DNA from: Bacteriovorax sp.
GTDB lineage: Bacteria; Bdellovibrionota; Bacteriovoracia; Bacteriovoracales; Bacteriovoracaceae
Length of the DNA: 64,000 nt
Assembly: GCA_014377485.1 (NCBI GenBank)
Contig: JACMPM010000002.1
Span: forward strand, 62,001-126,000
Reading direction: 5' to 3'
This document shows, piece by piece, positions 1-64,000 of this stretch. Numbering within the stretch: the first letter of the stretch is position 1; each line of letters starts with the position of its first letter. Made by a program: the position numbers and the translations under genes. A model generated the notes under the pieces. That model was not told the origin of the DNA, did not search any database, and saw only the letters and a list, made by a program, of their open reading frames with translations.

Positions 1-99
1 AAAAATAGTGAAGAATTACCAGTCGCTGTTAAAAATCAAATCGAAGAAAATCTAAAACAATCAAACTCAGAACAAGATAAAAATATGCCAAATGAGTAA
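1..99 (+). CDS. C-terminal end of an unidentified protein (partial)
   Basis: Frame 1 is open from the first base and ends in TAA at 97-99, giving 32 residues rich in Glu, Asn, Gln and Lys (it ends NMPNE). The start lies outside the window and no domain is recognisable in this hydrophilic tail. It is taken as coding only because the frame is open and its composition is protein-like; it could be chance. Confidence 0.4.
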   Translation, partial: KNSEELPVAVKNQIEENLKQSNSEQDKNMPNE

Positions 100-118
100 A
101 AAAATATCTATTAATTAC

Positions 119-330
119 TCAGTCCGGATTCTCCTCAACCGCATTCCTTGGCAAGTTGCCAATAACCAGACCGGCAAAAATGAGCAGTCTTCCGATAAAC
201 ATTAGTGGCGATAAATTCTCGTTAAAATAATAAACCCAAAAATTGTAGCCGATAACGAATGAAATACATCAAAAAAGGTCAATTGATGCCAGTCTATATG
301 ATTTAGTAACCAGTAAAGAATTTGAAAAAT
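119..330 (-). pseudogene. Decayed C-terminal fragment of an EamA/DMT-family transporter
   Basis: Read on the minus strand, 330 to about 230 encodes a hydrophobic stretch containing HQLTFFDVFHSLSATIFG, typical of the penultimate EamA helix. A frameshift near 225-235 moves the reading to another frame, which continues NENLSPLMFIGRLLIFAGLV to a TGA at 119-121. Joined, the two pieces form the last two helices of a drug/metabolite transporter. Stop codons (TAA, TGA) lie just upstream of 330 and no start exists, so only about 70 codons survive. EamA proteins normally run near 280-300 residues. The family call rests on the hydrophobic pattern and the ENLSPLMFIG-type motif. Confidence 0.6.
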
Positions 331-417
331 TCATTAAGTAGATATTCAAAAAATTAGTTTCTCATTAATTTAGCTTCATAATTTCAAGACCTTGCTTTTA
401 TAAATATCCAAAATGTC

Positions 418-603
418 TTGCTCTCTTATGATATAAAGTTCCTAAAAAAGGAAGCTTTCTCATGGGAGAAGTCATGTTACATCAAACAAAATTTTGAACA
501 AGTTGACAAAAAAATTGATCGTTTAAGCTCAATCATGATGTGGCAGGGAGGAATTCTTGTGACACTAATAACTGGACTTTATTTAAAATTATTTTTAGCT
601 TAA
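418..603 (+). CDS. Small hypothetical protein with coiled coil and C-terminal membrane helix
   Basis: Sixty-one codons from a TTG start. Residues about 25-38 contain a heptad-like segment (FEQVDKKIDRLSS), followed by one hydrophobic helix to the C-terminus (GGILVTLITGLYLKLFLA). This helix-plus-tail layout resembles the end of DUF1640/XhlA-like small membrane proteins, but the N-terminus has no convincing ribosome binding site and the start is doubtful. It may be a shortened remnant, given the transporter fragment next to it. No function is assigned. Confidence 0.35.
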   Translation: MLSYDIKFLKKEAFSWEKSCYIKQNFEQVDKKIDRLSSIMMWQGGILVTLITGLYLKLFLA

Positions 604-604
604 C

Positions 605-2209
605 TCAATACTCATTCTTATTCTTCGGCACAAATAACCTAAACTGATTGCAGGACCCACGCCCCTTCCCTCTCAACATTCTCTTCCCATTATCAACCAA
701 CAAATAAGGAACCTTAATCTCTTTAGCAAACGGCAACCCCGCCTCATGGGTATAAAAAAGAATTTCCCCACTCACTTGCCACGTGATCCGTTTGCCCACA
801 CTCTCCGGCCGCATAACAATCTCTTCCGCCAACTTTTCTGCCTGACTCCAAAGCTCTCTCTGCTGATCAGTTTGAAACTGCGGACATAAAATTCTCACCA
901 GCGCTTTGTCATCATTCTCGGCCTGAGGGCCTTGAATTTCATAAACAGCATCTGGAATATTGGGATGAAACTGTCCCGTATGAAATTTCTTAATAGAAAA
1001 AGAATTCCAAACAGAAAATTGACCTTTTTTAGAAATCACTTGAGCAGCTGGATGTAAATCACTTTTTTCTTTCCGGCCAAAATCACTCAATCCTCTTAAA
1101 TGATTTATAGGTTTATTTTTTAGTCCTGGAGCAGGACGGGATATCCCTACCCAATTATTTAAAAAAATCGTCCAGTTCTCTTCTCTAACGACAGAACTTT
1201 TTATCTCAAGCTGAGACTGTTCATTAAGTGCTCTGGCCACCGCCATGCTTCGATCGGCAATAATTCTTCCGATCGCTTCAAACTGCGGCAGTCCCTGAAG
1301 CTGGCAACTACTTGCCTCCCCCCATAGAGTCCGGGCCACACCTTCCATCGCACTTTGCTCGCGTGAGTTAGTCTTTATATTGGAAATATGATTATCGAAG
1401 GAATTTGTTTCAGTAGGCGCTTCCAGATTATTCATTTCATCGACTTCAATTTGTTTGATCCGGGGAAATCTAGTACGGGCTTCATCAAGTGTAATCGCTC
1501 TCGCTTCTGCAAATGACCCAATCGATTTTGTGAGCAGACTTCGGTAACGAACAGCAAATGGTCCAAGCTTTACACTTGGTAGCGGAACATTTTTTAAAAA
1601 TGGCGGATCAGTCAACCAACTGCGAACGGCCAGAAGACTGGCACCTTTTTTACGAATCAGGCGAAGTGCAGACCTTGCACTTTTTCGGTAAACACTCTCA
1701 AGAACTCCCAAATCATAATTTCGAAATAATTCCAAGGCCTGCATAACTTCAGGTCTCGTCGTTTCGGCCCTTACTAAATCTAATAATTCATAAAATTTTG
1801 GATCGTCTCGAAATTTTAATTCTGAAGAATGAATTTCAGCATCCACTTCTTTTTTTGCCAGCTTGGCTAAAAAATCAGGGTGAGAAATCATGTCATTAAA
1901 GCGCAGGTCCACGAATGCTTTTTTAAGAAAATTATTTTCCAGTTTATCCAGCACCACCATTAGATTTTCGACTTCAGAAATGGCCTGCAAGAGTTTAAGT
2001 GTTTCCTGATCCATCCTGATGGCTTGAACCATAAGGGCAGTATTGATATGAGCGCGTTTTTTTTTCACCTCGAGATAATGTTTCCATTTATTTTGAAGCA
2101 CATCCGCATTAGGGTCGTGAATACACGCACCCAATGGTGAATTCGCAATCGCACTATGAGTGGATAAAAATAACAAAATGATGATTGGAAAATTGTGCCA
2201 CTTGAGCAT
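605..2209 (-). CDS. Exported protein with SleB-like cell-wall hydrolase domain
   Basis: 534 residues. A signal peptide occupies residues 1-22 (hydrophobic core IIILLFLSTHSAIA). The middle (about 40-280) is helical and charged with no recognised domain. From about residue 288 the pattern VARTLWGEAS...AIGRIIADRS matches the start of the SleB/cell-wall-hydrolase fold, in which the Glu (E298 here) is the catalytic candidate. SleB-type enzymes are lytic transglycosylases that cut peptidoglycan, so periplasmic or secreted wall remodelling is inferred. It is the last gene of a minus-strand run behind manC, with an 8-bp gap. The hydrolase family call rests on this motif alone and is moderate. Confidence 0.55.
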   Translation of the reverse strand: MLKWHNFPIIILLFLSTHSAIANSPLGACIHDPNADVLQNKWKHYLEVKKKRAHINTALMVQAIRMDQETLKLLQAISEVENLMVVLDKLENNFLKKAFVDLRFNDMISHPDFLAKLAKKEVDAEIHSSELKFRDDPKFYELLDLVRAETTRPEVMQALELFRNYDLGVLESVYRKSARSALRLIRKKGASLLAVRSWLTDPPFLKNVPLPSVKLGPFAVRYRSLLTKSIGSFAEARAITLDEARTRFPRIKQIEVDEMNNLEAPTETNSFDNHISNIKTNSREQSAMEGVARTLWGEASSCQLQGLPQFEAIGRIIADRSMAVARALNEQSQLEIKSSVVREENWTIFLNNWVGISRPAPGLKNKPINHLRGLSDFGRKEKSDLHPAAQVISKKGQFSVWNSFSIKKFHTGQFHPNIPDAVYEIQGPQAENDDKALVRILCPQFQTDQQRELWSQAEKLAEEIVMRPESVGKRITWQVSGEILFYTHEAGLPFAKEIKVPYLLVDNGKRMLRGKGRGSCNQFRLFVPKNKNEY

Positions 2210-2217
2210 ATTGGCCG

Positions 2218-3303
2218 CTATATTAGATCTGGTCGAGTAAGTTTTAAGTGTTCAACAACTTTTTTAATTTCCTGCGCGTCTGCCACAGGCGCCACTAAAA
2301 CAACTTTATCGTTCACGACTACGATATGTTTATCCATATTGATTAATGCAACAAATTTATCTGGGGCGAAGACTACGTTGTCAGCAGAGTTTAAAAAGAA
2401 AGCACCGTCAGACTTTACGATAGTATTTCCATGAGTTTCTTCAATAACTGAAGTCAATGCATCCCAAGACCCCAAATCATTCCAATCAAAAGCTGCTGGC
2501 ACTACTGAAATATTTTTAGATTTTTCCATTACACAATAATCAATAGAATCAGATGGCATCTTTTCGTAAACGACCTTTAATTTAACAGGATCATTTATAA
2601 CTAGTTGTAGCTCCGCAAAGTGTTCAAACATTTTTGGAGCATGTGTTTTAAATTCATCCAAAAGAACTCTGATCGGCGCCACAAACATACCTGCATTCCA
2701 CAAATAGTCCCCGCTTCTAATATATTCTTTAGCTAATTCAAAATGAGGTTTTTCACTAAAACGTGAAACTTTAAATCCTTCACCACCAACCATTTCACCT
2801 TTTTCAATATAACCAAATCCAGTGTGAGGAAAATTAGGGGTGATTCCAATAGTCACAATCGTTTGCTTATGGACCGAGAAGTCCGCTGCTTTTTTTATCG
2901 TTTTGTGAAAACCTTTACGGTTTAATATGACATGGTCAGAAGGCACGATCGCCAAAACGTCGTCAAGGCTCACTCCTTTATCTAAAAGGGCCGCTATAGA
3001 CATTAAAATACATGGCCCGGTATTTCTACCGGAAGGCTCAAATATAATTCCATCTTTTGCAATTTTACCTAAAGAACTTTCAACACATAGGATTTCCTGC
3101 TCTTTTACAGTTACTATATAACGATGATTTTTTTCGATTAACGAATCAAACCTATCGAGTGTTTCTTCCAGTAAAGTTTTTGTCCCAGTAAGACTTAAAT
3201 ATTGCTTGGGTTTTGCTTGAGTAGACTCTGGCCAAAAACGAGTTCCACGTCCACCGGCCATTATCAGACAATACAATCCGAAAATATTTTTAGGAAAATT
3301 CAT
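2218..3303 (-). CDS. manC: Mannose-1-phosphate guanylyltransferase
   Basis: 361 residues. It makes GDP-mannose from mannose-1-phosphate and GTP, the donor for mannose-containing polysaccharide, O-antigen or glycans. The N-terminal nucleotidyltransferase signature LIMAGGRGTRFWPES (about residues 13-27) and the following KPKQYLSL are diagnostic, as are VPSDHVI and the FSEKP motif. Length fits the single-domain form without the isomerase extension of bifunctional ManC/AlgA. The start ATG overlaps the stop of the SPOR gene by 4 bp, so the two are translationally coupled. Cytoplasmic. Confidence 0.92.
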   Translation of the reverse strand: MNFPKNIFGLYCLIMAGGRGTRFWPESTQAKPKQYLSLTGTKTLLEETLDRFDSLIEKNHRYIVTVKEQEILCVESSLGKIAKDGIIFEPSGRNTGPCILMSIAALLDKGVSLDDVLAIVPSDHVILNRKGFHKTIKKAADFSVHKQTIVTIGITPNFPHTGFGYIEKGEMVGGEGFKVSRFSEKPHFELAKEYIRSGDYLWNAGMFVAPIRVLLDEFKTHAPKMFEHFAELQLVINDPVKLKVVYEKMPSDSIDYCVMEKSKNISVVPAAFDWNDLGSWDALTSVIEETHGNTIVKSDGAFFLNSADNVVFAPDKFVALINMDKHIVVVNDKVVLVAPVADAQEIKKVVEHLKLTRPDLI

Positions 3304-3941
3304 GGCATTTTCACAATCGTATAATCTTGCCCAATAAACAGAGTTTTCTCTTTATTGATATATGATTTAGCTTCATCACTATTTAAAAAAGCTCCAAGAC
3401 TGACTCGGTACCAAGTCCCTTTCCCTTTGATCTCAATTTGATTTATAATTGGGTCGTAACCACGAGCTTTAAAGCCTTCAGCAAAATCTTCTGCTTCTTT
3501 TAATGTACGATGGCTTCCTAATTGAATAGTGAATTTACCACTTAATGCATCTTTGTTAGACCCAGCCTCATGAGCAGTTTTCTCAGTCGACATATTCACA
3601 GCATGAGCGGCCGGTTGAACCGTCTCATGAGCACCTTTGGCATCCGTTCCAAATTCAGCAGAAATCTTTTCTTGTAATTTATGTTCAATATCACTGCTCT
3701 CAACAGTATGAGCTTCAGCATTCTTTTTTATTGATTCGAGATCCTCTTCTTTTTTAGAAAGCAGTTCCACCACTTTCTTTTCGTCACCTTTGGTGATACC
3801 CGCCAGTTCAAGCGAATAATTTTTTCCAATCTTCACACCCATGACAAACGAGGTTATCGCTATCAAGATCATGAAAATAAAAATAAGGCCGACTTCTTTT
3901 TTCGCAAAGACATATAATTTAGTTTTTGAATCCATACACAA
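3300..3941 (-). CDS. SPOR-domain membrane protein
   Basis: 213 residues: a short cytoplasmic N-terminus, one membrane helix at about residues 16-36 (LIFIFMILIAITSFVMG), a charged linker with coiled-coil character, and a C-terminal SPOR domain (about 135-213, starting FTIQLGSHRTLKEAEDFA). SPOR domains bind glycan strands lacking stem peptides, typically at division sites. It is the first gene of the run SPOR-manC-SleB-like, so a role in septal or envelope wall turnover is inferred. Confidence 0.85.
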   Translation of the reverse strand: MCMDSKTKLYVFAKKEVGLIFIFMILIAITSFVMGVKIGKNYSLELAGITKGDEKKVVELLSKKEEDLESIKKNAEAHTVESSDIEHKLQEKISAEFGTDAKGAHETVQPAAHAVNMSTEKTAHEAGSNKDALSGKFTIQLGSHRTLKEAEDFAEGFKARGYDPIINQIEIKGKGTWYRVSLGAFLNSDEAKSYINKEKTLFIGQDYTIVKMP

Positions 3942-4053
3942 ATTTTAATAGCAATGCGCAGTTCGTGCAATCAACTTTTTACCTTGGTTCAAATTGAAAA
4001 CCACTTATTTTTCTCAACTAATCATTTTTAGCTCATTTTTAGTCAGGAAAAAT

Positions 4054-4069
4054 TGGCCTGTCACATGCA
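4054..4069 (+). promoter_or_regulatory. Sigma-54-type promoter before the Flp/Tad pilus operon
   Basis: TGGCCTGTCACATGCA has the GG-N10-GC core of RpoN promoters (GG 4055-4056, GC 4067-4068) and agrees with TGGCACG-N4-TTGCW at most other places. Predicted transcription start is near 4080, about 29 bp before the pilin ATG at 4109. No mapped start exists; this is pattern reading. Confidence 0.55.
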
Positions 4070-4108
4070 ATTAGCTAGGAGAACAATCAAAAAAGACCGG
4101 GGGAATAA

Positions 4109-4288
4109 ATGAATTTTTTTAAGATGAGAATACTAGAAGATCAAAAAGGCCAAGGGGTCATGGAATACGTCATAATCTCCAGTCTGGTAGGCATAGTTTG
4201 CATCACGGCCGTTAAAGGCTTCGGGGATGTCATAAAAAAACGAATCCAGGACATGGAACATTCAATCGTTGAAAACCTTAAAACGTAA
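4109..4288 (+). CDS. flp: Flp-type pilin precursor
   Basis: 59 residues, ATG preceded by a strong GGGGG ribosome site. The sequence KGQGVMEYVIISSLVGIV at residues 13-30 is the Flp prepilin signature: a short basic leader, cleavage expected after G14 by a TadV/CpaA-type peptidase, then Glu at +5 and Tyr at +6 of the mature protein and a hydrophobic assembly helix. Flp pilins polymerise into thin adhesive Tad pili. The gene heads the operon with TadE-like, secretin-like and TadA genes downstream. No prepilin peptidase gene is in the window. Confidence 0.88.
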   Translation: MNFFKMRILEDQKGQGVMEYVIISSLVGIVCITAVKGFGDVIKKRIQDMEHSIVENLKT

Positions 4289-4293
4289 GTATT

Positions 4294-5055
4294 ATGTTTA
4301 TCCTTAACTACCTATTGGCCATTAGTCTTGTCATCTTATCGGTCGTTAAAACGGCCGATCTTTTTATTGAATCAGACATTGCTCTCGGAAAAATAGAAGC
4401 AAAGTTTGTAGCTCAAACCAGAAAACTTCTTAAATCTTCTAAAAATGACGAAAAAGGTAATATTTCTCTGACGGCCGCAGTCCTCAGCGCCCTTTTGTCA
4501 TTATTGCTGCTTTTTTTTATCACAAAAATGAAAATTGACTACCGCGAAGCCATCTATAGAAAAGAGAGCTATTTATGCTTTCATTATATGAATCGTCAAA
4601 CCGAAAAATACATCAATGAAATGTCCATTTTCAATTGGTCCTTAAGCGCAGCATTCGCCGCTCAGAGCTCAGGGGTCGCCACAGCAGAAGCGCTAGAAGT
4701 TTTTAAGGCCTTGACTATCGTTCGCAATATTCGCCACTTTTATTACCTTAAAAAACTCGCCAGCAATAAATATTGTCATGTTCCTGAAACCTACTCTTAT
4801 TTAAAGAATACACCGTTTAGAGTTCAGGCCAACTTAGCTCTAATAACCAACGTAGATGAAACAAGTATTATGAGGCAGAAAAAATGGTCCTATCAATATT
4901 ACAAAAATCCAGCAGGAATAAGGTTAAAAAAATCCTTCTGCTTAATAAGCGAATTTCAAATGCAAGACGTTTATTTTCCCAACGCATCTTACACTTCCAG
5001 CGAAATTCAGATGGCGGGTTTATCGAGCTTGAAATGCTTCTCTGGACCCTCGTAA
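4294..5055 (+). CDS. TadE/TadG-like pilus assembly protein
   Basis: 253 residues. An N-terminal hydrophobic helix (about 2-20) is followed by a second membrane helix at about 55-77 beginning EKGNISLTAAVLSALLS. That Gly/hydrophobic start resembles the TadE/TadG minor pseudopilin class, which is membrane-anchored and needed for pilus assembly. The periplasmic part has a few Cys and no known domain. It starts 5 bp after the pilin stop. The last 172 bp are shared out of frame with the next gene, which is unusual. Confidence 0.6.
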   Translation: MFILNYLLAISLVILSVVKTADLFIESDIALGKIEAKFVAQTRKLLKSSKNDEKGNISLTAAVLSALLSLLLLFFITKMKIDYREAIYRKESYLCFHYMNRQTEKYINEMSIFNWSLSAAFAAQSSGVATAEALEVFKALTIVRNIRHFYYLKKLASNKYCHVPETYSYLKNTPFRVQANLALITNVDETSIMRQKKWSYQYYKNPAGIRLKKSFCLISEFQMQDVYFPNASYTSSEIQMAGLSSLKCFSGPS

Positions 5056-5156
5056 TCACCGTCATCCTCGGAGGATTCTTTCAAATCCATAGGACCTATA
5101 TGAACCAACACCTCAAATTACAAAAGGATTTTCAGAATGAATGGAACAATCTATGA
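4884..5156 (+). CDS. Small TadE-like pseudopilin
   Basis: 90 residues. The N-terminal 42 are basic, then DGGFIELEMLLWTLVITVILG forms the Gly-hydrophobic-Glu plus membrane-helix pattern of TadE-type pseudopilins, followed by a short charged tail. ATG 4884 has a GAGG site 9 bp upstream and is the only usual start ahead of the helix. Using it gives a 172-bp out-of-frame overlap with the upstream gene. Part of the basic leader may be a consequence of that overlap rather than functional. Membrane location expected. Confidence 0.6.
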   Translation: MVLSILQKSSRNKVKKILLLNKRISNARRLFSQRILHFQRNSDGGFIELEMLLWTLVITVILGGFFQIHRTYMNQHLKLQKDFQNEWNNL

Positions 5157-5631
5157 AGAGATTAAAAAAAATGGAGACTCAAAGAAAAAAGAAAAACTAA
5201 AATTTGTAGTATCCATGATTTCGAGCAATATTTTAGTTGCTGTTTTATGCCTGTCATTTGGTCCGCATGAATTACTTCCTCCAAAAGAATTAATCATTGC
5301 AAAAATACTTCATCCTCACTTCAAAATGATTGTTGTTCCATTAAATATTTTGATCGATCTTGACCCAAAAAGTTTAGAAAATCCGGTAACACTTTTGAAT
5401 AAATCTAAAAAAATTCTCATTCACAAAGCCTACCTTCATGAAATGCTAATATCTTCAAATAAAGACCTTGAAAGCAATCCACGTTTCAAAATAGAAATAC
5501 CTGAGGACGAAGTCTTAAACATAAATGCCGAAGGATCAGACACGATGGTAGCTATTCCAGAATTAAAACTTCCAGAGAAAGTAAGTAAACCTTTGAACAA
5601 ACGAGTGTCTCAGTATGAAATCAAACTTTAA
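5137..5631 (+). CDS. Tad-operon membrane protein of unknown function
   Basis: 164 residues. A basic cytoplasmic N-terminus (to about 22), one membrane helix (about 23-42, FVVSMISSNILVAVLCLSFG) and a periplasmic part of about 120 residues. Between the pseudopilins and the secretin the usual neighbour would be CpaB/RcpC; the single helix and position agree, but I see no SAF domain, so I do not name it. It overlaps the previous gene by 20 bp and the next by 17 bp, suggesting tight translational coupling. Confidence 0.6.
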   Translation: MNGTIYEEIKKNGDSKKKEKLKFVVSMISSNILVAVLCLSFGPHELLPPKELIIAKILHPHFKMIVVPLNILIDLDPKSLENPVTLLNKSKKILIHKAYLHEMLISSNKDLESNPRFKIEIPEDEVLNINAEGSDTMVAIPELKLPEKVSKPLNKRVSQYEIKL

Positions 5632-5947
5632 AAGCTTAATTTGCTGTTATCTAATTCTCATGTCTCCGACATTACTTGCCCGTGAAGTGGTGTTAATTGA
5701 AAACCTTGCGAGTCCATCAGAAGGTGAACTTCTAAAATCTATCCTCATTAAAAAATTTCATTTGCCACAGGAACTCATCACTCTCAGGAGCACTCGTTTT
5801 GCGTGCGAGGCAAAATCCGAAGCTATTATTCACTTATGCCTTGAGGCAAATGGTGAATTACTTATAAAAAAAATGAATCAATATGTGGTCAGAAATTCTT
5901 TAGGTGTATTTTTAAATCAAACGCAAGTGCAAGGAGAGGTGGAATAA
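5615..5947 (+). CDS. Small exported Tad-operon protein
   Basis: 110 residues with a signal peptide (about 1-22, hydrophobic core CCYLILMSPTLLA, cleavage likely before REVV). The mature part has two Cys (RFACEAK, IHLCLEA) that could form a periplasmic disulfide. It lies immediately before the secretin gene with a 1-bp stop/start overlap (TAATG). A pilotin or accessory role is suggested by position only; no family is recognised. Confidence 0.55.
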   Translation: MKSNFKSLICCYLILMSPTLLAREVVLIENLASPSEGELLKSILIKKFHLPQELITLRSTRFACEAKSEAIIHLCLEANGELLIKKMNQYVVRNSLGVFLNQTQVQGEVE

Positions 5948-7515
5948 TGGGGCATAAAATAAAAAGCCGTCTTAAAAAAGACGGCATTTATATTAACAAT
6001 TTCGTTAGAAACTATTTTGCAGCGTGGACAGCGAACTTAGGAGTAGTGCCTTTATTTCTATTAGCAGCTTTTCTTTTAGCTCCAGCATTTTTTTTCTTTC
6101 TTAATCTTTTGTTTGTAGTAACACATGTTCTTGAAACCATTCGAAAACTCCTCTCTAGAAATAGATATAACGGATCACTTTATAACAACTTTAAGCCCTA
6201 TTTTTTACCTATCAAAAGCCCATGTGTCAAAGGAATAGTTGCAATTCCTTGCACTTGTTTATTCCTATTTTTACCAATGGCAATTAACGCAGAAACAATC
6301 CATAAGGATATTATACTCGCACGAGGACAATCTACTGAGCTATCTCTCAGCGGTATGGAGAAATTCAATATTGGCAACCGACAGGTTATCACTTATCGGC
6401 TCAATGAAAAGAGTAAAAAACTGCTGGTTCGGGGAGTAAGTCTTGGCCATTCAGAAATCTTGGTCTGGAATCGGGACAAAAGTACTGAAACTTATCAAAT
6501 TTTTGTCATCTCGAAGATTCAGGAAGCTAAATTTCTGCACCTAGCCGAAATAACTTCAAACCTTGGACTAAACACTCAGATCCTGATTCCTCATATAAGG
6601 GTTTCAGGACTTCTTAAAAAATACTCCCAATACTTGGATTATAAAAAAATTCTCGAGCAAAATAAAGAGGCCATTCTGGACGAAGTTCAATTGAGTGTGG
6701 AATTAAAAAATAAGATTTTTGCCAGTGTCTATTCTGCTTTTTTTGAAGACTATAAGGAGTCAATTCGCTGCAGTTTAGATTTTTCCGAAATTTCCTGCTT
6801 TTATCCTGAAAATGAAGCTCCCGGCGAATTTTTAAAAAAATACTTAATTGAGAAATATAAAATAAATTTAGTTCAACAAAATAATCAACAATTTAAAAAA
6901 AATTATTCACTTAAAATTAAATTGATACAGCTTGAACAACTCGACGGGGAAGATTTGCGCTTGGGTCTTGAGCAAGTCAGTGGCAGTTTGGGAGACTTTT
7001 TCAAAATTCCACTTGATTCGATAGTTCAAAAAAATCAGGTTCTGCTTGCTCAAAAAAAAGTCAGAATGAGTACCCTCGCCGAGCCTCAAAGTTTAATCCG
7101 TCCTCTTACTCCGGCAGAAATGCAAATTGGGGCCGACATTCCATTTAAAAACATAAATACAAACAATGTTCAAAGTACTGACTGGAAATTTGCGGGATTA
7201 AAAATAAAAATATTGCTTGAAAACTATGGCGAGAATATCAAAATTAACTACGAAACTGAACTTACCCAACCTTCAAATGACGCCAACGGTGTAACGAGCA
7301 TTGGCGGCAACAAAGAAAAATCTTCAGTCATCATTCCCCTTAAAACGGCAGTGAAAATATTTCAACTCAGTCTTAAAACAGAAGGTAAGTCTACGGACCA
7401 AATGCCTTTTTTGAATGCCATTCCCTTATTAGGAGAACTGTTTAAATCTAAAAGTAATCAAAGTAATTATAAAACAATTACTGGAATTATAGAGGTCTGT
7501 GAAAATGATGAATGA
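5947..7515 (+). CDS. cpaC: Secretin-like outer-membrane channel protein of the Tad pilus (CpaC/RcpA type)
   Basis: 522 residues. Residues about 112-190 contain the pilus-formation N-terminal domain (ILARGQSTELSLSG, then LVRGVSLGHSEILVW). The last 90 carry a secretin-type ending (PFLNAIPLLGELFKS, then TGIIEV). The channel would pass the Flp pilus through the outer membrane. Oddly, about 95 residues precede the signal-peptide-like segment at 92-113 (CTCLFLFLPMAINA) and include another long hydrophobic helix (about 32-62). A terminator-like hairpin sits in codons 7-13. The secretin core is shorter and more divergent than usual, so function is inferred with neighbours TadA and TadE. Confidence 0.7.
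   Translation: MGHKIKSRLKKDGIYINNFVRNYFAAWTANLGVVPLFLLAAFLLAPAFFFFLNLLFVVTHVLETIRKLLSRNRYNGSLYNNFKPYFLPIKSPCVKGIVAIPCTCLFLFLPMAINAETIHKDIILARGQSTELSLSGMEKFNIGNRQVITYRLNEKSKKLLVRGVSLGHSEILVWNRDKSTETYQIFVISKIQEAKFLHLAEITSNLGLNTQILIPHIRVSGLLKKYSQYLDYKKILEQNKEAILDEVQLSVELKNKIFASVYSAFFEDYKESIRCSLDFSEISCFYPENEAPGEFLKKYLIEKYKINLVQQNNQQFKKNYSLKIKLIQLEQLDGEDLRLGLEQVSGSLGDFFKIPLDSIVQKNQVLLAQKKVRMSTLAEPQSLIRPLTPAEMQIGADIPFKNINTNNVQSTDWKFAGLKIKILLENYGENIKINYETELTQPSNDANGVTSIGGNKEKSSVIIPLKTAVKIFQLSLKTEGKSTDQMPFLNAIPLLGELFKSKSNQSNYKTITGIIEVCENDE
5966..5985 (+). terminator. Terminator-like hairpin inside the start of the secretin gene
   Basis: A perfect 8-bp stem GCCGTCTT/AAGACGGC with AAAA loop, preceded by five A and followed by ATTTAT. 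It resembles an intrinsic terminator but lacks a real T-run, and it lies 18 bp after the upstream stop. It could attenuate transcription into the secretin and TadA genes, or act only as mRNA structure. Confidence 0.4.
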
Positions 7516-8629
7516 TAAAATTTTACAAAATTACCAGCTCGAAGTTCTTGAACTATTCAAAGTTCACTATAGAAAAATGAGTGCAAAGGATATGGCTTTG
7601 GATTTTACGACTGTCTTACAATCAACATTTTGCGAGCTGGGGATAATTAAATTTTCCCCTCATGAAGTTGAATTTCTTAAAACTTGGTTTGATACAATTC
7701 ATCACCAGCTATTTATCACCAACATGCTTAACGATGGACAATTTAATGAAATTATTTTTCATTCAAATACTGAGGCTCAAAAGATTTATTCTGACAAAAA
7801 AGAAATTATTGAGTTCCCCCACCTCACTCCAGATGACTATCAATTGAGTTTTGAAATCATGGCGCAGAAAAATAATATTGCCTGGAACTTTTCTGTTCCT
7901 TTTGCCAGTTTTTCAACAAGTATCGCCAACCAGGAATTTCGCATTACCCTCATACACCACTCCACTTCGGCTAATCGAATATCAAAAATATTTTTGCGAT
8001 CTTTGCAAAAAATTAATCCACGACTTTCGCTTTTTAATGAAAATGAATCAACCATGGAGCTCTTAATTGGATTTATTAAAAACAAAAAAAATATTTTAAT
8101 ATCTGGTAGTACCGGTTCAGGTAAAACGACTTTTTTACGGGCACTTTTAAGCGAGATTTCACCGGAAGAACATGTCGTGGTTTTAGAAGACACTCATGAA
8201 ATCCTAACTTTCTCCCCTCACCAGACTTCCTTTTTGTCCCATGACGATTTGTTGAAAAAGTCTCTGAAGGATTACTGCGCCTATGCTCTTCGCATGAGCC
8301 CTGACCGCTTGATTGTGGGAGAAATGAGATCTACTGAAGTTGTGCCCTACATGTTGGCAATGAACACTGGCCACAAGGGTTTAATGAGCACTATACACGC
8401 CAATTCTTGTGTGGATGCCCTCTCAAGAATTGCGTTATTGTTTTCACTTTATTCCGAAAATAAAGAAATCGATTTTAGTTTAATTACCAAACTGGCGTGT
8501 AAAAATATTGATTACGTTATTCATATGGAAAATAAAAATATATCGGAAATCTGCCGAGTCATAGGCTCGGAAGGTGAAACACCTTTCTATGAAATTATTT
8601 ATGAAAAGAATTTCGCCAGGACATCATGA
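7505..8629 (+). CDS. tadA: Tad pilus secretion ATPase TadA/CpaF
   Basis: 374 residues from ATG 7505, chosen because GAGG lies 9 bp upstream; GTG 7499 is also possible. The Walker A motif GSTGSGKTT is near residue 200, VVVLEDTHE is the Asp-box region, LRMSPDRLIVGEMR the Walker B region, and GHKGLMSTIHAN the His-box of the type II/IV secretion ATPase family. It powers pilus extension at the inner membrane. It is the last gene of the operon, and its 3' end overlaps the convergent lysC by 31 bp. The N-terminal domain is shorter than in many CpaF proteins. Confidence 0.9.
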   Translation: MMNDKILQNYQLEVLELFKVHYRKMSAKDMALDFTTVLQSTFCELGIIKFSPHEVEFLKTWFDTIHHQLFITNMLNDGQFNEIIFHSNTEAQKIYSDKKEIIEFPHLTPDDYQLSFEIMAQKNNIAWNFSVPFASFSTSIANQEFRITLIHHSTSANRISKIFLRSLQKINPRLSLFNENESTMELLIGFIKNKKNILISGSTGSGKTTFLRALLSEISPEEHVVVLEDTHEILTFSPHQTSFLSHDDLLKKSLKDYCAYALRMSPDRLIVGEMRSTEVVPYMLAMNTGHKGLMSTIHANSCVDALSRIALLFSLYSENKEIDFSLITKLACKNIDYVIHMENKNISEICRVIGSEGETPFYEIIYEKNFARTS

Positions 8630-9756
8630 GCCACTTTCAAAGAAGAAACAAAATCCATCTTATTGGATGTAACTTTAAAACTAATTGAAACGGCCGTGAG
8701 GTCAGAGAATTCAAAAGAGTTTTCGCCCAAATCTTTTTGCAAAATTTCAGCAAGGTTTTCTTTTTCATCGAGATGGGTTCCAATGAACGATACTAATATT
8801 CCTTCCGGTCTTACTAGCTGGCTTACGCCTTTTAGGCTAAAGCCAGCATTTTGATCACTGGTAACCATAGTTCCCCCCTTTTCTGGATTCAGGCTTGAAC
8901 CAACAAAAACGGGAATATTTTTTCTTTTTGTGGGCAATAAAGTCGTTGGAAAAAGAACTTTAGCCCCTAGTGTGGCAAGCGCTGTCGCTTCATCATATGA
9001 AAGCTCTTTGATAAATTTAACATTTTCAATCAACCTCGGATCTGAGCTGGCAACTCCGGGAACATCTGTCCAGATCTCTACCAGCGAAGCATTGATGGCC
9101 TCTCCAAAAAGTGCTGCGGAATAATCTGATCCTTCACGGCCCAAGGTCGTAGTGTTACCTAAGAGATCTGCACCAATAAATCCTTGAGTCACAAAAAGTG
9201 TGTCTTCCTCTAAGTGAGGTATTATTTCTGTGGCTGCATTTTTTTGAATTAAATCAATTTGTGGCTCGGCCCTTTGAAAATCAGAACTAGTTTTAATAAT
9301 TTTACGAGCATCAAGAAAATTAATATTTTTTTTAGGAAGTCTTAGCCTTAGTAAATCAGACATCAAGAGTGATGACATACGTTCACCCAAACTATATAAC
9401 TCATCCATCATCTTGGGAGTGTATGTACGCTCTTGTAATATGCTTACTCCAAGGGCCTTAAGCTCTCCGCAGAGTGCCTCTAATTCAGTCAAAACCGCAG
9501 GACTAGTGAATAATTCTACTGCGATATTGACGTGTTTATTAATTAATTCTTGAGTCACATTATTAAGAGTTTCTTCGTCACCCATAGAGGCGGCACGAGC
9601 AACAAACTCCAATTGATTCGTTGTATTTTGAGTAGCTGAGATGACTACAATTTTAGTTAACGGATTATTCTCTATGATCTGGGAGCATCTAAGCATTGCA
9701 GCTGCGTCTTTTACACTACTTCCACCAAATTTCGAAACGATCCATTTACTTTTCAT
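8599..9756 (-). CDS. lysC: Aspartate kinase
   Basis: 385 residues. It phosphorylates aspartate, the first step to lysine, diaminopimelate, threonine and methionine. KFGGSSV (residues 8-14), GREGSDYSAAL and WTDVPGVASSDPR are kinase-domain signatures. After the kinase core (about 300) only some 80 residues remain, whereas aspartokinases usually carry two ACT domains in about 150 residues. One ACT unit seems missing or strongly reduced, so allosteric control may differ. It follows ettA by 14 bp in the same direction. Cytoplasmic. Confidence 0.9.
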   Translation of the reverse strand: MKSKWIVSKFGGSSVKDAAAMLRCSQIIENNPLTKIVVISATQNTTNQLEFVARAASMGDEETLNNVTQELINKHVNIAVELFTSPAVLTELEALCGELKALGVSILQERTYTPKMMDELYSLGERMSSLLMSDLLRLRLPKKNINFLDARKIIKTSSDFQRAEPQIDLIQKNAATEIIPHLEEDTLFVTQGFIGADLLGNTTTLGREGSDYSAALFGEAINASLVEIWTDVPGVASSDPRLIENVKFIKELSYDEATALATLGAKVLFPTTLLPTKRKNIPVFVGSSLNPEKGGTMVTSDQNAGFSLKGVSQLVRPEGILVSFIGTHLDEKENLAEILQKDLGENSFEFSDLTAVSISFKVTSNKMDFVSSLKVAHDVLAKFFS

Positions 9757-9770
9757 TGTAGTCCTCCAAG

Positions 9771-11453
9771 TTATCCTCTCGTTAGTTTTTTATGACTTGT
9801 CTTGCTTGGTGTAAGTGCTTTATCACCTAAGCGACGTTTTTTATCTTCTTCGTAATCAGAAAAGTTTCCATCAAAGAACACAACCTGATCACCTTCGAAT
9901 GCAATCATATGAGTGGCAATTCTATCCAGGAAAAAGCGATCATGGGAAATTACGACTGCACAGCCAGCGTATTCCATTAAGGCCTCTTCCAGTGCCCTTA
10001 GAGTATTTACATCCAAGTCGTTGGTAGGCTCATCCAGGAGTAGAACGTTTCCTTCTTCTTTTAAAACTGAAGCTAAGTGCACCCGGTTTTTTTCACCACC
10101 AGAGAGCTCTTTAATTCTTTTACTTTGGTCTTCACCTGAAAAGTTAAAACGTGAAATAAAAGCCCTAGCATTCACTTCTCTTCCGCCAAGTTTCATAATA
10201 TCCAGTCCACCGGAAATGCATTCAATAACCGTTTTTTCCGGCTCGAGTGCGCGGTCCTGATCTACATAAGCCAACTTTACGGAGTCACCAATTTTTATCG
10301 TTCCTGATGTTGGCTTTTCTTTTCCAGAAATCATTCTGAAAAGAGTTGTCTTACCTGCACCATTGGGTCCGATGATCCCAACTATTCCGCCTGGAGGAAG
10401 TTTAAAATTTAAATTCTCGTATAAAAGTCTATCGCCATAAGCTTTAGAAACACCTTCGAACTCGATAACTTGTTGACCTAAACGTGGTCCAGAGGGAATA
10501 AAGAGTTCATTAGTTTCATTGCGAGTTTCAGATTGGACTTGTAGGCGTTTCTCGTAATCACTGATACGAGCTTTTGATTTCGCATGCCGGGCTTTTGGAG
10601 ATGACCTAATCCACTCCAATTCTTCTTTCATCGCCTTCTGCCTTTTCGATTCCTGCTTCTCTTCTGTAGCTAATCGAGCTGATTTTTGTTCAAGCCAGCC
10701 AGTGTAATTTCCTTCGTAAGGAATTCCAGCACCTCTGTCAAGTTCAAGAATCCAACCGGCAACATTATCTAAAAAGTATCTATCATGGGTAACAGCTATG
10801 ACTGTTCCTTTGTAAGCATGAAGGTGTCGCTCTAACCACCAGACTGTTTCAGCATCAAGGTGATTGGTTGGTTCATCTAATAGGAGAATATCTGGTTCTT
10901 GAAGGAGAAGTCTGCAGAGAGCAACTCGACGTTTTTCTCCACCTGAGAGGACTCCGCATTTTTGATCTGGTGGTGGACAATTCAGAGAGTCCATCGCAAG
11001 TTCAAGCCTAGAATCTAAATCCCAAGCATTGCAGGCGTCAAGCTTATCTTGGAGATCAGATTGTCTGGCATAAAGTTTTTCCATTTCAGCGTCAGATAAA
11101 GTTTCGCCAAATTTATTATTCACTTCATCGAATTCAGCGAGAAGATCAACTGTGGCCTGCGCTCCTTCTTGCACAATTTCGCGAACAGTTTTTTCCGGAT
11201 CAAGTTGTGGATCCTGTTCAAGATATCCAACTGTATAATTTTTTGAAAGAGTTGTTTCTCCAAGATAGTCTTTATCTATACCTGCCATAATTTTTAATAA
11301 TGTTGATTTTCCAGAACCGTTAAGACCTAGAACACCAATCTTGGCGCCGTAGTAATAAGAAAGTCTGATGTCTTTTAAGACATGCTTTTGTTTATAAACT
11401 TTTCCGACTTTGTTCATGTTGTAGATAATTTGTTTGTCATTGACGTAAGACAT
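9771..11453 (-). CDS. ettA: Energy-dependent translational throttle protein EttA (ABC-F)
   Basis: 560 residues, the standard EttA length. Two ABC domains: Walker A GLNGSGKSTLL and GPNGAGKTTLF, signature LSGGEKRRVALCRLL and LSGGEKNRVHLASVL, Walker B LLLDEPTNHLDAE and LLLDEPTNDLD. The inter-domain linker includes SSPKARHAKSKARISDYEK, typical of EttA. There are no membrane segments. ABC-F proteins bind the ribosomal E site and gate translation according to ATP/ADP. It is transcribed ahead of lysC. Confidence 0.95.
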   Translation of the reverse strand: MSYVNDKQIIYNMNKVGKVYKQKHVLKDIRLSYYYGAKIGVLGLNGSGKSTLLKIMAGIDKDYLGETTLSKNYTVGYLEQDPQLDPEKTVREIVQEGAQATVDLLAEFDEVNNKFGETLSDAEMEKLYARQSDLQDKLDACNAWDLDSRLELAMDSLNCPPPDQKCGVLSGGEKRRVALCRLLLQEPDILLLDEPTNHLDAETVWWLERHLHAYKGTVIAVTHDRYFLDNVAGWILELDRGAGIPYEGNYTGWLEQKSARLATEEKQESKRQKAMKEELEWIRSSPKARHAKSKARISDYEKRLQVQSETRNETNELFIPSGPRLGQQVIEFEGVSKAYGDRLLYENLNFKLPPGGIVGIIGPNGAGKTTLFRMISGKEKPTSGTIKIGDSVKLAYVDQDRALEPEKTVIECISGGLDIMKLGGREVNARAFISRFNFSGEDQSKRIKELSGGEKNRVHLASVLKEEGNVLLLDEPTNDLDVNTLRALEEALMEYAGCAVVISHDRFFLDRIATHMIAFEGDQVVFFDGNFSDYEEDKKRRLGDKALTPSKTSHKKLTRG

Positions 11454-11509
11454 GAGTTTTCCCTCTGGCTAAAATTGCGCAATAGGCTCATAAACTACCT
11501 AAAAACTCG

Positions 11510-12442
11510 CTATTGTTCCATGAAAAATTTAAAAATTGAGTAGAGATAGAGAAAGTAAGCGGGCAAAAAGAAGAAGGCCAAGACGCTAAATTTCAAAACC
11601 TGTACAATCTTGGTAAATTTTTGAAAATTCTCCTCTTGTAAGTGCCAAATTTCACGAATAATCTCCTGGGCCTCATCCCTTGGCGATAACCCGGTCTCCT
11701 TAAGCCTTGCAACCAACTTTTTCATTCGGTCGGATAAATTTTCAAAAATTTTAAAACTGACCAGATTTCCCTGCAAAATTCCTGAGCGCTGAAGTATTTC
11801 ATTTAGAGGAAGACCAATTTCAAGTAGACTGGTAAATAAGTAGAGTTCCTCTATCGCCTTGCTAAATTTAGTGAAAGTTCTGCTTTTTACTTTTTTCACC
11901 AATTGAAAAAAGACGGCAATACCACTTAATTGCAGGCCGATCATAACAAAGAGAGTGAACCTCGGAAGTGGGATTTGAACAATGGAGGAAGAAAGAAAAA
12001 CAAAACTCCAAGTAGTGGCGGCAATAACTAAAAATTGCAAAATACCCGAAAAAAGTTCATCTATAACTTTTTTTTCAAATTGAATATCCTGAATAAGTGC
12101 TGATCGTATTTCTGGAATAAATTTCTTAATTCCAATTCCAAGACGGCGGTGAGTTTCGAATAACTGTTCAAGCAAATTAGTGTAGAACTTGTACTGCGGT
12201 ATTGAACTTGGGAGTATTTTTATACCTAAAGAAATCTTGGCTTCACACTCGGTAAAAGCAATTAACAGATCTTTCCCGCGATCTATTTCACCTATCAGTG
12301 GTAAATTCTTTTTTTGCTGCTTAAGTATTGTCAACCATAATGGAACTAATTTCAGCAAATAATCCCAGGCATTTTCAGGAAGCTTTGCAATGGTGAGAAG
12401 CAATAGAGCATATGAAAATAGTGAAAAACATATTGTGGTCAT
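11510..12442 (-). CDS. TadB/TadC-type pilus platform protein
   Basis: 310 residues. Hydrophobic helices lie near residues 1-20, 135-155, 160-180 and 285-307. A T2SF-like region (SKAIEELYLFTSLLEIGLPLNEILQRSG, read in two halves) carries the amphipathic pattern of GspF-family platforms. These proteins form the inner-membrane base on which TadA works. It stands alone, 2.9 kb from the tadA operon beyond lysC and ettA, on the opposite strand. Only one platform gene is visible, whereas Tad systems normally have both TadB and TadC. A sigma-54-type element precedes it, and AAGGA lies just before its ATG. Confidence 0.65.
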   Translation of the reverse strand: MTTICFSLFSYALLLLTIAKLPENAWDYLLKLVPLWLTILKQQKKNLPLIGEIDRGKDLLIAFTECEAKISLGIKILPSSIPQYKFYTNLLEQLFETHRRLGIGIKKFIPEIRSALIQDIQFEKKVIDELFSGILQFLVIAATTWSFVFLSSSIVQIPLPRFTLFVMIGLQLSGIAVFFQLVKKVKSRTFTKFSKAIEELYLFTSLLEIGLPLNEILQRSGILQGNLVSFKIFENLSDRMKKLVARLKETGLSPRDEAQEIIREIWHLQEENFQKFTKIVQVLKFSVLAFFFLPAYFLYLYSIFKFFMEQ

Positions 12443-12469
12443 AGAATCCTTTGTAAAGAGAAAATACTT

Positions 12470-12485
12470 AGCAAGTTTGGAGCCA
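12470..12485 (-). promoter_or_regulatory. Sigma-54-type promoter before the TadB/C-like gene
   Basis: The minus strand reads TGGCTCCAAACTTGCT, with GG-N10-GC spacing and an intact TTGCT -12 box. Predicted start is near 12459, about 17 bp before the ATG at 12442. It resembles the element at 4054 before the separate pilus operon. Confidence 0.6.
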
Positions 12486-12500
12486 TTAGCTAAATCCTAG

Positions 12501-12530
12501 TTGACTACACTTTCCATTTTTGAAATTATA
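12501..12530 (+). promoter_or_regulatory. Sigma-70-type promoter giving a probable leaderless mRNA
   Basis: TTGACT (12501-12506) and ATTATA (12525-12530) are 18 bp apart. Transcription would begin at about 12536-12537, at the ATG of the next gene, which has no Shine-Dalgarno sequence (upstream bases are TATAAGCCC). Leaderless initiation is inferred. Confidence 0.5.
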
Positions 12531-12535
12531 AGCCC

Positions 12536-12811
12536 ATGCAAAACAAAACTATTAATGACTTGGGAACTAATCCTGCCCTTTTTCAAAATGACGAAAAAAT
12601 TCTTTATCTTGAAGCCCGTATTCTAAAACTTGGTGAAATTTGCAACGATTTAAATCCTTACACGCCGATTCCTGAAGATTTTAAATTTAGACTTAGAGAA
12701 TTTAATATTATGGAATTTAGTGATCCTTTTAAAATTACCAATGCGCTTTTGATGTTATTGGAAGATACGATCGATGAACTTCATATTCTAAAACCTTTCA
12801 ATGATAACTAA
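12536..12811 (+). CDS. Small hypothetical acidic protein
   Basis: 91 residues with no signal peptide or membrane helix. Acidic, with a probable helical C-terminal half (ITNALLMLLEDTIDELHILK). No family recognised. Its stop overlaps the following rRNA methyltransferase gene by 11 bp, so the two are translationally coupled and it may assist or regulate that enzyme. There is no ribosome site before its ATG. Confidence 0.65.
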   Translation: MQNKTINDLGTNPALFQNDEKILYLEARILKLGEICNDLNPYTPIPEDFKFRLREFNIMEFSDPFKITNALLMLLEDTIDELHILKPFNDN

Positions 12812-14039
12812 AATTTCTAAAGTAAATCTCCATCCAGCTTCGTGCAAATACTTAAAGCTCGGTCATCCGTGGATTACCGAAGACACTTATACAGTGCGAT
12901 TTCCTAAGAATGATTTCTTCTTAATCGGAGTCGATGAAAAAAACCGACAAGAGATTGCTCTGCTTATCAATGACCCCGGTCATAAAAATGTTAAAGCAAG
13001 ACTTTGGAGTTTAAATCCAGAAGATTGGAAAAATACTCCTGACTTTAAAGCGGAATTAGAAAAAAGAATTAAAAATTCGATCGAACTTAGAATTAGTGCC
13101 AATCTTATTAATGAGAGAGATAATTTTTACTTAATAAATGCAGAAAGTGACTTTCTACCCGGGCTTTTAGTTTTAAAACTTAAAAATCAAATTCTCATTC
13201 AGTACTACGCGCTCTTTTGGAAAAATGTCGAAACTCAATTGCTGGAAATTTTACAAGCTCAAATAAAACTACTTCTTCCTGAATTTGTGATGGAAGATAT
13301 TTGGATTCAAGAAAGAAACTTTAATCAGGCAAAATCAATTCGCTCAATAAATGGTAAAACTCATGCTGATTTTATATTAAATGAATTTGGGATTAATTAT
13401 CAAATACGCTTGAATGAACATTACGACTTTGGCATTTACACTGATATGAGTGCTATAAGAATGCAGATGCGGCCTTATCTGGAAAAGTGTCAGTCTATGC
13501 TGAACCTTTTTTGCTACACCGGAGCTTTTTCTCTTTATGCACTAAAACTTGGTGCTAAAAATGTTGTTTCCGTAGATCTTTCTTCAAAATACTTAAATTG
13601 GCTTGATGAAAATATTGCACTTAACCCTGAACTGAATCCTGATCTTCACTCATCACTTTGCATGCCGACAGAGAAAGCGTTAGAGAAAATGATAAGCGAG
13701 CAAGTAAAGTTTGATGCAATTATATGTGATCCACCTAGTGCCTCCAGTGATGGATCTACTACCAGCAGCGCTTTGAAATCTTATGAAAAATTATTGCCAC
13801 TAATGTTGAAGCTTCTGGCCCAAAACGGATCAATATTTGTTTTTCAGAATACCCACACCATAAGTTGGAACAAGTTTGAAGAAAAATTAAAGCAGATTGT
13901 GCAAACTTCTGAATTTGCCAATAAGATCAATATCGGAAAGAGATTTAAATTAAGCGAAGATTGTCTTCCACTTAAAGGATTTCACGAAGGCGATTATCTT
14001 AAAGGCTTTTTAATTGATTTTAAAAATAAAGGAAATTAA
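12801..14039 (+). CDS. RlmI-like class I SAM-dependent 23S rRNA methyltransferase
   Basis: 412 residues. The N-terminal part (about 1-75) looks like a PUA domain (LKLGHPWITEDTYT). The C-terminal Rossmann domain carries motif I NLFCYTGAFSLYALKLGA, the acidic loop VVSVDLSSKYLNWL, and motif IV DAIICDPPSAS. This matches the RlmI/YccW family, which methylates cytosine C5 in 23S rRNA; the exact target cannot be read from sequence. No catalytic Cys is obvious after the CDPPS motif, so substrate specificity may differ. Cytoplasmic. Coupled to its neighbours on both sides (11-bp and 1-bp overlaps). Confidence 0.8.
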   Translation: MITKISKVNLHPASCKYLKLGHPWITEDTYTVRFPKNDFFLIGVDEKNRQEIALLINDPGHKNVKARLWSLNPEDWKNTPDFKAELEKRIKNSIELRISANLINERDNFYLINAESDFLPGLLVLKLKNQILIQYYALFWKNVETQLLEILQAQIKLLLPEFVMEDIWIQERNFNQAKSIRSINGKTHADFILNEFGINYQIRLNEHYDFGIYTDMSAIRMQMRPYLEKCQSMLNLFCYTGAFSLYALKLGAKNVVSVDLSSKYLNWLDENIALNPELNPDLHSSLCMPTEKALEKMISEQVKFDAIICDPPSASSDGSTTSSALKSYEKLLPLMLKLLAQNGSIFVFQNTHTISWNKFEEKLKQIVQTSEFANKINIGKRFKLSEDCLPLKGFHEGDYLKGFLIDFKNKGN

Positions 14040-14491
14040 TGAACTGGACTATTCTCCTTCCTCTGTTTATTGGCTGTTTTGGTATCCTTCAAGGGGCGCT
14101 CAATCGCCAAATTGCAACGACTATCGGTGTGACTCAAGCTACACTTATTACCAATATTGGAACTGTGATCATTTGTATTTGTTTTTATTTTTTTGTGAAA
14201 TCTTTTTCGAATTTATTTCCAGATTTATTTCAAATAAAAGCTCCTATCACGACTTATAAATGGTGGTATATTTTTCCTCCGATATTAGGATTTTTAATTA
14301 TTGCAGGAATTCCCTATGCAATCGCTAAGCTGGGGGCTGTTAAAGTTACAGTTGGTCTTATAGCGGCCCAAATGGTTACCAGTATCGTTTGGGATATGAT
14401 GGTAGAAGATATTAATTTAAATTTAATGAAAGTTATTGGAATATTTTTTGCTTTTTTGAGTGTGACGTTTATTTCGCTATCAAAACAATAG
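14039..14491 (+). CDS. DMT-family transporter, YdcZ (DUF606) type
   Basis: 150 residues, almost entirely hydrophobic, with five predicted helices. The N-terminal LLPLFIGCFGILQGALNRQI and the mid-protein GVTQATLITNIGT pattern match DUF606 small DMT proteins, which have half the helices of EamA transporters and probably work as dimers. Substrate unknown. Its ATG overlaps the methyltransferase stop (TAATG). Confidence 0.8.
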   Translation: MNWTILLPLFIGCFGILQGALNRQIATTIGVTQATLITNIGTVIICICFYFFVKSFSNLFPDLFQIKAPITTYKWWYIFPPILGFLIIAGIPYAIAKLGAVKVTVGLIAAQMVTSIVWDMMVEDINLNLMKVIGIFFAFLSVTFISLSKQ

Positions 14492-14501
14492 GGAGTTGAT
14501 T

Positions 14502-14954
14502 ATGGATTATACTAGTTTTTGGAGAAGAGGTGCCGCTGCAATTATAGATGGGATAATTCTCTCTGCAATCAGTGCGCTTTGTATGAGATTAGTTGTTCTG
14601 TTACCATTTGCTTTTATTTTACATTTTTTCTACAAGCCAATTTTTGAATCTTCAAATGTTCGTGCGACTCCGGGAAAATACCTGGCAGAGATTTCAGTTG
14701 TAAGAAGTAACGGCGATAAACTTTCTTTAAAAGATGCTTATATTCGGTATTTTGCTTCTTGGGTTTCGGGCTTAATGTTGGGCCTTGGGTACCTGTGTGC
14801 GCTTTTTACCAAGAAGAATCAGACTCTCCATGATCTTTTCGCCGATACAGTCGTTGTTAATAAAGTTTATGAAAGTAATGGACTTTGGAATGAATGGGTT
14901 GATCAGATGAAATTTATGTTTGCTAGAAAAACTAAGAATATAGATATTAATTAA
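14502..14954 (+). CDS. RDD-family membrane protein
   Basis: 150 residues from ATG 14502, chosen because GGGAG sits 6 bp upstream. Features of RDD proteins are visible: FWRRGAAAIIDGIILS at residues 5-20 with the first Arg-Asp pair, TPGKYLAEISVV, and the C-terminal QTLHDLFADTVVV segment. Three hydrophobic segments. Family function is unsettled (some are ion antiporters). It follows the DUF606 gene by 10 bp. Confidence 0.85.
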   Translation: MDYTSFWRRGAAAIIDGIILSAISALCMRLVVLLPFAFILHFFYKPIFESSNVRATPGKYLAEISVVRSNGDKLSLKDAYIRYFASWVSGLMLGLGYLCALFTKKNQTLHDLFADTVVVNKVYESNGLWNEWVDQMKFMFARKTKNIDIN

Positions 14955-14980
14955 TAATATTATAAAATCATGATCATTAT

Positions 14981-15868
14981 ATGAATGAAAACTCAACACA
15001 GCAATCTTCTATAATGATTGATGACATTCAAGATATCCTGGATAGATACATCCTTGAACTTAAGAAAAATATTCCGATATATTTAAAAGATCATTTAGTT
15101 TTATCACATTGTTTAAGGTTGCAGACTAAACATATTGCAAAAGATTTTTTTCGCAATCCTATAAATGTACTCTGGGCAATTCCTTATTTTTCTATCAGAA
15201 AAATTTTAGAATTCGCTGAAAAGATGGGATCTGCTTGGGCAAAAATCGCCATTTTAAAAATCCCTAAGATTTTGCGGACTGATTACCAAAAAGAAATAGA
15301 GCAATCAATCTTGAACGAGGTTTTTGGTTTTTCAAAAAACAATCTAGCGCCTTCTCATTTTGAGCAAATGCTGCGAGCACATTCCAAATTGCAAAAAATT
15401 TCTCCGATAGAATTAAAAAATATTATTTTAATTGTTGAGAGAGACATAAAGTCGGAAGTCACTCTACAATTTACTAAACAGCAGGAGATCACTAGTCTTG
15501 CCGCCTCCGCTGCAGTGATATTCATAGCTCATAAGAGATTTGGCAGCAATTCCCTCGATATCTTTGGAATAGGAAAAGAAATTGCAACTATCTACGCAAA
15601 GAATGAAGCCGTTTCACATTTTGTCTTCGGAAGAACTCTAGGTAGGGCCTATTATAAATACGCTCCTCCAACTCCAACTTCCAAACAAGTCCTGATTGCC
15701 ACGGTAGCATCCATTATAATCTTTTCGTTATTAGCGAGTGTAATTGGAGTTTTGAGTTATCCTGTTCAAAACAAATTAGGATTATGCCGCAAACAACTTC
15801 AATCATTATTGGATTCCACCTATGATAAAGTTATCGTTACTGTGATTAAGAGTCTGAGAAAAATTTAA
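14981..15868 (+). CDS. Hypothetical membrane protein, DUF6635-like layout
   Basis: 295 residues. The first about 235 are mostly helical and soluble in character with weakly hydrophobic patches (LAASAAVIFIAHKRFG). One clear membrane helix lies near 240-262 (ATVASIIIFSLLASVIGVLS), followed by a basic tail. I do not recognise it firmly; the conserved-looking GRTLGRAYYKYAPP segment before the helix may identify the family. Its stop overlaps that of chrA by 4 bp in convergent orientation. Confidence 0.6.
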   Translation: MNENSTQQSSIMIDDIQDILDRYILELKKNIPIYLKDHLVLSHCLRLQTKHIAKDFFRNPINVLWAIPYFSIRKILEFAEKMGSAWAKIAILKIPKILRTDYQKEIEQSILNEVFGFSKNNLAPSHFEQMLRAHSKLQKISPIELKNIILIVERDIKSEVTLQFTKQQEITSLAASAAVIFIAHKRFGSNSLDIFGIGKEIATIYAKNEAVSHFVFGRTLGRAYYKYAPPTPTSKQVLIATVASIIIFSLLASVIGVLSYPVQNKLGLCRKQLQSLLDSTYDKVIVTVIKSLRKI

Positions 15869-17004
15869 AATATTTTTAGAACAATTAAGTTAAGAATCCC
15901 ACCCATAGGAATCAAAAGCCATAGAGGAACTTTGTTCAAAAGAGTCAAAACAAACACAACAACGGCCATGATCATTAGAAAAAAAGTGAAAGGAACAACA
16001 GAACCCATTTTCAAAACAGTGACAATAATTGGACCAACAACCGCCGCTACCGCGCCAAAAACAAAATCATTAATCCATTTTTTCCCACGCAAACGATCAA
16101 CGACTAACGGAAACCAAGTAGACATGTGAAAAAAAGCTGCTGCAAAAATTGCAACAGTCGCAATTATTGCACCTGGCATCCCTGCTAATTTATGGCCGAT
16201 ATAAGTTGCGGTGATAACTACCGGCCCCGGAGTCATTTGACCAAAGGCCAATGCATCCAAGAATTCACTTTGTGAAAGCCATTTATACTTAGTCACTACA
16301 TCATGTTGAAGCATTGGTACTATCGCCAGTCCAGTTCCAAATACAAGAGCGCCTGCTTTAAAACAAACTAAGGCCAAATCTCGAATTGTACCTGAGAAAA
16401 AAGCTACTGGTGCTACGATATTCAAGAGAGTTAAATGGGACTTTGGATTTCGCTGCCACTGTTTAAACACAACAATCATCAGGCCAAATCCAATAATAAT
16501 TATCGGTTCAATAGATGGATGATAAAAATTAATGGCACCTGAGATAATGACTAAAACCCAAAAGAAAAAGTCTTTCATATTATTTTTAACAAGACCTTTC
16601 AAGCTTCCAAGAATTACTCCCAAGGCCGCCACTTGCATTCCAAGAAGTATAGAATGGGTAAAAGAGAGTTCACTCATTGATTTAAAAAAAAGTGAAAATA
16701 AAATCATTAAAAAGAAGGCCGGAGTAACCAGCCCAAAAGCGGCCAAGGCACCACCAATAAAACCAGCTCGGACTCTGCCCATAAAGACTGCAGTCTGAAA
16801 GGCCACTGGCCCGGGCATCGCTTTAATCAGCGAGAATGTGGCGTTGAAATCTTCTTCTTTCATCCACTTCCTGTTTTCTATTAAATCTTTTTGGATAGTT
16901 CCTACTACTGCAAGTGGACCGCCAAATCCTAAGGATCCTAAGCGTAAAAAATAAAAAAGAACTTCTTTGTATTTTTTATTATTTTCATTATTTTCAATTT
17001 TCAT
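15865..17004 (-). CDS. chrA: Chromate transporter ChrA, long two-domain form
   Basis: 379 residues with two tandem CHR domains: the first begins FLRLGSLGFGGPLAVVG with KAMPGPVAFQTAVFMG, the second FKAGALVFGTGLAIVP with GQMTPGPVVITATYIG. The GFGGP and PGP motifs of each half are intact. It expels chromate using the proton motive force, and some members may carry other oxyanions. Inner membrane. A hairpin terminator separates it from the upstream nuo operon, so it should have its own promoter. Confidence 0.9.
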   Translation of the reverse strand: MKIENNENNKKYKEVLFYFLRLGSLGFGGPLAVVGTIQKDLIENRKWMKEEDFNATFSLIKAMPGPVAFQTAVFMGRVRAGFIGGALAAFGLVTPAFFLMILFSLFFKSMSELSFTHSILLGMQVAALGVILGSLKGLVKNNMKDFFFWVLVIISGAINFYHPSIEPIIIIGFGLMIVVFKQWQRNPKSHLTLLNIVAPVAFFSGTIRDLALVCFKAGALVFGTGLAIVPMLQHDVVTKYKWLSQSEFLDALAFGQMTPGPVVITATYIGHKLAGMPGAIIATVAIFAAAFFHMSTWFPLVVDRLRGKKWINDFVFGAVAAVVGPIIVTVLKMGSVVPFTFFLMIMAVVVFVLTLLNKVPLWLLIPMGGILNLIVLKIF

Positions 17005-17014
17005 AAGTCGCCCA

Positions 17015-17045
17015 AAAAAAGCCCCTCTTTCGGAGGGGCTTTTTA
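17015..17045 (-). terminator. Bidirectional intrinsic terminator after nuoI
   Basis: GCCCCTC (17021-17027) pairs with GAGGGGC (17033-17039) around TTTCG, flanked by an A-run on the left and a T-run on the right. On the minus strand it ends the nuoBCDI transcript 18 bp after the nuoI stop. Confidence 0.85.
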
Positions 17046-17062
17046 TGAATTCAATTTTTAAA

Positions 17063-17587
17063 TTAAGATTTTACGATTCTTGTTCGCCATGCACGGATGT
17101 CTGGTGCCAGGTAATCATATTTCATTGATGCCAATGTGTATGAAGCAAATTCGTAGTCAGTTGTGTGAGTTAAACACTCTGTAGGACATACAGTGGTACA
17201 AAGTCCGCAGTAACAGCAAAGTGCTGTATCAATAGTGTATTGCTTTAAATCAAGACGAATTGGTGTTCCGTCTTTGGTTTTAATTTTTGCAGCATCTGTT
17301 GGTCTTTTAACCGCAGCTATATAGATACAGTCCACAGGACAAGAAACCGCACACTGAAGACACGAAATGCAGTTCTCTGCATCGTTATAAAGGCGAGAAC
17401 GTGAGTTTGCTGGAAGCTCTTCTCTAACTTCTGGGTATTCAATCGTTACGACGTCTCTGGCCCAAACGTATTTGAAAGTAATCCCCATCCCAATCATTGT
17501 CGTTTTAACAGCGTCGTAAACATTTTTAAACCACTTCGTAAAAGTCAGTTCAGGTTCTATATGTTTTTTAAGGTGAATTGTTTCCAT
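17063..17587 (-). CDS. nuoI: NADH-quinone oxidoreductase subunit I
   Basis: 174 residues. Two 4Fe-4S motifs, CISCLQCAVSCPVDC and CCYCGLCTTVCPTEC, hold clusters N6a and N6b, which pass electrons in the peripheral arm toward NuoB. Length is normal for NuoI. It is the last gene of a nuoB-C-D-I run with a terminator behind it. NuoH, usually next to NuoI, is absent here. Confidence 0.95.
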   Translation of the reverse strand: METIHLKKHIEPELTFTKWFKNVYDAVKTTMIGMGITFKYVWARDVVTIEYPEVREELPANSRSRLYNDAENCISCLQCAVSCPVDCIYIAAVKRPTDAAKIKTKDGTPIRLDLKQYTIDTALCCYCGLCTTVCPTECLTHTTDYEFASYTLASMKYDYLAPDIRAWRTRIVKS

Positions 17588-17619
17588 AATTATCCTAAAT
17601 TAAAATTTTTTGTGCCTTA

Positions 17620-18783
17620 CTACCTATCGACTTCCCCGAGAACTATATCAATACTACCGATGGACGCAACCATGTCCGCAATCATAAGCCCTGGAGCTAT
17701 GGCAGGAAGGATTGAAACATGAGTAAAACATGATGACTTAACTTTTAATCTATAAGGAGTTTTTCCACCGTCAGAAATTAAATGGTAACCAAGCTCTCCA
17801 CGTGGACACTCAGTTCTCATATAAATTTCTCCGGCCGGTACTTTGATAATTTTTGGAACTTTGCCCATGACGGGACCTTCTTCAATTCCATCAAGAACCT
17901 GACGAATAATTTTTATCGATTCGAACATCTCTAAAACGCGGACATGGTAGCGATCCCAACAATCTCCAACTGTTCCTTTTTCTCCAACTCCGACCGGGAT
18001 ATCAAAATCAAATTTATCGTAGATACTATAAGGTCGGTTTTTTCTTAAATCCCATTTTACACCAGATGCACGTAAAATTGGTCCAGTCGCTCCAAAGTCA
18101 AACGCCATTTTCTCAGAAATTATACCAACGTTTGCTGTTCTTCCGATAAAAATTTTATTTTCACCAACAAGAGTATGATATTTATGAAGTTCACCTTCAA
18201 AACGGTCACAGAAAGCTTTAACACGATTTAATTGACTGTCATTAATATCATTCCAAACTCCACCAATCCAGATGTAATTGTAAAGCATGCGAGCTCCAGA
18301 GAGCTCTTCAAATAAGCGTAAAATTTCTTCGCGATCTTCGAAACAATAAAGAAAAACAGTGAAGGCACCAAGGTCGATTCCGTATGTTCCGAAGAAAACT
18401 AGGTGGGAAGCAATTCTTTGAAGCTCGGCAACCAGTACGCGAACATATTCAGCTCGCTTGGGTACTTCAGTACCAAGCATTTTTTCTACAGTTAGGGCAT
18501 ATCCCCATTCCATACTCATCGCCGCAAGATAATCCATGCGGTCAACAAAAGGAATGACTCCCCTATAATCTAGGTTCTCAGCGTGTTTTTCAAAACAACG
18601 GTGAAGGTATCCAAGATGAGGAATGGCATCAACCACAATTTCAGAATCAGTTTTAATTTCTACACGAAGAACACCATGAGTGGCAGGGTGTTGAGGACCC
18701 ATATTTAAAGTTAGGAGTTCAGACTTTAAAACTTCTTGGTCACCTAGAATAATTTTATCAGCGTTTTCATTATGAGTAGACAT
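17620..18783 (-). CDS. nuoD: NADH-quinone oxidoreductase subunit D
   Basis: 387 residues, the usual length of unfused NuoD. GPQHPATHGVLR at about residues 32-43 carries the His/Thr-containing quinone-site loop; FEDREEILRLFEELSGARM and RTECPRGELGYHL are family signatures. It forms the quinone pocket with NuoB. Its start overlaps the nuoC stop by one base. Confidence 0.96.
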   Translation of the reverse strand: MSTHNENADKIILGDQEVLKSELLTLNMGPQHPATHGVLRVEIKTDSEIVVDAIPHLGYLHRCFEKHAENLDYRGVIPFVDRMDYLAAMSMEWGYALTVEKMLGTEVPKRAEYVRVLVAELQRIASHLVFFGTYGIDLGAFTVFLYCFEDREEILRLFEELSGARMLYNYIWIGGVWNDINDSQLNRVKAFCDRFEGELHKYHTLVGENKIFIGRTANVGIISEKMAFDFGATGPILRASGVKWDLRKNRPYSIYDKFDFDIPVGVGEKGTVGDCWDRYHVRVLEMFESIKIIRQVLDGIEEGPVMGKVPKIIKVPAGEIYMRTECPRGELGYHLISDGGKTPYRLKVKSSCFTHVSILPAIAPGLMIADMVASIGSIDIVLGEVDR

Positions 18784-19409
18784 TATTCACCATCCTTTGC
18801 TTCAGCAGCATCGGCCCCGGCAGTGTTGTCTTTCCAACTTGCAGAGACTCGTTTTGGATCGCCTAATTCTTCTTTTAAACGTTTCCCAAACATTTGGTCA
18901 TCGGTATTATTTTTTGCTGGAGGATTAACTACCATATCGAGATATTTTTCTTGAACAACGTAATCTTTACGGAGAGGATGTCCATCCCAGTCGTAGGGAC
19001 AAAGAATTCTTCTAAAATCCGGATGTCCTACAAAGTCCACACCGATCATGTCGTAAGTTTCACGCTCTTGAAAATTAGCAGCACTCCAAACAGAAACAAC
19101 TGAATTGATTTTTGAAAGATTATTTTTATCTCCGCGAGGAAGATTAGTTTTTAAAATGAGTTCTAAATTTTTTGAATAACTTGCGAGTATGTAGCTTAAT
19201 TCAATTCTATCCGGGTAATCAGTTCCCGTAATAACTTGAAGAACATTGAAAGCAAATTCAGGAGAAGATCTAAGGGCTCTACAAACTTCTAAAATATTAA
19301 CGGCTGCAACCGTTATTGACTGATCTCCAACTACGGCAACCGGTGCATTGATAACTGGATTACAACCAGGAACATTCTTGTTTAAAAAATCTACAATTTG
19401 ACTATGCAT
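18783..19409 (-). CDS. nuoC: NADH-quinone oxidoreductase subunit C
   Basis: 208 residues. [36 protein letters not shown] (read as shorter blocks [30 protein letters not shown]) is the 30-kDa subunit signature. It is a separate subunit, not fused to NuoD. It overlaps nuoB by 8 bp. The C-terminal acidic tail ([10 protein letters not shown]) is longer than needed for the domain. Confidence 0.95.
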
Positions 19410-19884
19410 GTTTTACCCACTTATCGCGAAGCATACGCTCGTTGGCGATTTTCTTTTGAAGAGTCATGATCCCTTCGATTAAAGCTTCTGGTCTCGGAGG
19501 ACAACCTGGAACATAAACGTCAACAGGAACAACTTCGTCTACACCTTTTAAAACGTGATAGCCGTGTTGCCAGTAAGGTCCACCTTTATTTGCACAAGAG
19601 CCCATCGATATAACATAACGAGGTTCAGGCATTTGTTCGTAGAGTGTTTTAATTCTAGTGGCCATCTTGAATGTTACTGTTCCAGCAACAATCATGAGAT
19701 CGGCCCGACGAGGAGTGGCCATGAAAGCTCCACAACCAAATCTTTCCAGATCGTATTTCGAAGCACCTGTTGCCATCATTTCAATCGCGCAACAAGCGAG
19801 ACCAAAAGTCATGGGCCACAAAGAGTTCTTGCGACCCCAGTTTAAAAAATCATCAACTTTCATCAAAACGACGCTGTCTTGCAT
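19402..19884 (-). CDS. nuoB: NADH-quinone oxidoreductase subunit B
   Basis: 160 residues. [19 protein letters not shown] contains the adjacent Cys pair of cluster N2, with [11 protein letters not shown] and [15 protein letters not shown] supplying the remaining ligands. First gene of the nuoBCDI run. NuoA, normally directly upstream, is missing; the next gene is an unrelated exported metalloprotease-like protein. Confidence 0.96.
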
Positions 19885-20006
19885 CTCGTGCTCCTATTTT
19901 ATGCGCACAAAAATTCTAAAATCACTAATTACATACTTAGTTAAATTTACCGATGAGAGTAGTTCTCGTCAATGATTTGGGCGAGCCTTTTATTGACTTA
20001 ATGCTA

Positions 20007-20972
20007 TTAATTTTGGGTGAATTTATCACAGCGGATCTTGAAATCTTCGAACATCATTTTATAGGCGGTCTGAGCTTCATTTTTCTCTAATTCTGAACCT
20101 TCTTGCGAGGCCGGAGCTCGAGTGATTTTATTTTGCATAAGAGTAAGTCGATTTTGGTCATTTTTGCAAACTCGATCCATAATATTAGTGTACTCTTTTA
20201 CTGCTGCAACAGGATAAGGAAGACCCCATGCAGAAGAAATAAACATGGCCTCTCCCTCAGAAGCCTGAGGTAGATCTTTTTCATTCAATGAAAATTTTTC
20301 GATATCTTTTTTAAAACTACTATAGTGATTTCCTACTTTATAAAATTCTTGAATACCTAGTTCTTTGGAAACAGTTCCCATTTTTTTATCAAACACTTTT
20401 TGGCAGTTTGAGCGCTCAGAACCACTGCCCGGAAGAAGTTCGAAAAGAACTTTGCATTCCACCATATAAGCATCGACTTCGCCGCCTCTACCTTCAACTG
20501 TTCCTTTGATAAAATCCTTTAGAGCAAAACGATGATCGTAAGGATTAAAAGCTTCTCGGTAAGTGAAATGAGTTAACTCGTGAGCAAAATCTAGTAGTGC
20601 ATCCAGAGTTTTTAAATGGCGATTCAAATAAACTTTGGACTTGGTTTCGTACATTACTTGTGTGGGATTCGAGGCAGCAAACCTACGAATTAAAGTTGTG
20701 TCGGTTAGTGACCCATCACCAATTGCAACTACATCATACAAAGTAAAACCTTTCTGACCGGCTTTTTCAGTGGCCTTATCAATGACTTTTTTACCGCTGG
20801 GGACCTTTTTAAGACCTTCTACTAAACGCTTAAAATTTTCTTCATCTGTTCGATTTTTTTTATACCAAGGTTCGTTGAAATTAAGGTCATCCTCTACATC
20901 AATAACCTTATGTTCGGCCCGAACCTGGTTCATAGATGCAAATATAAGAATTAAAAGGAGAGCTTTCTTCAT
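20007..20972 (-). CDS. Exported HExxH metalloprotease-like protein
   Basis: 321 residues from ATG 20972, preferred because AGGGAGAG lies just upstream and a clean signal peptide follows (MKKALLLILIFASMNQVRA). HELTH at residues 131-135 is a zincin zinc-binding motif, and E165 in GRGGEVDAY could be the third ligand. The rest matches no named peptidase family. Periplasmic or secreted. Its mature part contains few Cys. Proteolytic activity is inferred from the motif only. Confidence 0.6.
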   Translation of the reverse strand: MKKALLLILIFASMNQVRAEHKVIDVEDDLNFNEPWYKKNRTDEENFKRLVEGLKKVPSGKKVIDKATEKAGQKGFTLYDVVAIGDGSLTDTTLIRRFAASNPTQVMYETKSKVYLNRHLKTLDALLDFAHELTHFTYREAFNPYDHRFALKDFIKGTVEGRGGEVDAYMVECKVLFELLPGSGSERSNCQKVFDKKMGTVSKELGIQEFYKVGNHYSSFKKDIEKFSLNEKDLPQASEGEAMFISSAWGLPYPVAAVKEYTNIMDRVCKNDQNRLTLMQNKITRAPASQEGSELEKNEAQTAYKMMFEDFKIRCDKFTQN

Positions 20973-21046
20973 ATCTCTCCCTATCGGCAGGGTATGAGAT
21001 ATCTTCAAACCTTTTAGGTAATTTTTACAGGCGTAAAGACTATTAC

Positions 21047-21074
21047 TTGATTAAAATGCTGGTGCAATTATACT
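21047..21074 (+). promoter_or_regulatory. Sigma-70-type promoter for the small exported protein
   Basis: TTGATT (21047-21052), 16-bp spacer, TATACT (21069-21074). Predicted start is near 21081, giving a 39-base leader that includes GGAG before ATG 21120. TTGACA at 21076 is a second -35-like match, but its partner would fall on the ribosome site. Confidence 0.45.
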
Positions 21075-21119
21075 TTTGACAACACAAACACACTCGCTAC
21101 TTAACCTTTGGAGACTCTT

Positions 21120-21419
21120 ATGAAAAAACTTATCGCAATCGCTACTCTTGTACTTTCAGTAAACGCTTTTTCAGCTTCATTTGTTGGAACTACTCTTCTT
21201 CCAACTCAATCTTTGGCGCTTTTAAGTGTTTCGTCTTCAGGTAACGTGCAAAAAGAAGCTGCTCAAGTAATAAACGACTCACAAGAACTCATTCAATCCG
21301 GAAAAATGACTGCTTTTTTAGGTCAAAAAATTCAAGACATTCAAGGTCAGGATTCAACAGTATCTGACTCAGAAGCTCTAGATGCACTTTTGTCTGTTTC
21401 TGAGCATATAATAAAATAA
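21120..21419 (+). CDS. Small exported protein, unknown
   Basis: 99 residues from ATG 21120; GGAG lies 7 bp upstream, so TTG 21108 is not the start. The signal peptide MKKLIAIATLVLSVNAFSA is followed by a polar, helical mature part of about 80 residues without Cys (QVINDSQELIQSG). No family recognised. It has its own promoter and terminator, so it is probably monocistronic. Confidence 0.7.
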   Translation: MKKLIAIATLVLSVNAFSASFVGTTLLPTQSLALLSVSSSGNVQKEAAQVINDSQELIQSGKMTAFLGQKIQDIQGQDSTVSDSEALDALLSVSEHIIK

Positions 21420-21463
21420 TCATTGCTTAAAATTGCGGGCAACCATTTATTGTAATAATTGTA

Positions 21464-21489
21464 AGCCACTCGAATGAGTGGCTTTTTTT
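21464..21489 (+). terminator. Intrinsic terminator of the small exported protein gene
   Basis: AGCCACTC (21464-21471) pairs with GAGTGGCT (21476-21483) around GAAT, followed by a T-run to 21489. It lies 45 bp after the stop codon. Confidence 0.85.
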
Positions 21490-21511
21490 AATTTCTTAAT
21501 AAAATCTTAAT

Positions 21512-21935
21512 ATGGTCAACAAGATAGTATTGAAAAAAGCTCAGGAAGAAATTCTTACTCAAAAAGCACATGCCGAACAAAGTTTTGCGCTAGCGACCAA
21601 AACTCAGTCACGCGAATTGGTCGAATTATAAATGGTCTAAAATTATTTTCTCGTCAGAGAAAAGTAGGCGCTTATGGAAAAGTTAATTTTAAACTGATCA
21701 TCAAAACTACTTAAGAGTTATGTGGAGAACGGTTTAATTTAAATTCCATTAAACTCGAAATTGGAGAATATTCTCAGGACGAAAAATTACCATTAACGTG
21801 GCTCAAATTTCTCAAGTTCTTCATAATCTTTTGAATAATTCATTTGAAGCAGTTCTCGATACCGCTAATCCTTCTGTTAAAATTTTTATGAATATTTAAT
21901 GGTAAGCGTTCAAGACAACGGACAGTTGTTCCGTT
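21512..21935 (+). pseudogene. Decayed sensor histidine kinase remnant
   Basis: ATG 21512 opens a 39-codon helical segment (KKAQEEILTQKAHAEQSF) of the kind that precedes an H-box, ending at TAA near 21629. In other frames follow RIINGLKLFSRQRK, then LCGERFNLNSIKLEIG after a TAA, then VAQISQVLHNLLNNSFEAV, a clear N-box of a HATPase domain, and VSVQDNG, a D-box start. The phosphorylatable His region and the G-boxes are gone. At least two stops and several frame changes break it. It is the kinase part of a former two-component sensor. Confidence 0.75.
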
Positions 21936-22049
21936 CCTAGAAGATAAAAAATAACGCGCAGAAGTAAACACTTCCCAAAGAACGACCTTTACGTTTACTT
22001 TGCCTATTTCTTAACATTTAATAGAAATAATAATAATTTAGAGCGCGTT

Positions 22050-22775
22050 GTGACCATGCTGAAATCTTCAGAAAATAAATCTGTCCATTGTCATAATTGC
22101 CAAGCTTGGAAGCAAAGTGCATTCAATGCTTTGTCTGAATCTCAATTAGATGATCTTCAAATCAATAAAACCAGCTTCGAGCTCAATCGCGGGACTGAAT
22201 TAAATCAAAAAGGAAATCCTACAAATGGCGCTTATTGCATTGCCAGTGGCCATGCAAAAATAATTTGGCCTAAAACTGATGGCAAAGAAAGCATTGTGAA
22301 AATAGTTTCTCCCGGCGATATGACAGGATACCGTTGTCTTTTTTCTGAAGATACTTTTAGAGCGACAGCTGTTGCTCTCGGTTCTATAAAAGGTTGTTTT
22401 ATTCCTAAAGAACATTTTAATTCTTTATTAAAAGTTGATGAACATTTTAATTCTGAAATTTTAAAAAGAATGGGCAACGAATTAAAATTGGCAGAAATGC
22501 GACTTCATTCGTTTTGCCAAAAAAATGTTCGCGAAAGGATGGCGGAATCTCTCCTTTTGCTCAAAGATTTCTGTGGCGTAAAAAAAGATGAGCGATGGGT
22601 TTTAGATATTCAACTCACAAGAGAAGAATTAAGTTCTTGGATAGGCACTGCCAAAGAAACTGTAGTGCGAACTCTATCTGATATGAAAGATGAGAAAGTT
22701 ATTGAACAAGAAGGTCCTCATATCGCGATACTAAATATAAAACTACTAAAGGAAATTGCCGGATTAACCGACTAA
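22050..22775 (+). CDS. Crp/Fnr-family transcriptional regulator
   Basis: 241 residues from GTG 22050; ATG 22056 is equally possible, and neither has a strong ribosome site. The cyclic-nucleotide-binding fold (about 45-150, LNQKGNPTNGAYCIASGHAKI) is followed by a helix-turn-helix (about 185-215, LTREELSSWIGTAKETVVRTLSDM). The CHNC pair near the N-terminus recalls the Fe-S ligands of Fnr, but the usual third spacing is absent, so oxygen sensing is only a possibility. No clear target site was found. Confidence 0.85.
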   Translation: MTMLKSSENKSVHCHNCQAWKQSAFNALSESQLDDLQINKTSFELNRGTELNQKGNPTNGAYCIASGHAKIIWPKTDGKESIVKIVSPGDMTGYRCLFSEDTFRATAVALGSIKGCFIPKEHFNSLLKVDEHFNSEILKRMGNELKLAEMRLHSFCQKNVRERMAESLLLLKDFCGVKKDERWVLDIQLTREELSSWIGTAKETVVRTLSDMKDEKVIEQEGPHIAILNIKLLKEIAGLTD

Positions 22776-22884
22776 AACATTTAACTAACTTCTTCAAACA
22801 TACCGTTCAAATTATTTTCTTTAAATATTTCATCCTCTAAGATTAGTTTATTAATTTCGAATTAATTTCAAGGATGAAAATTAT

Positions 22885-24195
22885 ATGAAACTTTTTATCA
22901 CTACCTGCCTCCTCATGACATTAAACGCCGCTCAAGCTTTTGACTTCACTCCCAACGAACTTATTGTAAAACTTAAACCAGGCCAATCACTTCCCAAACT
23001 GCCCAATGTAAAAAGCGTTCAAAATCTCTTTGAAAATGTTTATGTTTTAAGAACGACAAATTTATTAAAGCTGGAAGCAGCACTTAAAAATAATCCGTCT
23101 GTTATTTACACTGAAAGAAATCATCACTCAGAAAGAAGAGTCTTACCAAAACCTGATCCTGCTTCATCCATCACTCTTGATAAAATGGTTCCTCAAGATT
23201 CTCAATTTAATGATCCGCTAATTGGAAAAGTCTGGTCATTCTTGGATGCAAAAAAAAATGGTGTATCAGTTAATGAAGCTTACAAAGAGTACGGAACAAC
23301 CAATACAACACCAGTCATTGTGGCAGTTGTTGATACAGGGGTGGATATTCATCATGAAGATTTAAAAGATGTAATTTGGGTTAATAAGAAAGAAATTCCA
23401 GGCAATGGTATCGATGACGACGGCAATGGTTATATTGATGATATCAACGGGATCAATACTTTAGTTAGAGACGCCAATGGATTGGCGACAATGGACAACA
23501 AAGATACTCATTCGCATGGAACACACGTCTCAGGTACTATCGGGGCAAAACAAAATAATGGGATTGGAATAGCCGGTATTGCTTCAAATGTATTAATCAT
23601 GGGAATTAGAACTGTTCCTAATGAAGGCGATGAAACAGATATCGACGTTGCAGAAGCATTTGTTTATGCGGCAAGAAACGGTGCAAGAATTATCAACTGT
23701 TCATTTGGTAAAAGCTCTAATGAAGGTCGCCAATTGATTCCTGATACGCTTAAATATATTGGAGATAAATTTGGAGTGCTGGTCATTGCGGCCGCTGGAA
23801 ACGATTCATCCGATATCGACAAAAATCTTACTTATCCGGCAAGTTTTAACAGTGATAATCTTCTCATAATTGCTTCCACTACTAATACCGGTGGAATGAG
23901 CTACTTCTCTAATTACGGAAAAATTAATGTTGACGTGGCAGCTCCGGGATCAAATGTTTATTCAACTGTTCCAGGAAATAAATATGAATCAATGTCAGGA
24001 ACATCAATGGCAACTCCAACAACTGTAGGTGTAGCTGCAGAAATACTTTCTCACAATCCGGATTTAACGGTAGCGCAATTAAAAGATATTTTAATCAGAT
24101 CAGTGACTAAAATCGATAGCTTTAAAAATAAAATGGTGTCTGGCGGAAGAATAGATTTATTAAAAGGTTTAGAACTCGCAAAAACTATCAAGTAA
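22885..24195 (+). CDS. Secreted subtilisin-like serine protease (S8)
   Basis: 436 residues. Signal peptide 1-18, then a propeptide-like region (ELIVKLKPGQSLPKLPNVKS) as in fervidolysin-type subtilases. The catalytic triad is visible: D150 in VAVVDTGVD, H211 in SHGTHVSGT, S374 in SGTSMATP, with oxyanion N306 in AAAGND. A Ca-binding-like loop (GNGIDDDGNGYIDD) follows the Asp motif. It ends soon after the protease domain. Likely secreted to degrade external protein. Convergent with mtgA, 7 bp apart. Confidence 0.93.
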   Translation: MKLFITTCLLMTLNAAQAFDFTPNELIVKLKPGQSLPKLPNVKSVQNLFENVYVLRTTNLLKLEAALKNNPSVIYTERNHHSERRVLPKPDPASSITLDKMVPQDSQFNDPLIGKVWSFLDAKKNGVSVNEAYKEYGTTNTTPVIVAVVDTGVDIHHEDLKDVIWVNKKEIPGNGIDDDGNGYIDDINGINTLVRDANGLATMDNKDTHSHGTHVSGTIGAKQNNGIGIAGIASNVLIMGIRTVPNEGDETDIDVAEAFVYAARNGARIINCSFGKSSNEGRQLIPDTLKYIGDKFGVLVIAAAGNDSSDIDKNLTYPASFNSDNLLIIASTTNTGGMSYFSNYGKINVDVAAPGSNVYSTVPGNKYESMSGTSMATPTTVGVAAEILSHNPDLTVAQLKDILIRSVTKIDSFKNKMVSGGRIDLLKGLELAKTIK

Positions 24196-24202
24196 CTTCT
24201 CA

Positions 24203-25048
24203 TTATTCGTTAGCTGGAGTTGTGTCATTTGACCCAGCTCCATTATCCCCTTCATCTTCACTATCAAACTTAATATCAAAAAATTCTTTAGTCTCTTCAA
24301 CTGTCTCTTGAGGTTTAGTTTCTAGTTTGAGTTCTGCCACAACAGTTCCTCTTCCCATAATTTTACGCTGGCGTCTGAGAATGTAAGCTGATGGTTTATT
24401 GATTTTAAATTTAATAGGATTCGGAAGAACGGAAGCAATTAATGCAGCTTCTGCACGAGTCAGATTACGAGCATTTTTATGAAAATATTTCTGCGAAGCG
24501 GCCTCAACTCCATAAACTCCCTGGCCTAATTCAATAACATTTAAATAAACTTCAAGAATGCGTTTTTTACTCCAGAGATGTTCAATCAAAACTGTAAAAT
24601 AAACTTCCATTCCTTTTCGCAGCCAGCTTCTGGCCGGCCATAAAAAAACATTCTTAGCGGTCTGCTGAGAAATGGTACTCGCTCCTTTTTGTTTTTTATG
24701 AGTCTTGTTGTATTTCATAGCTTTTTCAATGGCCTCGAAATCAAAACCATTATGGATATAAAATTTGGCATCTTCAGCTTTAATCACTGCTAATTGCATT
24801 GGGCGTGCAATCTGTTCGATAGGAACCCATTTCTTTTCTATGCCAATCCAACCATTATTAAAAAGTGAAAGGGTACTTTTCCAGGTCATCAAAGGAGTGT
24901 ATGGAACGGGAACAAAACGATAAATAACAACGCTACTAATGCTTAAGATAAGAAATCCCAGAGTCATAGTTAGAATTAATTTTAATAAGCGTTTGAGTCG
25001 AGTTTTAGGAAGTACGTCGCCAAAAGGGAGTGGGGTCTCATTAATCAT
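24203..25048 (-). CDS. mtgA: Monofunctional peptidoglycan glycosyltransferase
   Basis: 281 residues. One N-terminal membrane helix (about 22-46), then a GT51 domain: KAEDAKFYIHNGFDFEA is motif 1 with the catalytic Glu, KGASTISQQTAKNVFL motif 2, KKRILEVYLNVIELG motif 3-4, and a conserved AALIASVLPNP. It polymerises lipid II into glycan chains on the periplasmic face. There is no transpeptidase domain. The C-terminus has an acidic, poorly ordered tail of about 50 residues. Its start overlaps the NADAR gene by 8 bp. Confidence 0.93.
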   Translation of the reverse strand: MINETPLPFGDVLPKTRLKRLLKLILTMTLGFLILSISSVVIYRFVPVPYTPLMTWKSTLSLFNNGWIGIEKKWVPIEQIARPMQLAVIKAEDAKFYIHNGFDFEAIEKAMKYNKTHKKQKGASTISQQTAKNVFLWPARSWLRKGMEVYFTVLIEHLWSKKRILEVYLNVIELGQGVYGVEAASQKYFHKNARNLTRAEAALIASVLPNPIKFKINKPSAYILRRQRKIMGRGTVVAELKLETKPQETVEETKEFFDIKFDSEDEGDNGAGSNDTTPANE

Positions 25049-25625
25049 TGAGTAAAATCTCGCCTTTGGTTGCGACTTTAATTTCCTCTCTAATTTGCAT
25101 CAATTGCTGACCCAACATATTTTTACCAGTGTGGTCTCCACAATCGGCCCAGTAACAATCATTTTTAGTGTGCTCGTAAATATGAGAATTTTGAGTTGAT
25201 AGAAGCAAATCTTTTAAAACTGAGTATTGACTGTATTTTGCATGAAGAGCCACCAACATAAAACCATCTTTCACATCATCCCAATCATCTCGTATTGGAA
25301 GTTTTGAATCGCGGCCAATTTGAGCGGCGAGAAACGGACTTGCTGCGACTCTTACTCTTTCTTGCAAATCATGATCTAGAAATTTATGGGCCTGGTAATA
25401 GTGTTCACTGCTTGGCCAAATTATCCCTTCAATGGTTATTGGAAAAAGAGCGAAATTAGAAAATTCTCCATAGGAATCTTTAACCGAATAAAAATCCAAG
25501 ACTTCATTTTTGTAATCAACGATTGGTGTTCGAGGATAAATTTTGTAGTGAGGAATTTCTTCTTCAGCAAAAGATTTGCTCAAACCAATGGTAAGTAAAA
25601 GAATGATGCTGATCAAAATTTTCAT
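25041..25625 (-). CDS. Exported NADAR-domain protein (YbiA-like)
   Basis: 194 residues. A signal peptide (1-20, ILISIILLLTIGLSKSFA) precedes a NADAR domain: FYSVKDSYGEFSNFA, IIWPSSEHYYQAHKF, KHAKYSQ-like ALHAKYSQ, and WADCGDHTGKNMLGQQLM. Characterised NADAR proteins are N-glycosidases acting on ADP-ribosylated bases or riboflavin intermediates and are normally cytoplasmic. An exported form is unexpected. It is co-transcribed with mtgA. The domain call is firm; substrate and location of action are open. Confidence 0.85.
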   Translation of the reverse strand: MKILISIILLLTIGLSKSFAEEEIPHYKIYPRTPIVDYKNEVLDFYSVKDSYGEFSNFALFPITIEGIIWPSSEHYYQAHKFLDHDLQERVRVAASPFLAAQIGRDSKLPIRDDWDDVKDGFMLVALHAKYSQYSVLKDLLLSTQNSHIYEHTKNDCYWADCGDHTGKNMLGQQLMQIREEIKVATKGEILLND

Positions 25626-25844
25626 AGGAAAAGTATGAATTGAGCGGTCTCAGAAGACAAGCTAAGAATTGCTTAGGTATGCAGTATATGGAAAAAAAAT
25701 CTTCCAAGTTCAGGTAAGTTATAAAGCTTTACTCTATGCGTGCTATATTAATTATATATTTTTCTTAATAAATTATTCGGTGCACTCTCCAAAATGATGT
25801 GAAAGTACGAGGAGAATTCTCTGTTTAACTAAAAGGAAAAAATC

Positions 25845-27479
25845 ATGATTTCATTACACCACGGTGAAAGTGTTTCGGCCTGGATGGATACAGTTCAGAT
25901 GCCGACATTTAGTACTCTTCTCGAAGATATTGATACTGAAGTTTGTATTGTTGGTGGAGGATTAGCAGGGCTAACGACTGCTTACCTTTTATTACAAGCA
26001 GGAAAAAAAGTTTGTGTACTTGAAGGATTTGAAATTGGCAGCGGACAGACCGGAAGAACCACCGCTCAGCTTACTACAGCACTAGATGAAAGATATTTTA
26101 TGCTGGAAAAATTTCATGGTGAAAAAGGGGCGCGACTTGCGGCCGAAAGTCATAGTGCTGCAATAAAAAAAGTTTATGAAATAACTCGTAAAGAAAATAT
26201 TGATTGTGATTTGGAAAAAATAAATGGTTATCTTTTTAATTCACACGACGATCCCAACTATCAACTTAAAAGCAACCGAGATAAAAGTCATGAATATTTA
26301 AATATTGAATTAGAGGCCGTGCTTCGTGCAGGTTTGTCTGATGTCTATATGACTGAAAGAGTACCTCTCAGTTCATTTGATCCGGGACCTGCACTTTGTT
26401 TTCCTGACCAGTTACAACTACACCCTCTTAAATATTTACAAGGCCTGGCACAAGCAATTATTAAAAAAGGCGGACAAATTTTCACCAACTCGCATGTTGT
26501 TGAAGTTCAAGGTGGTGAGGCAGCATTCGTAAGATTACAAAATGATCATATTGTCTCTTGTGACTCTATCGTCGTTGCCACAAATAGCCCCATCAATGAC
26601 CTCGTCGCCATTCACACCAAACAAGCTTCTTACAGAAGTTATGTCATTGGAGTAGAAGTTCCTAAAGGATCTATCATCAAAGGATTGTTCTGGGATACAG
26701 AAGATCCTTATCACTACGTTCGTTTAGAAAAAAATGAAGACAACCATCCCAATGAAGTGCTGTTAGTTGGTGGAGAAGATCATAAGACAGGACAAAATGA
26801 TAATCCTGAACATTGCTACACTCGACTGGAGAATTGGACACGCAAAAGATTCACAGAGGCAGGTAGAGTTATTTATCGTTGGTCAGGTCATGTCATGGAG
26901 CCGGTAGATGGACTCGCTTATATTGGTCATAATCCAATGGACAGCGATAATGTTTATGTCGTTACCGGTCACTCTGGAAATGGCATGACTTATTCGACAA
27001 TCGCGGGAATGCTAATCACTGATCTGATCTTAGAAAAAGAAAATCCATGGAAAAGTTTATACAATCCTTCGCGCATTAGTCTAACGAGCGCAGGGGCTTA
27101 TTTAAAAGAAAACGCAAATACACTTATTCAATATAAAGATTGGTTGATTGAAAAAAAACTTGGTAATCTCGATAGCATTAAAGTAGGTGAAGGTGTTGTG
27201 TATCGTGATGGCCTTCAAATAGTTGCCGCTTATAAGGATGATTATGGAAACCTCGAATTAAATTCTGCAGTTTGTCCTCACTTGGGTGGAATTGTTCATT
27301 GGAATAAAGCGGAAAAATCCTGGGATTGTCCATGCCATGGATCTCGCTTTGATTGCCATGGAAAAGTAATAGACGGACCAGCTGTCTCTGATTTAACACT
27401 GATAAGCTCTACTCCTGCACTTCATCCACCGGACGTGTTAAAAGTGTGGCCGGATGCCGATGCTAATCCAGTATTGTAA
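25845..27479 (+). CDS. FAD-dependent oxidoreductase with C-terminal Rieske domain
   Basis: 544 residues. The N-terminal DAO-type FAD fold has EVCIVGGGLAGLTTAYLL near residue 30 and the long Rossmann Glu (LEGFEIGSG). The C-terminal about 95 residues form a Rieske 2Fe-2S domain with C477-P-H479 and C495-P-C-H498 ligands. Architecture matches YhfW-type proteins found in several bacteria, whose substrate is uncertain. No signal peptide, so cytoplasmic. The ATG has AAAGGA upstream. The 3' end overlaps convergent ligD by 17 bp. Confidence 0.88.
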   Translation: MISLHHGESVSAWMDTVQMPTFSTLLEDIDTEVCIVGGGLAGLTTAYLLLQAGKKVCVLEGFEIGSGQTGRTTAQLTTALDERYFMLEKFHGEKGARLAAESHSAAIKKVYEITRKENIDCDLEKINGYLFNSHDDPNYQLKSNRDKSHEYLNIELEAVLRAGLSDVYMTERVPLSSFDPGPALCFPDQLQLHPLKYLQGLAQAIIKKGGQIFTNSHVVEVQGGEAAFVRLQNDHIVSCDSIVVATNSPINDLVAIHTKQASYRSYVIGVEVPKGSIIKGLFWDTEDPYHYVRLEKNEDNHPNEVLLVGGEDHKTGQNDNPEHCYTRLENWTRKRFTEAGRVIYRWSGHVMEPVDGLAYIGHNPMDSDNVYVVTGHSGNGMTYSTIAGMLITDLILEKENPWKSLYNPSRISLTSAGAYLKENANTLIQYKDWLIEKKLGNLDSIKVGEGVVYRDGLQIVAAYKDDYGNLELNSAVCPHLGGIVHWNKAEKSWDCPCHGSRFDCHGKVIDGPAVSDLTLISSTPALHPPDVLKVWPDADANPVL

Positions 27480-29889
27480 TTCTTTGTTTTACACTTAAGA
27501 ATTTTTTCCATGGATCTGATTTCCTGCTCTTAATTTTGGCGAGAGCTTTTTTAATGGTGAATTGGTCAGAACTTTTTAGTGTAGCCAATTCAATCCAATC
27601 TACGGGAAGTGCCACAGCGCTAATCTTTCTGGCACGTATAGCATATGGGGCAACTGCAGTTGATCCGTAACCGTTTCTTAAATAATCAATAAATATTTTT
27701 CCTTTTCTTAAAGTTTTAGACATTGTTGCAATATAGAGATCGGGAAATCGCAAAACCATTTCATCGGCCAATACTTTACTAAATGCCGTAACTTCCTCCC
27801 AACTATACAGAGGTTCAATTGGAATATGGATGTGAATTCCCTTTCCACCTGTGACTTTGACAAAACTTTTTAATTTTAATTTATCAAGAGTTTTCTTCAT
27901 TTCCAAACATGCTTTCACCACTGTTTTGAAGTTAACAGTTGGGTCGGGATCAAAATCCATTACAATCTGATCTGGATTCTGCAGAGTTTGATAATGACAA
28001 TTCCAGGTATGAATTTCAAAAGCGTTCATCTGCACTAATTGTCGCAATCCCTCAGGAGAATTTAGTGAAATATAAAGTCCTGATTCAGATTTTTCTTTTA
28101 CTTTAAAACTTTTAAAATTCTTTGAAACTACTCCAGGTCCAGGGTGCTTTTGATAAAAGCATTTTTTACCGGCACCTTCCGGACAGCGCACTAACGATAA
28201 AGGCCGGTCACTTACAAAAGGCAGCATGAAAATTGAGACTTTTTGATAGTAATTGGCAATTATTTGTTTTGAAATTTTTTCTTTTGGAAAAATTATTTTT
28301 TCTGGGTGAGTGATTTCCACATTTTCATGGACTTCAATTTTCAAATCACTTTTAGTTAAATGAGCTGCCTTTTCAATAAAAATATCATTAATATCTTTAT
28401 CATTTCGAAATCCTAAAAAAACAGGATGCCGAAGTGACTGATCGGTAGTCCAATTCGAAAATTTTACTTCGGCGACAAGCTTAGGTTTTATCCAATGGAT
28501 CCCCCTGCTTTTTGGTGCTTTAATATCAAAAGATGATTTTTTTTGCTCCAGCTTTTCAACCTTCTTTTTTACTTCAATCAACGATTTATTATCAAATCCA
28601 GATCCAACACTTCCGACATAACGAAATTTTTTTTGTCCTTCATGCTTTTCATATACACCTAAAAGAAGCGCACCTAACTCACTCTCTCTATGCCCCTTTC
28701 CTTCAGTAAACCCTCCAATAACAAATTCTTGTCTTTTAGTGCATTTGGATTTGCACCATATGCGGCTTCGACCGGAACTATAGACCGCTGAATTATATTT
28801 AGAAACAATCCCTTCTAATTCGTGCTGACAAGCTATTTTAAAAAAATCTGCCCCGCTTTTTTTGACATCTTCACTGTAGAAAATAACAGAATTGGATTTA
28901 GGAAGAATCCTTTTTAATTTTTCTTTTCGTTCTTTTAAGGAGAGCTCTCTCAAGTCTTCTCCATTTAGAAACAGCAGATCGAAAATAAACAATTTAATTT
29001 TCGAATCATCACCTAAAGATAAAGCATCTTGAAGCAGTCCAAAATTACTTCTACCTCGATCATCTAATACGACTGCTTCACCGTCAAAAATAGCAGATTC
29101 AATAGAGAGTTTTTTTAAGGCCGCAACCAATCCTTTAAATTTTTCACTCCAGTCGTTGGCATTTCTAGTGAATAAATTAATTTTATTCTTTTGAAGATGG
29201 GCCTGAATACGATAGCCATCGTATTTAATTTCATGAACCCATCCAGAATCTTCGGGTGGAGCATCGACTAGCAAGGACAACTGAGGAGGAACAAAGCCAG
29301 GCCATTTATCTTTTTTTATTACTTTTTTTTTTACTTTTTTTAGTTTTACTGCCTCTTCTTCGTTTGCTGCAATTGGCTCAAGCTCAAAATGCGAATCTAC
29401 TTCTTTATCAGTTTTCTTCATCAATAACCAATTGTGCTTTTTCGAATCATCAGGAGTATGGATTCTCACTAAAACAAAATGCCCTTTAAGCTTTTTACCT
29501 TTTAGAGTGAATTCCAGCTTACCTTTTTTTAAACCTTGATGGGGATCTCCATCAACTTCCCATGTTCCCTTGTCCCAAATATAAACTTCCCCCCCTCCGT
29601 ATTGTCCTTTGGGAATTGTCCCATGAAATTTGGCGTAATCCAGGGGATGATCTTCAACTTCAATGGCTAATCTTTTATCTTCGGGTTTCATCGAAGGCCC
29701 CTTAGGAACCGCCCAACTTTTTAAGACACCATCAAGCTCGAGCCTGAAATCATAATGGAGATGACTTGCATGGTGTTCTTGAATAACAAAAATAAGTCCT
29801 TTAGAATTTTTAGTTTTTGCATTACCTTGAGGTTCCAGAGTTTTACTAAAAATTCTTTTTTTAGAATATGTTTTTAATAATTTTTTCAT
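27463..29889 (-). CDS. ligD: NHEJ DNA ligase LigD (phosphoesterase-ligase-polymerase)
   Basis: 808 residues with all three activities in the order seen in Pseudomonas LigD. The 3'-phosphoesterase lies at about 30-150 (HYDFRLELDG, GTIPKGQYGGGEV). The ATP-dependent ligase lies at about 200-510, with nucleophile K222 in EIKYDGYR. The AEP-type polymerase/primase starts near 530 (ITHPEKIIFP, VKVTGGKGIHIHIP, with MDFDPDP supplying metal-binding Asp). It repairs double-strand breaks with Ku. The ATG overlaps the ku stop by 4 bp. Confidence 0.96.
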   Translation of the reverse strand: MKKLLKTYSKKRIFSKTLEPQGNAKTKNSKGLIFVIQEHHASHLHYDFRLELDGVLKSWAVPKGPSMKPEDKRLAIEVEDHPLDYAKFHGTIPKGQYGGGEVYIWDKGTWEVDGDPHQGLKKGKLEFTLKGKKLKGHFVLVRIHTPDDSKKHNWLLMKKTDKEVDSHFELEPIAANEEEAVKLKKVKKKVIKKDKWPGFVPPQLSLLVDAPPEDSGWVHEIKYDGYRIQAHLQKNKINLFTRNANDWSEKFKGLVAALKKLSIESAIFDGEAVVLDDRGRSNFGLLQDALSLGDDSKIKLFIFDLLFLNGEDLRELSLKERKEKLKRILPKSNSVIFYSEDVKKSGADFFKIACQHELEGIVSKYNSAVYSSGRSRIWCKSKCTKRQEFVIGGFTEGKGHRESELGALLLGVYEKHEGQKKFRYVGSVGSGFDNKSLIEVKKKVEKLEQKKSSFDIKAPKSRGIHWIKPKLVAEVKFSNWTTDQSLRHPVFLGFRNDKDINDIFIEKAAHLTKSDLKIEVHENVEITHPEKIIFPKEKISKQIIANYYQKVSIFMLPFVSDRPLSLVRCPEGAGKKCFYQKHPGPGVVSKNFKSFKVKEKSESGLYISLNSPEGLRQLVQMNAFEIHTWNCHYQTLQNPDQIVMDFDPDPTVNFKTVVKACLEMKKTLDKLKLKSFVKVTGGKGIHIHIPIEPLYSWEEVTAFSKVLADEMVLRFPDLYIATMSKTLRKGKIFIDYLRNGYGSTAVAPYAIRARKISAVALPVDWIELATLKSSDQFTIKKALAKIKSRKSDPWKKFLSVKQRITILD

Positions 29890-30755
29890 GCTCTTTTCTT
29901 GTGAGCAGGTTTTTTGATACTCTTGCTTACTTTTGCAGATATTTTACTTGATACTTTTTTGCTGCTTTTTTTCGATTCCAAGCTTTGTTTAAGAAGAGGC
30001 ATTAAATCGAGAACATTGGAAGCTTTGATCGGTTCTGGAACTTCGTAATCGATGACTTTGCCTTTTCCGCCTTTTATTTTTTTATCGATAATTTTTTTTA
30101 AGTCGGTATAGTAAGTGTCTTTGTATTGTTCTGGCATCCATTTTTCAGTCATTCCATCAACCAGGTCTACGGCCATGCTCATTTCTTTAGGATTAAATTT
30201 AACTTTTTTAAAATCTTTAAAATAATCAACTTTATCCGCTTCGATAACTTCATGAGCAAAACGCATCATCTCCAGAACTAAATAATCCCCTCTCACCATG
30301 ATCATCACTAAGTGCTGTTTCGTTCTCATGACAATTTTAGCAATGGCAACTTTTTTACTTTTTTTCATAGCTTCAGATAATAGGAAATAGCCTTTTTCAC
30401 CATTTTTTTCTGGAACCAGGTAATAAGGTCGTTCTAAAAACATCAAATCGATATCCTTTTGTTCAACAAAATTTTCAATATCTATAGTTCCTGTTGCTTC
30501 AACATTTGCCACCTTAAAATCTTTATCATTCATGACGACGTATTGATTTTTTTTAAATTCATACCCCTTTACAATTCTATTGTAAGGAACTTCTTTTCCA
30601 GTTTTTGCATTTATTTTTTTGTAGCGGATAGGAGATAAATCTTTTTCATCCAACATGGAAAAATGGAGTGTTTTCTCTTCTTCAGCTTTCATCAATCTAA
30701 CCGGAATATTTAACAATCCAAAACTCAGTGCTCCTTTCCAAATATTTGATCGCAT
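29886..30755 (-). CDS. ku: Ku DNA end-binding protein
   Basis: 289 residues from ATG 30755, chosen because AAGGAG lies 6 bp upstream. The start SNIWKGALSFGLLNIPV is diagnostic of bacterial Ku, and RYKKINAKTGKEVPY follows. The C-terminal tail is Lys/Ser-rich (KKSSKKVSSKISAKVSK), which in other Ku proteins helps DNA binding. Ku bridges broken ends and recruits LigD. It forms a two-gene NHEJ operon, divergent from the gene at 30992. Confidence 0.96.
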   Translation of the reverse strand: MRSNIWKGALSFGLLNIPVRLMKAEEEKTLHFSMLDEKDLSPIRYKKINAKTGKEVPYNRIVKGYEFKKNQYVVMNDKDFKVANVEATGTIDIENFVEQKDIDLMFLERPYYLVPEKNGEKGYFLLSEAMKKSKKVAIAKIVMRTKQHLVMIMVRGDYLVLEMMRFAHEVIEADKVDYFKDFKKVKFNPKEMSMAVDLVDGMTEKWMPEQYKDTYYTDLKKIIDKKIKGGKGKVIDYEVPEPIKASNVLDLMPLLKQSLESKKSSKKVSSKISAKVSKSIKKPAHKKRA

Positions 30756-30906
30756 AGAATTCTCCTTGAGTTCTTTACTCACCCTTAATTTTTATATAAC
30801 TCTTTCTCATTTCTCTCAACGCCCAATTTACCCTGACATTTTTCCCGATTGGCTCAGTTTGCCCCAACTCATACAACGCAAACGATATTCTTATATTGAA
30901 AATTTA

Positions 30907-30922
30907 TGGCACTGCTATTGCT
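30907..30922 (+). promoter_or_regulatory. Near-consensus sigma-54 promoter
   Basis: TGGCACTGCTATTGCT differs from TGGCACG-N4-TTGCW at one defined position (T for G). It has GG-N10-GC spacing and an intact TTGC -12 box. Predicted start is near 30934, 58 bp before the ATG at 30992. The best match of its kind in the window. Confidence 0.7.
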
Positions 30923-30991
30923 CTTTTATTAGTGAAGTCATAGAGAAAAAAAGCATTCCGCTTTTATTTAAATTGATCCTGGGAGTCTTAA

Positions 30992-31495
30992 ATGAAAAAA
31001 AATTTATTATTAATAGCAATGTCCCTTACACTTTCAAGCACTGCATTTGCTTTTTCAGAAAAAAGTGAATGGAGTGAAATTAGAAAAAACAAAAGAATTA
31101 ATATTGTTCAGCCCAAATTTGCTGAAGCATTTGGACGTACTGGATTATTCAATGCATGCGTCACTGATGATGAAATAAAAAGTATCAATCCCGTAAATGT
31201 TTGTTTGGATTTAAGAGATGCCCAAAAAGGTGTCAATACAGAGGCTGGAACCTATATAGAACCCGTTTGTAAAAAATCGGCTATACAGGATGTAGTCGTC
31301 AGTAAAACTCACACCAAAGTTGTTTGCACAAAACATGTTCTTCCAACTGAGACCACTTCCAATGAATGTATCGAATGGGGATCGATTACTTCTACATATC
31401 CGGAGAGCTACTCATTAGAAATTGTACGCGCCAATAAACTTGAAACGGGAAATCATCTTTTTAATAAAACGCTTGCCTTACCAACTTGCGAATAA
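30992..31495 (+). CDS. Small exported Cys-containing protein, unknown
   Basis: 167 residues. The signal peptide MKKNLLLIAMSLTLSSTAFA is clear, and GGGAG lies before the ATG. The mature protein is small and has six Cys (in NACVTD, NVCLDL, EPVCKK, VVCTKH, NECIEW, LPTCE), probably paired as disulfides in the periplasm or outside. No known domain. A strong sigma-54-type promoter precedes it, and the PfpI-like gene starts 40 bp after its stop without a terminator, so they may be co-transcribed. Confidence 0.7.
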   Translation: MKKNLLLIAMSLTLSSTAFAFSEKSEWSEIRKNKRINIVQPKFAEAFGRTGLFNACVTDDEIKSINPVNVCLDLRDAQKGVNTEAGTYIEPVCKKSAIQDVVVSKTHTKVVCTKHVLPTETTSNECIEWGSITSTYPESYSLEIVRANKLETGNHLFNKTLALPTCE

Positions 31496-31534
31496 TGTTA
31501 TTAAAACTTAGGTAAAAGGTATAAGGAGTTTTAT

Positions 31535-32101
31535 ATGACAGATCAAAAAAGCACTCTACTCTTAGATAGAAGAATTGCCATTTTAGCGACGGATGGTTTT
31601 GAAGAATCAGAATTGTTTGAACCAAAAAAAGCTTTGGAAGATGCAGGAGCAAAAGTGGATATTATCTCACTGCAACCCGGAAGAATTAAAGCCTGGAAAG
31701 ATGATGACTGGGGAAAAAGCATTCACGTTGATGCTACTGTCGACGACACTGAAGGATATAAATACGATTCTCTGTTAATCCCAGGTGGTGTATTGAATCC
31801 TGATAAGTTAAGAAGCAACAAAAGAGCAATCGCTTTTATTCTTGAATTTGTCGAGGATGATAAAACCATCGCCTCCATCTGCCATGGACCTCAGGTTCTG
31901 ATTGAAGCAGGATTGACCAAGGGAAAACACCTGACTTCCTGGCCATCTCTTAAAACAGATTTAATTAATTCTGGTGCAGATTGGGTTGATGAAGAAGTGG
32001 TTGTTGATGAACATTTAATTACTAGTCGTTCACCGAGAGACATTCCTGCATTCAATAAAAAAATAATAGAAGAATTTGCACATAGTACGAGAAGAATTTA
32101 A
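31535..32101 (+). CDS. PfpI/DJ-1-family protein
   Basis: 188 residues. It begins RRIAILATDGFEESELFEP, with the conserved Glu of the DJ-1 family, and has the nucleophile elbow ASICHGPQVLIEAG with catalytic Cys and His. Family members act as deglycases, chaperones or peptidase-like enzymes. No signal peptide. AAGGAG lies before the ATG. A cytoplasmic stress role is likely. Confidence 0.88.
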   Translation: MTDQKSTLLLDRRIAILATDGFEESELFEPKKALEDAGAKVDIISLQPGRIKAWKDDDWGKSIHVDATVDDTEGYKYDSLLIPGGVLNPDKLRSNKRAIAFILEFVEDDKTIASICHGPQVLIEAGLTKGKHLTSWPSLKTDLINSGADWVDEEVVVDEHLITSRSPRDIPAFNKKIIEEFAHSTRRI

Positions 32102-32115
32102 TGAAGATATTTATA

Positions 32116-32165
32116 AATATTGAGAGAGAAAAATAATCTCCCTCAATATTATTAGATTTTTTTTA
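32116..32165. terminator. Intrinsic terminator between convergent genes
   Basis: AATATTGAG (32116-32124) pairs with CTCAATATT (32142-32150) and is extended by GAGA/TCTC past one mismatch. A T-run follows to about 32163. It ends the PfpI-like transcript; the T-run reaches the stop of the convergent transporter gene. Confidence 0.65.
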
Positions 32166-33401
32166 AGACTCTTTTTCTTCAACTTCTACGAAATCTAAAT
32201 CTTTTCCATAAGTTTCTTTCAAAACTAAAAGTGAAAGAAATCCCATTGCAAATACAACAGCACCTATAATTTGCACCGTTTGAATAATTGTGAAATGTGG
32301 TTTTAAGTATAAAAATGAAGAAGCAATAATCATTCCTGATCCACGAACGAAATTGGGAACCGTAGTTGCTACAGTTGATCTAATATCTGTTCCAAACTGC
32401 TCAGCTGCCGTAGTCACGAGTACTGCCCAGTATCCTGCACATGTGCCAAGGACGAAGCATAATAAATGTATGAATCCTGGCGTGGCGCCATCTGATTTAG
32501 TATAAAGAATCATAGTTCCAAGAGCGATACTCAAGAAAAGAGCGATCGCTTTTTTTCTGCTCTTAAGCCATTGAGAAAGTAAACCACTGGCCATATCACC
32601 AACCGCTAAACCAATTGATCCCCAGATGAGGGCGTCAGCAGCAGTGACAGGTGCTGTTAAATGCAATTCACTAGTCACTAAAGGTGCAAGAGTTAATAAA
32701 ATTGCTGTGATAAAATAAATAGGAACTCCTACGGCCACTGAACTTAAATAGCGAAGAGCTCTTTTAGGTGCAAATAATAATTTTACATTCCCACGAACAA
32801 TTTTTTTATGTTGAAGTGCTTTGAACATTGCAGAGTCAAAACTTTTTAATCTGGCAGCTAAAAGAACCAGTCCTAAAATTCCACCAATCAGATAGGCGTG
32901 ATTCCAGGCGAAGTATTTACCAATCAATGCCGCACATAAACTTCCGATCATTCCAAGTGTTGCTACAAGAGTTGTCGCATAACCTCGGTCTTCTTTATTG
33001 AGTGACTCTGCAACCATTGTAACGGCAGCACCTAACTCTCCAGCCAGACCTACCCCTGCCAGGAAGCGAAGTACTTCATACTGACCAGTAGTCGTTACGA
33101 AAGCATTTAAAATATTGGCAACTGAGTACATTAAAATCGAAGAATATAAAACGACATGACGACCTTTTTTATCCCCGAGTATTCCCCAAAAAATACCTCC
33201 TAGAAGCATTCCACCCATTTGAAAATTATAAAGTTTGACTCCTGTAGAAATCATTCCTGATAAAGTTGTCTCCCCCATGGCCTTCACTGAGCCAAGCATT
33301 ACAACTCCAAAAAGAGTGATATCGAACATATCGACAAAATAACCTAGAGAGGCAATAAGCACAGTTGGTGTGACAATTCTTTTAAATCGAGATTGGGTCA
33401 T
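32163..33401 (-). CDS. Major facilitator superfamily transporter
   Basis: 412 residues from ATG 33401, preferred because GGAGG lies 5-6 bp upstream. About 12 hydrophobic helices. The MFS loop 2-3 motif is seen as GILGDKKGRHVVL, preceded by GYFVDMFDITLFG, typical of the metabolite:H+ symporter (sialate/aromatic acid) branch. A second-half SQWLKSRKKAIAL loop is present. Substrate unknown. Inner membrane. Confidence 0.88.
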   Translation of the reverse strand: MTQSRFKRIVTPTVLIASLGYFVDMFDITLFGVVMLGSVKAMGETTLSGMISTGVKLYNFQMGGMLLGGIFWGILGDKKGRHVVLYSSILMYSVANILNAFVTTTGQYEVLRFLAGVGLAGELGAAVTMVAESLNKEDRGYATTLVATLGMIGSLCAALIGKYFAWNHAYLIGGILGLVLLAARLKSFDSAMFKALQHKKIVRGNVKLLFAPKRALRYLSSVAVGVPIYFITAILLTLAPLVTSELHLTAPVTAADALIWGSIGLAVGDMASGLLSQWLKSRKKAIALFLSIALGTMILYTKSDGATPGFIHLLCFVLGTCAGYWAVLVTTAAEQFGTDIRSTVATTVPNFVRGSGMIIASSFLYLKPHFTIIQTVQIIGAVVFAMGFLSLLVLKETYGKDLDFVEVEEKES

Positions 33402-33593
33402 GAGGCCCTCCGAAAGAGTTATATTTTGAGTATTTTTTTTAGGTTGAGAATGCATTTTATGGGCCACTGTGACAAGCAAAAAGCTCTCGTGCAACACTTG
33501 GCATTAATACTTGTAAGAGACAATTACCAGCGGAAAAATCCTTTTGACTGCTTCTCTTTAATAAAAATCTGTATTGAATAATAATTATGAAAT

Positions 33594-33746
33594 ATGAAAA
33601 CTCCAAATTTTTTAAAATTCCTCACTATTATTTCTCTTTCTTTTGCTTTTGTTGCCTGTGCTTCAAGACCGAAGCTCTATCCCGATGAAACTCTCAAATC
33701 TCGAGACAAGGGCTATCAAGTTTTAGGTTGGGATAGTTTAATCTGA
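33594..33746 (+). CDS. Very small predicted lipoprotein, possibly truncated
   Basis: 50 residues. A signal peptide with lipobox FVAC (Cys at residue 21) leads to a mature part of only about 30 residues (CASRPKLYPDETLKSRDKGY). The LYPDETL start recalls small lipoproteins of related predators that continue for another 60-100 residues, so this copy may have lost its C-terminus. No clear ribosome site. Low-moderate support. Confidence 0.5.
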   Translation: MKTPNFLKFLTIISLSFAFVACASRPKLYPDETLKSRDKGYQVLGWDSLI

Positions 33747-33865
33747 TTCATAAATTTATATTATGAGTTAGATAATCTTTATATATTTTTAAGGACAGAG
33801 TGTTTGTGGTTAAACACTTCCTCTTGAACGCTCTTTTTTGCGTTTCATCCTTAGGATTATTCAAA

Positions 33866-34378
33866 ATGATAAACTCTAAAAAACTAATGGCACTTGCCTT
33901 TTGTCTTTCTACTTTAATTTTTGTCAATGTTTCTAAAGCTTCAGAACAAATTCTAGCCGATATAACAACTGATGTATTGAATGACTCCTATCGTTTGATT
34001 GTGGATACCAACGAAGAAGAGCGTACACTCACCGCTTTTTATATTGATAATTTCTCTAACGGCCAATTCACAAATCGCGATATTCTCGCAATGAAGACTT
34101 TTGTAAAAGAAGGAATAAAATTGCCCCACAAAGGAAAGATACTATTTGCCAAAATTACTGGAGAGAATTTTAATGAAATGCAAGGTGGAATGATTAATAT
34201 CGATTCACTTTATAATGTAATTACCGGAAAAAGAAAATCTTATGAATTACAGCTGGCGCAATCTAAAACTGGTTGGAGTTTATTTTATAACAGCAAGCCC
34301 ATTACAAAAATAATGGCCGTTGCAAACAAGCTTCCACTTGTGGGCGTAATCGGGGCCCGCGAACTTTTTATGAAATGA
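33866..34378 (+). CDS. Exported protein of unknown function
   Basis: 170 residues from ATG 33866, which gives a clean signal peptide (KKLMALAFCLSTLIFVNVSKA). GTG 33800 would add 22 hydrophobic residues and has AAGGA upstream, so the start is uncertain. The mature part of about 145 residues has no Cys and no recognised domain; segments such as LIVDTNEEERTLTAFYID suggest a small beta-rich fold. Likely periplasmic. Confidence 0.65.
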   Translation: MINSKKLMALAFCLSTLIFVNVSKASEQILADITTDVLNDSYRLIVDTNEEERTLTAFYIDNFSNGQFTNRDILAMKTFVKEGIKLPHKGKILFAKITGENFNEMQGGMINIDSLYNVITGKRKSYELQLAQSKTGWSLFYNSKPITKIMAVANKLPLVGVIGARELFMK

Positions 34379-34400
34379 TTAATAAAAAAATGCTATTAGA

Positions 34401-35330
34401 TTAGTCGTTATCTTTTGGAGGAACACCAAAACAAATTTTTCCCAACTCGCCTTTTCTAAAGTCGAGCAGAACTAATTTATAAACTCTCTCAAAATCAGGA
34501 AGTCCTTTTTGTCTTACGCATCCTCGAAGAACGGCAATTTTCTCTAGAATTTCTTCAACACTTAAGTCCAATGATTCGAGCTTATAGCGTTCTTTGAGTT
34601 CTTTTGAATTTCTTTCTTTTAAATATTCGATAAGAAATTTTGCAGGTCGCTCTTCTCCAAAGGCTTCATCAGGAATGGCATTTAAGGCCGAGAGCCAAAG
34701 GCCATGTTCTTCCTTGGCCAGCAAGGGCGGCATTACTCCTGGTGTATCTAAGAGGTCTAGGTCTTTGTCGATGACAATCCATTGTTGAACTTGAGTTTGT
34801 CCTGGGCGATCAGCAACTTTGGTTGCATTGCGATTGGCTAGTTGATTTATTATGGTGGATTTTCCAGTATTGGGAAGTCCGATGATCATCAGTTTTAATT
34901 TTGCTTTGTGTTCATAAGTCTCAGGATTAGAATCCTTTCTTTTTTGATCAACAATTGCCCGGGCCATTGCCATGGCTTTTTTCATTGAGCCCTTGTCAAA
35001 ACAATCTAAGAAAATAAAAGGCTCTCCTTGTTTCTTAAACCATTCCTCCCAAAGATGTATTACTTTAGGGTCGGCAAGATTTACTTTATTTAATAAAATG
35101 AGTCGGCTTTTTTGACGAAGGTTTTCTTCCATCATTCTATTACCTGAAGCAAGAGGTGCACGTGCATCTCTAATTTCGAGTACGATGTCTACTAGCTTTA
35201 CCTTCTCTTTTATTTCACGGATGGCACGGGCCATATGTCCCGGAAACCAGTTATAGCCAGATCTAACCGGTGTATCTGGAGTAAGTTCTATTGCGTCTGC
35301 CTGATTCTTATTGGTGATTTTATGTTTCAT
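34401..35330 (-). CDS. rbgA: Ribosome biogenesis GTPase RbgA (YlqF)
   Basis: 309 residues with the circularly permuted GTPase order: G4 LNKVNLAD (about residue 80) precedes G1 GLPNTGKSTIINQLA (about 150) and G3 DTPGVMPP. The N-terminal WFPGHMARA is diagnostic of the YlqF group. It promotes late 50S assembly. The C-terminal domain is present. Cytoplasmic. Confidence 0.92.
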   Translation of the reverse strand: MKHKITNKNQADAIELTPDTPVRSGYNWFPGHMARAIREIKEKVKLVDIVLEIRDARAPLASGNRMMEENLRQKSRLILLNKVNLADPKVIHLWEEWFKKQGEPFIFLDCFDKGSMKKAMAMARAIVDQKRKDSNPETYEHKAKLKLMIIGLPNTGKSTIINQLANRNATKVADRPGQTQVQQWIVIDKDLDLLDTPGVMPPLLAKEEHGLWLSALNAIPDEAFGEERPAKFLIEYLKERNSKELKERYKLESLDLSVEEILEKIAVLRGCVRQKGLPDFERVYKLVLLDFRKGELGKICFGVPPKDND

Positions 35331-35380
35331 TTCTGCCTATTTAAAAAACAAAGTTGTACCACATAAACTAATTATAGGTT

Positions 35381-35386
35381 TATAAT
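35381..35386 (+). promoter_or_regulatory. -10 element of a probable leaderless transcript
   Basis: A perfect TATAAT ends 7 bp before the ATG at 35394, and no Shine-Dalgarno sequence lies between them. No good -35 is found (TTGTAC at 35354 is 21 bp away). Confidence 0.4.
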
Positions 35387-35393
35387 ATTTATT

Positions 35394-36278
35394 ATGAAAA
35401 TATTATTTAGTTTTATCATCGCAATTTGTTGCTTATATCTTCCCGTATTTCAAGCAAAAGCACTAGATAAAGATTGGAACTTTGACCCTAAAACTTCTTC
35501 TTTAATTCCTAAATACTTAGGTCTTGTGAAAGTCATGAACGGCAAAGCTGTCATTGGGGACCGAGAACTTAAAAAAGGATCGAAGATTTATAATAATGAC
35601 CTGGTTCAAACATCTGAAAAAAGTTTTGTAGTGATTGAAATGATAGACCTAACTGTCATTACCCTAGGCCCAAAATCTGATTTTAAAGTTGAAAACTGGG
35701 CTTATAGAACTAAAAATGACCGAGATGCTGTTTTTTCTGTGATTAAAGGTCAATGGCGAGCATTGATCAAATCTAAATCAAAAGACGATGATCAGCTAAA
35801 AATAAAAACTAACCTGGTAAGTATGGGAGTTAGAGGAACTGAGTTAATGGTGAATGTGAATACCATTGGCAACAAAGAGATTACTCAAATAGCTCTACTC
35901 GAAGGCCATATTCACCTACAAGGTGAAAGACCAGAGTTGCAACAAGATCTTCTCCCGGGCGATCACGCGGTCATCATTAAAGACCAAAAAGGTTTCGAGC
36001 ACAAAGATAGAAAATTAAAACCAGACGAAATTAAATCTTATCAAGAATACACTGCACCTGAAGTATTACGCTTACTCGACCTCGTCGTTTTTGATGGTGA
36101 AAAAGAAGCATCTAATTCTGGTTTAGAAACAGAAAAAATTGAGGTAAAAAACGATTCATCAGCTCTAGTTTTTAAATCAAATGACGAAGCAGTTAAGAAG
36201 AAAAAGGAAGCAGATAAGTCACTTAAAGATAATTTAGATATTCTCAACTCAACTCGAGAACATAACTTAAAAGAATAA
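35394..36278 (+). CDS. Exported FecR-domain protein
   Basis: 294 residues. Signal peptide 1-24, then a FecR-type domain (about 40-200): GKAVIGDRELKKGSKIYNND, SFVVIEMIDLTVITLGPKSD, and the NLVSMGVRGTELMV motif in which VRGT is typical. These domains in exported proteins are beta-rich, sometimes peptidoglycan-associated, modules. The C-terminal 70 residues are charged and helical. Not linked to a FecI sigma gene here, so iron signalling is unlikely. Confidence 0.85.
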   Translation: MKILFSFIIAICCLYLPVFQAKALDKDWNFDPKTSSLIPKYLGLVKVMNGKAVIGDRELKKGSKIYNNDLVQTSEKSFVVIEMIDLTVITLGPKSDFKVENWAYRTKNDRDAVFSVIKGQWRALIKSKSKDDDQLKIKTNLVSMGVRGTELMVNVNTIGNKEITQIALLEGHIHLQGERPELQQDLLPGDHAVIIKDQKGFEHKDRKLKPDEIKSYQEYTAPEVLRLLDLVVFDGEKEASNSGLETEKIEVKNDSSALVFKSNDEAVKKKKEADKSLKDNLDILNSTREHNLKE

Positions 36279-36405
36279 ACCACTCGGTGACATAGTGAAA
36301 AGTTCAGGATCACTTTAAATGTCAGAACGCACCCATTCAATTTTTTTTGTTTTGCATGGCCAAGAGTATTCAAAGTCTTGACGCTTTTTTTAACGCTCAT
36401 CCGAA

Positions 36406-36421
36406 TGGTACGTCGTCTGCA
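36406..36421 (+). promoter_or_regulatory. Sigma-54-type promoter before the L,D-transpeptidase-like gene
   Basis: TGGTACGTCGTCTGCA keeps GG-N10-GC, the ACG of the -24 box and TGCA of the -12 box; two positions differ (T for C, C for T). Predicted start is near 36432, 35 bp before the ATG at 36467. Confidence 0.6.
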
Positions 36422-36466
36422 TTATTGAATGTACCAAACTAAAAATTTTAAAAAAGGAGCTTCAGG

Positions 36467-37237
36467 ATGAAGCATAGTCAAAATACTAGACTGTTTTCAG
36501 TCTTCTTAAATGCACGTTTATATCTTCTAACTACACTGCTCTCATTGGGAATTCATGGCCTAGCTTTCGCGTCTGGAGCCAAGATGCCCGATGTAGCTAA
36601 TACAGGTACAATGACTGCCACGGATGGCACAGTTGCGGACAATACAAATCCCGGTGGATCAACTTCTGGATCATCAGGAACAGGTACGGGGAGCGTTGAC
36701 ACAGGAAGCGTCACCCCCATAGCTGATAAGTATTCTCATTTAGATCCGGGTCATGTGGTGCGAACGGCACTATTGAGCCAGGCCCTAACTTATTTCGATG
36801 CACATCAAAGTACTATTAAAAATAAAAAAGTTATTAGCATAATTGATTTTAAATTAAACAGTTCGAAAGAGCGTTTGTTTATTATTGATTTGGCAACTGG
36901 CCAAGTTGATACATATCTTGTTGCCGCAGGAAAAAATTCCGATCCAGACCATGATGGATTCGCGACTGTCTTCTCTAATGCTCCCAGTTCAGAAGCGAGC
37001 TCACTTGGATTTTACTTAACTGCTGAAACCTATGAAGGCGGACACGGTTATTCTTTAATGTTAGACGGACTCTCGAGCACTAACTCCAATGCCCGCAGTA
37101 GAGCAATCGTCATGCACCCAGCAGATTATGTCGCCGATGGTGGTAGAAGCTGGGGGTGTCCAGCGGTAGAATCTCGCTACTCAGTGCAGATCATAGATCA
37201 AATTAAAGGTGGCTCTATTATCTTTGCTTCAAATTAA
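36467..37237 (+). CDS. Exported murein L,D-transpeptidase-family protein (YkuD_2 type)
   Basis: 256 residues. Signal region to about 36, then a low-complexity Gly/Ser/Thr linker (about 55-82). The catalytic domain has SLGFYLTAETYEGGHGYS, IVMHPADYVADGG with the conserved His, and SWGCPAVES with the nucleophile Cys. It matches the murein L,D-transpeptidase catalytic-domain family. Such enzymes make or exchange 3-3 crosslinks or attach groups to peptidoglycan. The ATG has AAGGAG upstream. Monocistronic between a sigma-54-type promoter and a strong terminator. Confidence 0.88.
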   Translation: MKHSQNTRLFSVFLNARLYLLTTLLSLGIHGLAFASGAKMPDVANTGTMTATDGTVADNTNPGGSTSGSSGTGTGSVDTGSVTPIADKYSHLDPGHVVRTALLSQALTYFDAHQSTIKNKKVISIIDFKLNSSKERLFIIDLATGQVDTYLVAAGKNSDPDHDGFATVFSNAPSSEASSLGFYLTAETYEGGHGYSLMLDGLSSTNSNARSRAIVMHPADYVADGGRSWGCPAVESRYSVQIIDQIKGGSIIFASN

Positions 37238-37250
37238 TTAAAATGTTTAT

Positions 37251-37280
37251 AAACAAAGGCTCCGAATGGAGCCTTTGTTT
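37251..37280. terminator. Bidirectional intrinsic terminator
   Basis: AAACAAAGGCTCC (37251-37263) and GGAGCCTTTGTTT (37268-37280) form a perfect 13-bp stem around GAAT. It ends the transpeptidase transcript and probably also the convergent ice-binding-like gene, whose stop (37279) overlaps it. Confidence 0.8.
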
Positions 37281-38070
37281 ATGGTTTATTTATTGTCGCT
37301 TGATCCAAATTAATATAGCCATTTTTTGCAAAGACCCTTCCCGTGAGTAAAGATTGATTCTTCATCTCTACAGACTGCTGAGCAATAATGGTACCAGCCA
37401 TCACACTTCCCGAACCAAGTACCGCGCCTCCAGCAACTTGCCAAAATATATTTTGAGCTTTTGCTCCACCTCTTAGAGTGAGGTGAACATCACTGGCCAC
37501 TTTAAAATTGGCAGAAATTTTAAAAATCCAAACATCTGTATCTGATCCTTCGATTGTAAAATCGTTTTTAATTACGAGATCGCCGCTCCACTTATAACAA
37601 CCGGTCGCTAATATTTTTCCACTTAGCTCCCCTCCATATAATCCAATCTTATCGTTATCTGGAGTAATGGTCACCGCTTCCTTGTAAGCTGTGACCATAT
37701 CAGCTATTGCATTATTTAAAAAAATGGTTGAGGTCGCTTCATCATCGCTTGCCAAAATATCTTGCGCTCCGCCCTTCACCTCAATTGGATCAAGGATAAT
37801 CTGTCCTCTGGTTCCAGGAAGAAGCCCTACTTTTCCATCAATAGATGAATTGGGAATTGAGTAAATATTTGCGTAAGCGAGAATTGAAAAATTTTCGGCC
37901 AGACCAATTTTTATAGGTTTCAAAACCCTAGGATGTGGAATTTCAATTTTGCTAACTCCACTCCTTTTCTCATCAGAAGCTTTTTTTCCACAACCATTAA
38001 TGAGCAACAAAATGGCAACTAATGAAGATGCAATTGCCGAAGTGATCTTGGGGGGTTTTGTCAGCTTCAT
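37279..38070 (-). CDS. Lipoprotein with ice-binding-like (DUF3494) domain
   Basis: 263 residues. The lipobox LINGC puts the lipid-anchored Cys near residue 27. The domain (about 55-260) has the DUF3494 repeats: SSIDGKVGLLPGTRGQI, KIGLYGGELSGKILATGCYKW, DTDVWIFKISANFKVASDV, GGAKAQNIFWQVAGG and GTIIAQQSVEMKNQSLLTGR. The fold is a beta-helix. Some members bind ice, but many DUF3494 proteins act as adhesins or matrix proteins. A paralogue lies at 59098. Probably displayed on the envelope. Confidence 0.88.
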   Translation of the reverse strand: MKLTKPPKITSAIASSLVAILLLINGCGKKASDEKRSGVSKIEIPHPRVLKPIKIGLAENFSILAYANIYSIPNSSIDGKVGLLPGTRGQIILDPIEVKGGAQDILASDDEATSTIFLNNAIADMVTAYKEAVTITPDNDKIGLYGGELSGKILATGCYKWSGDLVIKNDFTIEGSDTDVWIFKISANFKVASDVHLTLRGGAKAQNIFWQVAGGAVLGSGSVMAGTIIAQQSVEMKNQSLLTGRVFAKNGYINLDQATINKP

Positions 38071-38366
38071 AATTTATAATCTCCTTAATTGATTTCTATT
38101 TAGTAAGACTTTACAAATGATGATTGAGAATCTTTGAAAAAATAAATATCAATTGGAGATGAGTTGCATATGAATTGATTATGCTAAATACCACTGCAAT
38201 TCTGTCTGAAATTATTTAAATAAAGTATCTATGCCTATAGATAAACTCTTGAAGAATATAATTTTAATATATTTTTCTAGTTTTTTTTACAGGACTACTA
38301 TTGAGAAGGATTTTTTCTCTCCGTTTTTTTTCTATAAACGAACAATTAACAAGTAGGAAAATTTTT

Positions 38367-39653
38367 ATGAAAAAATGTATCCCTTCTTCTTTTTTTCTTA
38401 TTCTCTTTATTTTTCTCTTTTCTAATATCTACCTTCCACTAGTACATGCAGAGAGCCAATCTACGACAGGTTACAAAGATTTCCCAAGTACGGAATACAG
38501 AGTTGGTCTCTATCAGGATACTGTTCTTGATTTAGACAAAATTACCCATATTATTATTGTCGGCTCTGCTGTTAAAGAAGATTCAGATCAATTTTTTCAA
38601 TCGGGTTTATCGAGAGGTTACCGCTACAAAGAATTATACCCAGATCATCAGGTGGTGATAATGAGTAGCCCTGATGTTTTAAATACAACTGACGACCAGG
38701 TTTTTGAAAAATATAATATAATTGTTATTAAAAAAGTTTTAGAAAAATTTACCGCAAAAAATATGTTGATTGAAATGAATCTTTTTAATCGTATAGCAAG
38801 TTTTGATATTTTTGGTCATTCATCTCCATGGGCGATGAAAATTGGGGATATGAATGCTGCTTTCTCTCCCTACGAACATATTACGGCCTTAAAACTTTTA
38901 AGATCAAAATTATTACCTAATGCTTTTGCCACCCTCAATGCCTGCAATACAGGATTCATCATTGCTCCTGACTTAAGTGAAATTTTACAAATTCCGGTTG
39001 CCGGTGCCCTTACAAGTTCAATGTTTGAGAGAATTGGAGCTGATGGACATTGGTACAAAGAATCTGATGCCATCAAAGGAAATTATGTTGAAGTGAATAA
39101 ATTTAGTTATAACCAATCAGTTTTATGTTCGTTAGGTCTCTGCAATAGAATGAAACCTTCACGAGAAAATTATTATTCAGTCTGGGGACATTTCACAGAA
39201 GGCGGATTAAGTTTCAGTAAATTTTTCTGCAAATTTAATAATAGCGACGGGCACTGTGAAAGAGGAATGGCCAATTCTCTTTTTGGCTTTCCCTCAGTTC
39301 TCCCCTTGTCCCTGAATTCAAATTCTGACGATTTTAAAGCTATTGTTTTTGATTGGCTCTGCTCTACAGGTGGCGATAGAGATTATTATCAAAAATGCAT
39401 GACCGGTATTGAAGACGCAATTGCACGTTACGATCTTGTCTATCAAGCTCATCCAAGCAATGAATTAATGTGTGACTTTAAGTCTTGCAACTCTACAGTT
39501 ATTTGTCAAAATGATCCTGTCAATGGACCAATACTCGGAACATGTCATTTGAATACTCCGATAAATCCTGAACCTACAAATGCTGCACGAGAATTTATAA
39601 GTTTTATGAAAGGATTTGATGATCTCCATAGACCGGATTTAAAAATTAAATAA
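38367..39653 (+). CDS. Secreted caspase-like (clan CD type) protein, putative
   Basis: 428 residues from ATG 38367 (AGGA upstream; it yields the signal peptide SSFFLILFIFLFSNIYLPLVHA). ASFDIFGHSSPWAMKIG (H151) and FATLNACNTGFIIAP (C193) form a His-Cys pair 42 residues apart, each at the end of a hydrophobic strand, as in caspase/CHAT-type peptidases. The C-terminal 200 residues are Cys-rich (about 12 Cys), suggesting disulfides outside the cytoplasm. No closer family recognised. Peptidase activity is inferred from the dyad only. The 3' end overlaps the convergent kinase gene by 8 bp. Confidence 0.55.
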   Translation: MKKCIPSSFFLILFIFLFSNIYLPLVHAESQSTTGYKDFPSTEYRVGLYQDTVLDLDKITHIIIVGSAVKEDSDQFFQSGLSRGYRYKELYPDHQVVIMSSPDVLNTTDDQVFEKYNIIVIKKVLEKFTAKNMLIEMNLFNRIASFDIFGHSSPWAMKIGDMNAAFSPYEHITALKLLRSKLLPNAFATLNACNTGFIIAPDLSEILQIPVAGALTSSMFERIGADGHWYKESDAIKGNYVEVNKFSYNQSVLCSLGLCNRMKPSRENYYSVWGHFTEGGLSFSKFFCKFNNSDGHCERGMANSLFGFPSVLPLSLNSNSDDFKAIVFDWLCSTGGDRDYYQKCMTGIEDAIARYDLVYQAHPSNELMCDFKSCNSTVICQNDPVNGPILGTCHLNTPINPEPTNAAREFISFMKGFDDLHRPDLKIK

Positions 39654-41319
39654 GAGGTAGTTCAACTGTAAAAGTCGAACCCACGCCAATTTCACTCTCC
39701 AAGTGAATTTCGCCACCGTGAGCCTCTACAATGTCTTTAGCAATAGAAAGCCCTAGCCCCAGCCCACTGACATCATTTGGGGAGACAGCACGTTCAAATC
39801 GAGAAAAAATTCTTTTTTGATCATTAATATTTATTCCCATCCCTTTATCACTGATACAGAAATAGGCTTTTTTACTTTGTTGTTTCGCTTGTACTTTTAT
39901 TTTAAGTGGCTTCCCCAGGCCGTACTTCATAGCATTGGTTAAAAGATTTGCAATAACTTGCTCTAATCGATATGGATCGGCATCAATCCACACTTCTCCG
40001 TTAGAATCGAAGGATACGACTTTTGATATTTCTTCCAATTGCGGACGAAATCTTTCAACGACTTCATTGGCGAGAACACTCAAATCAATTCTTTCTTTTT
40101 TAAGTGAAAGTCTTCCAAGTCGCATCCGGGAAATATCCAACATATCGTCTATCAAATGATTGAGCCTTTCTAATTGTTTGATATCCGATTCAAACATAAG
40201 TTTTAGTTTTTCAAGGGCAAACGCTTCGGTGTTTCCTTTTATTAATTGTCTTCTTCGCATCTGACTTTGAAGAGTAAGACTGGTTAAGGGTGTTTTTAAT
40301 TCATGTGAAGCAATTGATAAAAAGGCGTCACGAGCTTTTATAGAATCCTGAAGAATTTGATAAAGTTTGGCATTATCCATTGCAATGCCTGCATGGGCCG
40401 CAAGGCCTTCAATAATTTCTTCATCTTGTTTGGTAAAAACCCCGACCTCTTTATGCCCAAAAATTAGAACACCTAAAACTTCACTACTTTTTGAAAAAAC
40501 ACAAACGCCCAAATAACTTTTGATTGGTAAAAGCTCTGAGGGCAACTTGGAAAAAGGTGATTGTTCTACAAATCGTGGATCATGAGTAATATCGTCAGAT
40601 CGAATAGTTCCATGGCTCTCAAGAGTTTGTTTTAGAACGTCAAGGGTGCAAGGATTGGGAAATTGAGAAAACATCTCTCTTGTAACACCTGAAACTGCAT
40701 AACGAAAATCTTTTCCATTTCTTTCTTTTAGAGAATAAAAAAAGACTCCAAAATCGGCGTCTGATATATCTGCAGCAACATCCGTAACGAATTGAACGAT
40801 TTCTTCAATATTTAATTTAGAAGTGAGATTTTGCCCAATACGATTGACAATGGAAAGCGTACGAAGAGATTCATCGCGTTCATTGAGAGCAAGTTTGACA
40901 AATTCGGCTGCGGCTTCTTCAATTCCTATGTCAATAAAAGCATTAATTAGCTTGAGATCAAACATCGATAGATCAGAAGCATTTGAGGCCAAATAATTAA
41001 AGATAACTTTCCGAAAAATATTATAATCGCCAATAATTTGATCTAAAGTATAATTGGGTAATTTAAAACGTTGATAACTATGCTCTTTTGAAACATCTTT
41101 ATTTTTTATTAAAGTTTCATTCCAGTTGGGAACTCTTAGAGCTTCTAAAAGTGTTACAAAAAAAATCTCAATATGATTTTTGATTTCTTTATCATTCTTA
41201 CCTTTAGTGGCACTAAGTTCAGCCCGAACATTATTAAGCCAATCTTTCATTATTAAAGATTTATTATTTTCAAGCATATCCGCGATGGGATTCTTAGTAA
41301 TTTGCTGGGTACTGATCAC
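39646..41319 (-). CDS. Soluble sensor histidine kinase (RsbRD-like, GAF, HisKA, HATPase)
   Basis: 557 residues from GTG 41319, chosen because GAGGG lies just upstream; TTG 41382 would add 21 residues with no ribosome site. Order: an RsbRD-N-like helical domain (about 10-125, with SYQRFKLPNYTLDQIIGDYN), GAF (about 150-320), H-box [18 protein letters not shown], then N-box QVIANLLTNAMKYG and GLGLGLSIAKDIV of the HATPase. No membrane helix, so it reads a cytoplasmic signal. No response regulator is adjacent. It lies near two further kinases of the same style. Confidence 0.88.
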   Translation of the reverse strand: MISTQQITKNPIADMLENNKSLIMKDWLNNVRAELSATKGKNDKEIKNHIEIFFVTLLEALRVPNWNETLIKNKDVSKEHSYQRFKLPNYTLDQIIGDYNIFRKVIFNYLASNASDLSMFDLKLINAFIDIGIEEAAAEFVKLALNERDESLRTLSIVNRIGQNLTSKLNIEEIVQFVTDVAADISDADFGVFFYSLKERNGKDFRYAVSGVTREMFSQFPNPCTLDVLKQTLESHGTIRSDDITHDPRFVEQSPFSKLPSELLPIKSYLGVCVFSKSSEVLGVLIFGHKEVGVFTKQDEEIIEGLAAHAGIAMDNAKLYQILQDSIKARDAFLSIASHELKTPLTSLTLQSQMRRRQLIKGNTEAFALEKLKLMFESDIKQLERLNHLIDDMLDISRMRLGRLSLKKERIDLSVLANEVVERFRPQLEEISKVVSFDSNGEVWIDADPYRLEQVIANLLTNAMKYGLGKPLKIKVQAKQQSKKAYFCISDKGMGININDQKRIFSRFERAVSPNDVSGLGLGLSIAKDIVEAHGGEIHLESEIGVGSTFTVELPLI

Positions 41320-41459
41320 AAGATATCCCTCAGAAAGAATCAAGTGTTTAAGCAAAAAATAATTTACCACGCGAGATTTCAACTAATCAACATCAACTAT
41401 TTTTAACAATAAAATATACGTTCAATAATTAAAAAATATATATTTCAAACTAAGAAAAC

Positions 41460-41475
41460 TGGCTTATCTTTTGCA
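41460..41475 (+). promoter_or_regulatory. Sigma-54-type promoter before the GlsB/YeaQ-like gene
   Basis: TGGCTTATCTTTTGCA keeps TGGC, GG-N10-GC and TTGCA, but lacks the ACG of the -24 box. Predicted start is near 41486, 58 bp before the ATG. Confidence 0.5.
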
Positions 41476-41543
41476 ACAATTAGACTTGAATATGCAATAG
41501 CATTCATATTCATGAAAATAAATTTCTATCACAGGAGTAATTT

Positions 41544-41801
41544 ATGAGCATTATAGGAACAATTATCATTGGTTTTTTTGTTGGCTTAGTCGCTCGCTTC
41601 ATTAAACCGGGCGATGACAAGATGGGATTATTATTTACCACTATGGTTGGTATAGTTGGAGCATTTGTTGGAAAATTTATCGGTCAAGCCGTGGGTGTCT
41701 ATCGAGCGGATGAGCCAGCAGGATTCGTTGGTGCGGTCATTGGTGCGGTTCTTGTATTGACACTTTTAAAAGTTACCAATAACCGTAGAATTACCCATTA
41801 A
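41544..41801 (+). CDS. GlsB/YeaQ/YmgE-family membrane protein
   Basis: 85 residues with three hydrophobic segments: IIGTIIIGFFVGLVARFIKPG, GLLFTTMVGIVGAFVGKFIG and FVGAVIGAVLVLTLL. This is the transglycosylase-associated protein family, often stress-induced and of unproven biochemical role. AGGAG lies before the ATG. Inner membrane. Confidence 0.9.
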   Translation: MSIIGTIIIGFFVGLVARFIKPGDDKMGLLFTTMVGIVGAFVGKFIGQAVGVYRADEPAGFVGAVIGAVLVLTLLKVTNNRRITH

Positions 41802-41809
41802 AATTTTAA

Positions 41810-42349
41810 CTAAGGCGTTAGGTCATCAATTTTTTTAACTTTAACTAAGTACAGATTTTTAATGATTACACCTGAATAATTTCCGTCCGGTGTTGTTTGC
41901 GCTTCTACTCTTTCAGAAAATGTAACCATATGAGAAACATCAAAGTCGTGTCCTGTCCCATCATTTGTAAATCCAACGAAAAAAGTGTAGCTGCCGCCCC
42001 CAGACATCCATCCGCCTCGTCCAAATGAAGTTCTCACTTCACTGGTTAAAGTCACTTCGCCACAACCATCAATCCATGGTTTTTCGGGCGTACTGTTCTT
42101 ATTGCAATTTTCTATTTCTAGGTTTGATTTTAGTTTGGAGAGAATTGATTTTTTATCACTGAGCATATCTTTAATGAATTTAGCATTCTCAAGTCCATCA
42201 ACATAAATTGCAGCCTGAATTGATTTTTTCTCTTCCGTTTCAATTTTCACGCGCGCTTCAAAGGAATTCATTTTTGTATAAGTGCGTTTTTCGGAAGCCG
42301 AAGCATTTAATGATACCAAAACGATAAGGCCTAATAAGATTGTTTTCAT
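41810..42349 (-). CDS. Exported protein of unknown function
   Basis: 179 residues from ATG 42349, with GGAGG directly upstream; 42433 is too early. The signal peptide MKTILLGLIVLVSLNASA leads to a soluble mature part with two Cys (IENCNKN, DGCGEV) and a Gly-rich loop (SFGRGGWMSGGGSYTF). No family recognised. Likely periplasmic or secreted. Confidence 0.7.
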   Translation of the reverse strand: MKTILLGLIVLVSLNASASEKRTYTKMNSFEARVKIETEEKKSIQAAIYVDGLENAKFIKDMLSDKKSILSKLKSNLEIENCNKNSTPEKPWIDGCGEVTLTSEVRTSFGRGGWMSGGGSYTFFVGFTNDGTGHDFDVSHMVTFSERVEAQTTPDGNYSGVIIKNLYLVKVKKIDDLTP

Positions 42350-42466
42350 TTTTACCTCCATTATCCGTAAGCTCGGGATGAATAATGGAGTAAAAATTTT
42401 GAAAATAAAAATATTAATTTGAAATGATAGCAATAGAAAAACACTATGGGTGAATAAAATCTTGGA

Positions 42467-42727
42467 TTAAATGATATTCAATCCTAAACTTTTTTTGACA
42501 AACGCCATTTTCTGATCGATTTCCTTATCCATGGCATGGAGATTTTGTTGTTTTGTTTCTTCATGCTCTTTAGCTGCAATTTTTCGCCCTTCCATGATTC
42601 GATCTCTATCGTGAAACACTCGAATTCGCTCTTCATCGTGTTTACGATTAAACTCTACTTTTTCTTTAAGTCGACTCTCATGTGCAAAGTATTCTTGGTT
42701 CAAGATTTTCTTGTCGGAAATATTCAT
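42467..42727 (-). CDS. Small charged helical protein, unknown
   Basis: 86 residues, very rich in Lys, Glu, His and Arg (VEFNRKHDEERIRVFHDRDR), probably one long helix or coiled coil, with no signal peptide. GGAGA lies before the ATG. No family recognised. Confidence 0.6.
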   Translation of the reverse strand: MNISDKKILNQEYFAHESRLKEKVEFNRKHDEERIRVFHDRDRIMEGRKIAAKEHEETKQQNLHAMDKEIDQKMAFVKKSLGLNII

Positions 42728-42923
42728 TACTCATTTCTCCAAGTGACTCGTATTAGAATTATATAATGGTTTGGTGAGTCTGCATGTATTTAGGTGAAAT
42801 ACCGCGTAAGTGGACGAAAGTAATATTAGGTAAAACCCACTGTCTAAAAAATTGACAGTAATAAATAGCATAAATTTATTGCACATTGGATTTTGACTGA
42901 GCTTTCATTAAAATTACTCAATT

Positions 42924-43115
42924 TTAGATTTTATTGAAATGAGCTTGGCATTGACTACTCCGCTTACCATCGTTGAGACATAGCCAATCTTGTTTAAAAA
43001 TAGTTTTAATATCGAGTGCTTGAAAATCAACTTCTTCTGCAGGTATTTCTCAAGTGCCAAAAAATGGATGGTGATCTGAGACAATTTTTTCAAGTACTAA
43101 TTCCTTTTTACTGAT
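42924..43115 (-). pseudogene. Remnant of an endonuclease/exonuclease/phosphatase-family protein
   Basis: The minus strand encodes KKELVLEKIVSDHHPFFGT, then an in-frame TGA, then PAEEVDFQALDIKTIFKQDW and a short tail to TAA at 42924. The SDHHP motif is the C-terminal catalytic His signature of EEP nucleases/phosphatases. There is no start, and a TAA lies at 43116. About 64 codons remain of a family normally of 250-350 residues. The rest of 42728-43282 holds nothing else that I can support. Confidence 0.6.
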
Positions 43116-43282
43116 TTAAGAAAGTAAGTAAAGTTCTTTATAGTTAAAAAAATGGGAAATAGACTCTACAATTGTTAATCATTGATAACAGTCTCAAGGT
43201 TTGATTTAAACTTGAGTAATTCTTGCAAACACTTCAATCTTTATACTAAATTAACCTGATTACTTTTTCTAAGGAGAATTTA

Positions 43283-46200
43283 GTGAAAGCAAAAACTGTA
43301 ATTATTAAAAATTCAAAACTTTCACCAAAAAATTCTCTCCTCATTAAAAAAAAAATAATGACCAGTGTAAGTAAAAATAAAATCCCAAGCACCACTTCTA
43401 GGAAGACACCGCTCGCAGAAAAAGAGCAGCTCAGGCAAGTACTCTCGATGGTAAAGGCCATAAGGTCCGGTGATTTCTCGGTGCGATTAAATCTTAATAA
43501 AGAAACCCTTATTGGCGATATCGCAGAAGTCTTAAATGATATTAACGAAATGAACTTCACTATGGCCAATGAGTTTATCCGTGTTGGTCGCATCGTTGGT
43601 AAAGAAGGAAAGATGACTGAAAGAGTGAATGTCGGTTCAATTAAGGGTGCTTGGTTTACAAGTGTCGAATCAGTCAACACATTAATCGGAGATCTAGTTC
43701 AACCGACTACAGAAGCAGCACGAGTTATCACATCAGTGGCCAAGGGAGACCTCTCTCAAAAGATGGCCTTAGAAGTTGATGGAATTCCTTTAAGTGGTGA
43801 GTTCGCACGCATTGGTATGACAGTTAATACTATGGTTGATCAGCTAAATTCATTTGCTTCTGAAGTTACTCGGGTGGCGAAAGAAGTTGGTACTGAAGGC
43901 AAACTCGGAGGGCAGGCAGAAGTTAAAGGTGTTTCCGGAACATGGAAAGACTTAACAGATAATGTAAATCTTCTCGCTGGAAATCTAACCGCACAAGTAC
44001 GAAACATTGCAAAAGTTACAACTGCCGTAGCGCAGGGAGATTTGTCTCAGAAGATAACAGTTGATGCCCGCGGAGAAGTTTACGAACTTAAAACAACAAT
44101 CAACGTTATGGTGGACCAGCTTTCATCGTTTGCTGCCGAGGTTACTCGTGTAGCGAAGGAAGTTGGTACCCAAGGACGCCTTGGTGGGCAGGCAGATGTT
44201 AAAGGTGTTTCCGGAACTTGGAAAGATCTAACTGATAACGTAAACGGACTTGCTAACAATCTAACCGCACAGGTTCGTAACATTGCAAAAGTTACAACGG
44301 CTGTTGCTAACGGAGACCTAAGTCAAAAGATTACAGTAGATGCCAGAGGAGAAATTCTCGAACTTAAAACTACCGTCAACGTGATGGTTGATACCTTACG
44401 CTCTTTTTCTGCTGAAGTTACCCGAGTGGCGAAAGAAGTTGGTTCAGAAGGAAAGCTCGGTGGTCAGGCAGATGTAAAAGGGGTTTTTGGAACCTGGAAA
44501 GACCTAACTGATAACGTTAACGGTCTTGCAGGAAATCTAACCGCACAGGTTCGAAACATCGCAAAAGTTACAACTGCAGTTGCTCAAGGAGATTTGTCTC
44601 AGAAGATTGCGGTAGATGCAAAGGGAGAAGTTCTCGAGCTAAAAAATACTATAAACACAATGGTTGATCAGCTCAACTCATTTGCCTCTGAGGTTACTCG
44701 TGTAGCAAAAGATGTTGGAACGGAAGGAAAGCTCGGTGGTCAGGCCGAAGTAAAAGGGATTTCCGGAACATGGAAAGATTTAACCAATAACGTAAATGGT
44801 CTTGCTAATAACTTAACAGACCAGGTTCGAAATATTACAAAAGTTACCATTGCAATTGCTCAGGGAGATTTATCACAGAAGATTGCAGTCGACGCCAAAG
44901 GAGAACTACTTGAACTAAAAAATACCATCAACGGAATGGTTGATCAGTTAAACTCATTCGCCTCTGAAGTAACTCGTGTGGCGAAGGAAGTTGGAACCGA
45001 AGGAAAACTTGGAGGCCAGGCAGATGTAAAAGGTGTTTCGGGAACATGGAAAGACCTAACCGATAATGTTAATGGTCTTGCTAATAACTTAACCGATCAG
45101 GTTCGTAACATCGCCAAAGTTACCACAGCAGTTGCCAAAGGAGATTTGTCTCAGAAGATTGCGGTAGATGCTAAAGGTGAAGTTCTCGAGTTAAAAAATA
45201 CCATCAACACAATGGTGGATCAGCTAAACTCATTCGCTTCCGAAGTTACTCGTGTGGCGAAAGAAGTTGGTACTGAAGGAAAACTTGGTGGTCAGGCGGA
45301 TGTAAAAGGAGTCTCGGGTACATGGAAAGATCTAACTGATAACGTAAATTTCATGGCCTCTAATTTAACAACTCAGGTTCGTGGAATTGTGAAAGTTGTT
45401 ACTGCTGTTGCCAATGGAGATTTAAAACAGAAGTTTGTACTAGAAGCAAAAGGAGAGGTTGCCGCTCTCGCTGAAACAATTAACTCGATGACAGATACAT
45501 TAAGAACCTTTGCCGATCAGGTTACAACCACTGCCAGAGAGGTAGGAGTAGAAGGAAAACTTGGTGGACAAGCAAAGGTTCCAGGGGCAGCGGGAACCTG
45601 GAAAGATTTAACTGATAACGTAAATCAGCTTGCTGGAAATCTAACAACTCAGATCAGAGCAATTGCAGAAGTTTCAACTGCGGTTACCCGAGGAGACTTA
45701 TCGCAGTCAATTCAAGTCGAGGCCCAAGGAGAAGTTGCAACTCTGAAAGATAAAATCAATCAGATGATTGGGAACTTAAAAGATACGACTGATAAAAACC
45801 ATGAACAAGACTGGTTGAAAACTAACCTCGCTAAATTTGCTATCATGATGCAAGGACAGCGAAGTATTACTTCTGTCGCTCAATTAATTATGTCAGAGCT
45901 GACCCCCCTGGTTAATGCACAACAGGGAACATTTTTCATCATGGACATTGATAAAGATGAGCTACTTTCAATGATTGCCAGTTATGCTTTTAGCGAAAGG
46001 AAAAATTTCCAAAATCATTTCAAAATGCGAGAAGGTATTGTTGGTCAGGCAGCTTTCGAGAAAAAGAAAATCCTCCTTACCAAAGCACCAAGCGATTATA
46101 TCTATGTTTCATCTAGTCTTGGTGAAACACCACCAGTGAATATTATAGTTCTGCCGATTGTGTTCGAAGGACAAGTAAAGGCCGTTATTGAATTAGCATC

Positions 46201-47659
46201 TATTCACACTTTCTCTGAAAACTATTTAAACTTCCTGGATCAGCTCATGAGTTCTATTGGAGTTGTCCTAAACATGATTTCATCCACAATGAGAACAGAA
46301 GAACTTCTTCAAGAACTCAAAAAATCTAACGTTGAACTTGAAGCACAAGCAAAAGAACTTGAAGATAAAGCAAAACTTCTGGAAATCAAAAACCAGGAAG
46401 TTGAACTTGCTTCCCATTCAGTTGAAGAAAAAGCAGAACAGTTATCACTTATTTCTAAGTATAAATCTGAATTCCTGGCAAATATGTCTCATGAACTTCG
46501 TACGCCGCTCAATAGCTTGCTCATTCTTTCAAAAGTGCTTTCAGAAAATAAAGAAGCCAATATGTCTCCAGAACAGATTAAATTCACAAAGACTATTTAC
46601 TCTTCAGGATGCGATCTACTTGCTTTAATCAATGAAATTCTAGATCTCTCAAAAGTAGAGGCCGGAAAAATGCCGATCGTACCTAGAGATGTAAAAGTTC
46701 CAGAGATCAGTGAATACCTGGAGCATACTTTTAGACCAGTGGCTTCTCATAAGAATCTCAAATTTATTATTGAATCGCCTCCCGAGATCAACTCAACGAT
46801 TGTCAATACCGACATAACCAGAGTCCAACAAATCTTAAAAAATTTACTTTCAAATGCTTTTAAATTTACAGAGCAAGGTAAAGTTATTTTGAAAATTCAC
46901 ATAGGTTTAGTTAAAGGAGAAAATTACGTTATCTTTTCAGTCATCGATACAGGAATTGGGATTCCAAAAGAAAAACAAAATCTCATTTTTGAAGCTTTTC
47001 AACAAGCTGATGGAACTACTAATCGCAAATATGGGGGAACTGGCCTGGGTTTAACAATCTCAAGACAAATTGCAACACTTTTAGGAGGAAGCATAGAAGT
47101 TAAAAGTGATCAGGGAAGTGGCAGTACATTTACATTTTTCCTTCCATTAAAATACAAAAGTCAGGAAGGTGTGATTGAAACTTCTTCAGAATCTATGGTT
47201 GAAACTCAAACAATGCCAATCAACGCTGATTTTACAAACAACAAAGTTTTAATCATAGACGATGATATGAGAAATATTTTTGCCATCACCGTGATTCTGG
47301 AGAGACGGGGCATAGAAGTTATCTACGCTGAAAATGGAAAATTAGGAATTGATAAACTTCAAGAAAATCCTGATGTCGATATGATTTTGATGGATATCAT
47401 GATGCCGGAGATGGGTGGCATTGAAGCTACTCAAGAAATAAGAAAAATAGAAATTTTTAAAAATTTACCGATCATTACATTAACTGCAAAAGCCATGAAA
47501 GGAGATAGAGAAAAATGCATAGAAGCAGGCGCAACTGATTATATTACAAAACCTGTTGACCCGGATTACCTTTTATCAATTATGCATAAATGGTTATTTA
47601 AAATACCACCTCTGGCGCAGTCTTTATTGGAAAATCGAAGTGCAAACCAAGAAAGTTAA
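43283..47659 (+). CDS. Soluble hybrid histidine kinase with tandem HAMP-type repeats
   Basis: 1458 residues, no membrane helix. Residues about 40-830 hold one divergent and seven near-identical 92-residue units, each with [14 protein letters not shown] and [13 protein letters not shown] elements, the poly-HAMP layout of group III (Nik1/Os-1-like) kinases. Then GAF (about 860-1010), a coiled coil, HisKA with H1070 in [15 protein letters not shown], HATPase ([34 protein letters not shown]) and a C-terminal receiver with phospho-acceptor D1371 in LMDIMMPEM and KPVD. Poly-HAMP arrays relay osmotic or wall-stress signals in fungi. The downstream kinase gene overlaps it by 20 bp. Confidence 0.95.
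43832..45763 (+). repeat. Seven tandem 276-bp repeats inside the poly-HAMP kinase gene
   Basis: Units begin with ATG at 43832, 44108, 44384, 44660, 44936, 45212 and 45488, exactly 276 bp apart, each encoding 92 residues. DNA similarity is visibly high, strongest in units 4-6, and drops in unit 7. Copy number is likely to vary by unequal recombination, and short-read assemblies may collapse the array. Confidence 0.92.
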
Positions 47660-49697
47660 TATTCTCGTAGTCGATGACCGTGTCGAGGGCGTACTTGCTG
47701 TTTCAGCGGTACTCAACTCTCCTGCGTATAATATAGTTAGTGCGAGTTCAGGCAGTGAAGCGCTAAAACATCTTCTAAAAGATGACTTTGCTGTCATACT
47801 CCTGGATGTTCAGATGCCAATCATGAACGGATTTGAAACTGCTGCGATTATAAAAACCAGAGAGAAATCTCAAGATATTCCAATTATTTTTATGTCTGCC
47901 ATCAATCAAGATGAGCAATACGTTTATCAAGGATATGAAGTCGGTGCAGTTGATTATCTTCTTAAACCATTTGATCCTTATATTTTAAGATCAAAGGTTG
48001 CTATCTTTGTTGATATTTTCATGAAAAAGAATTTAATAAAAGAACAAATACAAAAACTTCATGAAATTGAAATGAAGGCCCATACAATTGCTATTGAAAA
48101 AAAAGAAATTGAAAACCTAAGAAGATATCAGTATTTAGCAGATTCAATTCCTCAAATTCTATTCCGGCTGACTCCTGATGCCAGTTATGATTATTTTAAC
48201 AAAGTGTGGTTTGAGTATACTGGACTTACCAAAGAAAACACTGCTGGATTAAATTGGAAAAAAGTCATTCATCCAGAAGATTTGAATCTATTAATGAAAT
48301 TAATTGAGCATAATGAAAATCTTGAAGGACTAGAATGTGAGTGCCGAATTTTAAACAAGCTCGGTGATTACCGCTGGCATTTGATCAGAGTACAACCTGA
48401 AACAGATGACAATACTCATGAATTGAAAAATTGGCTTGGAACGGCAACAGATATTGAAGATCGAAAAAAAAGAGAAGAAGCACAGCGTTTTTTAGCAGAG
48501 GCGGGAGAAATTTTAGTGTCTTCCCTGGATTCAGTGGTAACTCTTCAATCTATTTCCAAACTAGCAGTTCCTTATTTCGCTGACTGGTGTGCTTTTGATC
48601 TGATAAATGAACAAGGGAAATTAGAAAATTTAATTACTTATCATTTTGATTCTGAAGAAAATAATTGGGCAAAAGAAATTCATGAGTCACATTTAGCATT
48701 TCCAGAAATACAAACTGTTACTAAGCGGGTTTTAGAATCTGGAAAATCAGAAGTGCATTATAGCGAATTAACCAAACACAGCTTAATGATTGTTCCTTTA
48801 ATTGCTCATGGGCAGGCATTGGGAACACTTACATTTGCCGCTTCAAAGACGCCAAAAGTATATGATCAATACTATAAGGATTTAGGTGAAGAACTAGGAC
48901 GTCGAGTTGCTTTATCTTTTGAAAACTCTCAACTTTATCAAATTTCACAGCAAGCAATCGAAGTAAGAAATGATTTTCTATCTATTGCTTCACATGAATT
49001 AAATACACCAATAACATCTCTCAAGTTTCAACTACAAATTTTAAAAAAGACCTTGGCCAATACCAAGGATGCTCCACTTCCAATTGAGAAATTTACGAAA
49101 TCGGTCGATACGTCTGTTAAACAAGTTGAGCGGCTTATTAATCTTGTTCAAGTTTTGTTGGATGTATCATACATACAAGCAGGAAAATTTAATTTAATTT
49201 TTGAAGAATTTAACATCAACGAAATGTTCAATGAACTCATCGACCAACAGAATGAAATTATGGCGAATTTTCATTGTGAATTAAAAGTAGATTATCCTCA
49301 TAATCTTAAAATAGTGTGGGACAAAACTCGTATAGAGCAAGTCTTTATTAATCTATTAAACAATGCTGTTAAATACGCTCCTGGGAAAATAGAAATTACA
49401 GTTCGAGAAGAAAACGAAAAAGTAATTATTAAAGTTAAAGATTATGGAAAAGGCATTCCCCAAGAAAAACTTAACTTTATTTTTGATAGATTTGAAAGAG
49501 CGACATCAAACTTGAACGTTAGTGGTTTAGGACTGGGGCTCTATATAGTTAAACAGATTGTAGAAGGCCATCAAGGAAAAATTGAAGTACATTCGGAAAC
49601 CGAGCTTGGAACTTGTTTTACAATTACACTTCCCAAAAAAGCGGTGAAAGTAGAAACTCTTTCACCATTTTCCTATCAACCAGAAATACAAAATTAA
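47640..49697 (+). CDS. Receiver-PAS-GAF sensor histidine kinase
   Basis: 685 residues from GTG 47640, chosen because it sits just before the receiver strand ([11 protein letters not shown]) with GGA 8 bp upstream; starts as far back as 47556 are open. Order: receiver (D56 in [14 protein letters not shown]), coiled coil, PAS (about 165-285, [19 protein letters not shown]), GAF (about 300-440), HisKA (H452 in [13 protein letters not shown]) and HATPase ([26 protein letters not shown]). A kinase whose input is a receiver domain is a natural acceptor for the upstream hybrid kinase, so a phosphorelay is inferred. Cytoplasmic. Confidence 0.92.
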
Positions 49698-49744
49698 GCG
49701 TTTGCACTCTAAACTCTTATATTCCATTAGCCACTTGCGCAAAT

Positions 49745-49760
49745 GGTGCCATATGGCACC
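49745..49760. promoter_or_regulatory. Perfect 16-bp palindrome upstream of the M13 peptidase gene
   Basis: GGTGCCATATGGCACC is its own reverse complement, with nearly matching AAAT/CATTTT flanks. It lies 48 bp after the kinase stop and 72 bp before the peptidase ATG. It may be an operator for a dimeric repressor or the stem of a weak terminator; the T-run is short. Confidence 0.45.
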
Positions 49761-49831
49761 CATTTTCATTAAACATTTCTTTTGCTAAGGTTCAATCCAC
49801 TATCACCAATTTTTTTATCTTAGGTTTTAAA

Positions 49832-51841
49832 ATGAAAAAAATAAGTATTCTTCTTTTACTATGTCTTATGGTCATGAGCACCTTATCTTGTGCAACTAAT
49901 TTGCAACCAACTTCGAAAGAAGTTGTCGATATGAGCCTCGTCGATCAAAGTATGAATCCATGTGAAAATTTTTTTCAATATGCCTGTGGAAAATGGTTAA
50001 CAAGTAATCCTGTGCCGGCAGATAAAAGTGAACTTTATCGCTTTACCGAAATAGATGAAAACACCTTACTAATTTTAAAAAACATACTACAAACCTATCA
50101 GCGTGGAGACAATACTCCGCCTCAAGCAGAATCTGAAAAATTAGGAAACGCTTATTCAGCATGTTTAAATGCTGACAAAAACGAAATCTCTGCAAAAAAA
50201 GCTATAGCTGCTCTTTTGGAGAAGATTCATTTGCTTCAAAATAAAAAAAACTTGATGCCACTTTTGGCAGGCCTTCATGAAAAGGGAATAAATCCTTTCT
50301 TTGCTCTTTATTCAATGCAAAACCCAGGAGACGCTACTCATATGATCGGTACTGTTGATCAATCAGGAATGGGGTTACCTGAAAAAGCTTATTACACAGA
50401 GAAAGAAAATTTAAAGATTAGAACTCTATACCTGATACATATTCAAAAATCACTTTTTCTGACTGGCATAAGAACCAATGATGCTTTTGAGCAATCAAAA
50501 AAGATTTTTCAACTTGAGAGTGAAATTGCTAAAATTAGTTTATCGGCAATTGAGCAACAAGATCCTATAAAAACTTATAACCCTTTTGGAAAAATTGCTT
50601 TGCAAAAACTTTCTCCTCAAATGGACTGGAGTATTTATTTCAAAACATTGCATTTTGATGCTTCTGATACTCTCAACATCGTAAGTCCCCTCTATTTTAA
50701 AAGACTATCTACACTTATAAATAAAACGAATCTTGCCGACCTAAAAGCCTATTTGGATTGGGAAGTTATTCGTGAAACTTCTAATTATTCAACACTAGCT
50801 CTTCAACAGGAGCATTTTAATTTTTTTGGAAAAACATTAAATGGTAAAAAAGAACGCGAGCCTCACTGGAAAACTTGTGTTGCTTCAGTTGATAAGTCTT
50901 TGGGTGAAGCGCTTGGAGAAGCTTTTATAAAAGTAGCTTTCGGACAAGAATCAAAAGACATGGCAGACACTTTGGTTGCCAACGTGAAAAGCTCACTTAA
51001 AGAAATTATTACTAAGCTTGATTGGATGGATGTTGAAACAAAAACCGGTGCTTTAAAAAAAATGCAATCTCTTAATCAAAAAATTGGATTTCCAAAACAA
51101 TTTAAAACGTATAATGAATTAGCTGTTACCAATGACTCTTGGTTTCTTAATCAACTTGCTTCAAATGTTTTTCATTTTAACGAGTCTATAAAAAAAGCAA
51201 ATCAATCCGTTAATCGCAATGAATGGGGAATGACTCCGCCCACTGACAATGCCTATTACGATCCTACAATGAATGAAATTGTTTTCCCTGCTGGTATATT
51301 GCAAGCCCCGCTTTTTAATGTAAATTCTAGTGTGGCCGCTAATTATGGGGCAACTGGTGCAACTATCGGTCACGAAATGACTCATGGTTTTGATGATTCT
51401 GGAAGTCAATATGATGAATTAGGAAATTTGAAAAATTGGTGGTCTGAAAAATCTGCTCAAATTTATAAAGAAAAAGCCCAATGTCTTATCAAGCAATACA
51501 ATTCGTATACGACTGATGAAGGAACCCCTCTTAATGGTGAACTTTCAGTAAGTGAGAACATTGCGGACTTAGGTGGTTTAAAAATAGCGCTTGCGGCTTA
51601 TAATAAAACGAACTCACAAGGTCTAGATTCTGATTTAAAAACATTTTTTATAGCCTACGCTCAGTCTTGGTGTGGTCAACTTACAAAAGAAGCCGAACAC
51701 ACTCAAATTAATTCCGACACGCACTCACTTCCAAAGTTCAGAGTGAATGGTGTCGTTTCTAATTTGCCTGAATTTGCCGACGTTTTTCAATGTACAGAAG
51801 ACCAGGCAATGGTTCCAAAGAATCGTTGCTCTGTTTGGTAA
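49832..51841 (+). CDS. M13-family (neprilysin/PepO-like) metallopeptidase lipoprotein
   Basis: 669 residues from ATG 49832, which yields a signal peptide with lipobox TLSC. The family pattern is complete: N-terminal NPCENFFQYACGKWL, NAYYDPTMNEIVFPAGILQ, zinc site H514-E-M-T-H518 in GATIGHEMTHGFDD, third ligand E575 in SENIADLGGLKIA, and C-terminal FRVNGVVSNLPEFADVFQC. M13 enzymes cut short peptides. Here it would be membrane-anchored, facing the periplasm or the outside. Normal length for PepO. Confidence 0.95.
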   Translation: MKKISILLLLCLMVMSTLSCATNLQPTSKEVVDMSLVDQSMNPCENFFQYACGKWLTSNPVPADKSELYRFTEIDENTLLILKNILQTYQRGDNTPPQAESEKLGNAYSACLNADKNEISAKKAIAALLEKIHLLQNKKNLMPLLAGLHEKGINPFFALYSMQNPGDATHMIGTVDQSGMGLPEKAYYTEKENLKIRTLYLIHIQKSLFLTGIRTNDAFEQSKKIFQLESEIAKISLSAIEQQDPIKTYNPFGKIALQKLSPQMDWSIYFKTLHFDASDTLNIVSPLYFKRLSTLINKTNLADLKAYLDWEVIRETSNYSTLALQQEHFNFFGKTLNGKKEREPHWKTCVASVDKSLGEALGEAFIKVAFGQESKDMADTLVANVKSSLKEIITKLDWMDVETKTGALKKMQSLNQKIGFPKQFKTYNELAVTNDSWFLNQLASNVFHFNESIKKANQSVNRNEWGMTPPTDNAYYDPTMNEIVFPAGILQAPLFNVNSSVAANYGATGATIGHEMTHGFDDSGSQYDELGNLKNWWSEKSAQIYKEKAQCLIKQYNSYTTDEGTPLNGELSVSENIADLGGLKIALAAYNKTNSQGLDSDLKTFFIAYAQSWCGQLTKEAEHTQINSDTHSLPKFRVNGVVSNLPEFADVFQCTEDQAMVPKNRCSVW

Positions 51842-51850
51842 TTTTTAGAT

Positions 51851-53053
51851 CTAGAAATTTTTTGAATTATAAAGTTTATAAAGTTTTATTCTATCATTTA
51901 ATGGAGATTTACAAACATCTTTGCATGTTTGTAAAGTTGCATTAATTAGATCATCTCGAATTGAAACATTCGTAGTTAAAATACTTGTCATGCGATACAC
52001 GAAATTGGTTTCAATATCAGTTCCCACTGTCGCACCAACATTCCACAACAATCCAAAGACAAAGTCAGTATTAGCATATTCACCACGCTCAAAAGCCATT
52101 TGATACTGTTGCTTCTTTCTAACTTGTTTTCCATTAAAAAGATTATAGTCATTAATTTTCATTGCTAATTTTCTACTATTTGCAATCTTTCCGGCGAAGT
52201 AATCTGCAAGCCCCTCGTTAACTGGAGTTGAATGTGAAAGCTCTAAATGATCACTGAGAGCGGCATGAGAGAATTCATGATAGATAATTTCAGGAACCAA
52301 AGCTGCGTCTAACCGATAAATTTTTCTGGAAAAAAATTCTGCAGCAATATCTGATGATTGATAAATAACCTCAATCATTATACTGCTCTCAACTAACCTC
52401 ATATCATTAGAATTTGAAATTCCACCACCTGTGCCCGTATTACCCAAGAGAATAGATGTAATAAATGACTGTAGGTTGGCCATATGAGTTTGATTTCTAA
52501 AATTTACTAAAGATTGCTTTAATCCGACTCCGTCTACTGCTCCCTTAAAATCTTTTATATTAATTTCTTTTGAAGGTCTAAACCAGACTTCAATTCCCCA
52601 AGGCTTAATTCCTTTTGGTTCATAACCATTTCCGGCCGGAACAGTAAGAGCGTTATTAAATTGTGGATCAAGATTATCGTTGGCAAAATGTCCAACTTCA
52701 TTAAAGACGTTAATTAAATCAACACGAACTGTGATCTGGGGGAGATCTTGAACATATTTTGATTTTACAACATCTGTAAAAAATTTTCGTGCCTTATTAA
52801 TATGATAATAGGTTGTTGCTGCTTTTAATTGAAGATCTTCTGAATCATCAAATCGAATTGCTTTATTATCTTTGCCATTTACGATTTTAAAATATTTTCC
52901 TTCATAACTATCAATACTTGTTAAGTTTGGCAGTTCTACTTCTTCAATTTTTGCATTGTAGTTTTCATCGCGGATAACAGCGCGTTTTTTTATTTCTGCA
53001 GAATAAACAGAGCAATGAAGTAATATTAATAACGAAGCTAAAAGTATTTTCAT
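51851..53053 (-). CDS. Exported gluzincin-like metallopeptidase, unassigned family
   Basis: 400 residues. Signal peptide 1-18 (ILLASLLILLHCSVYSA). HEFSH at 259-263 with E280 in VNEGLADYFAG gives a HExxH...E zinc site of gluzincin type. The preceding 250 residues fit no family I recognise. Secreted or periplasmic. It follows the 423-residue unknown by 19 bp, so they are probably co-transcribed, and is convergent with the M13 gene 9 bp away. Confidence 0.65.
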   Translation of the reverse strand: MKILLASLLILLHCSVYSAEIKKRAVIRDENYNAKIEEVELPNLTSIDSYEGKYFKIVNGKDNKAIRFDDSEDLQLKAATTYYHINKARKFFTDVVKSKYVQDLPQITVRVDLINVFNEVGHFANDNLDPQFNNALTVPAGNGYEPKGIKPWGIEVWFRPSKEINIKDFKGAVDGVGLKQSLVNFRNQTHMANLQSFITSILLGNTGTGGGISNSNDMRLVESSIMIEVIYQSSDIAAEFFSRKIYRLDAALVPEIIYHEFSHAALSDHLELSHSTPVNEGLADYFAGKIANSRKLAMKINDYNLFNGKQVRKKQQYQMAFERGEYANTDFVFGLLWNVGATVGTDIETNFVYRMTSILTTNVSIRDDLINATLQTCKDVCKSPLNDRIKLYKLYNSKNF

Positions 53054-53072
53054 ATGTTTTCCTAAAGTTTTA

Positions 53073-54344
53073 TTACAATAAATTAAAGTCAGAGTCGCGG
53101 TTTACTGGTGCATCTGCAAGTTGTTGATCGATCAGCATGATGGCCATAACAGCTACAAACCCAAATGGTGGTGGTAAAAATACTGAAGCAATGCCACCAA
53201 ATGTTTTGGTCCAATACATGACTTTATCTTTGGTAGTTCGGGTAGGATTCCAAATTTCTTGCAACGATACTAATGCCATAATTTCGTTTGAAGAGATATA
53301 ACCAACTTCATAGCTGGCAGTTATAATATCCATATAGCTTGCAGGTCTTCCACCAAGCAAAGTGCCATTATTTAAAGTGGCTAATTCTTTTCTTAAGAGT
53401 TTAAGAATGAATCTGAATTTTTCCATTGGTGAAAGATTAATTACTTCTGATTCTTGATTAACATAGTTAATATTAATTGTGATATCGTTAGACTCTAACC
53501 TTTTCTTTAGATCTCTAACAATATTGGCAAGTAAGATAATCTGTGTGCTGTCGTATTTTTCGTAAAGAGACTGACGCAAAGATCTTTTGCCTCGAAACTT
53601 TACATCCGTAATTAACTCAGCAGTTTCTTTGGTTCTAAGTGGAAATTTTCTGGAAATACTTTCCAGAGATTGCCCATATTCTGACAATGACAACGGCCAT
53701 TCATATACTTTCTTAACTCTTAATTTTTCGAGTGTTTGAAAATCATTCTCATTAATGACATTATTATCAAGCGCCAGTTTATTGATGTGCTTTAAGTTTT
53801 TTATAAACTTAGAACTATCACTAGAAAGTTTGGCGACTAAACTTCTGTAGACGTCTTCAATACATAAAGATTTGTTAGCGATATCTTTCGACTTACTATG
53901 AAAAATCTCGAGGGCCTGATCTTCTTCGTCACTCGTTAAATCATTTTTTGCAATTGGATTAGGGATTAAATTTTTAATATCAATAGCTTCAATTAAAATA
54001 TTGGCACTGATATCATCTATAGAATCATCCATCCTTAAACCTAAAATTGCCATTTTAACATCGCTTTCATGATTGATGTCTAATTTGTTTTTAATCGCTG
54101 ATACCACTTTGGTGGCACATCGATTAATCGATTTATCAGAAATAATCTTTCTTAAAACTTCTATAGAATTTGTATCTTTATAGAGCTTAGAAATTCCTGT
54201 CTCTTTTGATGAATCAATCAAATGAGATTTGCCTTCTCTCATATTTCTATAAGGTGAATTGGACTGTTCCAAATAAGGAACTTCCTGGGCAAACAGGTTG
54301 AAGGTTAGAGTAGAAACTAATGTAATAAGTGTTATTGTTTTCAT
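53073..54344 (-). CDS. Exported protein with C-terminal hydrophobic segment, unknown
   Basis: 423 residues. Signal peptide (to about 19, ITLITLVSTLTFNLFA). The mature part is largely helical and charged, with a hydrophobic stretch near 388-408 (IASVFLPPPFGFVAVMAIM) that could anchor it. Two Cys (NRCATKV, KSLCIED). No family recognised. It is upstream of the gluzincin-like gene in the same direction and may be its inhibitor, chaperone or partner, by position only. Confidence 0.6.
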   Translation of the reverse strand: MKTITLITLVSTLTFNLFAQEVPYLEQSNSPYRNMREGKSHLIDSSKETGISKLYKDTNSIEVLRKIISDKSINRCATKVVSAIKNKLDINHESDVKMAILGLRMDDSIDDISANILIEAIDIKNLIPNPIAKNDLTSDEEDQALEIFHSKSKDIANKSLCIEDVYRSLVAKLSSDSSKFIKNLKHINKLALDNNVINENDFQTLEKLRVKKVYEWPLSLSEYGQSLESISRKFPLRTKETAELITDVKFRGKRSLRQSLYEKYDSTQIILLANIVRDLKKRLESNDITININYVNQESEVINLSPMEKFRFILKLLRKELATLNNGTLLGGRPASYMDIITASYEVGYISSNEIMALVSLQEIWNPTRTTKDKVMYWTKTFGGIASVFLPPPFGFVAVMAIMLIDQQLADAPVNRDSDFNLL

Positions 54345-54462
54345 AAATACTATTTATAGTATGCTTTATCCTAAAAAAACCCCCTCTGTAACAAATACAG
54401 ACCCTTAAGAAATATTTAAGAATGCTAAAGATAAACAAAGAAAATCTAGCTAACTTATTATT

Positions 54463-55233
54463 TTAATTTTGCAGCTGTTTTCTTATCTCTTTTAGGATCT
54501 GTTTTTTCCCGACTTTTTCTAGAAGTTTATATTGTTCAATACTATATCCTTCTGAGGCCGGGATATCTTTTTCTGGTATTAATAAGTGTTCAGGGTGTCT
54601 CCATCTTCTAAACCCAAAAGGTGCTGAGCCATAAGAAAATCTTGGGTATTTTGTATCAATTTGTAATTTTCTCACTTTTCGAGGAGCGTCTGAAGCATAA
54701 TAGAGAAGTTCACGATCTGCATTGAATCCTTTTAGAATATAAGAATGTCTTTCTTGTTTTCCAAATAAAGACCATTCAACAAGATAAAGTATACCGGAAT
54801 TAATTTCGTGAATCGATACCGGAAAAGTATCTTTGAAGATTGTAGATGTCCCTTCTTCATCGTTAATATAATCGATAAAAGCTCTTACCCGTGTTCTTTC
54901 ATTTTTTATTGAATCAAACATTGAAGTATCATTTCCGAATGTTTTCATTTTTGGATGTAAGGCTTCCGGGGCATTGATGACAAATGGTAATGAATGCTCA
55001 TATGAATATTGAATACGAATGTCATAAAGTGCATCTGCACAATCTGTAGAGATACCAGAAAGTAAACCCTCGTCAGTTGTGAAGATATTTGTTTTGAGGT
55101 TTTTATTCACCCACTCTTGGTAATCATTTTCCCAATAAGAGTTCCAAGTCTCAGTCGCATGCCATACATCAGCTCTAACGAGAGATGCATTCATTGAAAA
55201 AAACAATGCAACAAATAACGATATTAAATTCAT
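54463..55233 (-). CDS. Exported protein with Cys-His(-Asp) pattern, putative papain-like fold
   Basis: 256 residues. Signal peptide 1-21. ISTDCADALYDIRIQYS places C65 at the start of a helix, as in NlpC/P60 and transglutaminase-like enzymes. H163 in ERHSYILKGF begins a strand, and D173 or D182 could complete the triad. Such enzymes cut or form amide bonds in peptides or peptidoglycan. The pattern is suggestive, not proof. It is 118 bp upstream of the next minus-strand gene and may have a separate transcript. Confidence 0.55.
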   Translation of the reverse strand: MNLISLFVALFFSMNASLVRADVWHATETWNSYWENDYQEWVNKNLKTNIFTTDEGLLSGISTDCADALYDIRIQYSYEHSLPFVINAPEALHPKMKTFGNDTSMFDSIKNERTRVRAFIDYINDEEGTSTIFKDTFPVSIHEINSGILYLVEWSLFGKQERHSYILKGFNADRELLYYASDAPRKVRKLQIDTKYPRFSYGSAPFGFRRWRHPEHLLIPEKDIPASEGYSIEQYKLLEKVGKKQILKEIRKQLQN

Positions 55234-55363
55234 TAAAACTCCTATGTAGTTAATGATTTGTTAAAAATCATTTTTTAGATTAATACCAAAAAAAAAAGAT
55301 TGCGCCTAAATAAATAAAAGTTTAAAAATTCTCGCGGTTCTAAAATTTTTTAATGGAGGTTTT

Positions 55364-55960
55364 ATGTTAAAGAAAATTACTGCTCTATTGCTGCTGACTG
55401 CTTTCACCAATGTTTATGCGATTACGCCTATTCAACAATCAAATGCATTGGCAAATGAACTCAATAAATCATTTGATTCACTTAACTACAAGCTAAACGT
55501 CGAATGGAACCAAAAAGATTCAAAGTTTTTTGATGCGACTATTGCCGATTTTGAAAAAGAAATTGCTGGTTTACAAAAAGAAGGTGTAACGAGTAAAGAT
55601 TTAATTAAATACACAACAGACAAAATTAAAGACAAACAAATTCAAAATGATATTCAAGAAATGACAAAAGTAATTGCTGAATCACAAATGTCAAACGAAG
55701 AGGCTCGAGCTTTTGTTGTTTCAAAACTAAGCAGCACATATTCTCACGGTGCCAGCTGGTCAGGAAGCAGAATTGGAGTTCATGCTGCCATTATCGTAGG
55801 AATAATTGTTCTTATTCTTGTCTGTGTTCACCGTCATAACAATGACACAACAACTGAACAAACTCCTCCTAGTGATACTTGCCAAACACCTACATATGAA
55901 TGCCAATATGATTGGCAATGGTCGTCAACATCTTGCTGTTACACTTCAGTAGTTTACTAA
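55364..55960 (+). CDS. Exported protein with membrane helix and Cys-rich tail, unknown
   Basis: 198 residues. Signal peptide (1-19), a coiled-coil-like region (about 25-120), one hydrophobic helix (about 143-162, AAIIVGIIVLILVCVH), then a His/Thr-rich spacer and a short tail with five Cys (DTCQTP, YECQYD, TSCCYT). GGAGG lies before the ATG. The tail may bind metal or form disulfides. No family recognised. Confidence 0.65.
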   Translation: MLKKITALLLLTAFTNVYAITPIQQSNALANELNKSFDSLNYKLNVEWNQKDSKFFDATIADFEKEIAGLQKEGVTSKDLIKYTTDKIKDKQIQNDIQEMTKVIAESQMSNEEARAFVVSKLSSTYSHGASWSGSRIGVHAAIIVGIIVLILVCVHRHNNDTTTEQTPPSDTCQTPTYECQYDWQWSSTSCCYTSVVY

Positions 55961-55967
55961 AAAATTG

Positions 55968-56001
55968 CCTCAGTAGACTCAATGTCTGCTGAGGTTTTTT
56001 T
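55968..56001 (+). terminator. Intrinsic terminator
   Basis: CCTCAGTAGAC (55968-55978) pairs with GTCTGCTGAGG (55984-55994) through one G-U pair, loop TCAAT, followed by seven T. It ends the preceding transcript 8 bp after the stop. Confidence 0.88.
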
Positions 56002-56017
56002 ATTTCTGGAGATTTAT

Positions 56018-56203
56018 ATAAAATTAGAAATTATCATTTTTATCTTCCTCGGCTTTGGGAGTTTCTCGTTTGGAGCCGAAGTTAGAAGCACCAGATATGG
56101 AACTGATGCCAAGAAGGCCCTGCTCGATTTAAAAAATGTTAAGTGTGAAGACTTTGACTGTCCCGCATCGGAAAATTTTGAATCAGTAATCAGTGTTAAG
56201 TAG
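56018..56203 (+). pseudogene. Small exported-protein gene with lost start codon and early stop
   Basis: TGGAG at 56007 is followed at ribosome spacing by ATA (56018), not ATG. From there the frame reads KLEIIIFIFLGFGSFSFGA, a signal peptide, then a polar part with two Cys, ending at TAG 56201-56203. Beyond the stop the frame stays protein-like (INELKNSKQLKLQ). An upstream ATG (55982) sits inside the terminator stem without a ribosome site. Best read as a recently decayed gene. Confidence 0.4.
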
Positions 56204-56221
56204 ATCAACGAACTCAAAAAT

Positions 56222-56893
56222 TCAAAACAACTTAAACTCCAATTCATATCTTTCACTTTTATATCGATAGAGGAATAATTTTAAGATTAAATAGTAACAA
56301 GTAAATGAAATAAAGGGAGCAACTAATACATCAACGGTGTAATGCGCTTTTTGAATAAGGACGCTAATTGCAACAAAAAAAGCAATAATAAAAAATGTCA
56401 GCTTTAATTTTTTAGGTACAGATAAAAATAAAAGAAAAAGTGTCGCCGTGTGACCGGAGAAAAAAAGATCATTGACTAAAGTCTTCCCAGTTCCAAAAAA
56501 TTCCACGAAAGGGTCCTGTAAAAAAATCATTCCAATTGGTGGCGAGAGCGGCATAATATACATCATCGCAATTCGGGTCATTACCATTAAGGCATAAGCT
56601 TCAAATAAAATCATCAGTCTATAGGGTGAAGAGATGAGTGAAGCCAGGGCAAATAAGATCCCCCCATAAATCATCGTAAAAATAGGCTTTGTTAAATCTT
56701 TTGCCTTAAAAGTTTCGAGAATAGGATCATTGAATTGAATTCCTTTTCTCAATTCTACGAATTCAGTAAACTTAGAAAAAATAAGCATAGTGAAAACTAA
56801 AATTAAAATAGAAGCTATAAATTCGACTATAAAGTATCTATTGGTCGTAGCCGCATGCCAATTGCTCTTAAAATATTTGAACCGCTCTCTCAT
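56222..56893 (-). CDS. PAP2-like membrane phosphatase/phosphotransferase
   Basis: 223 residues from ATG 56893 (AAAGGG upstream). About six membrane helices. NDLFFSGHTATLFLLFL and IQKAHYTVDVLVAPF provide the His, His and Asp of the PAP2_C/sphingomyelin-synthase-like group, with LSPPIGMIFLQDPFVE before them. Such enzymes remove or transfer phosphate or phospho-head groups on lipids. The donor and acceptor cannot be read. Inner membrane. Confidence 0.75.
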   Translation of the reverse strand: MRERFKYFKSNWHAATTNRYFIVEFIASILILVFTMLIFSKFTEFVELRKGIQFNDPILETFKAKDLTKPIFTMIYGGILFALASLISSPYRLMILFEAYALMVMTRIAMMYIMPLSPPIGMIFLQDPFVEFFGTGKTLVNDLFFSGHTATLFLLFLSVPKKLKLTFFIIAFFVAISVLIQKAHYTVDVLVAPFISFTCYYLILKLFLYRYKSERYELEFKLF

Positions 56894-57042
56894 CTTGCAC
56901 CCTTTGTTACCCACTTCTACTCTCTCAGAAACGTTCTCTTTCGGAAACACTTTGTTTTACTTTGAGAACACAGGCACTACTTAACAATAAAATTACACCA
57001 TCAAACTCATTAGAATCACTCAGCAAAAATATTCATATAACT

Positions 57043-57058
57043 TGGCGCTATGCTTGCT
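57043..57058 (+). promoter_or_regulatory. Sigma-54-type promoter before the small exported peptide gene
   Basis: TGGCGCTATGCTTGCT has GG-N10-GC, TGGC and an intact TTGCT -12 box; two -24 positions differ. Predicted start is near 57069, 52 bp before the ATG at 57121. Confidence 0.6.
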
Positions 57059-57075
57059 TTGTGTGTCCTCAACTA

Positions 57076-57098
57076 ACACTAGATTGCTAACTAATCTA
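57076..57098 (+). promoter_or_regulatory. Inverted repeat in the leader of the small peptide gene
   Basis: ACTAGATT (57076-57083) and AATCTAGT (57091-57098) are perfect inverted repeats separated by 7 bases. It lies just after the predicted sigma-54 start and 22 bp before the ATG. It could be an operator, or an mRNA hairpin controlling translation or stability. Confidence 0.45.
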
Positions 57099-57120
57099 GT
57101 CATCCACAAAGGGGATAGAA

Positions 57121-57348
57121 ATGTACGGATCACAATACCATGCACACCACGCACTTACTCAAGTCAGACCAAGCACGCAAGAATTAGCTACTCGCACTTC
57201 TTACAAACTAGAAAAAAAAATAAACAGAAAAATTTCATTGAGCATTTTTATATTTATCTTCATTGCTTTATCAATTTCGAGTTTATCATATGCGGGTCCT
57301 AGTCAACCAAGACTTAAAGGTGGGAATGGAAATACAAACGGTCGCTAA
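57121..57348 (+). CDS. Tiny exported peptide precursor, unknown
   Basis: 75 residues. A 36-residue hydrophilic, His/Arg/Lys-rich leader precedes a strong hydrophobic core (ISLSIFIFIFIALSISSLSYA), then only 18 residues (AGPSQPRLKGGNGNTNGR). AAGGGGA lies before the ATG. If signal peptidase cuts after SYA, the product is a short basic, Gly/Asn-rich peptide; if uncut, a single-pass membrane protein. No family recognised. The sigma-54-type promoter and hairpin leader suggest regulated expression. Confidence 0.65.
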   Translation: MYGSQYHAHHALTQVRPSTQELATRTSYKLEKKINRKISLSIFIFIFIALSISSLSYAGPSQPRLKGGNGNTNGR

Positions 57349-57360
57349 TTATACCTTATC

Positions 57361-57387
57361 GAAGAGAAGATTAAAAAACTTCTCTTC
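57361..57387. terminator. Hairpin between convergent genes
   Basis: GAAGAGAAG (57361-57369) and CTTCTCTTC (57379-57387) pair perfectly around a 9-base A-rich loop. There is no T-run on either side, so termination strength is uncertain. Confidence 0.5.
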
Positions 57388-57403
57388 TTCAAATTAATAA
57401 AAG

Positions 57404-58909
57404 TTAAAGTAAGAATTCAAAAAGAGTACTTGGAATCTTTAGCAGATAGAATAATGCTTTTTTGGTCTTGCTTACATCTTTATAAAGATCCGTACAATCA
57501 TCGGGTTCAGCTTCACTATTTAAACCAAAACTATTATACATTCTTAAGCTGATGTTTTTTTTTACATCGTTGGCAAGTTTAGGGCTCCCGCTACAAAAAA
57601 TCGCCATCTCTGTATTGTAATGACTCGAGCGATTATCAACATTATATGTTCCCACCATAAAAGATTCGTCATTAAAAACTATCGTTTTAGCATGGGTCCC
57701 CCATGTTGATGTCTTGATTTTTTCGCTATAAAGCTTTGACTCTCCAGAAAACTTTCCTTTATAAACATATGCCTTGAAATTGCTAAAAGGAGTAAAGCTT
57801 TTAATTTTATCACTAAAGACGCTTGCAACATGAATGGCGTCGGTTGAGGCAAGACTATTAGTGAATATTTTAATTTTAGTTTTTTTCTTTTTTAGATAAT
57901 TTAATAACCTGTCACTTAGTGAACTCGACAAAAAATAAGGTGTATCAACAACAACATCATTTTCGTCTTTAATTTTAGTATCCATCCACTTATCAATTTC
58001 CTGCTGAAGCAAACGATACTTCTCATTATATTTTGTTGTGTTCAAGGCCTGAAAAAAACTTGCTCCTTCTTTATCGGAAGCAAAAGCCACTTCAGGACAA
58101 TTGTATTTATTATTTTCTAGAAAAGTTTCTTTTCCGTAATTGTCGATAAACGCAAGGACTTTATCATCCTCTTCTTTAGGATATAATAGACTGGCAGCAA
58201 AATTTAATTTTTTCCGGTGTTCTTTAATTTTTTGTTCATTATTATTAATATCCTGAACTTCAATTGTCCTCGATTCTGGTACTTTAACTTCTTTTGGTAT
58301 TTCAACCAATTTAGAATTCCAAAATTGATTAAAGCTTCCTTGCATCGACTTGACGACTTCACCTTCAACCGTAACATCACGGTCTAAAAAGTTAAAATCT
58401 TCCGAAAGGTCAAAATACTCGTCCCCTATATTTCTACCGCCGGTAATGGCCTCTTCGCCGTCTCTCACCATTAATTTTCTGTGATTTCTAAATTGCACAG
58501 AAGAAATTTTTAAAAGTGAGGCAGGATTATAATAACGAAGTTCGATATTATTCTTTTTTAGCTCCTGAGCAATATATTCATCCATTTTAAAAACTGTTAT
58601 AAATTTATCGACTAGGATTCTTACCTTTACTCCTCTCTTTGCAGCCGCAACTAATTCTTTCAAAATGATTCTTCCCGAAGTATCAGGATTAAAAATATAA
58701 GACTCTAAATCAATAGACTCTTTTGCTCGCCTAATCATATCGACGCGGGCATATAGCGAGGCAATCCCCGAGTTAATAACTCGCATATCGTGTTTTGAGG
58801 TAGATGTTTTTTGATAGATTTCACTATTGTTCAATGATGCTTCAGTAGCTGATAAGAACGAATTAGAGTACAAAAACATGAAAAAGAAGGCAATAGTTAA
58901 GACTTTCAT
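57404..58909 (-). CDS. Exported phospholipase D-family protein
   Basis: 501 residues. Signal peptide 1-22. Two HKD motifs: NHRKLMVRDGEEAITGGRN (His near 143) and THAKTIVFNDESFMVGTYN (about residue 405), the second close to RSSHYNTE. The spacing and GRN/YN endings fit cardiolipin synthase-like PLD proteins. Since it is exported, it may act on envelope lipids, or on host or prey lipids or nucleic acid outside. The substrate cannot be read. Confidence 0.88.
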   Translation of the reverse strand: MKVLTIAFFFMFLYSNSFLSATEASLNNSEIYQKTSTSKHDMRVINSGIASLYARVDMIRRAKESIDLESYIFNPDTSGRIILKELVAAAKRGVKVRILVDKFITVFKMDEYIAQELKKNNIELRYYNPASLLKISSVQFRNHRKLMVRDGEEAITGGRNIGDEYFDLSEDFNFLDRDVTVEGEVVKSMQGSFNQFWNSKLVEIPKEVKVPESRTIEVQDINNNEQKIKEHRKKLNFAASLLYPKEEDDKVLAFIDNYGKETFLENNKYNCPEVAFASDKEGASFFQALNTTKYNEKYRLLQQEIDKWMDTKIKDENDVVVDTPYFLSSSLSDRLLNYLKKKKTKIKIFTNSLASTDAIHVASVFSDKIKSFTPFSNFKAYVYKGKFSGESKLYSEKIKTSTWGTHAKTIVFNDESFMVGTYNVDNRSSHYNTEMAIFCSGSPKLANDVKKNISLRMYNSFGLNSEAEPDDCTDLYKDVSKTKKALFYLLKIPSTLFEFLL

Positions 58910-59097
58910 ATTAAAAGTTCTCCAGTCATAGAATTTTCCTCTAGATTAAGTTTACAGTCCATTTAGAAGTATTTGCCTCTCATAACGATTCGCTATAGAA
59001 CCAATTCAGATAAAGAATTTTTTATTTTATTTTTTTCATGGTTATTAACTGTTCGAGTAAATATTTTATTTACGAAATTAGCCAAAAGGAGATAGCG

Positions 59098-59904
59098 ATG
59101 AAAAAGTCAGGGATTGTAGTTTCTCTATTATTGGGGTTTGGTCTGTTGTCTGTAACAAGCTGTGGAAAAAGTACGAGCAGTGCAAATAAAGCAGTTATAG
59201 ATGCAATCGAAGTTCCAAAAACAGAAACCAAAGCAGACACGACTGCTAATCATAACGTAAAAGCAGTGAATCTAAGACAAGCAGAAAATTTTGCAGTTTT
59301 CGCTAACACATCTATCTTATCTGTTCCAAGTTCCACAATTACCGGCAAAGTAGGATTGCGTCCAGGCATTAGATCACAAATTACGCTAGATCCAACTGAA
59401 GTTGTTGGAGGATTACCTGAAATATATGCGGGTGACGATCGAGACGTTGGTGCAGCAGCCTTTATAATGCAAGCGAAGATCGATATGATCAACGCCTATA
59501 ACGAAGAAGAAAGAACAGTAGCAGATGCTGATAAAATTGGTCTATGGAACGGAAACCTTGGTAACAAAGTTTTGGCTGCGGGTGTTTATGAATGGAAATC
59601 CCGTGTCACTATTCCACTAGATTTAAAACTTGAAGGAAATGAAACAGACGTATGGATTTTCAAAGTAACCGGACAATTAAGAGTTGGCACTGATGTGCAT
59701 GTTACTTTAAGCGGTGGAGCAAAAGCTTCTAACGTTTTCTGGCAAGTTGGTGACGATGTTTTAATCAGAGCAAGAAGCTCTATGGTAGGAACAATTATCT
59801 CTCAACAAACATTCGAAATGAAAGAACAGGCATCCTTAGTAGGGAGAGCATTTGTAAAGAATGATAAATTAGTTTTGAATAAAAATACAATTACAAAACC
59901 ATAA
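59098..59904 (+). CDS. Lipoprotein with ice-binding-like (DUF3494) domain, second copy
   Basis: 268 residues from ATG 59098, with AAGGAG upstream. Lipobox VTSC at about residue 22. The domain repeats the features of the 37279 protein: SSTITGKVGLRPGIRSQ, DKIGLWNGNLGNKVLAAG, ETDVWIFKVTGQLRVGTDV, GGAKASNVFWQVGDD, GTIISQQTFEMKEQASLVGR. Both are full-length and share residues beyond the family pattern, so they are paralogues of one duplication rather than separate acquisitions (inferred). Surface-anchored adhesin or ice/matrix-binding role. Confidence 0.88.
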   Translation: MKKSGIVVSLLLGFGLLSVTSCGKSTSSANKAVIDAIEVPKTETKADTTANHNVKAVNLRQAENFAVFANTSILSVPSSTITGKVGLRPGIRSQITLDPTEVVGGLPEIYAGDDRDVGAAAFIMQAKIDMINAYNEEERTVADADKIGLWNGNLGNKVLAAGVYEWKSRVTIPLDLKLEGNETDVWIFKVTGQLRVGTDVHVTLSGGAKASNVFWQVGDDVLIRARSSMVGTIISQQTFEMKEQASLVGRAFVKNDKLVLNKNTITKP

Positions 59905-59911
59905 TCAAACA

Positions 59912-59961
59912 GGATAATCATTCTTGAAATAAACCATTTCAAGAATGATTATCCATTTTTT
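59912..59961 (+). terminator. Strong intrinsic terminator
   Basis: A perfect 19-bp inverted repeat (59912-59930 with 59936-59954), loop AAACC, followed by A and six T. The remaining 59962-60224 holds only a weak coding-like stretch on the minus strand and promoter-like AT-rich sequence. Confidence 0.85.
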
Positions 59962-60224
59962 ACTTTCTACAAGTACTAATTATTTTTGCTAAACAAGTTC
60001 AAGTTTATCATTAGATAATTGATCATCGACTTTTTGTTTTAATTCTTAAATTCTGAGCTTTTCCTCCAGCTGGCCAATAACAACCTTTTATTAGCATTAA
60101 TAGATAGTTAAATTGCAAAGGCTTGACTTAGTCTTATAAATCCATTGATTATATGAAACTTATACTCAGTTTTTTACCCTCGCTATGTTTACAATCTATG
60201 CCAAAACATAATAAATTTTAATCT

Positions 60225-60449
60225 ATGGAAAACTACGGTCAAAACGAACTAGTTAAACTTGCTACGACATATATGCCTTTTGGCAAATACAAAGGGACAC
60301 TGTTAATTGATTTACCTGAAACTTATATTGTTTGGTTTTATGGTCAGGGCCTTCCAGAAGGTCAAATCGGAAAGTTGCTTGGACTTTTATACGAAATAAA
60401 ATTAAATGGCCTTGAGGACTTGGTAAGACCTCTTAAAAATGGTTATTAA
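60225..60449 (+). CDS. DUF3820-family protein
   Basis: 74 residues, normal length for the family. MPFGKYKGTLLIDLPETYIVWF and LLYEIKLNGLEDLV are its hallmarks. Function unsettled; proteins of this family are often described as putative virulence-factor regulators or nucleic-acid-associated. No ribosome site precedes the ATG. TTTACA (60188) and ATAAAT (60211) could give a leaderless transcript. Convergent with the DTW-domain gene. Confidence 0.88.
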   Translation: MENYGQNELVKLATTYMPFGKYKGTLLIDLPETYIVWFYGQGLPEGQIGKLLGLLYEIKLNGLEDLVRPLKNGY

Positions 60450-60450
60450 A

Positions 60451-61233
60451 CTAATCTGCTAATACAATATTTCTTGTAAGCCATTTCTTGGGACGAATTC
60501 GATCTTCTTTTTTGGAATAACCCAATGTTCCTTTGGTGTAAGAGGAAAGGTTGGGATCAAGCGAACATTTAATTTGAAAATCGATCATCGCCTTAAAAAC
60601 TTCGAGCATATGCTCTTCATCTTCATCCGTTTTTTCCAGCCCTTTCCTATTACATTCCTTTATAAAGAAATGAATGGATTCTAGAGTTGAAAGACAAAAA
60701 TCGGCCGGTTGTTCTTTGATTTCAAAAATAGAAGTATGCTTGGCCGTGAAGGATATCCGTGGAAGAATTTGTAAATTGCGAGACTGCCTCATCATTTTCT
60801 TTGCACATGGCCACGTACCGTCAATTAGAAAAATGACAATCCGAAGTCCATTCTCCTTCTTTTCAATTAGAGAAGTAACATCGTCTTCAGAAACATTGAT
60901 GGCAATTTTCCCAGGGTATAAAACCATGCAATAGTTTTTAGTATCGTTTATTAGTCGGTTGACTTCATCGTCATCACTAAAATCTACACCTGTAATCATA
61001 TGAGAATTTAAAAGAGATAATTTTGAAATTCTGCCTGTTCCCATTTTTTCTTTTTTTGCTTCCATCGGATGAAGAAGTAAAACAAAATGAAAATCAGTTT
61101 GAAAAGGTTTAATAAGATGGCAGAGACAATTTTTTTTTATACGAACGCAATTGAAACAGAAGTCCTCTCTGGGGTGCTTGATTTCTGTTTCTAGTCTTTG
61201 TGCTTTAATTTTTTGGTAAGTAATTTTATCCAT
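60451..61233 (-). CDS. DTW-domain tRNA-uridine aminocarboxypropyltransferase (TapT-like)
   Basis: 260 residues. The N-terminal zinc-type Cys cluster CFNCVRIKKNCLC, LLHPMEAKKEKMGTGR, and the family motif IDGTWPCAKKMMRQS with the DTW-type triad. TapT/YfiP uses SAM to make acp3U47 in tRNA. The acidic insert near residue 120 and the C-terminal extension make it longer than E. coli TapT. It lies 5 bp behind the EptA-type gene on the same transcript. Confidence 0.85.
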   Translation of the reverse strand: MDKITYQKIKAQRLETEIKHPREDFCFNCVRIKKNCLCHLIKPFQTDFHFVLLLHPMEAKKEKMGTGRISKLSLLNSHMITGVDFSDDDEVNRLINDTKNYCMVLYPGKIAINVSEDDVTSLIEKKENGLRIVIFLIDGTWPCAKKMMRQSRNLQILPRISFTAKHTSIFEIKEQPADFCLSTLESIHFFIKECNRKGLEKTDEDEEHMLEVFKAMIDFQIKCSLDPNLSSYTKGTLGYSKKEDRIRPKKWLTRNIVLAD

Positions 61234-61238
61234 ATGAA

Positions 61239-62843
61239 TTAATTTTTGTGAATAACGCCGTCGAAAATATCTAATTCTTTGTTATACTCAGGTGTTTTAA
61301 TATCCATTAAACCTAAAAAAGAATGAAAGATATTATCGTGGGAGTAAGGTTCCCTCGCTTTCTTTTTTAATAACTCATAATTTGTATTTTTAGCGAGGCT
61401 GCCACCAAACCATAATACTGCAGCTATGTTTTTTTGTTCATCTGGGGCCATGAAATAAGGAAGACTGTGAAGATATAGTCCTTTTTCTCCCAAAGATTCA
61501 CCATGATCACTAACATAAAACATTGATGTTCCAAAATTACTTGAATTTTCTTTGAGCAGACCTATGACCTTGGATAAGAAGAAGTCTGTATAAAAAGTCG
61601 CATTGTCGTAGGCATTATTAATTTCTTCATTAGTGCATTTCTCTAGCTCATTGGTCTGGCAAACAGGTTTAAATTTTTCAAAAGCCAATGGATATCTTTT
61701 ATAATAAGCAGGACCGTGGTTTCCCATCTGGTGCAAGACAATAAAAATATTACCCTCTTTCTTTAAATTTATATAATCTTGCAACCCAACCAACATTCCG
61801 ACATCCCTGCATTCTGGATCACAGATAGTGTTTTGGGGTGGTTGTTTATAATCTTCGTAAGGCACTCGAAGTGCTACTCCTTTTGAGTTTGAATTATTAT
61901 CTCTCCAAAGAATGTTTACTTTTTTAGTATGAGCAAGAATATCAAGTAAATTTTCAGTCGTGGCAGCTTTTTCGTTATTAAATTTATTTCTGCCAAAATT
62001 TGAAAAAAGACAGGGTACAGAAACAGCAGTTGAAGTTCCACATGAAGTCATATTCGTAAAAGAGATAACATTTTCTTTTTTTAAATAAGGATTAGTTTCT
62101 TTTTTATAACCATTCAGAGAAAAATGATCTCTTCTGGCAGTCTCACCTACGACAAAAATTATTAATTCTCTTTTGGTTCCTTTTCCCGCAACTACGGCGT
62201 TAAGGCCTAGGGACTCCATGCGAGTACTTGAGTCGACAAAAAAGTGACTCACGTACTTACCAACCGAATATATATAATAAGTAGGATTAGTATAATAGCG
62301 AAGTGGTTTTTGCTCTCTAAAAAAAGAAGCATAATTTTTTCCGAATGAAAAAAGTAATATAACAATTAAGAGAACTGAAGCAAAAACAGATTTGAGTCTT
62401 GAAAAAATCTCTTCTTTAAATGTTAGTCTATTTAGCTTAATTTTATAAATTATGTATGACGGAATAATCCAAAGGAAGATCAAGTAAATGAACAGTCGTA
62501 AACTTACGAGGTCGAATGCTTCATGTGCATCAGTGTTGAAAATATTTAAAAACATATTGTCATCAAGTACCGTTCCGTAACTATCCATGACATAGGCGGC
62601 AAGAGTCGACAGGAACAGCAGTAAAATGAGGAAAGGTTTGGTCGTATGCTTGGACCTGATAAGATTAAGTAAAATATTTATAAAACTAGTTAAAACTAAA
62701 CTGAGTGAAAGTAAAAAGAAGATTCTGCTACCGGAAATTGGATAAATAATAAAAGTTTTTTCAAAAAAACTGATATTAAAAAAAAGGGTGAAAAATAATG
62801 ATATCCCAAAAAGAAGTTTTGTCTGAGTCATTTTTAAGTTCAT
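61239..62843 (-). CDS. EptA-type phosphoethanolamine transferase
   Basis: 534 residues. Five N-terminal membrane helices (to about 175), then a periplasmic sulfatase-fold domain: VVGETARRDHFSLNGY (Glu near 234), nucleophile T270 in MTSCGTSTAVSVPC, VLHQMGNHGPAYYKRYP, and YVSDHGESLGEKGLYLH. Family members add phosphoethanolamine to lipid A or core sugars, lowering negative charge and polymyxin binding. Start may be ATG 62843 or 62831. Whether the target is lipid A cannot be decided from sequence. Confidence 0.92.
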   Translation of the reverse strand: MNLKMTQTKLLFGISLFFTLFFNISFFEKTFIIYPISGSRIFFLLSLSLVLTSFINILLNLIRSKHTTKPFLILLLFLSTLAAYVMDSYGTVLDDNMFLNIFNTDAHEAFDLVSLRLFIYLIFLWIIPSYIIYKIKLNRLTFKEEIFSRLKSVFASVLLIVILLFSFGKNYASFFREQKPLRYYTNPTYYIYSVGKYVSHFFVDSSTRMESLGLNAVVAGKGTKRELIIFVVGETARRDHFSLNGYKKETNPYLKKENVISFTNMTSCGTSTAVSVPCLFSNFGRNKFNNEKAATTENLLDILAHTKKVNILWRDNNSNSKGVALRVPYEDYKQPPQNTICDPECRDVGMLVGLQDYINLKKEGNIFIVLHQMGNHGPAYYKRYPLAFEKFKPVCQTNELEKCTNEEINNAYDNATFYTDFFLSKVIGLLKENSSNFGTSMFYVSDHGESLGEKGLYLHSLPYFMAPDEQKNIAAVLWFGGSLAKNTNYELLKKKAREPYSHDNIFHSFLGLMDIKTPEYNKELDIFDGVIHKN

Positions 62844-63271
62844 ATCATTCTCTAGTCCTCTACTAATTAGTTTTATAGATTAATCAAATAGTTTAATTAA
62901 ATTAATTTTAATTAATACATTCAAATTTTAAATTATTACTTTTCAAATTATAACTGGAAAAAGATAGAGCCGACATCTAAATATTTACGTATTGCCCCTG
63001 ACATCCTTGGCCAATCGAAGCATTAATCAGTGAAAACAATATAGGGAAGTGACTCTGAGTTAAACACTAGGGTAACGAGACCTCTCCTGTGAGTATTTAT
63101 ACCTCCTGAGTTATAATATTCAACTTTTGGAGGCGTTTTATAACTAACAAAAATGGCTTCTTAATTGCAACTTTATACTTGAACCTTTAGAGGATATAGA
63201 GGAGCTCCTAATGGGAATTAGAGAACAATCTCGCAGCACTCGATCAATTTAAAGCAAAAGGAGGCTACTAC
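62844..63271 (+). other. 428-bp intergenic region, no firm gene
   Basis: It contains a short open stretch ending at TAA 63249-63251, with an ATG at 63210 behind GAGGAG that would encode only 13 residues (MGIREQSRSTRSI). It might be an upstream leader peptide for the DsbA-like gene. TATAAT occurs at 63112. I see no RNA gene or mobile element. Confidence 0.4.
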
Positions 63272-63820
63272 ATGGCATCTTCATTAACAATTCCCGCAAA
63301 TAAAAAAGATCATCATATAGGATCCATACATGCTCTAGTTACACTTGTAGAATATGGTGATTTTGAATGTCCCCATTGTTCGATCTTTGCACCAATGGTC
63401 GATCAATTAATCAATGAATTTAAAACAAATCTTTATTTCGTCCTCCGCCATTTTCCAGTAAGTAATATTCACCCTCATGCCTTACTTGCAGCTCTCGCTG
63501 CAGAAGCGGCGGGTTTGCAGAACGAGTTTTGGAGTTTTAGTGAATTTCTTTTTAAAAACTATGACTATCTCTCACCTGAATTGATAGATGAGTGCGCAGA
63601 GGGCTTAAACCTTAATCTTCATCAATTTCGAAAAGATATGAAAAGTGAAGAACTTTTGGAGCGAATAACAAAAGATTTTAGTGGAGGAGCTCGAAGTGGA
63701 GTCAATGGCACCCCTACTCTCTTTCTCAATGGTCATCGTTATGAAGGCCCATTAACTTATAATTTTCTGAGAGAAGCAATTCTAAGATTGATAGATGAAG
63801 CTCAAGCAACATATATTTAA
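63272..63820 (+). CDS. DsbA-family thioredoxin-fold protein, cytoplasmic
   Basis: 182 residues. The active site CPHC lies at 33-36 in EYGDFECPHCSIFAP, the cis-Pro loop is GVNGTPTLFLNG, and the helical insert carries AALAAEAAG. AAAGGAGG precedes the ATG. No signal peptide, unlike periplasmic DsbA, so it probably works as a cytoplasmic disulfide reductase or stress redoxin. The next gene is trxC, supporting a redox role. Confidence 0.9.
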   Translation: MASSLTIPANKKDHHIGSIHALVTLVEYGDFECPHCSIFAPMVDQLINEFKTNLYFVLRHFPVSNIHPHALLAALAAEAAGLQNEFWSFSEFLFKNYDYLSPELIDECAEGLNLNLHQFRKDMKSEELLERITKDFSGGARSGVNGTPTLFLNGHRYEGPLTYNFLREAILRLIDEAQATYI

Positions 63821-63838
63821 CACAAAAAGAGAGATAAA

Positions 63839-64000
63839 ATGAGTACAAAAACTTTTTCTTATTGCATGAAATGCAGCAGTCTCAATAAAGTCACAGTCGA
63901 TAAAATCAAGGAGCAGGAACCTGTCTGTGGAGCTTGTGGTGCTCCTCTTAATATGCATTCACTTGTAAGCGAAATTGATTTAAAAGGCCTATTAAAGATG
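63839..64000 (+). CDS. trxC: Thioredoxin 2 (N-terminal part, cut by window end)
   Basis: 54 residues visible. The zinc-binding head has C9-x2-C12 and C30-x2-C33 (YCMKCSS, CGACGAPL), characteristic of TrxC. The thioredoxin fold and its CGPC site lie beyond the window. GAGAG lies before the ATG, 18 bp after the DsbA-like gene, so the two form an operon. TrxC is a stress-induced cytoplasmic reductase. Confidence 0.85.
   Translation, partial: MSTKTFSYCMKCSSLNKVTVDKIKEQEPVCGACGAPLNMHSLVSEIDLKGLLKM

What the first reader, a model, noticed from the sequence alone, without database searches (positions are those of the whole stretch)
25041..25625. NADAR-domain protein with a signal peptide, coupled to a peptidoglycan synthase
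NADAR enzymes studied so far reverse ADP-ribosylation or remove damaged riboflavin intermediates inside the cell. This copy has a clear Sec signal peptide and overlaps mtgA by 8 bp. An exported glycosidase could act on nucleotide-like substrates or ADP-ribosylated molecules in the periplasm or in prey, for example as a counter-defence.
Basis: partly seen in the sequence, partly recalled or inferred. Interest (0 to 1): 0.66.

Follow-up and report, generated by a model that had tools for sequence, protein, structure and literature searches.

The report
Exported NADAR enzyme of predatory bacteria
An enzyme of a kind so far described only inside cells (it strips ADP-ribose from guanine) carries a real export signal here, and the same exported version, sometimes lipid-anchored instead, recurs across the Bdellovibrio/Bacteriovorax group of bacterial predators, so the reaction probably happens in the cell envelope, where nobody has looked for it.

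Summary
Window 25041-25625 (-) encodes a 194-residue NADAR protein (YbiA type) with a Sec signal peptide. It overlaps mtgA by 8 bp.

Export is a property of a clade, not of one sequence. All 35 Bdellovibrionota relatives (the window plus 34 genomes) have a hydrophobic export signal before the domain. Only 4 of 82 NADARs from other phyla have any candidate, and those look like mis-extended starts. The 35 form one branch of the tree (95/86). About half replaced the type I signal with a lipobox, so export was kept while its form changed.

All eight ADP-ribose-contact positions are kept. A cysteine pair (C157/C162) brackets the substrate loop. It is present or absent as a unit (26 both, 9 neither, 0 single), as expected for a disulfide outside the cytoplasm.

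The mtgA coupling is not conserved: direct adjacency occurs in 4 of 35. DarT occurs in only 1 of these 35 genomes.

Best reading: an extracytoplasmic YbiA-type N-glycosidase on the predator's own envelope, probably acting on ADP-ribosylated or related nucleotide material met during prey digestion. The substrate is inferred, not shown. Prey counter-defence is possible, but lipid anchoring argues against a freely released effector. New variant of a known family.

The parts
25041..25625 (-). exported NADAR (YbiA-type) protein, 194 aa
25566..25625 (-). Sec signal peptide, residues 1-20 (type I, cleavage predicted after SFA by eye; no SignalP available)
25494..25565 (-). mature N-terminal extension, residues 21-44, motif PHYxxYPxTPxxxY shared by many members of the exported clade and absent from cytosolic YbiA-type proteins; modelled with high confidence (pLDDT 89-97)
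25077..25493 (-). NADAR domain, residues 45-183
25404..25406 (-). E74, equivalent to E43 of the ADP-ribose-bound P. nicotianae NADAR (8bau)
25383..25385 (-). K81, equivalent to catalytically important K50
25311..25313 (-). R105, equivalent to R79 (ADP-ribose contact)
25281..25283 (-). W115, equivalent to W89 (ADP-ribose contact)
25269..25271 (-). K119, equivalent to R93 (ADP-ribose contact); conservative change, K in 33 and R in 2 of the 35 exported proteins
25173..25175 (-). E151, equivalent to E125, the glutamate that defines the YbiA subfamily
25158..25160 (-). D156, equivalent to D130 (ADP-ribose contact)
25155..25157 (-). C157, first of a cysteine pair gained and lost together
25149..25151 (-). 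W159, equivalent to W133 (ADP-ribose contact), bracketed by the cysteine pair
25140..25142 (-). C162, second of the cysteine pair
24203..25048 (-). mtgA, monofunctional peptidoglycan transglycosylase, overlapping by 8 bp; a local neighbour only

Best explanation
This gene encodes an extracytoplasmic NADAR N-glycosidase. The Sec system exports it, a signal peptidase cleaves it (type I here, lipoprotein type in about half of its relatives), and it folds outside the inner membrane as a YbiA-type domain. A C157-C162 disulfide probably staples the loop that carries substrate residues D156 and W159. Like other NADARs it should hydrolyse an N-glycosidic bond to ribose 5-phosphate or ADP-ribose. The most likely substrates are ADP-ribosylated guanine in nucleotides or nucleic-acid fragments, or related NAD- or nucleotide-derived glycosides, that reach the predator's envelope while it digests prey. 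SHOWN by sequence: signal, domain, active-site residues, clade-wide conservation, paired cysteines. INFERRED: periplasmic or outer-membrane location, disulfide, catalytic activity, and above all the substrate and its source. Rough probabilities: exported 0.95; active N-glycosidase 0.85; disulfide 0.75; ADP-ribosyl-guanine-type substrate 0.35-0.4.
For: Export: 35/35 clade members have a signal against 4/82 controls. They form one branch of the ML tree, 95/86, in 98% of bootstraps. Type I and lipobox forms occur within one orthologous clade. The signal region is under purifying selection. Compartment: Cys pair 26 both / 9 neither / 0 single, absent from the tabulated control motifs. DsbB was found in 15 of 35 genomes, and VKOR in all 21 genomes searched for it, which include the 20 without DsbB. 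Catalysis: all eight ADP-ribose-contact positions are kept, seven identical and K for R93, invariant in 35/35 apart from K/R at 119. AF2 pLDDT 93.1; Foldseek best 2b3w YbiA E=1.4e-15 and 8bau NADAR plus ADP-ribose E=6e-8. Four NADAR subtypes from E. coli and a phage, YbiA included, hydrolyse guanosine-ADPr in vitro (PMC11125620). Ecology: B. bacteriovorus secretes nucleases into the bdelloplast and degrades prey DNA completely (PMC7925074).
Against: No gene neighbour is conserved across the clade to name a substrate. No known ART writer partner was found: DarT in 1 of the 35 genomes, Tox-ART-HYD1 in none, though that search had no positive control. The gene is patchy (39 of 369 genomes in the phylum have any strong NADAR), so it is accessory. 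TIGR02464 would name it a riboflavin-intermediate N-glycosidase, a different substrate. No biochemistry or localisation data exist for this clade in the papers searched. No SignalP was available; signals were judged by hydropathy, motifs and conservation.
Confidence: 0.5

Rival explanations
1. An exported NADAR that acts on small NAD-derived or other N-ribosides (NAD, cyclic ADP-ribose, nucleosides, riboflavin precursors) in the periplasm, for nutrient salvage or to destroy signals leaking from prey, and not on ADP-ribosylated guanine.
For: Equivalog TIGR02464 hit, 117.1 bits against a cut-off of 73.7. YbiA-type proteins lack the DNA-binding extension of DarT1-linked NADARs (PMC11543638, PMC11125620). 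NADARs are proposed to act on soluble ADPr derivatives (PMC9503650). No ART partner found.
Against: No conserved salvage-gene neighbourhood. Riboflavin intermediates are cytosolic by established pathway knowledge.
Confidence: 0.27
2. A secreted effector released into the prey cell or bdelloplast that reverses prey ADP-ribosylation defences such as DarTG.
For: Genuine export signal in the Bdellovibrio/Bacteriovorax lineage. Two B. bacteriovorus nucleases with predicted signal peptides leave the predator cell (PMC7925074).
Against: About half the clade carries a lipobox, so those proteins would be tethered to the predator membrane. Getting from the predator envelope into the prey cytoplasm needs a further step with no evidence. 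E. coli YbiA does not rescue DarT1 toxicity in cells (PMC11125620).
Confidence: 0.12
3. Envelope immunity: it removes ADP-ribose put on exposed molecules by antagonists' secreted ADP-ribosyltransferase toxins.
For: Envelope location. One YbiA-type enzyme is an antitoxin for an ART (PMC11125620).
Against: No periplasmic guanine-ADPr target is known. No conserved partner or defence neighbourhood.
Confidence: 0.06
4. A partner of MtgA in peptidoglycan synthesis or remodelling.
For: 8-bp overlap in the window and similar overlaps in L111 and L116; adjacent with a 189-bp gap in L117.
Against: Not adjacent in the other 31 clade members. The family acts on N-ribosides, not on glycan chains.
Confidence: 0.03
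5. An ordinary cytoplasmic YbiA whose true start is downstream of the hydrophobic segment.
For: A TTG at codon 43 would give a bare NADAR domain.
Against: The hydrophobic segment is kept in 35/35 relatives, under purifying selection, with in-clade conversion to lipoboxes. The codon-43 TTG is not conserved in the nearest relative. The cysteine pair fits an oxidising compartment.
Confidence: 0.02

Closest known systems
E. coli YbiA (PDB 2b3w)
   Same: YbiA-subfamily NADAR fold, 44% identity in the structural alignment, TMt 0.82; same catalytic glutamate and ADP-ribose-contact residues
   Different: The solved E. coli protein has no described export signal (from general knowledge it is cytoplasmic), no PHYxxYPxTP extension and no C157/C162 pair; its gene lies in a LexA-controlled operon (PMC11125620)
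Phytophthora nicotianae NADAR bound to ADP-ribose (PDB 8bau)
   Same: Same active-site residues; defines ADP-ribose binding
   Different: 26% identity, fold extension, no export described in the paper searched
DarT1-linked NADAR antitoxins (BC4488 family, E. coli C7 and Geobacter lovleyi)
   Same: NADAR superfamily, guanine-ADPr hydrolysis
   Different: Catalytic Asp instead of Glu, DNA-binding extension, cytosolic antitoxin beside DarT; DarT is absent from 34 of the 35 genomes here
YbiA-YarT pair of myxobacteria
   Same: YbiA subfamily, stand-alone naked domain
   Different: Antitoxin beside an ART; no ART neighbour seen here
NF053876 NADAR family anti-phage protein (DS32_2)
   Same: Same superfamily
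   Different: 93.6 bits against a cut-off of 240: not a member

Membership tests
NADAR superfamily (PF08719), YbiA subfamily | Profile match over the curated cut-off | tested here: met
   103.2 bits against 35.1
NADAR superfamily (PF08719), YbiA subfamily | YbiA fold | tested here: met
   AF2 pLDDT 93.1, Foldseek 2b3w E=1.4e-15
NADAR superfamily (PF08719), YbiA subfamily | Catalytic glutamate in the last strand (Asp in BC4488, His in phage gp30.3) | tested here: met
   E151, invariant 35/35
NADAR superfamily (PF08719), YbiA subfamily | E43/K50 and other ADP-ribose-contact residues | tested here: met
   E74, K81, R105, W115, K119, D156, W159
NADAR superfamily (PF08719), YbiA subfamily | Guanosine-ADPr hydrolase activity | not testable with these tools
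   needs purified protein
Riboflavin-intermediate N-glycosidase (TIGR02464) | Score over the equivalog cut-off | tested here: met
   117.1 against 73.7 bits
Riboflavin-intermediate N-glycosidase (TIGR02464) | Location with its cytosolic substrates | tested here: not met
   export signal clade-wide; sequence evidence only, location itself not measured
DarT1-NADAR toxin-antitoxin | Adjacent DarT | tested here: not met
   no DarT in the own genome; mtgA and an oxidoreductase are the neighbours
Sec-exported protein, type I signal | n/h/c regions and AXA-like cleavage site | tested here: met
   judged without SignalP
Sec-exported protein, type I signal | Actual extracytoplasmic location | not testable with these tools
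   needs reporter fusion or fractionation

The most novel reading that the evidence does not exclude
A bacterial-predator clade evolved the first extracytoplasmic de-ADP-ribosylation enzyme: an envelope-anchored NADAR that removes ADP-ribose from guanine in foreign (prey-derived) nucleic acid or nucleotides, implying that ADP-ribosylated nucleic acid is common enough outside the cytoplasm during predation to select for a dedicated enzyme.
Probability: 0.3. Interest if true: 0.75.

Novelty: new variant of a known kind. Interest (0 to 1): 0.57.

Why it matters
The NADARs whose enzymology is described in the papers searched are intracellular, and those papers do not mention signal peptides or a periplasmic location for them. 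A conserved exported clade means either that NADAR substrates exist outside the cytoplasm or that the family has an unrecognised extracellular substrate. Both can be tested with one purified protein and one reporter fusion. It also gives a new candidate component of how Bdellovibrio-like predators handle prey material.

Tried and rejected
MtgA partnership: rejected as a family trait, direct adjacency in 4 of 35 genomes only. DarT antitoxin: rejected, DarT in 1 of 35. Tox-ART-HYD1 (YarT-like) partner: none in 35, but the search had no positive control, so weak. Anti-phage equivalog NF053876: below cut-off; PADLOC hit PDC-M42C is weak, 39 bits. Neighbour genes as a functional clue: MacB, PLD, APH, Usp and others, no pattern. 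Promoter/terminator scan: no more matches than shuffles. Viral relatives: 5 IMG/VR loci and 281 phage records; the listed matches covered little beyond the domain, so no exported viral form was seen, though their N-termini were not examined further.

Full report
What is there. Window 25041-25625 on the minus strand is a 194-aa ORF with an ATG start. It matches Pfam NADAR at E=2.2e-29 over residues 45-183 and the YbiA-type equivalog TIGR02464 above its cut-off. The closest solved structures are E. coli YbiA 2b3w (E=1.6e-46) and the ADP-ribose-bound Phytophthora NADAR 8bau. The N-terminus MKILISIILLLTIGLSKSFA|EEE reads as a type I Sec signal. The downstream gene, mtgA, overlaps by 8 bp. The own genome (3.95 Mb, 147 contigs) has this one NADAR only.

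Is export real? A profile search of 369 genomes of the phylum found strong NADARs in 39. Reading the N-termini of the orthologous set (34 loci plus the window) showed a hydrophobic export signal in all 35. By eye, about 13 are type I, about 17 have a lipobox (LSSC, LPSC, IVSC, SVSC and similar), and five are ambiguous (ACA/QIAC types). None of the lipobox forms has Asp at +2, so by the E. coli rule (general knowledge) they would go to the outer membrane. Among 82 NADARs of other phyla only 4 had any candidate start with a comparable stretch, and in those the relatives start right at the domain. Fisher p is 1e-25, with the caution that rows of a clade are related and so are not independent trials. 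In an IQ-TREE analysis the 35 form one branch with 95/86 support, recovered in 98% of bootstrap trees. So the simplest account is one origin of export, with later switching between signal types. The signal region evolves under purifying selection (dN/dS about 0.17, linker 0.11, core 0.07). The only downstream alternative start, TTG at codon 43, is not conserved in the nearest relative. A signal anchor would still place the domain outside the inner membrane.

Compartment. Cysteines 157 and 162 flank W159 and directly follow D156, both substrate contacts. Across the 35 they are both present in 26 and both absent in 9, never single. On the tree this needs roughly one joint gain and one joint loss (L113/L114). 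Among the controls, residue 157 is mostly Tyr and 162 mostly Gly, and none of the listed control motifs has the pair; Desulfomonile (L018) has the first Cys only. This is what a disulfide in an oxidising compartment would look like. DsbB was found in 15 of the 35 genomes. VKOR was searched in 21 genomes, the 20 without DsbB plus G000, and found in all 21, so every genome of the set has one or the other.

Catalysis. The 8bau contacts E43, K50, R79, W89, R93, E125, D130 and W133 (PMC11543638) map to E74, K81, R105, W115, K119, E151, D156 and W159. All are invariant in the 35 except position 119 (K in 33, R in 2). The AF2 model has mean pLDDT 93.1 and pTM 0.85; the mature N-terminal extension (residues 21-40) is modelled at 89-97, so it probably packs on the domain. 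Foldseek finds 2b3w and 8bau as the only significant solved matches. E151 puts it in the YbiA subfamily. Four NADAR subtypes from E. coli strains and phage T4 all hydrolysed guanosine-ADPr in vitro, but YbiA did not protect cells from DarT1 (PMC11125620). So an in vitro activity is likely, and the physiological substrate cannot be read from it.

Context. Direct adjacency to mtgA is limited to the window, L111, L116 and L117; in L112 mtgA lies three genes away; in the rest of the clade the neighbours differ from genome to genome and give no functional clue. DarT is present in only one of the 35 genomes (G011). A YarT-like ART family was not found, but that search had no positive control. The gene behaves as a lone, patchy, accessory gene.

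Explanation. The best-supported reading is an extracytoplasmic YbiA-type N-glycosidase held in or near the predator's own envelope. Several relatives are named Bdellovibrio, Bacteriovorax or Halobacteriovorax in their records. B. bacteriovorus degrades prey DNA with secreted nucleases (PMC7925074). I therefore infer that the enzyme meets nucleotide-like material during prey digestion and removes ADP-ribose or ribose phosphate from it. Export and fold are strongly supported; the substrate is a judgement.

Known or new. It is a member of the NADAR superfamily, YbiA subfamily, by every testable criterion. What differs is location, the cysteine pair, the N-terminal extension and the lineage. The two main NADAR papers do not mention signal peptides or the periplasm. 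Searches for NADAR or YbiA together with Bdellovibrio found nothing on topic, and a search for NADAR with signal peptide and periplasm found no paper describing an exported NADAR by title, abstract or term counts. Subscription papers, such as the 2012 survey that defined the superfamily, were not available, so priority is not proven.

Noticed in passing
L119:6049-7806 (genome G019, same family): A 585-aa open frame with a hydrophobic N-terminus, a Cys-rich middle region and a divergent C-terminal NADAR domain, outside the exported clade on a long branch: possibly a second, independent exported NADAR. One 75%-complete genome only.
   Followed up: partly
L146:5930-7297 (genome G359): A 452-aa relative with a signal peptide, an N-terminal region of about 270 aa without any Pfam match, and a C-terminal NADAR; it is the deepest branch of the exported clade.
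   Followed up: partly
L091-L096: A weak NADAR-like family (about 22-26 bits, below the Pfam cut-off, open frames of about 210-250 aa) is scattered through the same family of genomes; its relation to NADAR was not worked out.
   Followed up: no
window 25845-27479: The gene divergent from the NADAR gene is an FAD-dependent oxidoreductase (DAO) with a C-terminal Rieske [2Fe-2S] domain; it also sits upstream of the NADAR gene in L111, L116 and L117.
   Followed up: partly
window 27463-30782: An 808-aa ORF that reads like a bacterial DNA ligase D and a 298-aa ORF that reads like Ku lie next to each other, as an NHEJ pair would; named from the sequence only, no family search was run.
   Followed up: no
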